A stretch of 38,044 bases of DNA, from positions 1-38,044 of the forward strand of contig LBYO01000016.1 in NCBI GenBank assembly GCA_000996205.1, read 5' to 3'. Positions within the stretch are counted from its first letter, which is position 1. Each line of letters opens with the position of its first letter. The position numbers and the translations under genes are program-made. The notes beneath the pieces were generated by a model. The model worked only from the letters and a program-made list of their open reading frames with translations, was not told where the DNA came from and made no database searches. This DNA is from Parcubacteria group bacterium GW2011_GWA1_40_21 (GTDB lineage: Bacteria; Patescibacteriota; Minisyncoccia; Phycocordibacterales; GWA1-40-21). Below are positions 1-38,044 of this stretch, piece after piece.

Positions 1-120
1 TTAAAGCATGTCGCCATCAAGATAATCGCTTCATATACTGAAGATCAGATAATAACTTCCGACCCGTCCCAACTTTTGGCGATAAAGAAGGCAAAGGAAG
101 AGATGGAGGCGGTGGGATAG
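1..120 (+). CDS. C-terminal fragment of a protein truncated by the window edge
   Basis: Frame 1 open from base 1 to TAG at 118-120 (LKHVAIKIIASYTEDQIITSDPSQLLAIKKAKEEMEAVG). Confidence 0.5.
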   Translation, partial: LKHVAIKIIASYTEDQIITSDPSQLLAIKKAKEEMEAVG

Positions 121-214
121 AAAGAAGAAGGTTGTAGGTTTTAGGTAGTAGGTTGTAGGGAAGAAATCAATCCCTCGTCCTGCTACCTACCGCCTACCGC
201 CTACAAACTAAACA

Positions 215-607
215 ATGGAAAACAAAGAGATAAGCAAAATAACTATGTGGGTGATGATTGCGGTCGCCTTATTTTTTGACGCAATTCAAGCTGGAGTGGC
301 TTGGATATACCTCATACCTTTCGTCGGTTTTATACTGGCATGGACAATATCAACAGGGGTTAGCATTTTCGCTTTCCTCACTTTTTTTCTCTGGTTTCAC
401 TTGGCGGGGCTGAAATTTAATTCTAAAATTGCGGCCACGACGGTCGGCGCCTTTTTCATAGAACTCATACCCGGCTTAAGCGCTCTTCCGGCATGGACTC
501 TTTCCGTAGTTGTCACTTTCATATTCTTCCAGACTAAAAAAGTCGCCGAGAAGATTGTCCCCGGATCTGAAAAACTGCTTGGCGACAAGAACGAAAACAC
601 AAAATAG
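215..607 (+). CDS. small multi-spanning membrane protein
   Basis: 130-aa ORF with several hydrophobic segments and a charged tail. Confidence 0.75.
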   Translation: MENKEISKITMWVMIAVALFFDAIQAGVAWIYLIPFVGFILAWTISTGVSIFAFLTFFLWFHLAGLKFNSKIAATTVGAFFIELIPGLSALPAWTLSVVVTFIFFQTKKVAEKIVPGSEKLLGDKNENTK

Positions 608-660
608 TCTGCTTAAAGAGATTGTGAAATGTATTTTATAATTCGGGTTTTTTGCCTAAA

Positions 661-808
661 TACTTTGAATTACGAAACTGTATATATTCTTATGTCGTCA
701 TTGCGAGCGAAGCGTGGCAATCTATGGTTACACGCGATAAACTCTGGATTGCCACGCCGGAGTACCGACTCGCAAAGACGGAAAATGAGGGTTTCGTAAT
801 TCAAAGTA
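661..808. repeat. family B palindromic element, copy 1
   Basis: Perfect 18-bp terminal inverted repeat TACTTTGAATTACGAAAC/GTTTCGTAATTCAAAGTA; interior (ATTGCGAGCGAAGCGTGGCAATCT...GATTGCCACG...CTCGCAAAGACG) recurs at 26022-26161. Confidence 0.85.
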
Positions 809-911
809 AATAACCTGCCGCCTACAACCTACAGCCTTCTGCTGATTAACATATATCGCGGTTCTGTGGTAAAATAATGCCAGCTTAAAACATTGCCTCC
901 TAAAAAGTCGT

Positions 912-1952
912 ATGCCAAACAAATTAGAAAAAATATTCATAATCGCCCTCTCTCTTTTTTTAATCTTCGCTTTTAAAGCCCATGGGCAGATGCCAAGAGT
1001 GGCGGGGAACGACATCGCCAATTCGGCCGAGATCACAACCGTTCCCGCTTTTCCTAGCGCTAATGAAAATGTCTACGCCAAAATTGAAAGCTTTTCTTTT
1101 GACTTGAATTCGTCAGAAATAATATGGGCTCTGGACGGAGTCGTCAAAGACAAAGGAATTGGCAAGAAATCTTTTCTATTTAAGACGGGCAGTATTGGCA
1201 GTGTTTCTTTGATAAAAGTCGTTATTAAAACAAAGGACGGCAAAACCATTGAGAAAACACTTGTAGTGAGACCTGCCGGCGTTGACCTTGTCTGGGAAGC
1301 TGACTCTTATGTTCCCCCTTTCTACAAAGGCAAAGCTCTTTACGGCTATCAGGGACTCATAACTGTCATCGCTGTGCCTCATATTATTGATTCCGGTGGC
1401 ATAAAAATCAATTCCAGCAAGCTCACTTACAAATGGACGAGAGACAGCAAGGTTTTGGGCGATGTGTCGGGATACGGCAAAAATAAATTCAGTTTTTCGC
1501 AATCAGTATTGTCTCACTCGCCTGAAATAGAAGTTGAAGTGATGTCATCCGACAAAAAAATAAAAGCTTCCGGGAGCATCACCCTTGAGCCGGTAGAGCC
1601 GAAGGTTATTATTTATGAAAACAATCCTTTGTATGGGATAATTTACGAGAAAGCGATGGAAGGCGAGTTTAAATTAAATGGCAGTGAAATCACTCTTATA
1701 GCAATGCCTTATTTCTTCAGCAAAGATGACACTAACGGTCAAAAAATAAAATACGATTGGAGTATGAATGGGCGAAACATAAATAACAATCAAAACGCTA
1801 AGCAGACAACCTTCCGTAACACCAAAGGCGTTAATGGCTCAACGAGAATTTCGGTTGACTTGCAAAATGATAATAGAGAGTTGCAGTCGGCCAGAACGGA
1901 TGTCTTGCTGAATTTTGGCGGAGGCGGGGATAATAAGACGGTCTCTTTTTAG
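912..1952 (+). CDS. secreted/surface protein, first gene of a pilin-like operon
   Basis: 346-aa ORF with N-terminal signal peptide; followed closely by a pilin-like gene. Confidence 0.75.
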   Translation: MPNKLEKIFIIALSLFLIFAFKAHGQMPRVAGNDIANSAEITTVPAFPSANENVYAKIESFSFDLNSSEIIWALDGVVKDKGIGKKSFLFKTGSIGSVSLIKVVIKTKDGKTIEKTLVVRPAGVDLVWEADSYVPPFYKGKALYGYQGLITVIAVPHIIDSGGIKINSSKLTYKWTRDSKVLGDVSGYGKNKFSFSQSVLSHSPEIEVEVMSSDKKIKASGSITLEPVEPKVIIYENNPLYGIIYEKAMEGEFKLNGSEITLIAMPYFFSKDDTNGQKIKYDWSMNGRNINNNQNAKQTTFRNTKGVNGSTRISVDLQNDNRELQSARTDVLLNFGGGGDNKTVSF

Positions 1953-1962
1953 TTAACCAAAG

Positions 1963-2595
1963 ATGATGAAAAATAAAACTAAAAAAATATTAACGGCGGC
2001 GATGTTTCTCGGTTTGTGCGCTTTTAATATTGGAAGTTTGACTCACTCTGCCTCAGCGCAAAGCGCGTCAAACTCTTGGGATGAGTATACGCCTCTCGCT
2101 CCACTTCCCGGCACGACAAATGAAGAAGGGAAAACCGACATCCAAACTTACATTCCGGGTATTTTTAAATTAGTCATAGGAATTGCCGGGGTTCTGGCTG
2201 TCCTTATGATTATAATAGGCGGAGTGGAATACATAACGACTGACGCCATACAAGGCAAGTCCGAAGGCAAAGCAAGAATTCAAAACGCTTTGTGGGGACT
2301 CGTGCTTGTCCTTGTTTCTTGGATTCTTTTATACACCATAAATCCGAAACTGACTGTTTTTAATTTGAATGTGGAGACAACAACAAGCGAGCAGACAAGC
2401 GGTAGTGGCAATTATGACAGTGGCGATACGGGGGACAATACCACCGAAGGAGACAGTAGCAGTGATGATAACCCACTAGACTTACCATCAACTTACGATC
2501 CTTTAAAAGATAAAAGTGGTGGAGATAATCCTTTTGATCTACCATCAGACTTTGATCCTTTTGAAAAGCATATTGAATCAACTACAAATGAATAA
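1963..2595 (+). CDS. TrbC/VirB2-like pilin-type protein with acidic repeat tail
   Basis: Signal peptide, then two hydrophobic segments (LVIGIAGVLAVLMIIIGGVEYITT... and ALWGLVLVLVSWILLYTINP), typical of TrbC/VirB2-like two-TM proteins. Confidence 0.7.
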   Translation: MMKNKTKKILTAAMFLGLCAFNIGSLTHSASAQSASNSWDEYTPLAPLPGTTNEEGKTDIQTYIPGIFKLVIGIAGVLAVLMIIIGGVEYITTDAIQGKSEGKARIQNALWGLVLVLVSWILLYTINPKLTVFNLNVETTTSEQTSGSGNYDSGDTGDNTTEGDSSSDDNPLDLPSTYDPLKDKSGGDNPFDLPSDFDPFEKHIESTTNE

Positions 2596-3832
2596 ATCAA
2601 CAAAAAACAAAATTCTGATTTTACTGGTAGCTGTGATGCTTCTTGCGGCGGGATTGTTTTATTTTTGGAATAAATATATGAAGCGCGGAACGCCGGGGCA
2701 AACACTTGAAAATCCAGACGATTCTTTTCCTTTTGGCAGTGGAAGCAACAAAGACACTCAATTTCCGTCTAGCGCCTCAAATAGAAGCGAACGGGGGTCA
2801 ATAGGCGACGGAGCGGAGATGCCAATACTAAGACAAATATCAGATAAGCCTGTCGCGGGCGGGATAGCTTTTAATAACGGGAGCACGACTGTTATTCGCT
2901 ATGTTGAGAGAGGGACGGGACACATAATTGAAACGACTGGCGATTCTTTTGAATTCGCCAAGATATCTAACACCACAATACCTAAAGTGCCGGAAGCGAT
3001 ATGGACTCCTGACGGACAGTCGGTGATTATGCGCTACACGAAAGACGGAACTGAAAGTGTTTTCAGTTTTTCCGCCAATATTATAAAAGCGACGACAACC
3101 CAAGATGTTAGTAAAAATAAAAAAAGCGCCTTTTTGCCTATGGGTATTTCAGGACTTTCAGTCAGTCCGGTCGGCAATAAAATTTTTTATTTAACAAATG
3201 ACGAAAGTGAGTCCTTGGGCGCGACGTCAAACGTAGACGGCTCCCAAAAAAATCAAAGGTTTCAATCTGCGATTACGGAGTGGCTCGTTTCTTGGCCGAA
3301 TAAAGACACAATCTCACTCGCCACCAAACCGAGCTTTGCGGTGGCCGGATACTTGTTTTTTTTGAATGAAAAAACCGGCGACGACAGCAAGATATTGAGT
3401 GGCATAAACGGACTCACTGCTCTTGTAAACAAAACGGCAAAAAATATTTTGTATTCGGAAAGCGTTGACGATTCCATAAGGCTTCATTATTACGACTTAA
3501 AAAATAATCTGAGCAAGACGCTTTCGTTCAAAACCCTGCCGGAAAAGTGCGTCTGGAGCAAAATTGAAGAACTCACCATTTATTGCGCAGTGCCGAAAAC
3601 GATAGAAGACGGCGAGTATCCCGACAGTTGGTATCAAGGTTCTATGTCTTTTAATGATAGTGTGTGGAAGATTGACCTCAAAACAAGTTCGTCCGAACTT
3701 GTTTACAATCTTCAAAAAGAAAGCGGGAAAGAATTTGACATTGCGGATCCTTTTTTGAGTGGCGATGATGAATATTTATTTTTCACCAACAAAAAAGACC
3801 TTACCTTTTGGAGTCTTTCTCTCAAAAAATAA
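2588..3832 (+). CDS. membrane-anchored beta-propeller/TolB-like protein
   Basis: ATG at 2588 overlaps the previous stop by 8 bp; N-terminal TM anchor and WD/TolB-like repeats (WTPDGQSVIMRY, GLSVSPVGNKIFYLTND). Confidence 0.75.
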   Translation: MNKSTKNKILILLVAVMLLAAGLFYFWNKYMKRGTPGQTLENPDDSFPFGSGSNKDTQFPSSASNRSERGSIGDGAEMPILRQISDKPVAGGIAFNNGSTTVIRYVERGTGHIIETTGDSFEFAKISNTTIPKVPEAIWTPDGQSVIMRYTKDGTESVFSFSANIIKATTTQDVSKNKKSAFLPMGISGLSVSPVGNKIFYLTNDESESLGATSNVDGSQKNQRFQSAITEWLVSWPNKDTISLATKPSFAVAGYLFFLNEKTGDDSKILSGINGLTALVNKTAKNILYSESVDDSIRLHYYDLKNNLSKTLSFKTLPEKCVWSKIEELTIYCAVPKTIEDGEYPDSWYQGSMSFNDSVWKIDLKTSSSELVYNLQKESGKEFDIADPFLSGDDEYLFFTNKKDLTFWSLSLKK

Positions 3833-3854
3833 CTGTTCAATTGACAGTACTTTG

Positions 3855-3957
3855 CCCCGAATTACGAAATGCAAAAATTCAGGTCCTCGGGTCGCAAAAG
3901 CTATTTGTTTTTAAATGTTTTTGCTCAACCAGACCTGAATTTTTGCATTTCGTATTA
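3855..3957. repeat. family A long-hairpin element, copy 1
   Basis: CCCCGAATTACGAAATGCAAAAATTCAGGTC...GACCTGAATTTTTGCATTTCGTA; near-identical copies at 24752-24852 (inverted) and 32362-32470. Confidence 0.9.
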
Positions 3958-4686
3958 CGCCTTTTTGTTCCGTGTCTGTCTCAAATACAACTCTTGGCCT
4001 ATTGCAAACAAGTTGCTTGTCGTCCAATATAATGCCACGACTGACGGCAGGCCTCTCGCTATGAAAAATATAATGACCGGCAGGATATATTTCATTTGAA
4101 TGCTCATACTTTTTGCCAAATCGTCCTTAAACGAACTCTGGTTCGAATTTATGTTGGTTTTTTTGATTTTAGGCATAGCGAATTTAACCTGAAAAAATTG
4201 GGTTATGGCGGCCAAAAAAGCTATGGCATAGCTTTTTTGAGTTATGTCCAAAAGACCGAGGAATGAAATATCTATTGATGACGGAGCTTTAATAAAAGAG
4301 TAGAGTAAGTCGGTTTTTATTTCCGGCAACCCTCCTTTCAAAAACACGAAATACAAAGCAAAAATAATAGGAATTTGAATAAATATGAGCAGTATTCCGG
4401 AAAATGGGTTAATTTTCCTTTCTTTGTATAAAGCCATTACCTTCAAGGCTTGCTCTTGTTTGTTTTCTTTGTATTTTTCTTTTATGGCATCTAGCTCCGG
4501 CTGAATCTCCTTCATCCTGATCTGCGTCAGCACGGACTTCTTGGAAAGAGGAAAGAGTACTAGCTTCACAACGCAAGTAAACAATATAACCACAATTCCG
4601 ACATCAGCCCAAGGAAGGGCGCCTATCAAAAAAACCAAACCATTATACAAAGGATCGTAGAAAAACAAATTGAATAAATAGGACAT
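3955..4686 (-). CDS. yidC: membrane protein insertase YidC/Oxa1 family
   Basis: Characteristic motifs ...VVKLVLFPLSKKSVLTQIRMKEIQPELDAIKEKYK...; adjacent to rnpA/rpmH. Confidence 0.95.
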   Translation of the reverse strand: MSYLFNLFFYDPLYNGLVFLIGALPWADVGIVVILFTCVVKLVLFPLSKKSVLTQIRMKEIQPELDAIKEKYKENKQEQALKVMALYKERKINPFSGILLIFIQIPIIFALYFVFLKGGLPEIKTDLLYSFIKAPSSIDISFLGLLDITQKSYAIAFLAAITQFFQVKFAMPKIKKTNINSNQSSFKDDLAKSMSIQMKYILPVIIFFIARGLPSVVALYWTTSNLFAIGQELYLRQTRNKKA

Positions 4687-4826
4687 TTTTTAATTATACA
4701 TAAACTTGCCGCCAAACCAAAGATTAGGTTTTAGTTTTTAGGGGCTAGTTGCTAGATTATGAAAGTTAAACACGGTGGTTATTTCTTCAGCTTCTGCTTT
4801 AAAACCTAACCCCTAGAAACTAATCA

Positions 4827-5162
4827 CTATAACCTATTTGCTTTTTTTAGCAAAAAAACCATTTCATCTTGGAGTTTTTGATATGGAATATCTAAAGCTC
4901 CTTTTTTCAAAAATAACACACAACTTAACCCAGCGCCGATTTTCGGCTCTATTTTTCGCAAAATTGACAACGCCCTTCTTTTTAACAAATTCCTCTTTAC
5001 CGCGGTTTTTAATTCTCTTTTTGAAACAGAAACCCCAAATTTAGCACCCGCGCCCGCCGTTTTAATGACTTTTAAAGAAATATTTTGACTGAAATAGCCA
5101 AACCCTTTTTTAATAACAATCCCAAAAAGGGCTTTGTTAACTTTGTTTTTCTTATTCAGCAT
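4827..5162 (-). CDS. rnpA: ribonuclease P protein component
   Basis: KFGVSVSKRELKTAVKRNLLKRR motif; between yidC and rpmH. Confidence 0.95.
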   Translation of the reverse strand: MLNKKNKVNKALFGIVIKKGFGYFSQNISLKVIKTAGAGAKFGVSVSKRELKTAVKRNLLKRRALSILRKIEPKIGAGLSCVLFLKKGALDIPYQKLQDEMVFLLKKANRL

Positions 5163-5187
5163 AAAAAAGCTGATGAATTAGGACAGA

Positions 5188-5322
5188 CTAGACGGTTATT
5201 TTTTTCCTGCCTTTCTGTCTTCTTCTTTTAATCGTGTTTTTTCCTCCTTTTGTTTTTTGCCTGACCAAAAATCCGTGAGTTTTTGATCTTTTTCCTTTTT
5301 TGGGATTGTAAGTGAAAGACAT
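5188..5322 (-). CDS. rpmH: 50S ribosomal protein L34 (not in supplied ORF track)
   Basis: Manual translation: MSFTYNPKKGKRSKTHGFLVRQKTKGGKNTIKRRRQKGRKKITV*; classic L34 pattern and position next to rnpA. Confidence 0.95.
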   Translation of the reverse strand: MSFTYNPKKGKRSKTHGFLVRQKTKGGKNTIKRRRQKGRKKITV

Positions 5323-5365
5323 AATAATTTTTATGCAGTTAAGTTAAAATTTAATAATCAACAGG

Positions 5366-5385
5366 TTATGAACAGATTATAAACA
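5366..5385 (+). promoter_or_regulatory. pair of putative DnaA boxes between rpmH and dnaA
   Basis: TTATGAACA (5366-5374) and TTATAAACA (5377-5385), one mismatch each to TTATNCACA, spaced 11 bp. Confidence 0.55.
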
Positions 5386-5458
5386 CAATGCTGTTCATTT
5401 AGCAAGTTTTATAATTATAATTAAAGTATATACTTGAGAACAACTGAAAATATTTCTT

Positions 5459-6802
5459 ATGATAGAAAACAAAAAACTTTGGGACAGCGTCTTGGTTGAG
5501 ATTGAGCTTAGCATATCTAAGGCCAATTTCAGTATGTGGTTTAAAGACACCTCCGTTGTAAAACAAGAAGGTGGGATTGTTCATTTGAGCGTTCCTAGTG
5601 TTTTTGTCAAAGATTGGCTGAACAATAAGTTTCATAAGTCAATTTTAAAAAGTTTAAGGGGTTTTGCCGATTATGTAAGGGGCATAGAGTATGTGGTATC
5701 AAAAGAAACGCCGGCAAAAAGGGGGGAGGTGGGCGGTTTTGCCGCCAACCAAGCTGTTAATGAACTGCCCCTTCAAGATTTTTACATAAACAAAGAAGAC
5801 AACCTGAATCCCCGCTACACATTTGATTCTTTTATTGTCGGTCCGTTTAACGACCTTGCTTACGCCGCTTCCCAGGCGATAATCAAAACCCCCGCTGTTT
5901 ATAATCCTCTTTTTATATACGGAAACACCGGGCATGGAAAGACACACCTCATACAAGCAATAGGCAACCGAATAAAAACAACAGGTGGAGGGAAAAAAGT
6001 TTATTACCTAACATCCGACAGGTTCGCCCAAGAATACATAAACTCTTTGAATAATGGAAAAGTTAATCTTTTCAAAGAGCAGTACAGGAAGTACGATCTT
6101 TTAATAATTGACGACATTCAATTTTTTGCCAGCAAACAAAAAATACAAGAAGAATTTTTTCACCTCTTCAATAATCTACACGACAATAATAAGCAAATAG
6201 TGTTTTCATCAGACAAGCACCCGAATTTCATACAAGGACTGGAGGAGAGGGTCAGATCCAGGTTTAACGCCGGTATGATCGTGGAAATACCAGCACCAGA
6301 CATAGAATCCAGAATTCAAATATTAAAGAAAAAATCTTTAGTGTTCAATCTCGCGCTGACAATAGAAACTATAGAATATCTAGCCTCATCAATTGAAGGG
6401 AATATTAGAGAACTTGAAGGAGTATTGAATTCAATACTTTGCCAAACCCAACTCAAAAACAAAGAATTAAATCTTAATGAAATAAAAAACCTCATAAAAA
6501 ACAGCATTAAACCGAAGAAAATGATTTCTGTAAAAGAAATAATTAAAATCATTGCCGATTTTTACAACCTTGAGGAGGATATTATATACAAAAAAACAAG
6601 AAAAAAGGAAGTTGTTAAGCCTAGACAGATAATTATGTATATTCTCAGAGAGGACTTTAACATATCTTACCCATCAATAGGCGAAAAGCTCGGGGGGAGA
6701 GATCACACAACAGTTATTCATTCTTGTGAAAAAATAAAAAATGATATTAAAACCGATCTTATTTTAAACAAAGAGATAAATCAAATAAGGGCAATGATAT
6801 GA
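5459..6802 (+). CDS. dnaA: chromosomal replication initiator DnaA
   Basis: Walker A GNTGHGKTH, LLIIDDIQF, C-terminal GGRDHTTVIHSCEKI. Confidence 0.98.
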   Translation: MIENKKLWDSVLVEIELSISKANFSMWFKDTSVVKQEGGIVHLSVPSVFVKDWLNNKFHKSILKSLRGFADYVRGIEYVVSKETPAKRGEVGGFAANQAVNELPLQDFYINKEDNLNPRYTFDSFIVGPFNDLAYAASQAIIKTPAVYNPLFIYGNTGHGKTHLIQAIGNRIKTTGGGKKVYYLTSDRFAQEYINSLNNGKVNLFKEQYRKYDLLIIDDIQFFASKQKIQEEFFHLFNNLHDNNKQIVFSSDKHPNFIQGLEERVRSRFNAGMIVEIPAPDIESRIQILKKKSLVFNLALTIETIEYLASSIEGNIRELEGVLNSILCQTQLKNKELNLNEIKNLIKNSIKPKKMISVKEIIKIIADFYNLEEDIIYKKTRKKEVVKPRQIIMYILREDFNISYPSIGEKLGGRDHTTVIHSCEKIKNDIKTDLILNKEINQIRAMI

Positions 6803-7038
6803 AAATGAATTTAATCTGATAAGGTGTTGAAAACTTTATTATTAATTGTTGATTATTTGTGTATAAAAACAAAGTAAAAATTTAATTAATAAAATAGGTA
6901 TAAGTTTTTTATTTTTATCAACATATTAAATAAATTAAAATTGATTAAAAACATTATAAATAAACATTTTTTATGTTATACACATATCAACATAGTTAAT
7001 AGTAGTAATAATATTTATATATATTAAAATATAATTAT
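6803..7038. promoter_or_regulatory. oriC: candidate oriC (AT-rich dnaA-dnaN intergenic region)
   Basis: Very AT-rich; exact DnaA boxes TTATACACA at 6976-6984 (+) and 6858-6866 (-); repeated ATCAACATA words. Confidence 0.75.
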
Positions 7039-8139
7039 ATGAGAATAGAATGCATTAAAGATAAGTTGCGCGAAGTAATTTCAAAAGCCGATAAAATCAC
7101 GAGTAAAAATATTACTTTACCGATATTATCTTGTTTATTACTTGAAGTTAAGAATAATAATTTACAAATAAAAGCAACCAATACAGATATTGGAATTGAA
7201 TCAACTATACCCGTAAAAACCTCAGAAGAGGGGATCGTGGCCGTTCCCGGTTCTGTTCTTAATAATTTAATTTCAAACATTCAAGATGATAGAAATATCA
7301 CACTTGAGACTATTGACGGCAACCTTCAAGTAAAAACCGATCACAGTAAGACTATAATAAAATCTCATTCTTTTGATGATTTCCCGACAATTCCAAAAGT
7401 TTCCGACGGTGTGTCGTTTAATTTAGATTCAAAAAAACTAGTTAAAGGACTTAAATCTGTTTGTTTTAGTTCGTCTATTTCCAGCGTTAAGCCGGAATTG
7501 TCCAGTGTTTATATTTATACAAACGAGAATGATTTAATTTTTGCAGCCACAGATTCTTTTCGTCTGGCTGAAAAAAAGATAAAAATTGAAAAAAATGATA
7601 ATCATTTTAATATTTTAATACCACTGAAGAACATACCAGAAATAATAAGGATTTTTGAGGAGTTTAACGGCGAAATCAGTGTATGTTTGTCTAAAAATCA
7701 AATTTCTTTTTCTGATAATTATAATTATGTCGTATCCAGGCTGATTGACGGTATTTTTCCAGATTATAAACAAATTATTCCCAACGAAGTTAAAACAGAG
7801 GCCATTGTTTTAAAACAAGATTTATTATCAGTGCTGAAAATCTCAAATGTTTTTTCCGATAAATTCAACCAAATTAATATTAAAATACTTCCATCTAAAA
7901 AAGTTTTTGAGATTACAACAAAAAATTCCAACATAGGCGAAAACACCAATATCGTTCCCGCCAGTTTGTCGGGCGAGGATATAAGTGTTAATTTTAACTA
8001 TAAATATATAATAGACTGCCTACCCTCAATTGATTCCGACAGTGTTTCCTTGTCTTTTAATGGTATTTCCAAACCCATGACGATTAGAGGCGTTTCGGAT
8101 AAATCATTTACTTATATCGTTATGCCTATGAATAAATAG
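7039..8139 (+). CDS. dnaN: DNA polymerase III beta sliding clamp
   Basis: Beta-clamp pattern, ends ...KPMTIRGVSDKSFTYIVMPMNK; directly downstream of dnaA. Confidence 0.95.
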   Translation: MRIECIKDKLREVISKADKITSKNITLPILSCLLLEVKNNNLQIKATNTDIGIESTIPVKTSEEGIVAVPGSVLNNLISNIQDDRNITLETIDGNLQVKTDHSKTIIKSHSFDDFPTIPKVSDGVSFNLDSKKLVKGLKSVCFSSSISSVKPELSSVYIYTNENDLIFAATDSFRLAEKKIKIEKNDNHFNILIPLKNIPEIIRIFEEFNGEISVCLSKNQISFSDNYNYVVSRLIDGIFPDYKQIIPNEVKTEAIVLKQDLLSVLKISNVFSDKFNQINIKILPSKKVFEITTKNSNIGENTNIVPASLSGEDISVNFNYKYIIDCLPSIDSDSVSLSFNGISKPMTIRGVSDKSFTYIVMPMNK

Positions 8140-8143
8140 TTCT

Positions 8144-8395
8144 ATGTTTAATATATCAATATATTTAGATAAATTTAAAAACATTGAATCAAAAAGCTCC
8201 AATTTAAAAAATATTATTATTGATTCAGTAAAAAATATTTTAAAAACAGATATTGATAAAAAAAACATTGAGATAAAAAATGGAATCGTTTATCTAAAAG
8301 TTAATCCCGTTCTTAAAAATGAGATTTTTATAAATAAAAACTCTCTTATAAAAGATTTAAGCGCAAAAAATCTTTCAATTAAAGGTATTTTTTAA
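8144..8395 (+). CDS. DUF721/DciA-like small protein
   Basis: 83-aa ORF 4 bp after dnaN; pattern IEIKNGIVYLKVNPVLKNEIFINKNSLIKDL resembles the DUF721/DciA core. Confidence 0.55.
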   Translation: MFNISIYLDKFKNIESKSSNLKNIIIDSVKNILKTDIDKKNIEIKNGIVYLKVNPVLKNEIFINKNSLIKDLSAKNLSIKGIF

Positions 8396-8410
8396 AACTG
8401 AAAAAATATT

Positions 8411-10936
8411 TTAAAATTTAACCTTAAAATTTATAACATCTTCTTTTTTATTTAATACGGTGTCATAGCCCACAACACGAAGCTCATTTTCTTTTTTAAT
8501 ATTTTCAATTTCGTCCAACATCAGGATGAATACAAAAGGGGTTTTGTTTGACGATCCGATATATTCTCCATTGAGAATGTATTCCGTTTTTAACAGAGGA
8601 TAATTTCCGGAACTCGTTATCTTGACGGCGACTCTTTCGTCTTTGCTGTATTCTGTGTCCGGCACCGGTTCTGTAATTTTTATTTCGGGCTTGTTTTTTT
8701 CGGTGTGGACATCGTCAAATCCAGCTGGTTTGTCGGGGTCTTTTGGAAAGTTTTGATTTTTAAGCCACTCCTGTATCGGATATTCCCAGTTTAAAAACTG
8801 GGGATCATTTTCGGGGTTTTGCGGCCTGTTTCTGTTTAATGGGTCTGATTTATCAATCCAGTATAAAATAGAGTGAACATTGGTTATAATTTTTTCTTCC
8901 GCCATTTCTTTCGGTGTTTCGTTTGTCGCGAGTTTTCCTGAAATTTTATCAACAAAATAAGACTCGCCCCCATTCCAAACACCCCTAAGCACCGGCGTCA
9001 AATCTATCGCGCCAGCTTGAGCCGGTTTTTTAAATTTTTCTTTTGGCAAAGTTGGCAAGACTTCGTCCATAAAAGAGCGCCACAGTGGCGCGACTATAAG
9101 GCCGGCAACTTTCTTTTCCATCGGGCTGTTGTCATTGTTCCCGACCCACGCGCCGACCGCGATGTTTGGCGAATAACCGATCGTCCACGCGTCCCTGTAG
9201 TCGTTCGTCGTTCCTGTTTTTACCGCCACATCGTAATTTTCAAAATACAAAAGTGACCTGTTGCCGAACAGGGGGGTTCTGGCCGCGTTGTCGGACAAGA
9301 TACTGGAAATTTTTAAAGCCGTTTCTTCCGGCATCACTTCCGAGCTTTCGGGTTTAAAAATTTCCAATGTCTTGCCGTCCTTATCTTCAACTTTAAGGAT
9401 GGCTTTTTTTTGGTTTTTGACGCCCTTGTTCGCGAATACGCCGTAAGCGCTCGTTATATCCAACAAAGACACTTCTCCACCCCCTAAGACAAGCGAGAGC
9501 CCGTATTGGTTGGTATTACCCAAGCCTTCTATCCCCATATCTTTTGCCAGGCGCAAAGAGTCTTTTATTCCGGTAAGATAAAGCAATTTAACCGACGGGA
9601 CATTTCTTGATTGAGCCAAGGCGTTTCTTAATGTTATTGGACCGACAAAGAGGTTGTCGTAATTATTCGGCATATAACAATCTTCTGTTTTTGTGTCCGG
9701 CGTTGTGGTGGGCAATCTTCTCGAATCACAGCTTGCTTGGAACTCCGTCGGCAAATCAAACAACACAGTCTCCGGCGTGAATCCTTTGTTGAAGGCGGCC
9801 GCGTAGACAAAAGGTTTAAAGGCCGATCCGGGCTGCCTGTGGGCGGTGGTGACATTGAAGTTGCCGTCAATTTCCTTATCAAAATAATCTCTGGATCCGA
9901 CCATAACCAATATCTGGCCGGTTTTCGGGTCAATGGCGGAAATCGCCGCGTTCTCGGCGTTGAATTTTTGCTTATTCTCCAGCGAGAATTTTTTAACGAC
10001 AGCTTCGGCTTTTTGCTGCAGGTCGTAATTTAATGTTGTCGTCACTTTTAGACCGCCCTCCTCCACCGCTTTTCTGCCGTATTTATTTTCCAGATATTTG
10101 ATCGTATAGACCACAAAATGGGGGGCTTTAATGCCCAATCTGTCTTGCGGATAAAAAGACACGGCCTCTTTCATTGCCGAATCGTACTCATCTTTTGAGA
10201 CAAAGTCATTATTCAGCATTCTTTTTAAGATGAGGTTTTTTCTGTCCAGCAGTTTTTTTGCATTCGGGCCGTAGGGGGAGTAGTAAGAAGGAGCGTTGGG
10301 AAGCGAAGCCAGGTGCGCCGACTCGGCAATCGTCAGGTTAGAAGCATTTTTCCCGAAATAAGCCTGGCTGGCTTCTTCAATCCCGTATATATTACCTCCG
10401 TAAGGCGCTTCGTTTAGATAAATTCCAAGTATTTCATCTTTACCCATCATTTTTTCCAACTTGAGAGCGAGAAACCACTCTTTTAATTTTCTGGAAACTT
10501 TCTTTTCGGAATTCAGTAATGAATTTTTTACGACCTGTTGGGTAATCGTGGAGCCGCCTTGACTGTATTCTCCTTTGGTGATGTTCGCCAAAACCGCTCT
10601 TATTATTGAAGTTATTTTTATCCCTTTATGCTGGTAAAATTCCTCGTCCTCAATCGCGACTGTCGCATTTTTTATGTTTCTGGAAATTTCTTCAATCGGA
10701 ATAAGCGTTCTTTTTATGTCCTGATGCAAATCGTAAAGCAGTATTTTGCCCGTCCTGTCGTAAATTTTTGTTGACTGGACAACTTTCCTTTTTTCAAATG
10801 AGCCAAGATCAGGAATTTGAAAAGTGGACACCCAGTAGATAAGGGCGCTTACAGCGAACAAAACCAAGGCGGTTGATATTATAACCGTGTTTCTAAGGAA
10901 TTTTTTCCAGAATTTGAAATGTCTTTTTTTACGCAT
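8411..10936 (-). CDS. class A penicillin-binding protein (transglycosylase/transpeptidase)
   Basis: EDEEFYQHKGI, GGSTITQQVVKN, transpeptidase SAFKPF, SRN and KTGTT motifs. Confidence 0.95.
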   Translation of the reverse strand: MRKKRHFKFWKKFLRNTVIISTALVLFAVSALIYWVSTFQIPDLGSFEKRKVVQSTKIYDRTGKILLYDLHQDIKRTLIPIEEISRNIKNATVAIEDEEFYQHKGIKITSIIRAVLANITKGEYSQGGSTITQQVVKNSLLNSEKKVSRKLKEWFLALKLEKMMGKDEILGIYLNEAPYGGNIYGIEEASQAYFGKNASNLTIAESAHLASLPNAPSYYSPYGPNAKKLLDRKNLILKRMLNNDFVSKDEYDSAMKEAVSFYPQDRLGIKAPHFVVYTIKYLENKYGRKAVEEGGLKVTTTLNYDLQQKAEAVVKKFSLENKQKFNAENAAISAIDPKTGQILVMVGSRDYFDKEIDGNFNVTTAHRQPGSAFKPFVYAAAFNKGFTPETVLFDLPTEFQASCDSRRLPTTTPDTKTEDCYMPNNYDNLFVGPITLRNALAQSRNVPSVKLLYLTGIKDSLRLAKDMGIEGLGNTNQYGLSLVLGGGEVSLLDITSAYGVFANKGVKNQKKAILKVEDKDGKTLEIFKPESSEVMPEETALKISSILSDNAARTPLFGNRSLLYFENYDVAVKTGTTNDYRDAWTIGYSPNIAVGAWVGNNDNSPMEKKVAGLIVAPLWRSFMDEVLPTLPKEKFKKPAQAGAIDLTPVLRGVWNGGESYFVDKISGKLATNETPKEMAEEKIITNVHSILYWIDKSDPLNRNRPQNPENDPQFLNWEYPIQEWLKNQNFPKDPDKPAGFDDVHTEKNKPEIKITEPVPDTEYSKDERVAVKITSSGNYPLLKTEYILNGEYIGSSNKTPFVFILMLDEIENIKKENELRVVGYDTVLNKKEDVINFKVKF

Positions 10937-11150
10937 TGCGTTTCTTAAATATCATAGCATAGTACAGAAAGCGGAAAAGTAAATAAAATAGGTTATAGGT
11001 TATAGTGGCTAGTGGTTAGGGCAGAGAAAGAAAAATAGATTTCTAGATTTTTTAGTGTTCTTTTCTTCATCTCTTCATCTTCGCCAATCTTCACTAACAA
11101 CCATAACCTAGTCACTAGAAACTAGTATTTATTTATGCTAAATTAAGTTA

Positions 11151-12569
11151 ATGAATTCAGATCAAAAAAATAGTGAAATTGAAGAATTGTTTGAGCGGGG
11201 AGCGGAGGAATTTATAGACCCCGAGGGTAAATTTAAGGAAAAACTTCTAAAAAAAGCAAAAGAGGAATACGAGAAAGACATCATAGTCAAATTCGGCGTT
11301 GACCCGACTAGGCCGGACATCCACCTAGGACATGCCGTCGTTTTCCGAAAACTTAGAAAATTCCAAGACCTCGGATGCAAGGTTGTTTTTTTGGTAGGCG
11401 ATTACACCGCTCAAATAGGCGACCCGACAGGGAGAAGCAAAATCAGGCCGGAAATAGAGCAGAAAGAAGTTGAAGCCAATATGAAAACCTATTTAGATCA
11501 AGTCGGCAAAATTTTACGGACTAACAAGAAGTCTTTTTCCTGGATAAGAAACTCGGATTGGTTTACGGCAATAACCGACCTAGAACTTCCAAAAGGGGAT
11601 AAGGTGAAAATGTCTTTTGAAAAAGAAGGCAAAAAAACAGAGATTGATTTTGACGCCAATTCTTTCGTCGGCAAGGCGGCTGTTTTTGAGAAGACAAGAA
11701 TGCAGGGAGCCGTCGCGGGATTCAAGGGTTTAATATCCGTAATCACTCTTAAAAGCCTTTTGTGGACACTCAAACACATAACCCATTCGCGTCTTGTTGA
11801 AAGAGATATGTTTCAAGAAAGAATAAAAGGCGGAAAAGAATTATTTATGCACGAGATGCTGTATCCAGTCCTTCAAGGTGTGGACTCATTCGTTATTTCC
11901 GAAATTTACGGAAGTTGTGATCTGGAAATCGGCGGTACTGACCAAACCTTCAATATGCTGATGGGCAGGGATATACTGAAAATAAACAAAAAAGAACAGC
12001 AGGCGGTTATGTCTTTGGAACTCTTGGAGGGCACAGACGGAAAAGAGAAAATGAGTAAAAGTTTGGATAATTACATTGCCATTACAGACGAACCGAACGA
12101 TATGTATGGGAAAATAATGTCTCTGCCAGACACATCTATTGTAAATTATTTCAATCTCTGCACTTACACGCCTCAAGAGGAAATAAAAAAGATTGAAAGC
12201 GAGATGAAAAAAGGCAAGATGAATCCAAAAGACGCCAAAATGAGATTGGCTAGGGAGATTGTCGTGATTTATCACGGAGAAGACAAAGCGGAACAGGCGG
12301 AGCAAAATTTTATTAAAACTTTCCAAAAAGGTGGATTGCCTGAAGATTTGGAGGAAATAATTGTTCCAAAAGGAATAACTTTGAGCAAAGTTCTTCTTGA
12401 CAACAAGGTCGTGAAATCAAACACCGAATGGAGAACATTGGTTTCCGAGGGTGCTGTGAGCAATGCGGAAACCTCCGAGAAAATCAACTCATTTGATTTC
12501 TCCGTTGATAGCGATATTACAATCAAGGTCGGCAAAAGAAGGTTTTTGAAAATTTCTGTTAATGGCTAA
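11151..12569 (+). CDS. tyrS: tyrosyl-tRNA synthetase
   Basis: HLGH, GDYTAQIGDPTGRS, KMSKS (KEKMSKSLDN), C-terminal S4-like segment. Confidence 0.95.
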   Translation: MNSDQKNSEIEELFERGAEEFIDPEGKFKEKLLKKAKEEYEKDIIVKFGVDPTRPDIHLGHAVVFRKLRKFQDLGCKVVFLVGDYTAQIGDPTGRSKIRPEIEQKEVEANMKTYLDQVGKILRTNKKSFSWIRNSDWFTAITDLELPKGDKVKMSFEKEGKKTEIDFDANSFVGKAAVFEKTRMQGAVAGFKGLISVITLKSLLWTLKHITHSRLVERDMFQERIKGGKELFMHEMLYPVLQGVDSFVISEIYGSCDLEIGGTDQTFNMLMGRDILKINKKEQQAVMSLELLEGTDGKEKMSKSLDNYIAITDEPNDMYGKIMSLPDTSIVNYFNLCTYTPQEEIKKIESEMKKGKMNPKDAKMRLAREIVVIYHGEDKAEQAEQNFIKTFQKGGLPEDLEEIIVPKGITLSKVLLDNKVVKSNTEWRTLVSEGAVSNAETSEKINSFDFSVDSDITIKVGKRRFLKISVNG

Positions 12570-12570
12570 T

Positions 12571-12602
12571 AACAAAAAACTCCCGAACGGGAGTTTTTTG
12601 TT
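12571..12602 (+). terminator. intrinsic terminator after tyrS
   Basis: AACAAAAAACTCCCGAACGGGAGTTTTTTGTT. Confidence 0.85.
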
Positions 12603-12621
12603 AAGCGAAAACATTTCAGAG

Positions 12622-12762
12622 TCAATAGGAAGAAAAAGCTCCGCTCCCGAAACTTTCTTCGTCCGCATCAGATTCCAAATCATCCATTTCCGATAATATT
12701 AACTCGTCTATGTTTTCAGGCGTTTCTTCGCCACCTTCTTCTTTTGGATCAATGTCATCCAT
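12622..12762 (-). CDS. 46-aa acidic small protein (not in supplied ORF track)
   Basis: Manual translation: MDDIDPKEEGGEETPENIDELILSEMDDLESDADEESFGSGAFSSY*. Confidence 0.6.
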   Translation of the reverse strand: MDDIDPKEEGGEETPENIDELILSEMDDLESDADEESFGSGAFSSY

Positions 12763-12800
12763 AAAAAATTATTGTATTAATTTTTATAAAAATATTTTTA

Positions 12801-13064
12801 AAATTTCCCCATCGCTTTTTAAGGCTAAAGGTTCGCCTATAATATTTAGCAAGTTTTGTTTTGCAATGCAAATAAAATTGCGGTTGCCTGTGGATAACTA
12901 CTCGCTCGCTTTTTCTTTTTAAAAGCGCGCATATTCGCCTGCTGGCGAATTGCTCTGCTCGTCAATCAAGAAAATAATCAACTTAAGAAAGTTGTCATTT
13001 TCTAATTTCCTGCGCAAGGCTTTTAAAAAGAAAATGCTCGCTTTGGCGGTGGGGAGGGAAATTT
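12801..13064. other. structured intergenic element / candidate ncRNA
   Basis: Nested inverted repeats: outer AAATTTCCCCATCGC/GCGGTGGGGAGGGAAATTT, middle TTTTCTTTTTAAAAGC/GCTTTTAAAAAGAAAA, inner hairpins ATTCGCC-TGCT-GGCGAAT and GAAAAT..CAACTTAAGAAAGTTG..ATTTTC. Confidence 0.5.
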
Positions 13065-13086
13065 CTCTCGCAGAGGCAAATTTGTT

Positions 13087-13569
13087 TTAATATTTTGAAT
13101 TTTGGCAGGCAAAGCAGGTGAGACCGATGGCAATGGCGTCGTATTCATCATCGTGTTTTATTTTCTTGTTTATGGAAACCAGTTTTTCCACCATTGAAAT
13201 TACTTGTTTTTTCTCGCTTCTGCCGTAGCCCGTCACGGCTATTTTTACTTGCAATGGCGTGAATTCTATTATTTCCAAACCGTTTTTTGAACCCTCGTAG
13301 ATGATTGCACCTCTAGCTTCGGAAACGAGCATCACTGTCTTTTGATTGGTTGAGAAAAAAAGACTTTCAATCGCCATTTTTTCCGGCTTGTATATGTCAA
13401 TAACTTTTTTAATTTCACTGCCGATGGAAGACACCCTGTCGCTGTGGCGCATTCTCGGGGAAGTTCGCAGGCAGTCTGAATACAAAACTTCTTCTTTTTT
13501 ACCATCTTTCTTTTCCAAGACAGCAACACCGACTTTTTCGTATCCCGGGTCTATGGCTATTATTTTCAT
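13087..13569 (-). CDS. ruvC: Holliday junction endonuclease RuvC
   Basis: MKIIAIDPGYEKVGVAVL, AIESLFF, EARGAI, HDDEYDAIAI. Confidence 0.95.
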   Translation of the reverse strand: MKIIAIDPGYEKVGVAVLEKKDGKKEEVLYSDCLRTSPRMRHSDRVSSIGSEIKKVIDIYKPEKMAIESLFFSTNQKTVMLVSEARGAIIYEGSKNGLEIIEFTPLQVKIAVTGYGRSEKKQVISMVEKLVSINKKIKHDDEYDAIAIGLTCFACQNSKY

Positions 13570-13713
13570 ATCATTATTAGCTTTTCAGCTTGTAGCTTGT
13601 TAGGAAGATGTTCAGAAGGCAGGTAGCTTGTAGCTTCTTAGCTTTTTAGAAAAAATATCTTATGCTTTCTCTTCCCTAAACAGCTAATAAGCTAAGCAGC
13701 TACTTTCCTGTAT

Positions 13714-14244
13714 TTATTCGGCATTAGTAAACACCTCTTGCACCTCGTCATTATCTTCAAGTTCTTCCACCAACATTTCCAGTTTTTTAAAATCATCTTC
13801 AGAAATCGGCGCGGTGGTTTTCGGCACCCACCCCTCTCTTGTTTTTTCAAAAGCCCAAGACGCGCTCCCTATCGCCGCAAGCGTTGAGCCGTGTTTTGAT
13901 AAAATATGTTTGACTTCCGCCGCCGCTTTGTTTCTGTTGTCCGTAAGTCCTTCTATTATTAAAGCCACCCCGCCCGGACCATAAGCTTCGTAAGTCACCG
14001 CTTCCATTTCGCCGGCGGAAACATCTGTCGCTTTTTTTATAGCCCTATCAATATTTTCATTTGGCACATTCACCGACTTGGCTTTTTCAATTGCCGTCCG
14101 AAGTCCTGGCGAATCAATATTACCTTTCGCTTTTTTCGCCTCAACCGTCAAAAGCCTCACCATCTTCGTGAAAATTTTGCTTTTTCTCGCGTCTGTCACC
14201 GCCTTCCTGTTTTTAATTTTTGACCATTTATTATGTCCGGACAT
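13714..14244 (-). CDS. yebC: YebC/PmpR-family protein, short form
   Basis: MSGHNKWSKIKNRKAVTDARKSKIFTKMVRLL; YEAYGPGGVALIIEGLTDNRNK; ends LEDNDEVQEVFTN. Confidence 0.95.
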   Translation of the reverse strand: MSGHNKWSKIKNRKAVTDARKSKIFTKMVRLLTVEAKKAKGNIDSPGLRTAIEKAKSVNVPNENIDRAIKKATDVSAGEMEAVTYEAYGPGGVALIIEGLTDNRNKAAAEVKHILSKHGSTLAAIGSASWAFEKTREGWVPKTTAPISEDDFKKLEMLVEELEDNDEVQEVFTNAE

Positions 14245-14322
14245 AAAACAAGAATATAAAATTATAGCTTAAGAATCAAGGAAATTTTGAAAAATTGTTT
14301 TTCATGGTAATATTATATTGTT

Positions 14323-14514
14323 ATGAAAAAACTGAATCTAAAAAATATTATATGGAGAGAGGGCAAACACTATGTCGCTCAGTGTCTTAATGTTGATGTG
14401 TCTAGCTTTGGAAAAACCAAGTCGGAAGCTGAGAAAAATCTTAAAGAAGCTCTGGAGTTATATTTTGAAGACGTAAACACATCTAAAGTCAGAAAAATAG
14501 CCGTTTTGTTATAA
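14323..14514 (+). CDS. HicB-like (UPF0150) solitary antitoxin-type protein
   Basis: YVAQCLNVDVSSFGKTKSEAEKNLKEALELYFED. Confidence 0.75.
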   Translation: MKKLNLKNIIWREGKHYVAQCLNVDVSSFGKTKSEAEKNLKEALELYFEDVNTSKVRKIAVLL

Positions 14515-14526
14515 CATCTTTTTGAT

Positions 14527-14577
14527 CTTGCCTGACGAGTCCGAAAGGACGAAAGCAGAAACAAGTTCTTTGCAAAG
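14527..14577 (+). ncRNA. candidate hammerhead ribozyme
   Basis: Exact core CTGACGA-GTCC-GAAA-GGAC-GAAA at 14532-14554; possible stem I TTGC/GCAA and bulged stem III AGAA/TTCT (type I drawing). Confidence 0.55.
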
Positions 14578-14609
14578 TTAATAGCGGAATCTTTTTAGGA
14601 GGAACGAAA

Positions 14610-14948
14610 ATGCGTAAAATGTTTTTTGTTGGGTTGTTTTTGGCAAGTTTGTTTTGTGGCACCTTTGCCGTGTTGGCAAAAAAGGATGGAGCGGAGGAAT
14701 GCGACGCTATGGCTCTGGGAAAGGTGTTGGCGCAGGCGAGGGGAATAACGGCAAGCGCCGCCTTTTTGCAGGAGACAAAACCAACCTGCGATGACATTAA
14801 AAAAGTCATTGAGGAGTTGGTGGCGGAGCAAGGCAAGGATTTGGCCAGAATGGGACAAGGAATTGCTGAGATGGACAAGAAGGAATACGAAGAGGCTCTG
14901 AAGCGTTATTGGGGGCGAAGCAGTCTGCCCAAGCTCAAAAACGACTGA
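14610..14948 (+). CDS. small secreted protein
   Basis: Strong SD (AGGAGG), signal peptide MRKMFFVGLFLASLFCGTFAVLA. Confidence 0.8.
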   Translation: MRKMFFVGLFLASLFCGTFAVLAKKDGAEECDAMALGKVLAQARGITASAAFLQETKPTCDDIKKVIEELVAEQGKDLARMGQGIAEMDKKEYEEALKRYWGRSSLPKLKND

Positions 14949-15082
14949 TTACATATTCTCAATTTTATTTTTCGCCTTTTGGCGAGTCGCCGATGAGGCG
15001 ACTTCTAATCTACTTCAAGCCGCGCGGCGGAAACGGTTGAGAGTAAGTCTTGGAGGAAACTTTCTGAAAGGGGGTGATAAAA

Positions 15083-15472
15083 ATGCCAAAAGTATTAATA
15101 ATTGATGATTCAGCGGTCATGAGAAAGATTATTCAAAGAAACATTCAAAAATCCGAGTTGCTGGTAGATGAATTTATTGAGGCGGGAAACGGCAATGAAG
15201 GACTGGAAAAGGTTGCTGCCAATAATGTTGACTTAATACTCTATGACTGGGACATGCCAAATATGACGGGAGTAATGACGGGGGTAGATTTCGTCAAATT
15301 TATCAAAGGCTCTGGACAAAAAAGCAATATTCCCGTTGTTATGATCGCCATGGAGGGTGGCGAGGCAAAAATCGAAGAGCTAAAAAATAGTGGCGCAAAT
15401 GGTTATCTGACTAAGCCATTTACACTCGATCAATTGAGGTCGAAGCTAGGAAACTTCCTGAAGGTGAGATAA
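15083..15472 (+). CDS. single-domain CheY-like response regulator
   Basis: IIDDSAVMRK, LILYDWDMP, GANGYLTKPF; SD GAAAGGGGGTG before ATG at 15083. Confidence 0.92.
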   Translation: MPKVLIIDDSAVMRKIIQRNIQKSELLVDEFIEAGNGNEGLEKVAANNVDLILYDWDMPNMTGVMTGVDFVKFIKGSGQKSNIPVVMIAMEGGEAKIEELKNSGANGYLTKPFTLDQLRSKLGNFLKVR

Positions 15473-15518
15473 AAAAATTCCAATTTAATTCCGTTCCGCA
15501 ATTTGGCGGAACGGAAAT

Positions 15519-15575
15519 AAAGGAGGCAGATATTTAAAATGGCTACAAAGGGCTATTTTGTATCTGCCTTTTGTT
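15519..15575 (+). terminator. terminator-like hairpin after the CheY gene
   Basis: AGGCAGATA...TATCTGCCTTTTG; preceded by a GC-rich hairpin TTCCGTTCCGC/GCGGAACGGAA at 15489-15516. Confidence 0.65.
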
Positions 15576-15639
15576 GCATTTGCTTATTTAATTCCATTTG
15601 CTATGATGATTAGCGTTAATCAATCTTAATTAAAAAACT

Positions 15640-15906
15640 ATGGTCATTATAATGCCAATTACAAAAGCGAGAATAAATCTCGGCAGCATAATTAAAAAAG
15701 TCAGACTGAACAAGGAATACTATGTTTTGGAAAAAGACGGCTATCCTGTCGCGGGTATTATGGACATAGACGAATTTGAGGATTATTTGGAAACGAAGAA
15801 CGAAAACTTAAACAAACAAATCAAGAGGTCATTTAAGGAATTTAAAGCTGGCAAGACAGGTCCGATAGATAAATTGATCAATGAACTGAAAAAGTTTAAA
15901 AAATAA
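15640..15906 (+). CDS. Phd/YefM-family antitoxin
   Basis: ITKARINLGSIIKKVRLNKEYYVLEKDGYPVAGIMDIDEFE; followed by a RelE/ParE ORF. Confidence 0.85.
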   Translation: MVIIMPITKARINLGSIIKKVRLNKEYYVLEKDGYPVAGIMDIDEFEDYLETKNENLNKQIKRSFKEFKAGKTGPIDKLINELKKFKK

Positions 15907-15925
15907 CCCAGCTTGAATTTTCAAA

Positions 15926-16210
15926 ATGTCCAATTTTAACATTTTATATTCAACCGCTTTCAGCAGAGATGCAAAAAAGTTGCGCAAAAAAGATAAAAAA
16001 GTCACTGAAATTATAGAAACTGCAAGCGAGATATTGCAACACAATCCATTTAATGGCGAGCAACTAAAAAATATCAAGAAACTGGTTGATGTTGAAAAGG
16101 GCGACGGACAGTGGAGAATAAGATTCGGAGATTACAGAATTCGCTACGATGTTATCGGCAAAGATGTTGCTCTTCATTCAATAAAAAACAGAAAGGATAT
16201 TTACAGGTAA
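15926..16210 (+). CDS. RelE/ParE-family toxin
   Basis: FSRDAKKLRKKDKKV...WRIRFGDYRIRYDV...IKNRKDIYR. Confidence 0.88.
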   Translation: MSNFNILYSTAFSRDAKKLRKKDKKVTEIIETASEILQHNPFNGEQLKNIKKLVDVEKGDGQWRIRFGDYRIRYDVIGKDVALHSIKNRKDIYR

Positions 16211-16231
16211 TTAATTTTTTGATTTGCCTTT

Positions 16232-17275
16232 TTACAACAACCCACCCTGCGGTTTTTTCTTTTTTAGGTGGTCGTAGGCTTTGGCTGTGGCTACTCGTCC
16301 GCGGGGAGTTCTTTCAATAAAACCAAGCTGAATCAAGTACGGCTCGTGGACTTCTTCAATCGTGGCCTGTTCTTCGGAGAGGGCGGCGCCTAGTGTGTTG
16401 AGACCGACAGGACCGCCGCCGAATTTTTCAATCAGAGCGTTTAACAGGCTTCTGTCGGAAGATGAAAGCCCAACCTCGTCAATTCCCAGAAGCTCTAAAG
16501 TATCAGCAACAGTTTTTTCGGTGATTTCTCCTCCGCTTACTTGAGCGAAATCGCGGCATCTTTTGAGGAAATAGTTGGCGGTTCTGGGGGTGAATCGGCT
16601 TCTTTTGGCTATTTCTTTTGATGCCTCCGCGCCGATGTCAATTCCGAGAATTTTTGCCGACCGTTTGATGATCTCCTTAATTTCTTCTTCGGAATAAAAT
16701 TCCAACCTGAATGTTCCGCCGGAGAAGCGGGATCGGAGAGGGGAAGAAAGCATAGCGATGCGGGTGGTGGCGGCGATGAGGGTAAAAGGAGGAAGCTCAA
16801 GTTGCAGAGTTCTTGCTGAAGGACCTTTGCCGATGATAATATCAAGCGAGCCTGACTCCATAGCGGGGTAGAGCACTTCTTCTATTGTTTTGTTGAGGCG
16901 ATGAATCTCATCAATAAATAAAATATCGCCAGGGGAGAGGTTGGTTAAGACGGAAGCGAGGTCGCCGACTTTTTCTATGGCCGGACCGGAGGTCGCTTTG
17001 ATTTGGGTGTTGATTTCTTTGGCAATCAAATGAGCCAAAGTAGTTTTCCCAAGACCAGGAGGGCCGTAAAACAGAATATGCTCGGGCGGATGACTTCTTT
17101 GCTTGGCGGCGGTCAGGAGGATTTTAAGATTTTCTTTTATATTTTTCTGCCCGATGTAATCGTTCCACTTGGAAGGGCGGAGGGTGTTGTCCAAAAAATG
17201 AAAATCAGACAATTTAGGGCTTATTTCCTCGTTATTTTCAAGATTTGAATTCAAATTGTTCATTTTACTTGACAT
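16232..17275 (-). CDS. ruvB: Holliday junction helicase RuvB
   Basis: [31 protein letters not shown]-terminal [13 protein letters not shown]. Confidence 0.97.
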
Positions 17276-17296
17276 AAAAAGTTTTTCGTGCTAGAT
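17272..17296 (+). promoter_or_regulatory. sigma70-like promoter reading away from ruvB
   Basis: TTGACA-N17-TAGATT. Confidence 0.5.
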
Positions 17297-17396
17297 TATT
17301 AACGCAAGCCTGAAGTTAAGGCTTTTTGTTTTTAGAAATAGATAAAACCAGTTTTTTGAATTTTTAACATATTTTCAGTCAGAAAGTTTCCAGAAT

Positions 17397-17545
17397 ATAA
17401 ATCTCTAAGCAATTAAGCTTTACAAGGTTTACTGACTTTCCTTTGAGGACGCGCCGGTTTACGCATATTTTGCGTATTGCGGGTGTTATCCTTTGGGGAC
17501 TGTTTAACTTTGGACAATTGTCCAAAGTATTGCTTAGAGATTTAT
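17397..17545. other. inverted-repeat-bounded structured intergenic region
   Basis: Perfect 17-bp IR ATAAATCTCTAAGCAAT/ATTGCTTAGAGATTTAT; perfect 22-bp palindrome ACTTTGGACAATTGTCCAAAGT abutting the right arm; TACGCATATTTTGCGTA hairpin inside. Confidence 0.6.
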
Positions 17546-17775
17546 GTTCTCGAAGCCCGTCTTTCCGCGCTCTGTCTGCCGATTGGTTTTTCTGCAATTT
17601 TTCCAAAATTTCTTTATCAATACTAACCCTCTCTTATTGCAAAAGCAATGCGTCCTACGCAGAGTCCATCAAGTTATCAAGTTTGTAAAGCGGGATACTC
17701 ATTTCAAAAACAAAAACCCTTCGTGTTTTAAACCAGAGGGTTTTAGGTGAGTTGGAGCATGTAATTTTGGTTGAT

Positions 17776-17827
17776 AAAAATGTGTATCTTATTTCAGCGA
17801 TAGCAGAAATAAGATACACATTTTTTT
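17776..17827. terminator. bidirectional intrinsic terminator
   Basis: AAAAATGTGTATCTTATTTC-agcgatagca-GAAATAAGATACACATTTTTTT. Confidence 0.85.
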
Positions 17828-17887
17828 ACTCTATAAACTTTTCATCCAAAGGATGATCCGACTTAGGCAGAATAGACTTTATAACTT

Positions 17888-19594
17888 TCAAACTCCTTCT
17901 CCGAGGTCTATAACCCTCTCAAGCTCGCTGATTGAAGTTATACCGTTAAGAGATTTGATTATTCCGTCTTGCTTCATATCAAGAAGTCCTTGATGGGCGG
18001 TGGCTTTCTTGATTTCTCTTTCGCTCGGATTTTCTTGAATTATTTTTTCTACTGATTCGTCTATTAAAATCGCTTCAAAGATGCCGATTCTGCCTTTATA
18101 GCCCGTTTTGTTGCATTTGTCGCATCCAACAGCTTCCCAGACTGAGCTTGTTTGGAGATTTTCCAAATAATTTTTATTCTGAATGGATTGAATAATCATT
18201 TCAACCAGTTTTTTCGATTCGCCTTCAAGCGGGATTTTTTTCTTGCAATGCGGACAGAGTTTTCGGAGCAATCTTTGGGCGATGGAAATATTTATGGCGG
18301 AAGTGATGACTTTCGGGTTCACATTTAAGTCCATAAGGCGAGGGAATGAGCCAGCCGCGGTGTTGGTGTGAAGGGTGGAAAACACGAGGTGTCCGGTAAG
18401 CGCGGAATTGATGGCGATTTCGGCGGTTTCCGTGTCCCTAATTTCTCCTATCATAAGCACATCGGGGTCCTGACGAAGAGCCGACCTCAAACCGCTTAAG
18501 AATGTATATTTTTTTTCAGAATTGACTTGTGTTTGAACGATGCCCGGCAAGTGGTATTCTATCGGATCTTCAATCGTTATTATTTTAATATCGGGCGAAT
18601 GTATTTTTTTCAAAAAAGCGTAGAGGGTAGTGGTTTTTCCCGAACCCGTTGGACCTGTAGTAAGAATCATTCCATTCGGCTTTTTGATTTCGCGCGCCAG
18701 TATACTCATAAGTTTCGGTTCAATGCCCAATTCTTCCATTGGCACGGAAATTGTCTTCGGGTTCAGAATTCTCAAGACTATGGATTCATTATAGGCGCCG
18801 GGAAGCACCGATGTCCTTATTTCAATCTCGTCGCCCTGCGCTTTTATGGTGAATCTGCCGTCCTGCGCTTCGTTCTTCACATTTAATTTCAGTCCCGAAA
18901 TCAGCTTTATTCTGGAGAGAATCAGGTTGAATGTGATTAGGTTAAAATTTAAAATGTCCGTCAAGACACCATCCAAGCGGTAACGAAGCCTCACATAACT
19001 TTCTTCCGGCTCAATGTGAATGTCGGAAGCTTCCGTGGCGAGCGCGCCAGCCACGATTACTTCCAATATTTTTGAAGTGTTATAAGTTTTCTTGTCCAAA
19101 AGAAGTTCCTCGGACATTTTTTTGACATCATCCAAGTTCGCGACTTTTTTAAGAAAGTCCTCCAACTGTTCATTGGAAATTTCCAATGACATAGTTTTGT
19201 TTTCCGCGCTGTAAGACAGCTCTTTGTATCGCGAGAGGGCTTTTTCAAGGCTCGCTGTTGACCCCGCGTAAGGCATCACATCGTAGCCGTCTTCCCCGAG
19301 CTTCTTGAGAAGCAAGGCGGTCTTTTCGTTTTTCGGAGAAAGAATCACCACTTTCAATTTTTTGCCGACAGCGTCAAATGCCGCCGCTTTAGAGTCGCGC
19401 GCGACCGCTTCCGGTATGAGCCGTAACGCGTCGGTGTTAATCGGCACCGTGGCGAGATTGATATAGGGAATGCCGTATCTGCCGGATAGAAGTTCCGCTA
19501 AGTCCTCTTCTTCTTTTTTGCGAAACTCTTCAAGTTTCGCGTCTTGTTTGTCTTCGTTGAATTGAACCATAGCTTGAATGATAGCATTTTTCAT
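17888..19594 (-). CDS. pilB: type IV pilus / type II secretion ATPase (PilB/GspE)
   Basis: TGPTGSGKTTTLYAFL, GEIRDTETAEIA, TLHTNTAAG, CxxC pairs. Confidence 0.93.
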   Translation of the reverse strand: MKNAIIQAMVQFNEDKQDAKLEEFRKKEEEDLAELLSGRYGIPYINLATVPINTDALRLIPEAVARDSKAAAFDAVGKKLKVVILSPKNEKTALLLKKLGEDGYDVMPYAGSTASLEKALSRYKELSYSAENKTMSLEISNEQLEDFLKKVANLDDVKKMSEELLLDKKTYNTSKILEVIVAGALATEASDIHIEPEESYVRLRYRLDGVLTDILNFNLITFNLILSRIKLISGLKLNVKNEAQDGRFTIKAQGDEIEIRTSVLPGAYNESIVLRILNPKTISVPMEELGIEPKLMSILAREIKKPNGMILTTGPTGSGKTTTLYAFLKKIHSPDIKIITIEDPIEYHLPGIVQTQVNSEKKYTFLSGLRSALRQDPDVLMIGEIRDTETAEIAINSALTGHLVFSTLHTNTAAGSFPRLMDLNVNPKVITSAINISIAQRLLRKLCPHCKKKIPLEGESKKLVEMIIQSIQNKNYLENLQTSSVWEAVGCDKCNKTGYKGRIGIFEAILIDESVEKIIQENPSEREIKKATAHQGLLDMKQDGIIKSLNGITSISELERVIDLGEGV

Positions 19595-19705
19595 CGCATA
19601 TTTATCAGCTTGACAATGTTCTTGTATTGTGATAGTCTTGTTGCAGAAAAAACAGAAATTTAATTCTATAAATTCCGTAAAAATTTTCAGAAAAGGAGAG
19701 GAAAA

Positions 19706-19894
19706 ATGGAAATAAGATTTATTGTGTTTATTGTGGGTGTGGTTTTTGTACTCGTTTCGGTTTTCTTTACCGTGCCGAAATCCAGGAAATCAGCACTGCA
19801 AAAAACTAACACAATTATTATTGTGGCTACCGCGTGCGTGCTTTTGGTACTTAATTTTATTGTTTTTTTTCTTTTAGGAGGAGTCGCAAAATGA
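19706..19894 (+). CDS. small membrane protein
   Basis: 62 aa, two hydrophobic segments, SD AAAGGAGAGG; stop overlaps the next start (ATGA). Confidence 0.7.
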   Translation: MEIRFIVFIVGVVFVLVSVFFTVPKSRKSALQKTNTIIIVATACVLLVLNFIVFFLLGGVAK

Positions 19895-20361
19895 AGACAA
19901 AGAACTTTGTAATTTTGGGATTGCTAGTAATCGGTGTTTTGGTCGGAAACGGTTGCGCTTCAATGAGAGAAGGGGAAGGCTATTTTGAAGCCTATACTCC
20001 CGTGTTAGGTCAAGGGGCGTCCAATAGTCATTTCATATTTGATAATCGGTCTCATAATATTCTGGAGATAGTTATCAATGGAAAAACATTGGTATGGCAT
20101 AAGACGAACAAACCAAGACAAGTTGGTCCATGGGGAACATTCCGTATCAGTCTTGGTACGGCGTTTACCGGTGGAAGCTGCTCAATAATCGTGCGTATGT
20201 GGGATCCTTCTCATTCGCGTGTAGTTTATTCAAGTTCTCAAGGTTTCCCTCTTTATACCAGAGGAGGAGACATAACGACAACTTGGACTTTTTGGCCAAG
20301 AAAAGATCGTTGGGAAACCGTTTATGGTTACGGAGGGTTCGGTGGTTTTGGTTACTGGTAG
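19891..20361 (+). CDS. putative lipoprotein
   Basis: Signal plus lipobox-like VGNGC; SD TAGGAGG. Confidence 0.75.
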   Translation: MKTKNFVILGLLVIGVLVGNGCASMREGEGYFEAYTPVLGQGASNSHFIFDNRSHNILEIVINGKTLVWHKTNKPRQVGPWGTFRISLGTAFTGGSCSIIVRMWDPSHSRVVYSSSQGFPLYTRGGDITTTWTFWPRKDRWETVYGYGGFGGFGYW

Positions 20362-20371
20362 GTATTTCGGA

Positions 20372-20417
20372 GACCCAGATTCTAAATAAGAAATATTTAG
20401 AATCTGGGTCTTTTTTT
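20372..20417 (+). terminator. intrinsic terminator
   Basis: 17-bp perfect stem GACCCAGATTCTAAATA/TATTTAGAATCTGGGTC plus TTTTTTT. Confidence 0.9.
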
Positions 20418-20433
20418 ATGCTAAAATCAATCT

Positions 20434-20868
20434 ATGAAAATTATTAGCAAAAGTTTGAAGGAGACGGAAAAAGTCGCCAAAGAGTTTTTGGCGAAAATAA
20501 TTGTGAAAAATGAAAACGGAGCGAGTATCGTCGGTCTTTACGGCGATTTAGGTTCGGGCAAGACGGCTTTCACGCAAGAAGCGGCGAAGTGTCTGGGGGT
20601 GAAAGAAACCGTGACAAGTCCGACTTTTGTCATTGAGAAAATTTACAAACTGGACCATCAAAATTTTGACCACCTTATTCACATTGACGCCTATCGTCTG
20701 GGAAGCGGCAACGAGCTTCTTAATCTCGGCTGGGAAGAAATAGCAAAAAATCCGAAAAATATTATTTTCATAGAATGGCCCGAGAAAGTCGCTGAAATTT
20801 TGCCGGAAGATATTAAAAAAATTCAGCTCACTTTTGTTGATGAGAACACGAGGGAAATTAGGTTATAA
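20434..20868 (+). CDS. tsaE: tRNA threonylcarbamoyladenosine biosynthesis ATPase TsaE
   Basis: GLYGDLGSGKTAFTQ, TSPTFVIE, HIDAYRL, IIFIEWPEK. Confidence 0.95.
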   Translation: MKIISKSLKETEKVAKEFLAKIIVKNENGASIVGLYGDLGSGKTAFTQEAAKCLGVKETVTSPTFVIEKIYKLDHQNFDHLIHIDAYRLGSGNELLNLGWEEIAKNPKNIIFIEWPEKVAEILPEDIKKIQLTFVDENTREIRL

Positions 20869-20877
20869 CAAAAACCC

Positions 20878-20928
20878 AACTTGGAAACCCAACTTGGAAA
20901 CTGAGTTTCCAAGTTGGGTTTCCAAGTT
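20878..20928. repeat. perfect 24-bp hairpin with 3-nt loop built from a tandem 13-mer
   Basis: AACTTGGAAACCCAACTTGGAAAC-TGA-GTTTCCAAGTTGGGTTTCCAAGTT. Confidence 0.9.
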
Positions 20929-21019
20929 TAAACACGATTGCAATGTATAAATTAATTTGTTATTTTAAATAAAATTGTTCTTATTAAACTGAATCAATCT
21001 TTTTGAGAGGGGGATTAAA

Positions 21020-21382
21020 ATGGGTATTATGCCGTCTAGTGTGGTCGTTGTGATTTTAAGTCTGTTGGGGGAGGGAAAAACTTTTTCTTCAGACAAGAAT
21101 TTTTTGTATGAAAAGTTTTTTGATCTGTCAAAAACCTTTCCGTCGCTTTTTCAAGATTTTATTTTTGATGAAAGTAAAATATATCCCAAATGCGAAATAA
21201 TAGATTTTGCCATAGATAGAATTACGGGGTTTGGCATGGTGGAGTGGAAAAACCTAGGAGATGACTACATTATTTTGCCCGCTATGATTAAAAGAGGGAA
21301 AGAGTTAATGGCGGTATTCAGCGCGGCGGGAAGAATCCAGTTAAGCAAAGCGGCGGAAAAGTTTAAGGAGATGGACAGGTAA
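21020..21382 (+). CDS. hypothetical protein
   Basis: SD GAGAGGGGG, own terminator downstream. Confidence 0.65.
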   Translation: MGIMPSSVVVVILSLLGEGKTFSSDKNFLYEKFFDLSKTFPSLFQDFIFDESKIYPKCEIIDFAIDRITGFGMVEWKNLGDDYIILPAMIKRGKELMAVFSAAGRIQLSKAAEKFKEMDR

Positions 21383-21446
21383 TCACTACGCGGAAAAATG
21401 TGGCTGTGGAGAATGAGGAGGCTTTTAATAAGAGATAAAATTTGTC

Positions 21447-21489
21447 AAAAGGCAGATTTGGTTATCAAACCGTCTGCCTTTTTGTTTTT
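21447..21489 (+). terminator. intrinsic terminator
   Basis: AAAAGGCAGA...TCTGCCTTTTTG. Confidence 0.8.
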
Positions 21490-21505
21490 ATGCTAAAATT
21501 CAAGT

Positions 21506-23926
21506 ATGGAAAAAACCGCAAAAGAAGATAAGAAAAAACTGGTATTACTGGACGCTCACGCCATCATTCATCGCGCTTATCACGCCCTGCCAGCGGATTT
21601 TGTGTCCAGCAAGGGCGAGCCTACCGGCGCGCTTTACGGACTTTCGGCAATGCTTTTGAAAATTATTAAAGATTTGAAGCCAGACTACCTCATCGCTTGC
21701 TACGATTTGCCTAAGCCCACCCACAGGCACGAGGCGTATAAGGAATACAAAGCGGGAAGAACTAAAGCTGAACCAGAGCTTATATCGCAGTTAAAACGCT
21801 CCAGAGATATTTTTGAAGCTTTTTCTATTCCGATTTACGATAAAGAGGGATTTGAGGCGGACGATATTATCGGCACGGCGGTAGAGAAACTTAAAGACGA
21901 TAAAAATACGGACATAATCATCGCTTCGGGTGATATGGACACGCTCCAGCTCGTTAAAGATAAAAAGGTCCAAGTCTATACTTTGAAAAAAGGGATAAAC
22001 GACACAATTATTTATGATGAGAAAGCGGTGCGGGACAGGTTTGGTTTTGATCCGGAACTCTTGGTTGATTACAAAGGTCTTCGGGGCGATCCTTCCGACA
22101 ACATCATCGGCATCAAAGGTATTGGAGAAAAAACCGCCACTCTGCTTATCCAAAAATTTGGAACGATTGAAAATATTTACAAAGCTCTCAAGAAGGACAA
22201 AGAGTCTTTCAAAAAAGCCGGTTTTAAAGACCGCATTATCGGACTTTTGGAAGAAGGAGAGGAAGAAGCCAACTTTTCAAAAATTTTGGGGACGATAAGA
22301 CGCGATGCGCCGATAGAATTTGTCTTGCCGGCTAAAAACTGGAGCGAATCGGTGGATTCTGAAAAAATAGAACGGCTTTGGAACGAGCTTGATTTCAGAA
22401 CTCTCGGCGCGCGGCTGAAAGACACGCTGTCGGGTTTTTCGGAAAAAGATGCGCCTGCGCGGGGAAATAAAGATGAAAGCGATAATGCCGATGCGGTGAT
22501 GTCGCCAGAAATTCCAGTAAACGAAATGAAAGAAGTTTCTGTCGCTCTTTGGCTTTTGAATTCAAACATAACGAATCCAGAGCTGGAAGATATTTTAAAT
22601 TATACCAACAAGAAATCTTTTGCCGAGGCGAAGAAAATCATATTGAGCGAAGTGGAAAAACAAGGGCTTGGAAAGGTATTGGAAGAAATAGAAAAGCCGA
22701 TAATCCCAATTATTTCACAAATGGGAACAAGAGGAGTGAGAATAGATGTTCCGAGACTAAAAAGACTTTCGGTGGAATATCACAAAGAGCTGGATATTCT
22801 TTTGGAAAAGATCACAGGCTATTCCGGAGAAAAATTCAATGTGAACTCGCCAAAACAGCTGGGGGAAACTCTTTTTGTGAAAATGGGGCTTAAGACGAAA
22901 AATCACAAAAAAACAGGTGGTGGCGCGCTTTCCACCAAAGAGTCGGAGCTGGAAAAGATGCGCGATCTTCACCCGATAATTCCGCTTATTCTTGAATATC
23001 GCGAATTGCAAAAACTGCTGACGACTTATATTGACAATATTCCCGCAATGCTCGCCGAGGATGGCAGACTTCACACCAGCTTCTTGCAGGCTGGGACGAC
23101 GACAGGCAGGATGTCATCGCAAAATCCGAATTTACAGAATATACCGAACAAATCGGAATTGGGTAGAAACATAAGAAAATCTTTTGTTGCCGATAAAGGC
23201 TTCAAGCTAGTCGCTTTTGATTATTCGCAAATGGAGCTCCGCATAGCCGCTTTTCTCTCGGGTGATGAAAAGCTGGTTGAGATATTCAGAAAGGGAGAGG
23301 ATGTTCACACCGCGGTCGCTTCGGAAGTTTTCGGGGTGTCTTTTGACAATGTGGACAAAGAAATGAGAAGACAGGCGAAAGTGATAAACTTTGGCATAAT
23401 TTACGGAATGGGGATAAATGCTTTGAGACAGAATCTTGGGACTGACCGCGAAAGCGCGCATAAATTTTACAATGAATATTTCAATAAATTCTCCGGACTC
23501 GCCGAATATTTGGAAAAAGTAAAAAATGAAACTTATAAAAAAGGATACACGGAAACTTTTTTCGGCAGAAGGAGATATTTTGAAGGGCTTAACTCGCCAT
23601 TGCCGTACATTCGCGCCTCGGCGGAGAGAATGGCGATAAACGCGCCGATTCAAGGCACAGGGGCGGATATTGTGAAATTGGCTATGTCTAAAGTTGACGA
23701 ATATTTAAGCGAGAATAATCTCAAAGAAGATGCGCGACTGCTTCTCCAAGTCCATGACGAATTGCTTTTTGAAATCAAAGACAGTCTGGTGAAAAAAGTA
23801 TCGCTGGAAATTAAAAAAATAATGGAGGGCGTGATTTCTCCGAAAGAAATGAGGGGTATTGTCTGCATGGTTGATGTGTCGGCGGGGGATAATTGGGGAG
23901 AGATGGTTCGCTTCGCTCAATCTTAA
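21506..23926 (+). CDS. polA: DNA polymerase I
   Basis: 5' nuclease domain and polymerase motifs (TTGRMSSQNPNLQNIP, FDYSQMELRIAA, RRQAKVINFGIIYGM, LLQVHDELLFE). Confidence 0.97.
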   Translation: MEKTAKEDKKKLVLLDAHAIIHRAYHALPADFVSSKGEPTGALYGLSAMLLKIIKDLKPDYLIACYDLPKPTHRHEAYKEYKAGRTKAEPELISQLKRSRDIFEAFSIPIYDKEGFEADDIIGTAVEKLKDDKNTDIIIASGDMDTLQLVKDKKVQVYTLKKGINDTIIYDEKAVRDRFGFDPELLVDYKGLRGDPSDNIIGIKGIGEKTATLLIQKFGTIENIYKALKKDKESFKKAGFKDRIIGLLEEGEEEANFSKILGTIRRDAPIEFVLPAKNWSESVDSEKIERLWNELDFRTLGARLKDTLSGFSEKDAPARGNKDESDNADAVMSPEIPVNEMKEVSVALWLLNSNITNPELEDILNYTNKKSFAEAKKIILSEVEKQGLGKVLEEIEKPIIPIISQMGTRGVRIDVPRLKRLSVEYHKELDILLEKITGYSGEKFNVNSPKQLGETLFVKMGLKTKNHKKTGGGALSTKESELEKMRDLHPIIPLILEYRELQKLLTTYIDNIPAMLAEDGRLHTSFLQAGTTTGRMSSQNPNLQNIPNKSELGRNIRKSFVADKGFKLVAFDYSQMELRIAAFLSGDEKLVEIFRKGEDVHTAVASEVFGVSFDNVDKEMRRQAKVINFGIIYGMGINALRQNLGTDRESAHKFYNEYFNKFSGLAEYLEKVKNETYKKGYTETFFGRRRYFEGLNSPLPYIRASAERMAINAPIQGTGADIVKLAMSKVDEYLSENNLKEDARLLLQVHDELLFEIKDSLVKKVSLEIKKIMEGVISPKEMRGIVCMVDVSAGDNWGEMVRFAQS

Positions 23927-23964
23927 AAATTAAATCTCAAATCTAAAAAATTAACGGAAATTTT

Positions 23965-24696
23965 ATGTTTTATTTTTTATACGGAGAAGACAAAGAGAAA
24001 GCGAGGGGAAAAGCTCATGAGCTTTTGGACAGCTTGGTCAAAAAGAGACCGAAAGCGTCATTTTTCAAGGTTGACGGTGAGAATTTTAATCTCGGTAAAT
24101 TGGAAGAATTTATCGGCGGGCAGGGACTTTTTGATAATAAACAGATAGTTTTTCTGGATAATATTCTGGAAGATAAAGAAATTAAGGAGGAGGTTTTGGA
24201 CAAGATAAAAGAGATCAAAGAATCTCCGAACGCTTTTGTCTTTCTTGAGAAAAAGGCCGATAAGGCGACATTGGGGAAGATGGAGAAATCGGCGGAGAAA
24301 GTTCAAGAATTTAAAGCGGCGGGGAATGTCGGATTTGCGGGAAAGTCAGTAGATAAGTTTGATGTTTTCTTTTTAACGGATGTCTTTGGACGAAGAGATA
24401 AGAAAAATCTCTGGGCTCTTTATCAAGGGGCGCTTTCTCAGAATGTCTCACCGGAAGAAATTAACGGCATATTGTTTTGGCAGTTGAAGAGTATGATTGT
24501 TGCCAGATTGTCAAAAGACGCCAACGAGTCCGGATTAAAACCTTATGTTTTTCAGAAATCGAAAAGTTTCGCCCAAAATTACAGCGAAGAAGAAATGAAA
24601 AAAATGTCCTCCGCGCTTGTTTCCATTTACCATGATTCCAGAAGGGGAATTCACGATTTTGACATCGCGTTGGAGAGATTTATTTTAAGCATTTGA
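23965..24696 (+). CDS. holA: DNA polymerase III delta subunit, short form
   Basis: FYFLYGEDKEKARGKA...KQIVFLDNIL...FWQLKSMIVAR...FDIALERFIL. Confidence 0.85.
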   Translation: MFYFLYGEDKEKARGKAHELLDSLVKKRPKASFFKVDGENFNLGKLEEFIGGQGLFDNKQIVFLDNILEDKEIKEEVLDKIKEIKESPNAFVFLEKKADKATLGKMEKSAEKVQEFKAAGNVGFAGKSVDKFDVFFLTDVFGRRDKKNLWALYQGALSQNVSPEEINGILFWQLKSMIVARLSKDANESGLKPYVFQKSKSFAQNYSEEEMKKMSSALVSIYHDSRRGIHDFDIALERFILSI

Positions 24697-24751
24697 TTTT
24701 AGAACACCTAGTAAAATCCACCCTTTCATTTTTTCAGTTTAAATGTACTTT

Positions 24752-24852
24752 GAATTACGAAATGCAAAAATTTATGGTCTGGTCGAGCAAAAACATTTAA
24801 AAACGAGCAGATTTTGCGACCCGAGGACCTAAATTTTTGCATTTCGTAATTC
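24752..24852. repeat. family A long-hairpin element, copy 2 (inverted relative to copies 1 and 3)
   Basis: GAATTACGAAATGCAAAAATTTATGGTCTGG...CCTAAATTTTTGCATTTCGTAATTC. Confidence 0.9.
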
Positions 24853-24908
24853 ATAGGTATTATTTGTCCAGATTATTTTTTTATTTGTTTTTTTGAAAGG
24901 AGGAAAGA

Positions 24909-25142
24909 ATGCCTAACTATACTTTGTTGATAAAGGTTGGGGATGGCGTGAATTCATTTTACGAATGTGAAATGAAGAACGGAAGGGGAATAAAAATTTT
25001 ACTGGAAGGAGAAACTATTTTAAAAGATAAAAAAGAAGTTCTCGGCTGGATAGAAAAGAATTTACCACCCCTCTACATTGATCAGCTTAATAAGAGCAAG
25101 ATTAATGTTGATAAAGTAAAAGAAGAGATGAAAAAATATTGA
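24909..25142 (+). CDS. hypothetical protein
   Basis: Strong SD GAAAGGAGG, own terminator. Confidence 0.7.
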   Translation: MPNYTLLIKVGDGVNSFYECEMKNGRGIKILLEGETILKDKKEVLGWIEKNLPPLYIDQLNKSKINVDKVKEEMKKY

Positions 25143-25166
25143 TTTCTTGTCTGCGTTAAAAGTATT

Positions 25167-25202
25167 AAAAAGCCACCAATTGAATTACTTGGTGGCTTTT
25201 GA
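25167..25202 (+). terminator. intrinsic terminator
   Basis: AAAAAGCCACCAA...TTGGTGGCTTTT. Confidence 0.85.
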
Positions 25203-25247
25203 TTAGGATTTAGGATTACTTCCTAATGTTCTAAACAACCATCATAG

Positions 25248-25886
25248 CTAAATGTCCAGCTGTGGGGGCGCTAAAGGACCAGGTGTTGGCGTATACTTGC
25301 TCAGACCTAGGGAACGGCACACGGCAACGATTGGCGCAATGTCCTCTTCCTTTCCGCCGTAGCGGCTCTCCCACCTCAACTTCACGCGGGAAGGTTGCGC
25401 TCCTGCTTCTTCTTGACATATTGGCGCTCCTTGCCACGGCTGGAAGATAATTTTGCAATATGCGGGATTATCATGTTTTCTGTTGTCGTAGCAATCCTTG
25501 TAAAAGTAAAGGCCGCCGCGATAACCCTTCCGAAGAAAACCAACAACGACACTCTTGGCGAGTTCAAGAGTTATAATATCCGCATCGTAGCCCGCCTCGT
25601 TGAAGCTGATGAAGCCGGGTAACTTCTGCTCCACCATAATCGCGAAGATATTAGGTCTCTCGCGTTCATCCTTGCCGCCGTCGTATCCACCGATGATTGT
25701 TGGATGGATACTGTGGAAACGCTGGAGTGTAAAGCCGGTATTTTCCTCAACTTGCCCAGAGGCAACCATGGAACTGGGAGCGCGAAGCGCGCCATCTACC
25801 CAAGACCAACTCGAGGGAACAGCTTCAACAATCCTTGCCATGACCCCTTGATCGTCGGGGATCTCAAAGAACAATTCACCTTTCAT
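25248..25886 (-). CDS. hypothetical protein
   Basis: 212-aa ORF with SD AAAGGAGGTTTATTATG; visibly higher GC than neighbours. Confidence 0.7.
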   Translation of the reverse strand: MKGELFFEIPDDQGVMARIVEAVPSSWSWVDGALRAPSSMVASGQVEENTGFTLQRFHSIHPTIIGGYDGGKDERERPNIFAIMVEQKLPGFISFNEAGYDADIITLELAKSVVVGFLRKGYRGGLYFYKDCYDNRKHDNPAYCKIIFQPWQGAPICQEEAGAQPSRVKLRWESRYGGKEEDIAPIVAVCRSLGLSKYTPTPGPLAPPQLDI

Positions 25887-26021
25887 AATAAACCTCCTTT
25901 ATCGGTTGAAAATTTATGATTACTGACTCATAGTCAGCCTAATTACTAAAATTACACTAGCGGAAACGCCAATAAAAATCAAGGACTCGACGATCAGACT
26001 TAACAATCAAAAGATATAATC

Positions 26022-26161
26022 ACTTTGAATTACCAAACCACATATATTCTTACACCATCACTGCGAGCGAAGCGCGGAAGTCTATGATCATGCGCGACAA
26101 ACTCTGGATTGCCGCGTCGGAATACCGACTCGCAAAGACGGAAAACGGGGGTTTGTAATTC
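26022..26161. repeat. family B palindromic element, copy 2
   Basis: ACTTTGAATTACCAAACC...GGGTTTGTAATTC with the same interior as 661-808. Confidence 0.85.
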
Positions 26162-26247
26162 AGGGTTTTTAAGTTGAATTTTTTCTAATTCGTGTTATAT
26201 TTTGCAGACTGCAATAAAGTTGTTGCAATTTTTCTTTGGAGAAGCGC

Positions 26248-26320
26248 GCGCCCATAGCTCAGTCGGTAGAGCAGTTGCCTTTTAAGCAAATGGTCGTAGG
26301 TTCGATTCCTACTGGGCGCA
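26248..26320 (+). tRNA. tRNA-Lys (anticodon UUU)
   Basis: GCGCCCA acceptor pairs TGGGCGC; loop CTTTTAA; T-arm GTAGGTTCGATTCCTAC. Confidence 0.95.
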
Positions 26321-26354
26321 CAATTTGACACCATTCTAATACTAATTTTTGAGC

Positions 26355-26759
26355 TTATAGAGGCAAATCTATGGCGAAGATTCCGGCACCTGAAAGAAAT
26401 AGGGAAAGGGATATGGCGAAGATGAGAAGATAGAAAATCACATCTCTTTTGAGCAGTGTTTCCTCGCGGTACTCCGCGTAAAATTCGCCGAAAGTTATTA
26501 TTGAAAATACTAACGCCATAATTTGGGTCAAAAAGCCGGCGATTAAGAAAAAACCGCCAACTATTTCAAAAAGTCCCATCAGGATTACGAATACTGTTGC
26601 TGGTTTTAGGTGAACAGTTTCAAAAAACGCGTGCCACCTTTTCTTTTCCGAAGTTAGTTCAATGTAGCCGAGATTGATAAAAATCAAACCCAAAACGACT
26701 CTCAAAATCAATGGAGCCAAAAGACTGAAAGTTAAAAGGCTTGGGAATGTGTTTAACAT
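26355..26759 (-). CDS. DoxX-family membrane protein
   Basis: LRVVLGLIFINLGYIEL...GLFEIVGGFFLIAGFLTQIMAL. Confidence 0.85.
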   Translation of the reverse strand: MLNTFPSLLTFSLLAPLILRVVLGLIFINLGYIELTSEKKRWHAFFETVHLKPATVFVILMGLFEIVGGFFLIAGFLTQIMALVFSIITFGEFYAEYREETLLKRDVIFYLLIFAISLSLFLSGAGIFAIDLPL

Positions 26760-26811
26760 AGCAGTATTATATTACATATATTGATAATGACAAAAAAGAG
26801 GTGATTAAATA

Positions 26812-27039
26812 TTACAACATACCAGCAAGTTCTTTTGGTGAAATATTAATTTCTCTAAGAATTTGTCTCAGCAACCCTTTCCCGATATCTTCGTTGCTGC
26901 GATGAGGGACTAAAGTGAATCTTCCGTCGGGATGTTTGAAAAACATATGAGAACCTTTCTGTCGGATTTTGCAAAAACCCATTTTATTTAGTGCGCGAAT
27001 TATGTCTTTTGATTTTAACGAAGGAAGCCGTTTGCTCAT
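26812..27039 (-). CDS. hicA: HicA-family toxin
   Basis: GFCKIRQKGSHMFFKHPDGRFTLVPHRSNEDIGKGLLRQILREI. Confidence 0.93.
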   Translation of the reverse strand: MSKRLPSLKSKDIIRALNKMGFCKIRQKGSHMFFKHPDGRFTLVPHRSNEDIGKGLLRQILREINISPKELAGML

Positions 27040-27284
27040 ACTGTTACCAGATCAAGTCCTAAAAAATTAGGCTCATATGCAAAAAGCTCTAATTTCTTTC
27101 TATATTGAGGATCAGTCTGGGCAACCTCAAGACATAAGGAGATTGCTTCCCTCACTCTTTTTTTAAGCTCCGCGATAGTTTTTGCTTGCGTGTGGCAACC
27201 GGGCAAAGATGGAACAGACGCGACAAACAAGCCATCTGCGTCTTGCTCTATAATAACCTTAAATTGTTGTTTTTCCTTTATCAT
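27036..27284 (-). CDS. hicB: HicB-family antitoxin
   Basis: QDADGLFVASVPSLPGCHTQAKTIAELKKRVREAI; 4-bp overlap with hicA. Confidence 0.93.
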   Translation of the reverse strand: MIKEKQQFKVIIEQDADGLFVASVPSLPGCHTQAKTIAELKKRVREAISLCLEVAQTDPQYRKKLELFAYEPNFLGLDLVTV

Positions 27285-27387
27285 TTTTAAAAGTATAATC
27301 CTTAAAAAATAAAAAACAACTAACTCCGCGATGGGGTGCCATAGAGATTGAGATTGATTTATTCTGACACAGGGTTAATATTTCCTA

Positions 27388-27808
27388 ATGAAAACAAATA
27401 CTGCCGCAAAAAACAAAAACAAAGTTTTTGTTATTTCTTAGCGGATACACGCCGTCGCCCGTGGACAGATTCGGTGTGGAAAGAAAAGACTTTGCCAAAG
27501 TCGCTTTGAATTCTCAAAAAACAATCGCTTGGGAATCTGTCGAAAATCCGGCCAATTTTATCAAAAATTTGAAGAAAGAAGGATTTCATATTGTTGCGAT
27601 AGAACAGGCGAAAAATTCCGTTGATTATAAAAAAGTAAAAATTAAGAAGCCCGTTTTATTTCTTGTCGGCAATGAAGTAGAGGGCATTCCTCAAAAACTT
27701 CTAAAACTTGCGGACATTGTCGCGGAGATCCCAATGAAAGGCGACAAAGAATCGCTCAATGTGTCAGTGGCTTTCGGAATCGCTTTGTTTAGGATGTTGG
27801 GAATTTAG
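27388..27808 (+). pseudogene. TrmH/SpoU-family methyltransferase remnant
   Basis: FLSGYTPSPVDRFG and VGNEVEGIPQKLLKLADIVAEIPMKGDKESLNVSVAFGIALFRML intact, N-terminal HNIRS..NVGS region absent; ATG at 27388 is out of frame. Confidence 0.65.
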
Positions 27809-27940
27809 AACATTGGAAATTTAGAATGATACAAATAATTGATGTTTATGATACAATTAAATGCCCTTAGAATAAGGATTTTTTGGTAATTATCTCAAAA
27901 ATGATGCAATTAAGACTATTTAATGATACAATTTCGCTGT

Positions 27941-28849
27941 ATGGAAAAACTCACAAAAAGGGAATTAAACATCCTTGAATTTATCAGGAAAAACAAAAAA
28001 GCCGGCAATGCCGAGATAGTAAATTATCTCGCATCCATTTCTTCTGGCGCTTCAAGAATAACAATAATAAGAAGTATAAATGCGCTGATTAAAGCCGAGC
28101 TTGTTGAACGCAAAGGAGAAGGCAGAAGCGTTTACTATGAAGAGAAATCGGCAAATCCTCTGCTCGCTTATTTTGACATTGAAGAATATTTTAAAAAATC
28201 TCCCGATGAGAGGAGTTTGGCTTTTGAAAGATTTAATTTTGGAATTTTTGACAGCCTTGGTGGAATTTTTTCCGAAGGGGAATCGGAAATTTTAATAAAA
28301 GAAAACAAAGAAGCCGAAGGGCACAAAAAAAAAGAAGCGACGATGATTTTAAACCATAAAAAAGCTCTGGAATATATTATAGGAAACAGAAACGAGTTTA
28401 AAAACTTAACATTGAAAAAGATTGAAGATGTTCACGGTCTTATCGTTGACGGATTGAGCGTGGCGAAAGGTTTAAGAAAAAAAGCCGTGGGCATTACCGG
28501 CACCAAATACAGACCGTTGGATAACGAATACCAGATAAGAGAAATGATGGGAAAAACGGTTGAGGTTGTAAATAAAAAACTGAACGATCCTTTTTCCAAA
28601 GCGATTTTTACAACGCTTATGATTTCTTACATCCAGCCGTTTGAGGACGGCAATAAGCGCGCATCAAGGCTTTTGGGGAACGCCATTCTTTTGGCAAACA
28701 ATGCTTGCCCGCTTTCTTACAGAAGCGTCAATGAGGCTGATTACAAAAAAGCGGTGATTCTTTTTTATGAGCAAAACAGCGCCAGATTTTTCAAAGAATT
28801 ATTTATTGAACAATTCAAATTCGCCGTCAGTAATTATTTTTTGGCTTGA
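27941..28849 (+). CDS. Fic-family protein with N-terminal winged-helix domain; catalytic His reads Gln
   Basis: wHTH-like N-terminus (NAEIVNYLASISSGASRITIIRSINALIKAELVER) and Fic motif variant IQPFEDGNKRASR. Confidence 0.88.
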   Translation: MEKLTKRELNILEFIRKNKKAGNAEIVNYLASISSGASRITIIRSINALIKAELVERKGEGRSVYYEEKSANPLLAYFDIEEYFKKSPDERSLAFERFNFGIFDSLGGIFSEGESEILIKENKEAEGHKKKEATMILNHKKALEYIIGNRNEFKNLTLKKIEDVHGLIVDGLSVAKGLRKKAVGITGTKYRPLDNEYQIREMMGKTVEVVNKKLNDPFSKAIFTTLMISYIQPFEDGNKRASRLLGNAILLANNACPLSYRSVNEADYKKAVILFYEQNSARFFKELFIEQFKFAVSNYFLA

Positions 28850-28967
28850 CAAGAAGCTCAATTTGTGCATAATAAGAGCAGATTTTGATAATTCAAGCCT
28901 GATTCTAGCCAATCTGGTTTGGTACTTTAACAATAGTCTACTGGACTAAAATGAAAGGAGAAATGTC

Positions 28968-29318
28968 GTGAAAATACTAGATAATGATTTAAGAAATCAT
29001 TTTTTCAAACACTTTTTACCAAGCCTTAGCGGAAGGAAATTTTATGAACCAACTGCGTTTGGTTATTCGGTTTTTGAAATTTACCCCATAACCGCCAAAG
29101 AAAAGGAAAAATTAACCAAGTGTGTTGTGTTGGAAAAAGTGGAAAATGGTTTGGATAAAGCCACCTTGATAAAAGGCCACGATCATAATGGCAGGGTTTT
29201 TTCAGTCATAAGGATATTAGTTCAGCAAAAGGCGGTAGAGAATTACGATTATCCAGCACTTCCAACTTTACAAGAAATTTTTGATGAATTTCCGCATTTT
29301 AGAATAGACGATCGGTAA
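28968..29318 (+). CDS. hypothetical protein (GTG start)
   Basis: SD GAAAGGAG; upstream TTGACA-N16-CATAAT promoter; own terminator. Confidence 0.7.
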   Translation: MKILDNDLRNHFFKHFLPSLSGRKFYEPTAFGYSVFEIYPITAKEKEKLTKCVVLEKVENGLDKATLIKGHDHNGRVFSVIRILVQQKAVENYDYPALPTLQEIFDEFPHFRIDDR

Positions 29319-29353
29319 TTTATTGTGACATTATTTCTTTCAGCCGTGTTTTT

Positions 29354-29400
29354 AAAGCAGGTCCGTTGGTCCAAACAGTGACGCGACCTGCTTTTTCTTT
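29354..29400 (+). terminator. intrinsic terminator
   Basis: AAAGCAGGTC...GACCTGCTTTTTC. Confidence 0.8.
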
Positions 29401-29408
29401 TGGCATTT

Positions 29409-30356
29409 TTACAACTTTTGGTGTAAGTGGCAGAAATGCGCGGAGCGGCCGCCGACTTTTAGGCGGGCGATTATACCGCCGTCTTTCTTTTGGCATTTTT
29501 CTCCTTCCAATCCGTAAACATAAAGCATTTTTTGATATCCTCCCTTATTGCCGGAAGGGTCGCGGTAGTCAGAATCGGAAGTGCCTCTGGCTTCAATCGC
29601 TTTCTTTAAAATTTTTTTGGTAGAAGTGAAAATTGATTTCATTTCTTCTTGAGTCAAAGACGAAACTTGCCTCAACGGGTGAATTCCGGCCAGCCACAAA
29701 ATTTCATCGGAATAAATGTTGCCGATACCGGCAAAGACGGACTGATCCATCAAAACCGTTTTAATTTTCCCTTTTTTGCCGGCTTGTCCCGTTTGTGGCG
29801 GGGATAGCCGATCTTGGAATTTATTAAAATCAAAATCTGGGGCGGTCGGATCGGGGCCTAAATTATTGATATCTTCCAGTTCGCTTAATTTATCGGTCGG
29901 ACACAGCAGAACTTTGGCGAATTTTCTTAAGTCGCTTAAGGCCAGTTGCTTGCCGTTGGATAAATCAAAAACAAGATGAATAAAGCGGTTTTGGGGGTCG
30001 TCTCTTATTGCCCCCGCTTCTTTGCCCAGCCATCTTGCTCCGCCTTTCTTGGGCGGGGTTACCAGTTCCCATTTGCCGTAAAGAAAATGGCCGGTCATTT
30101 TCTGATGGACGAGGATTGTCTTGTTGCCAGTTAAATCAATGAGAATATTTTTACCCAATCTTCGAACATCTAAAATTTTCTCGCCGACAACTTCTTTTTT
30201 AAAATTTTCAAAGGGGGTATTTTTTCCGCCTAAGGCGGACCCGCCTCGGGCGGGAAACATCTTTTCCCAGTCAGTCTCAACACCCGCGATTTTTAGTCCC
30301 GGCAAAATTTTTCGCAAATCCGATACTATGGTTTGGACTTCGGGTAATTCAGGCAT
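29409..30356 (-). CDS. mutM: formamidopyrimidine-DNA glycosylase
   Basis: MPELPEVQTI N-terminus; GIGNIYSDEILW; C-terminal zinc-finger-like segment. Confidence 0.95.
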   Translation of the reverse strand: MPELPEVQTIVSDLRKILPGLKIAGVETDWEKMFPARGGSALGGKNTPFENFKKEVVGEKILDVRRLGKNILIDLTGNKTILVHQKMTGHFLYGKWELVTPPKKGGARWLGKEAGAIRDDPQNRFIHLVFDLSNGKQLALSDLRKFAKVLLCPTDKLSELEDINNLGPDPTAPDFDFNKFQDRLSPPQTGQAGKKGKIKTVLMDQSVFAGIGNIYSDEILWLAGIHPLRQVSSLTQEEMKSIFTSTKKILKKAIEARGTSDSDYRDPSGNKGGYQKMLYVYGLEGEKCQKKDGGIIARLKVGGRSAHFCHLHQKL

Positions 30357-30642
30357 AAATTTCAATCTTAAAAATAAAATCTAAAAACTGATTAAAGTCT
30401 AAAAAATAAAAACTTTTTACCTTACCAAAATAAGTCGGGTTGGTTTTGCCTGACTCAAATCTCGCTATGGCTGATTGTTTTGTGCCGAGTTTTTGGGCAA
30501 GCGTTTCTTGGCTCAAGCCGGCTTTCAAGCGTTTTCTTGTTATCATTTCTATTAGAGCGTATTGAGGCGCTAAATCACCATAAGCCTTTTTGACTGTTTT
30601 ATCTTGCAGTAGTTTCTTTTTTAATTCATTGAAATTTTTCAT
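30349..30642 (-). CDS. XRE-family HTH antitoxin with aberrant C-terminus
   Basis: RLKAGLSQETLAQKLGTKQSAIARFESGKTNPT then FYFLDFNQFLDFIFKIEIYA. Confidence 0.85.
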   Translation of the reverse strand: MKNFNELKKKLLQDKTVKKAYGDLAPQYALIEMITRKRLKAGLSQETLAQKLGTKQSAIARFESGKTNPTYFGKVKSFYFLDFNQFLDFIFKIEIYA

Positions 30643-30666
30643 AATGCTAATATAACATATATGTTA

Positions 30667-30978
30667 TTATTGTTCAAGGCCGTCAAATCTTTTTATGGCG
30701 ATGCTGATTTCTTTCTTTGGTATCTTAGAAGTTTTTTTGATAAAACCGTGCAACAAAATCGCTTTGTTTTTGGAAAAAGCGTAAAAAATTCTAACATTTT
30801 GACTGCCGTGGATTCTTAACTCAAATATTCCCCTTAAAACCATTTTACTATGAGGCAACCCAAGCGCATTGCCAAACTTTTCCAGCAAGTTGATTACATG
30901 GATTGTTCTTGCGGCAGTATTTTTCTCCAGCGATTCAATGAATTTCTCAACAGAGTTATTGTAGATTTCAATTTTCAT
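30667..30978 (-). CDS. RelE/HigB-family toxin
   Basis: LRGIFELRIHGSQNVRIFYAFSKNKAILLHGFIKKTSKIPKKEI. Confidence 0.9.
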   Translation of the reverse strand: MKIEIYNNSVEKFIESLEKNTAARTIHVINLLEKFGNALGLPHSKMVLRGIFELRIHGSQNVRIFYAFSKNKAILLHGFIKKTSKIPKKEISIAIKRFDGLEQ

Positions 30979-31065
30979 TATTATTTTTTTTCATCTCGCT
31001 AATATTTTTTGGTAAACATATCATTACCGGACGGCGTAAATTTATGTATAATTTATATCACAACA

Positions 31066-32316
31066 ATGAAAAAAATATTATACATATCTTTATTTTGCGC
31101 AATATTTTATTTTTCCTGGTTTTTTGCGGGAAGCCCGGATATTTTGAGTTGGCAGAAAATTTCTATAATCAAGAATGCTAAAAATTTCATCGCGTCGGTG
31201 TTTTTTGCCGACAGCACTACGACGGAGGCGCTGAAAGAGCATTATTCCGCGGTTGAAAAGACAAAAAGTAAAATAAAATTGCTCATCGTCGCGGGACACG
31301 ACGATGAATCCGGCGGAGCGGAGTTTAGAGGAGTGAAAGAGGCGAAAATCAACCTTGACCTGGCGCTAAATTTGGCGGAATTTTTTAAGAGCAACGATAA
31401 ATTTGAGGTCACTCTTGTCCGTGATAAGAACGGCTACAATCCTATTTTCCTTAATTATTTTGACAAAGAAAGAGAATCAATAAAAGAATTTTCCAAGAAA
31501 CAAAAAGAAACAATGTCCGAGCTTGTCCGCGCAGGCGATGTGTTTAGCGTGGAAGGGGTCATTCACAATTCCGCTCCAGCCGAAACGGCCTTGAAACTTT
31601 ACGGCATAAACAAATGGGCCAATGAAAATAATATTGATATCGTCCTCCACATACATTTCAATGACGATCCGACTCGCAATAGAAAAAGGCAGGAGGAAGG
31701 AAAATATTCCGGCTTTGCCATCTATGTTCCCGAAGCCCAATACTCAAACGCCAGAGCAAGCAGGGCAGTGGCAGAGCCGATTTTCAGCCAGCTGGCGAAG
31801 TTTTATCCAGTGAGCAATTTTATACAGGAGCAAGATGGAATCGTGGAAGATCAGAAGCTTATTGCCATCGGTGCGCATAATACCCTTGATCCAGTCGGAA
31901 TGCTCATTGAGTACGGCTACATATATGAGTCGCAGTTTACAAATGATAAAATAAGAAAATCTGTGATAAAAGAGCTAGCTTTTCAGACCTATATCGGCTC
32001 GGTCAGCTTTTTTGAGAATAACCAGAAAAAATTACTTGCTTATGATACTTTACTTCTTCCTCATAAATGGGAAGAGACTCTGCAAAAAGGCGTAAAAAAC
32101 AACGAGTCAATTCTCGCTCTTCAAACCGCCCTGAATTTTGAGAAGTTGTATCCGCCGGAGGGTTTTAATAAGCATGATTGTCCGATAACCGGAAATTTCG
32201 GCCATTGCACTTCGCTGGCTTTGAAAAAATTTCAGAAAAAATACGGCATCAATGATGAGGCAGGCGAAATGGGGAAGCTGACGAAAAATAAACTCAATGA
32301 GATGTATTCATTCTGA
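31066..32316 (+). CDS. N-acetylmuramoyl-L-alanine amidase-like protein with peptidoglycan-binding C-terminus
   Basis: LLIVAGHDDESGGAEFRGVKEAKINLDLALNL; IDIVLHIHFND; C-terminal LALKKFQKKYGI. Confidence 0.78.
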   Translation: MKKILYISLFCAIFYFSWFFAGSPDILSWQKISIIKNAKNFIASVFFADSTTTEALKEHYSAVEKTKSKIKLLIVAGHDDESGGAEFRGVKEAKINLDLALNLAEFFKSNDKFEVTLVRDKNGYNPIFLNYFDKERESIKEFSKKQKETMSELVRAGDVFSVEGVIHNSAPAETALKLYGINKWANENNIDIVLHIHFNDDPTRNRKRQEEGKYSGFAIYVPEAQYSNARASRAVAEPIFSQLAKFYPVSNFIQEQDGIVEDQKLIAIGAHNTLDPVGMLIEYGYIYESQFTNDKIRKSVIKELAFQTYIGSVSFFENNQKKLLAYDTLLLPHKWEETLQKGVKNNESILALQTALNFEKLYPPEGFNKHDCPITGNFGHCTSLALKKFQKKYGINDEAGEMGKLTKNKLNEMYSF

Positions 32317-32361
32317 AAAAGTTAAAAGTTTATAAAGTTATCAAGTTCATAAAGTTAAGAA

Positions 32362-32470
32362 CCCCGAATTACGAAATGCAAAAATTCAGGTCCTCGGGCC
32401 GCAAAAGTTGTTTATCTCTAAATGTTTTTGCTCAACCAGACCTGAATTTTTTGCATTTCGTAATTTGGGG
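32362..32470. repeat. family A long-hairpin element, copy 3
   Basis: CCCCGAATTACGAAATGCAAAAATTCAGGTCCTCGGGCCGC...GACCTGAATTTTTTGCATTTCGTAATTTGGGG. Confidence 0.92.
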
Positions 32471-32517
32471 TAAGAAAAAAAAGATTCTATGAAATTAAAA
32501 GTATAAACTTTTAATTT

Positions 32518-33090
32518 CTAACGGCTTGCCCCAAGAATTTTAAGCGCTTGCTTAACCCTTTCGCTTGCGCCTGTGATGTTTTTGTCAACTTGTTTAAGAG
32601 CTTCTCTGGCTTGGCTTTGGCTGTAGCCTAAAGATTTCAGCGCTTCCATCGTATCCACCTCGTCTTTCAAGCTTATTTCGCCGGATTCTTCTCGGCCGAA
32701 TTTTCCTTTTAGCTCCAATATTATTTTTTCAGCGATTTTTTTGCCGATGCCGGAAACTTTCACGAGATGGGAGATGTCTTCCGAAGCCACGGCTTTTTTA
32801 AGGGTCGGAATAGTGGCGGCGTTAATGACTCCCAAAGCTGTTTTCGGTCCGATTCCGGAAATGGAAATAAGCATTTCAAAAAAATTCAACCCCTCTTTTT
32901 CTTCAAAGCCGTAGAGGGTGAGAGCGTCTTCGCGAACCGCCAAATATGTCCAAAGTGAAATATTGGCGGACTCTTTTATTTTTTCAAGCTGTTCAGAAGC
33001 CAAAAAAACTTTATAACCAACTCCGCCGACCATAAGAATTATGAATTTTGCGTCTTTGTGTTCAACAGTACCTTTTAATTTGGAAATCAT
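32518..33090 (-). CDS. ruvA: Holliday junction DNA helicase RuvA
   Basis: MISKLKGTVEHKD; ISGIGPKTALGVI; VSGIGKKIAEKIILELK. Confidence 0.95.
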   Translation of the reverse strand: MISKLKGTVEHKDAKFIILMVGGVGYKVFLASEQLEKIKESANISLWTYLAVREDALTLYGFEEKEGLNFFEMLISISGIGPKTALGVINAATIPTLKKAVASEDISHLVKVSGIGKKIAEKIILELKGKFGREESGEISLKDEVDTMEALKSLGYSQSQAREALKQVDKNITGASERVKQALKILGASR

Positions 33091-33093
33091 ATA

Positions 33094-33216
33094 TAGGACT
33101 TACGCAGTCGGCGCATTTCTTCGTTGCTTCGCTCCGATGCTCCCTCACCATACTGCGAAGTATGGTTCGGTCGCTTCTCGCTCGCGCCTTGAACTGCATC
33201 CAACTGCGTAAGTCCT
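33094..33216. mobile_element. MITE-like element with 18-bp TIRs, no ORF
   Basis: TAGGACTTACGCAGTCGG...CCAACTGCGTAAGTCCTA (17/18 match), flanked by ATA on both sides; internal perfect hairpin ACCATACT-GCGA-AGTATGGT. Confidence 0.75.
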
Positions 33217-33342
33217 AATAATGATAACACGAAGCGAAAAATGAGACAGGCCTGTGATTTTTGGCACTAATATGCTAGTCTGACACCAGTTATTTTATTT
33301 TGCAGTTCTTTTCAATTTGAAAAAAAGGGGGGGGAAGATGTT

Positions 33343-33789
33343 ATGAGTCCAATAGCTCATGTGATTATAGAAATTTTAGCCGGTGGCGGTCTCATTTCTT
33401 TGTGTCTTAAGTTGTATAAAGATAAAAGAAGAAACTTAGAAAATGGAAAAATAGAAATAAAGTTTACCGAGACTTACAAGGAAGAAGAGTCAATCAACAT
33501 TAGGCATATAGATTTGATTTTAGAAATCAAGTACCGCTTGTTAGGGGGAGAGCACAACAAAGAAGAAACAGCCATAATAATTAACGATCTAATGAAAAGG
33601 CAATGCAAAATCAGAGGATTTCGGATTAGAAATAATACCAAAAAAACTTTCAACGAGATAAAAGATATTATGGAAGAAATTAAGCCTTTGTTGCCGTGTC
33701 TCGCTAATTCTGAAATGGTTGACATAAAATATAAAATTTCGGAAATGACAATTCCGAATTGGCCAAAAGATATTTTTGTCAAAGCTTAG
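33343..33789 (+). CDS. hypothetical protein with N-terminal membrane anchor
   Basis: SD AAAGGGGGGG; ORF of 148 aa. Confidence 0.7.
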   Translation: MSPIAHVIIEILAGGGLISLCLKLYKDKRRNLENGKIEIKFTETYKEEESINIRHIDLILEIKYRLLGGEHNKEETAIIINDLMKRQCKIRGFRIRNNTKKTFNEIKDIMEEIKPLLPCLANSEMVDIKYKISEMTIPNWPKDIFVKA

Positions 33790-33834
33790 ACAAAAATCAC
33801 CCAACATCTGATAATTTTTTTAAGGAGAAATAAT

Positions 33835-34182
33835 ATGGGTAAAGGGAACAAGCCTCGTTTTACCAGAGTTAGAAAAGATGCCAAAATTAAGGCGAGGTCG
33901 CAGAAAGTGATATTACTGACGACACTGAGGGTGAACGCAGATTCAAAGCTAACAAAGCCAACAAAGACGCACAAGAAAGTTACGAATTTATCCAACTTCT
34001 TTTATTTATTTCGACATTTTAGCTCAAAACAGACAAAATTGAAAAGCCTTTTATCTTCGGATAAAAGGCTTTTTTCTATGCCGGTCTTGTTTTTTGCAAA
34101 AAGTCTGCTAGAGTATCTCAATAACAAAGATAACAATAATTATTCATTTAGATTCTGTAAAATTTTATTTGTTAGATTTTAA
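33835..34182 (+). CDS. hypothetical small protein, possibly frameshifted
   Basis: SD AAGGAG; start MGKGNKPRFTRVRKDAKIK; coding character seems to move to another frame, see findings. Confidence 0.45.
   Translation: MGKGNKPRFTRVRKDAKIKARSQKVILLTTLRVNADSKLTKPTKTHKKVTNLSNFFYLFRHFSSKQTKLKSLLSSDKRLFSMPVLFFAKSLLEYLNNKDNNNYSFRFCKILFVRF
34042..34077 (+). terminator. intrinsic terminator
   Basis: AAAAGCCTTTTATC-TTCG-GATAAAAGGCTTTTTT. Confidence 0.9.
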
Positions 34183-34217
34183 TTAGATTTGAGATTTTAA
34201 TTTTTAGATTGAAACAC

Positions 34218-34481
34218 ATGCCAATAATACAATCAGCAAAAAAAGCCTTAAGAGGGTCAAAAAGAAAGAGAGTTTATAACATCCGCCGAAAGGATGCCAT
34301 GAGTGATGTTCTTAAAAAGATCAAGAAACTTGTCGCCGAAAAGAAAGTAGCGGAAGCCAAGGCGATATTGCCGTCAGCTTATCAAGCCATTGATAAAGCC
34401 GCTAAAATCGGATACATCAAGAAAAACAACGCATCCAGAAAAAAGTCCCGAATATCGGCGTTGATAAAAAAAGCCGCCTAA
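34218..34481 (+). CDS. rpsT: 30S ribosomal protein S20
   Basis: MPIIQSAKKALRGSKRKRVYNIRRK...AIDKAAKIGYIKKNNASRKKSRI. Confidence 0.95.
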   Translation: MPIIQSAKKALRGSKRKRVYNIRRKDAMSDVLKKIKKLVAEKKVAEAKAILPSAYQAIDKAAKIGYIKKNNASRKKSRISALIKKAA

Positions 34482-34482
34482 A

Positions 34483-34512
34483 AACAAAAACTCCTACAAG
34501 GAGTTTTTGTTT
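34483..34512 (+). terminator. intrinsic terminator after rpsT
   Basis: AACAAAAACTCCTACAAGGAGTTTTTGTTT. Confidence 0.85.
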
Positions 34513-34522
34513 TAAATTACCA

Positions 34523-34571
34523 ATGCCCCCGCGAGGAATCGAACCTCGATTGCAAGCTCCGCAAGCTTGCG
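34523..34571 (-). pseudogene. 5'-truncated tRNA-Arg-like sequence (anticodon arm, T-arm and 3' acceptor strand only)
   Basis: CAAGC-TTGCGGA-GCTTG, CGAGGTTCGATTCCTCG, CGGGGGCA; no D-arm or complementary 5' acceptor strand. Confidence 0.7.
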
Positions 34572-34592
34572 TCCCCCGCCTGCCATAGCCTA

Positions 34593-34664
34593 TGCCCCTG
34601 TAAGGAATCGAACCTTAATTTCAGGTTCCGCAAACCTGCGTTCTATCCATTGAACTACAGGGGC
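34593..34664 (-). tRNA. tRNA-Arg (anticodon GCG)
   Basis: GCCCCTG/CAGGGGC acceptor, D-arm GTTC/GAAC, anticodon arm CAGGT-TTGCGGA-ACCTG, T-arm TAAGGTTCGATTCCTTA. Confidence 0.88.
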
Positions 34665-34746
34665 TTAGGGCATGGCGGGCAGGTATCCACCCCGACGTTA
34701 ATGTCGGGGAGCCGACCGTAGCGTCGGCTTTGAACGACGAATTCTG

Positions 34747-35022
34747 TTATGCCGTTAGTCTAATATAGCCGTCATTTATCATTTTTTCAATACAGTCTTT
34801 TCTTTTGAGATTTTTTATTTTCATTTCTATTTTTCGAGCAATAAGAAGAGAGTCATACTCTTGAGACAAAACCAATTTAAACCCATTCATTTTTTTGGTT
34901 GTCTGAGTGTGATCATTGTTATGCTGTTTCAATCGTCTTTCTAAATCGTTGGTACTGCCAACATAAAATTTACTATTGTTTCCCTTAAGTATATAAACGC
35001 ACCCCTTCTTTTTTGTTTCCAT
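34747..35022 (-). CDS. GIY-YIG nuclease domain protein
   Basis: CVYILKGNNSKFYVGSTNDLERRLKQHN. Confidence 0.92.
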   Translation of the reverse strand: METKKKGCVYILKGNNSKFYVGSTNDLERRLKQHNNDHTQTTKKMNGFKLVLSQEYDSLLIARKIEMKIKNLKRKDCIEKMINDGYIRLTA

Positions 35023-35096
35023 AATTCCTTAAATGACAGTAATCTATTTGTGGATAACCGTCTGTTGAATAATTTTTGAATGGTACTGTAAAATTT

Positions 35097-35558
35097 TCAA
35101 AACCCCAAATACTCCGTTATCGTCTGAACAAGAGGCTCAGCCATTTCTTCTTCTTCAATGTGGCGAGATAAGTATTCTCTTATTTCTTCAAGGTCAATTT
35201 GTCCTGCCGATACGGTCGTGTAAGGAAGAGTTTTCTTTAGTGACTTTATGATTATGACATTGCCGGACGGTCTTTCGTCCACCCAGAATTTTTCAATGTT
35301 TTGGTACGGATAAAGATATTTGTCAACAATAATTCCTTTGCCATTGAGCTCAATGTTAATGAGCGACGGCTTCCGCGCCGCGTACATACTCAAGGTGAAG
35401 GCGCTCAAAATTATGAATATGGCGAAAATTACATTGTTGAATATTACCGCCGCCGCCGCGGCGGAAAAAGCGATAATTCCGAGCGCCCAAAACCAGTCAG
35501 AGCTTTTCTCTCTGTGATTGTATTCATAAGCTTTCCACTGGATTATTTCTCCTTTCAT
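35097..35558 (-). CDS. conserved membrane protein
   Basis: N-terminal W-rich segment, two TM helices, C-terminal soluble domain. Confidence 0.7.
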   Translation of the reverse strand: MKGEIIQWKAYEYNHREKSSDWFWALGIIAFSAAAAAVIFNNVIFAIFIILSAFTLSMYAARKPSLINIELNGKGIIVDKYLYPYQNIEKFWVDERPSGNVIIIKSLKKTLPYTTVSAGQIDLEEIREYLSRHIEEEEMAEPLVQTITEYLGF

Positions 35559-35578
35559 AAAATTAAATCAGAACTCGT

Positions 35579-36043
35579 CTAGATATTGAAAATCACCATA
35601 AATAAACTTTTTATATTAAGAGGCGAGATCTTTAAGATGAGAACAAATTCCGTTACGCATAAGACTGTGGACACAAGACACCACGCGCACCACTCTTTAA
35701 TCAAAAGCATTTGAACCATCACGAGGTAAATGGAAAACAGAAAAGCTCCAAGAGTCATAATCGGCGGAATAAACATAAAATAACCTAAATTAAGTCCGGG
35801 CAAGAATAAAGCGGCAAGAAAAAATAAAAATATGAAAGCGAAATAAAACATCCCCATAACTTCCAAAGGGATGCCCAAGAATGTTGAATACCGGCTGTGT
35901 ACCACGGCGTCGCAGTTTGAATCAAGCGGACAGACTAGCGTTTCTTTGCGTTTCTTTTTTGTAAATATATAAAAAGCCAAAAATAATCCGCCTAGGGCGA
36001 TGATGATGGGAAGGAATTGCAAAATTTGTTGAGCCGTTGTCAT
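35579..36043 (-). CDS. vitamin K epoxide reductase (VKOR) family protein
   Basis: CDAVVHSRYSTFLGIPLEVMGMFYF and WCAWCLVS (CxxC). Confidence 0.9.
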   Translation of the reverse strand: MTTAQQILQFLPIIIALGGLFLAFYIFTKKKRKETLVCPLDSNCDAVVHSRYSTFLGIPLEVMGMFYFAFIFLFFLAALFLPGLNLGYFMFIPPIMTLGAFLFSIYLVMVQMLLIKEWCAWCLVSTVLCVTEFVLILKISPLNIKSLFMVIFNI

Positions 36044-36164
36044 TTCTTGAATCTTATCATGAAGATGAACAATCAGCCAAACGAATAATCAAAATTGGTT
36101 TTATGTAAGCCGGATTAATTACAATTTCCCAACTGGCGGTATCTACGGGATAAAGTTCGAAATA

Positions 36165-36303
36165 ATTCCGAATTTTGGCGGTGTTTTTTGATTGATGTTC
36201 GAACTTCGTCCAAAAAACACCGCCAAGTTTTACATTCAGCGAAATTGAAAGAGGTTGCCGAGGCGCAATGCGCCGAGGCAACCAACCTTGATTTTTCGAA
36301 ATG
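36165..36303. repeat. palindrome cluster
   Basis: TTGGCGGTGTTTTTTG/CAAAAAACACCGCCAA (16 bp perfect) followed by GGTTGCC-GA-GGCGC-AAT-GCGCC-GA-GGCAACC. Confidence 0.8.
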
Positions 36304-36489
36304 TGATTCTTGGCGGAGAGGGAGGGAATTTCTCTCCTTACGGGAGCAGTATCCCGATTGGATTTTTTGTTCATTCAGAAACTCCAAAAAATACTCAATC
36401 GGGCTTCGAATCCCTCACATTCTGCTCCCCAGCAGAACTCCTCTCCGCATAAAAAAATCACGCCACGGGATTGGCGGATTTTTAAAATG

Positions 36490-36579
36490 CGGAGAGGGAG
36501 GGATTCGAACCCTCGAGGGACTTTTAAGGCCCCTGCCTCTTTAGCAAAGAGGTACATTAGACCACTCTGACACCTCTCC
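36490..36579 (-). tRNA. tRNA-Ser (anticodon GCU)
   Basis: GGAGAGG/CCTCTCC acceptor with discriminator G, anticodon loop TTGCTAA, long variable arm, T-arm GAGGGTTCGAATCCCTC. Confidence 0.93.
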
Positions 36580-36658
36580 TAAAATATTCTGCTTAGCAGA
36601 ATATTCGGATTAATTGAAACATTAGCACAGACAGTTCAATTTTTCTATAATTACGGAA

Positions 36659-36886
36659 TTATTTCATGCCATCTAATTTCAACGGCATCTGTTTTATCTT
36701 TTTCCTATCAATAATAAATATGTAGATTATGTCCAAAATCGCGAAAGTTTGCACTATGAGCAAAGCGATGAACCAATATTTGTGGCCGTTTCTCGCCGAC
36801 TTCCACAGAGCGACGCCTTTCCACGGCAGAACCCACAGCAAAATAAGCGCGAAAAACCAAATGTTTTGTGAGATGAATGGATCCAT
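36659..36886 (-). CDS. DUF5652-like small membrane protein
   Basis: FFALILLWVLPWKGVALWKSARNGHKYWFIALLIVQTFAILDIIYIF. Confidence 0.7.
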   Translation of the reverse strand: MDPFISQNIWFFALILLWVLPWKGVALWKSARNGHKYWFIALLIVQTFAILDIIYIFIIDRKKIKQMPLKLDGMK

Positions 36887-36932
36887 ATGTTATTATAATA
36901 AGATTATTTCAATTTATATTCAAGTGAAACTT

Positions 36933-37235
36933 ATGGAAAGCTACACTAAATTAGTCAGAGATAAAATACCGAAAATTCTAGATAAGAAGGGGGTGCTTTA
37001 TGAAAAGAGAATCGCTTCAGACGAAGAATACAAAGTGGAGCTTGTCAAAAAGCTCGGAGAAAAGACGGAAGAATTTTTAAAGGACAATAGCCCTGAAGAA
37101 TTGGCGGATGTTATTGAGGTGATTGAAGCTTTGAAAAAAATGACCGATTATGAAAATGTGGAGGAGATCAGAAGAAAAAAACTGGAAGAGCGGGGCGGTT
37201 TTGACCAAAAAATAATCCTTAAAGGAGAAAAATAA
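36933..37235 (+). CDS. MazG/HisE-like pyrophosphohydrolase-type protein
   Basis: YTKLVRDKIPKILDKKG...KKLGEKTEEFLKDNSPEELADVIEVIEAL. Confidence 0.8.
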   Translation: MESYTKLVRDKIPKILDKKGVLYEKRIASDEEYKVELVKKLGEKTEEFLKDNSPEELADVIEVIEALKKMTDYENVEEIRRKKLEERGGFDQKIILKGEK

Positions 37236-37236
37236 T

Positions 37237-37656
37237 ATGCCGATACAGCGCAAAAAAGAAACGGGGAGACTGTTGGGAATTGACTTCGGATTGAAGCGAG
37301 TGGGAATCGCTTTGTCCGACGAAGATCAAAAAATCGCTTTTCCAAAAATTGTTTATCCAAATGACAAAAAATTGGTTAACCAAATTGCTAAATTCTGCGC
37401 GGAAAATTCAATGATCGCAATAATTCTTGGCGAATCAAAAAATTTTAAAGGGGAAGACAATCCGATTATGAAAGACATTTTGAAATTTAAGACAGAAATT
37501 GAAAATGCAACATCTCTGCCTGTCTATATGGAGCCGGAATTTATGTCATCGTCCGAGGCGAAAAAGATGCGCGTCGAGGACGATAGCGGAGAAATGATTG
37601 ACGCCTCCGCCGCCGCGGTAATCTTGCAGAGTTATTTGGATAAGACCAAAATCTAA
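37237..37656 (+). CDS. ruvX: YqgF/RuvX Holliday-junction-resolvase-like protein
   Basis: GRLLGIDFGLKRVGIALSDEDQKIAFP; DASAAAVILQSYLD. Confidence 0.92.
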   Translation: MPIQRKKETGRLLGIDFGLKRVGIALSDEDQKIAFPKIVYPNDKKLVNQIAKFCAENSMIAIILGESKNFKGEDNPIMKDILKFKTEIENATSLPVYMEPEFMSSSEAKKMRVEDDSGEMIDASAAAVILQSYLDKTKI

Positions 37657-37788
37657 AAATCTCCCTCCCGCGCTCTTTTCTTTTTCCCTAAAACCTACCA
37701 CCTACAAACTAAAACCTATTTTGTGTGTGGCACGAGTTCAGTTTTCATGTTAAATTTGGATCATTATTTACGAGGACTGCATACAATC

Positions 37789-38044
37789 ATGATTTCATAC
37801 GAAGATTTTAAAAAAGTGGAGATAAAAATAGGGAAGATAATAAGCGCCGAGAAAATTCTGGACACTGACAAACTCCTGCTTTTGAAAGTTGATTTCGCCG
37901 AAGAGTCGCCGAGGCAGATAATTTCCGGCATTGCTATACATTTTTCAGACCCATTAAGCTTGGTTGGCATCAAATGCGCGTTTGCGACGAATCTGGAGCC
38001 GAGAACAATCCGCGGTTACGAAAGTCAGGGAATGATTCTCGCGG
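37789..38044 (+). CDS. tRNA-binding-domain protein (MetG C-terminal/CsaA-like), truncated by window edge
   Basis: MISYEDFKKVEIKIGKIISAEKILDTDKLLLLKVDFAEESPRQIISGI. Confidence 0.85.
   Translation, partial: MISYEDFKKVEIKIGKIISAEKILDTDKLLLLKVDFAEESPRQIISGIAIHFSDPLSLVGIKCAFATNLEPRTIRGYESQGMILA

Follow-up and report, generated by a model that had tools for sequence, protein, structure and literature searches.

The short hairpin elements dispersed through the window, i.e., the whole 38,044-nucleotide stretch analyzed here, belong to a family (family A) that is very probably a composite MITE, in which the terminal inverted repeats of an IS982-family insertion sequence flank a core palindrome. The core and the IS982 ends are shown to be separable, since the core occurs elsewhere without these ends. 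Judging from the sequences, an IS982-type transposase most likely moves the family A copies. An earlier note on the window had read them as a non-autonomous mobile family, which we retain, with the revision that the interior now appears as a palindrome in its own right, with a wide distribution. The window forms contig C16 of G000, a reduced genome of 761 kb that is taken to be patescibacterial and is represented by a 26-contig draft, 97.7% complete.

The features located in the window are listed in Table 1. All three copies of family A lie where the earlier note had placed them in the 38 kb, each folds into one long hairpin as it had proposed (RNA fold z-scores of -9.0, -9.0, and -10.1), and no ORF of ≥100 aa is present within any of them, in keeping with the absence of an ORF that it had reported. 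A 20-mer from the arms (AATTACGAAATGCAAAAATT) has six matches in the window, compared to 0.10 expected from shuffles, and copy 1 shares 99 nt with the copy at C10:12892 at 100% identity. The single TIR given earlier proved to be two end types, CCCC in copies 1 and 3 and CTTTG/CTATG in copy 2, and the right end of copy 1 is degraded. An Rfam 15 scan of the window at the gathering threshold returned tRNAs only and no model at family A. Elsewhere in the window, positions 20878 to 20928 form a perfect inverted repeat of 25 nt (AACTTGGAAACCCAACTTGGAAACT; spacer of 1 nt) that is unrelated to both MITE families found there.

Table 1. Positions of family A, its core, its target duplications, and a second MITE family in the window
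Feature	Position	Strand	Remarks
Family A, copy 1	3855..3962 (given with 5-nt ends)	+	CCCC-type left end; right end degraded (GTATTACG)
Core palindrome of copy 1	3883..3934	+	GTCCTCGGGTCG...CTCAACCAGAC
Family A, copy 2	24748..24856	-	Ends CTATG/CAAAG-type (CTTTG/CTATG-type)
Family A, copy 3	32362..32470	+	Complete, CCCC...GGGG
Left target duplication of copy 3, TAAGAA	32356..32361	+	From the sequence
Right target duplication of copy 3, TAAGAA	32471..32476	+	From the sequence
Second MITE family, copy 1	663..806	+	Ends CTTTGAATTACGAAAC...GTTTCGTAATTCAAAG; interior unrelated to family A
Second MITE family, copy 2	26023..26165	+	Diverged, 83% over aligned 138 nt

Beyond the three copies in the window, the whole-genome search that had been suggested as a check enlarged the family to 34 copies in G000, and the same pattern read backwards, as a control, gave none. 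The sister species G001, of the same genus, has at least 44 full copies, counted in stretches around copies. The elements are 108 to 118 bp long, below the 300-bp limit for MITEs, and have no transposase ORF; some are diverged (~85% identity) or have eroded ends, and near-identical copies sit at different places. By crude gene calls, the context of the copies is tandem in 22 cases, convergent in 9, and divergent in 0 in G000, with corresponding values of 33, 5, and 6 in G001. The placement between convergent genes that the earlier note had remarked on is real for copies 1 and 3 in the window, copy 2 lying between co-directional genes, but it is not a rule of the family. In G001, an end of either type, CTTTG or C[AG]TG, can stand on either flank of the asymmetric interior, which looks as though it had turned around between the arms. 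Two copies (L062:1501-1618 and L153:6037-6154) have the apical loop swapped for a small palindrome, TCCGTCGGCTGACGGA. A solitary arm in the sister species (L131:7786) was considered as an insertion sequence end and dropped, as it looks like a truncated family A copy.

Target duplications were assessed by comparing left and right flanks beyond the 5-nt ends, with the right flanks shuffled among copies in 500 shuffles. For family A in G000, agreement over 7 bp was 0.58, compared to 0.40 in the shuffles (standard deviation of 0.027; maximum of the 500, 0.487), and it dropped to ~0.2 immediately outside the 7 bp; in G001, agreement was 0.53 to 0.57 for 6 to 7 bp. A perfect duplication is kept by only a minority of the copies. 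Comparison of the two species gave discordant spacers in both directions, indicating gains or losses of copies after the two species diverged: window copy 1 and copy C7:13719 of G000 are missing from the orthologous spacers of G001, copies C87:5046 and C62:11711 of G001 are missing from those of G000, and the site of the G001 copy C46:2435 is clean and empty in G000. That the copies are instead old, immobile repeats fixed at common positions in all relatives has almost no chance of being correct, given these spacers, the clean empty site, and the near-identical copies at different places, although the diverged copies and eroded ends would suit it. The comparison with relatives that, by the earlier note, could have refuted mobility revealed differing insertion sites and empty sites, against fixation.

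The end of family A is ~16 to 18 bp long and is either CTTTGAATTACGAAAC or of the CCCC type. An IS982 end would be expected to start with AC and to have a T at position 9. In family A, the base A stands before the C in 56 to 77% of the ends, mostly inside the 7-bp duplication in perfect cases, and when this A is counted the end has a T at position 9. The same 16- to 18-bp end bounds transposase elements in many Parcubacteria, eight of which were compared, among them the frameshifted one of G001. They are 936 to 1037 bp long; in seven, the longest ORF is 265 to 277 aa and D, D, and E are conserved. Three of the eight have perfect 7-bp duplications (TATCAGA, TAATAAA, and TATAATA). The 267-aa transposase of the element in L182 (Magasanikbacteria) scores 102.6 bits with Pfam DDE_Tnp_1_3 and 129.3 bits with the IS982 model NF033520, just below the cut-off of 130; the element of G029 reaches 182.7 bits, above the IS982 cut-off, and its end, CCCGAATTACGAAATT, is of the CCCC type, the other end type of family A. 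Counting against the composite reading, besides the scarcity of perfect duplications among family A copies, are two observations that leave present activity doubtful. No IS982 gene was found in G000, a 97.7% complete draft in which an absence is not final, and the one IS982 gene of G001 inside these ends is frameshifted (longest ORF of 244 aa, E region broken); such ends were not found near the second IS982 gene of G001. The autonomous partner that the earlier note had asked for was located in relatives, as DDE elements with the same ends, and neither in G000 nor, intact, in G001.

The earlier designation as a “REP/MITE” family stands in its second half, given the target duplications, the orthologous sites that are empty, and the DDE partner bounded by matching ends, and is not supported in its first. 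Hairpins that are REP/REPIN elements moved by a RAYT (Y1) transposase would likewise be dispersed intergenic palindromes, and the window's genome has two Y1_Tnp (RAYT-like) ORFs, of 233 and 255 aa. To our knowledge, however, a Y1 transposase makes no target duplications, whereas those of family A span 7 bp with sharp edges; the tetranucleotide GTAG is at the hairpin base in none of the 34 copies, no copy lies at either Y1/RAYT-like gene of this genome, and ends identical to those of family A bound DDE elements. Family A thus differs from REP/REPIN elements in hairpin base, target duplication, class of partner, and link to RAYT genes, and a REP/RAYT origin of family A is highly improbable and was rejected on the duplications, the lack of GTAG, and the positions of the Y1 genes. 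One of the Y1/RAYT-like genes (G000:C9, L067, L163) has a copy of the second MITE family slightly more than 100 bp away, and none was seen at the other.

Several unrelated short families share the end of family A. In the second MITE family of the window, copy 1 has TAAATA on both sides (657 to 662 and 807 to 812). At least five further MITE families, 34 to 241 bp long and seen in stretches around copies, combine IS982-type ends with unrelated interiors; 7-bp flank agreement in these other same-end families is 0.68, compared to 0.45 when shuffled, with 11 of 26 perfect. Several of their interiors resemble widespread dispersed repeats (GTCATTGCGAGCGAAGCGTGGCAATC; GTCATTCCCGCGCAGGCG). The exact 18-mer ACTTTGAATTACGAAACT was found in at least 116 stretches of genome contigs, and most of the named records are Parcubacteria lineages. 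Facing pairs of the 18-mer occur in 60 of those stretches, at lengths that cluster at ~106 to 170 bp and 977 to 1036 bp, the longer class being insertion sequences. For the 59 phylum-wide end pairs with usable flanks, agreement over 7 bp is 0.66 versus 0.43 (standard deviation of 0.019), and 24 are perfect. The exact 18-bp end is also in L271 (JAUYPG010000055.1), a contig binned as Nanoarchaeota, where mis-binning or transfer may account for it, and viral contigs gave 32 scattered matches to the 16-mer end.

Among 78 aligned copies of family A, the asymmetric interior (GTCCTCGGGTCGCAAAA / TTTTTGCTCAACCAGAC) is conserved as much as the arms, and the apical loop is variable. On the RNAalifold consensus structure, 95.7% of the arm cells pair and two-sided changes are present in 13 of 23 pairs; two-sided cells number 119 (shuffles, 39; slid controls, 26 or fewer), and on the modeled strand G-U intermediates outnumber A-C intermediates, 38 to 20. 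A covariance model of family A found matches in 20 of 397 genomes of the order. The full element is also present in two further taxonomic families (G204/G260; G231) but is absent from most of the window's own family, giving a patchy distribution. Weaker matches of the model have the interior alone in common with family A, and their arms are different.

This interior contains the core palindrome, GTCCTCGG[A/G]TC N6-36 CCAGAC, which is present in 35 of the 397 genomes, in 18 genera of the order (0 for the backward control). When a stricter pattern was applied to 380 genomes sampled across the phylum, matches were confined to the window's order. Viral contigs had no match to the core. The core occurs in either orientation, on unrelated yet complementary arms, without the ends of family A. 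It has two forms, ...GGGTCG-stem-CTCAACCAGAC and ...GG[AG]TCTCC-stem-GGCCAGAC, and stand-alone hairpins are ~80 to 135 nt long; within one genome the core is often identical, and the outer arms vary by locus with complementarity kept. In Rfam 15, the hairpins at 15 stand-alone loci (E up to 5) match only microRNA precursors, weakly and far below gathering. A literature search, mostly outside subscription papers, found no work pairing palindromic elements with Patescibacteria. The core is apparently an undescribed palindrome, absent from Rfam and from the literature searched.

Orthologous sites of the core can be compared between G005 and G002, which are species of the same genus. At three loci the core is missing from the orthologous site and no earlier hairpin is there, so that the arms at these loci were made or brought along. 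At a fourth, an intrinsic terminator (AAAAACCACCC...GGGTGGTTTTTT) has the core placed precisely in its loop, and the other species has this terminator in plain form. Two sites are common to both species: one has compensating arm changes, and at the other the core is shortened in G002 and the arms of the hairpin there are almost wholly different yet complementary. Filled and empty orthologous sites, together with this turnover of the arms, indicate that the core comes and goes and that complementarity is kept or remade.

The core also lies within genes. About 20 copies are inside open frames of >150 aa, some of which may be spurious, and at least 15 are in frame in recognizable conserved genes (10 scanned with Pfam, the others named by eye). 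The hosts are UvrA, UvrD (twice), IleRS, LeuRS, a NifS-like enzyme, TsaD, RecG, RecJ, Tgt, MnmA, alanine racemase, ribulose-phosphate epimerase, and ParB (twice). The UvrA insertion adds 31 residues, placed precisely between positions 160 and 161 of PDB 2r6f. Tgt (L436) has an extra segment at the core; the same protein has a second in-frame insertion at residues 109 to 146, 38 aa of different sequence that is also hairpin-folding. The UvrD site varies within one genus. The stretch between TFTNKAA and STFH is 105 nt long in most genomes and is extended by 75 to 108 nt, always a multiple of 3, in the four that have the core hairpin; in seven others, one of two core-unrelated palindromes is inserted there in frame (L444, L446, L449, and L469; L445, L467, and L468). 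The net insertions are smaller than the folded spans, which include flanking pairs. As read off the sequences, arm differences between L440 and L441 are present on both arms; the empty alleles, the comparison for native arm sequence, are strongly diverged from the filled ones. L456 looks like a deletion remnant at this site.

Conservation of pairing raises the alternative that the hairpin is a host-selected structure, such as a terminator, an RNase III-type processing site, or another 3'-UTR element, the spread as a MITE being secondary. Two-sided changes in the arms, complementarity on other arms despite turnover of their sequence, and the excess of G-U over A-C intermediates would all be expected under it, as would some of the neighbors of stand-alone copies, identified by eye: nusG/rplK, tuf/rpsJ, trmD/rpoB, and smpB, with a tmRNA placed by Rfam beside the smpB copy. 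A tRNA cluster is a further neighbor named by eye. For the 69 of 70 core copies with neighbors on both sides (crude ORF calls), the neighbors are co-directional in 49 cases, divergent in 10, and convergent in 10. The orientation of the core relative to co-directional neighbors is even (24 versus 25), and this and the genic copies argue against a role bound to one transcribed strand. Copies within coding sequence and copies missing at orthologous sites in sister species also do not fit, and template switching that corrects palindromes can likewise yield covariation. We consider host selection of the structure unlikely as the primary explanation, although the hairpin may have a part in RNA processing.

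Somewhat less likely still, in our judgment, is that family A is simply an IS982 MITE of the ordinary sort whose interior is neutral, the copies of that interior elsewhere being decayed MITEs whose ends were lost or replaced. MITE interiors are often arbitrary, as the other families with the same end illustrate, and full family A elements in other taxonomic families of the order indicate that transfer happens. Neutral decay, however, would destroy complementarity, whereas stand-alone copies have long, perfect, locus-specific arms; neutrality also does not account for a core conserved as much as the arms beside a variable apical loop, for in-frame copies of two core forms in 18 genera, or for the present spread of the core without IS982 ends.

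On the composite reading that we prefer, an IS982 DDE transposase would act in trans on the 16- to 18-bp ends of family A, and the element would insert into AT-rich spacers via a 7-bp staggered cut. With the IS982 source lost or unassembled in the window's genome, the copies there would be orphaned. The core would be a selfish palindrome, working like the Rickettsia palindromic elements, that became flanked by a pair of IS982 ends and owed its later amplification to them; it may have entered an existing IS982 palindrome or have been acquired together with the ends in a single step. Its arms may be pre-existing, as in the terminator case, may be copied from the flank, or may arrive with the core and change in step. 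A bolder proposal, which is speculative and less likely than not, is that the core is a palindromic parasite of Patescibacteria, of a new class, that settles in inverted-repeat loops or copies flank into arms by fold-back or template switching, and that it manufactures new MITE families wherever it lands beside or between IS982 ends. The terminator-loop insertion and the arm turnover at the shared G005/G002 site count for it, and, if true, it would explain both the locus-specific complementary arms and the one end common to many MITE families.

On the composite reading, the very small genomes of Patescibacteria carry layered selfish DNA, with IS982 mini-transposons in many lineages and a core palindrome that sits in frame within genes for replication, repair, and translation. 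The origin of such insertions, and the means by which their hosts tolerate them, became a question with the Rickettsia palindromic elements; the core would be their counterpart in a second phylum of reduced bacteria. Sister species have filled, empty, and differently filled alleles, all three of them at UvrD, so that how the arms arose and how insertion proceeds can be tested directly, and the conserved 16- to 18-bp end could serve as an easy probe in surveys of Parcubacteria for IS982 elements and MITEs.

Elements of the IS982 family are ~1 kb long, with one DDE ORF, direct repeats of 2 to 10 bp, and imperfect ends of 16 to 18 bp, 57 of 69 elements starting with AC; neither Patescibacteria nor MITEs appear in the text of the review (PMC7335449). 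The Parcubacteria elements match in size, DDE ORF, and end length, and their 7-bp duplication is within the 2- to 10-bp range; they are set apart by a distinctive common end, (A)CTTTGAATTACGAAAC. The MITE layer is ordinary in kind, because IS982 MITEs are already known from Cardinium, where MITECca01 and MITECca02 derive from ISCca4, a member of the family (PMC9769881). Like family A, these are short, without an ORF, bounded by IS982 ends, and multicopy in a reduced genome, but they are ~240 bp long and keep some ISCca4 sequence by the left end (PMC9769881), compared to 108 to 110 bp for family A. The interior of family A is not derived from the insertion sequence and is instead a palindrome found elsewhere, and its host genome has no intact partner.

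The Correia elements, or NEMIS, of Neisseria are long-hairpin MITEs of ~100 to 150 bp, near genes and in many copies, that are processed by RNase III (PMC10969869). Family A resembles them in length, long hairpin, proximity to genes, and copy number; their ends and transposase class are different. The Rickettsia palindromic elements, ~100 to 150 bp long and of several families, lie in frame in conserved genes in many cases and are also intergenic (PMC10969869). By description, the core is like them in its palindromic form, its size, and its combination of in-frame and intergenic copies, and it differs in being a short conserved core on locus-specific arms and in belonging to a different phylum.
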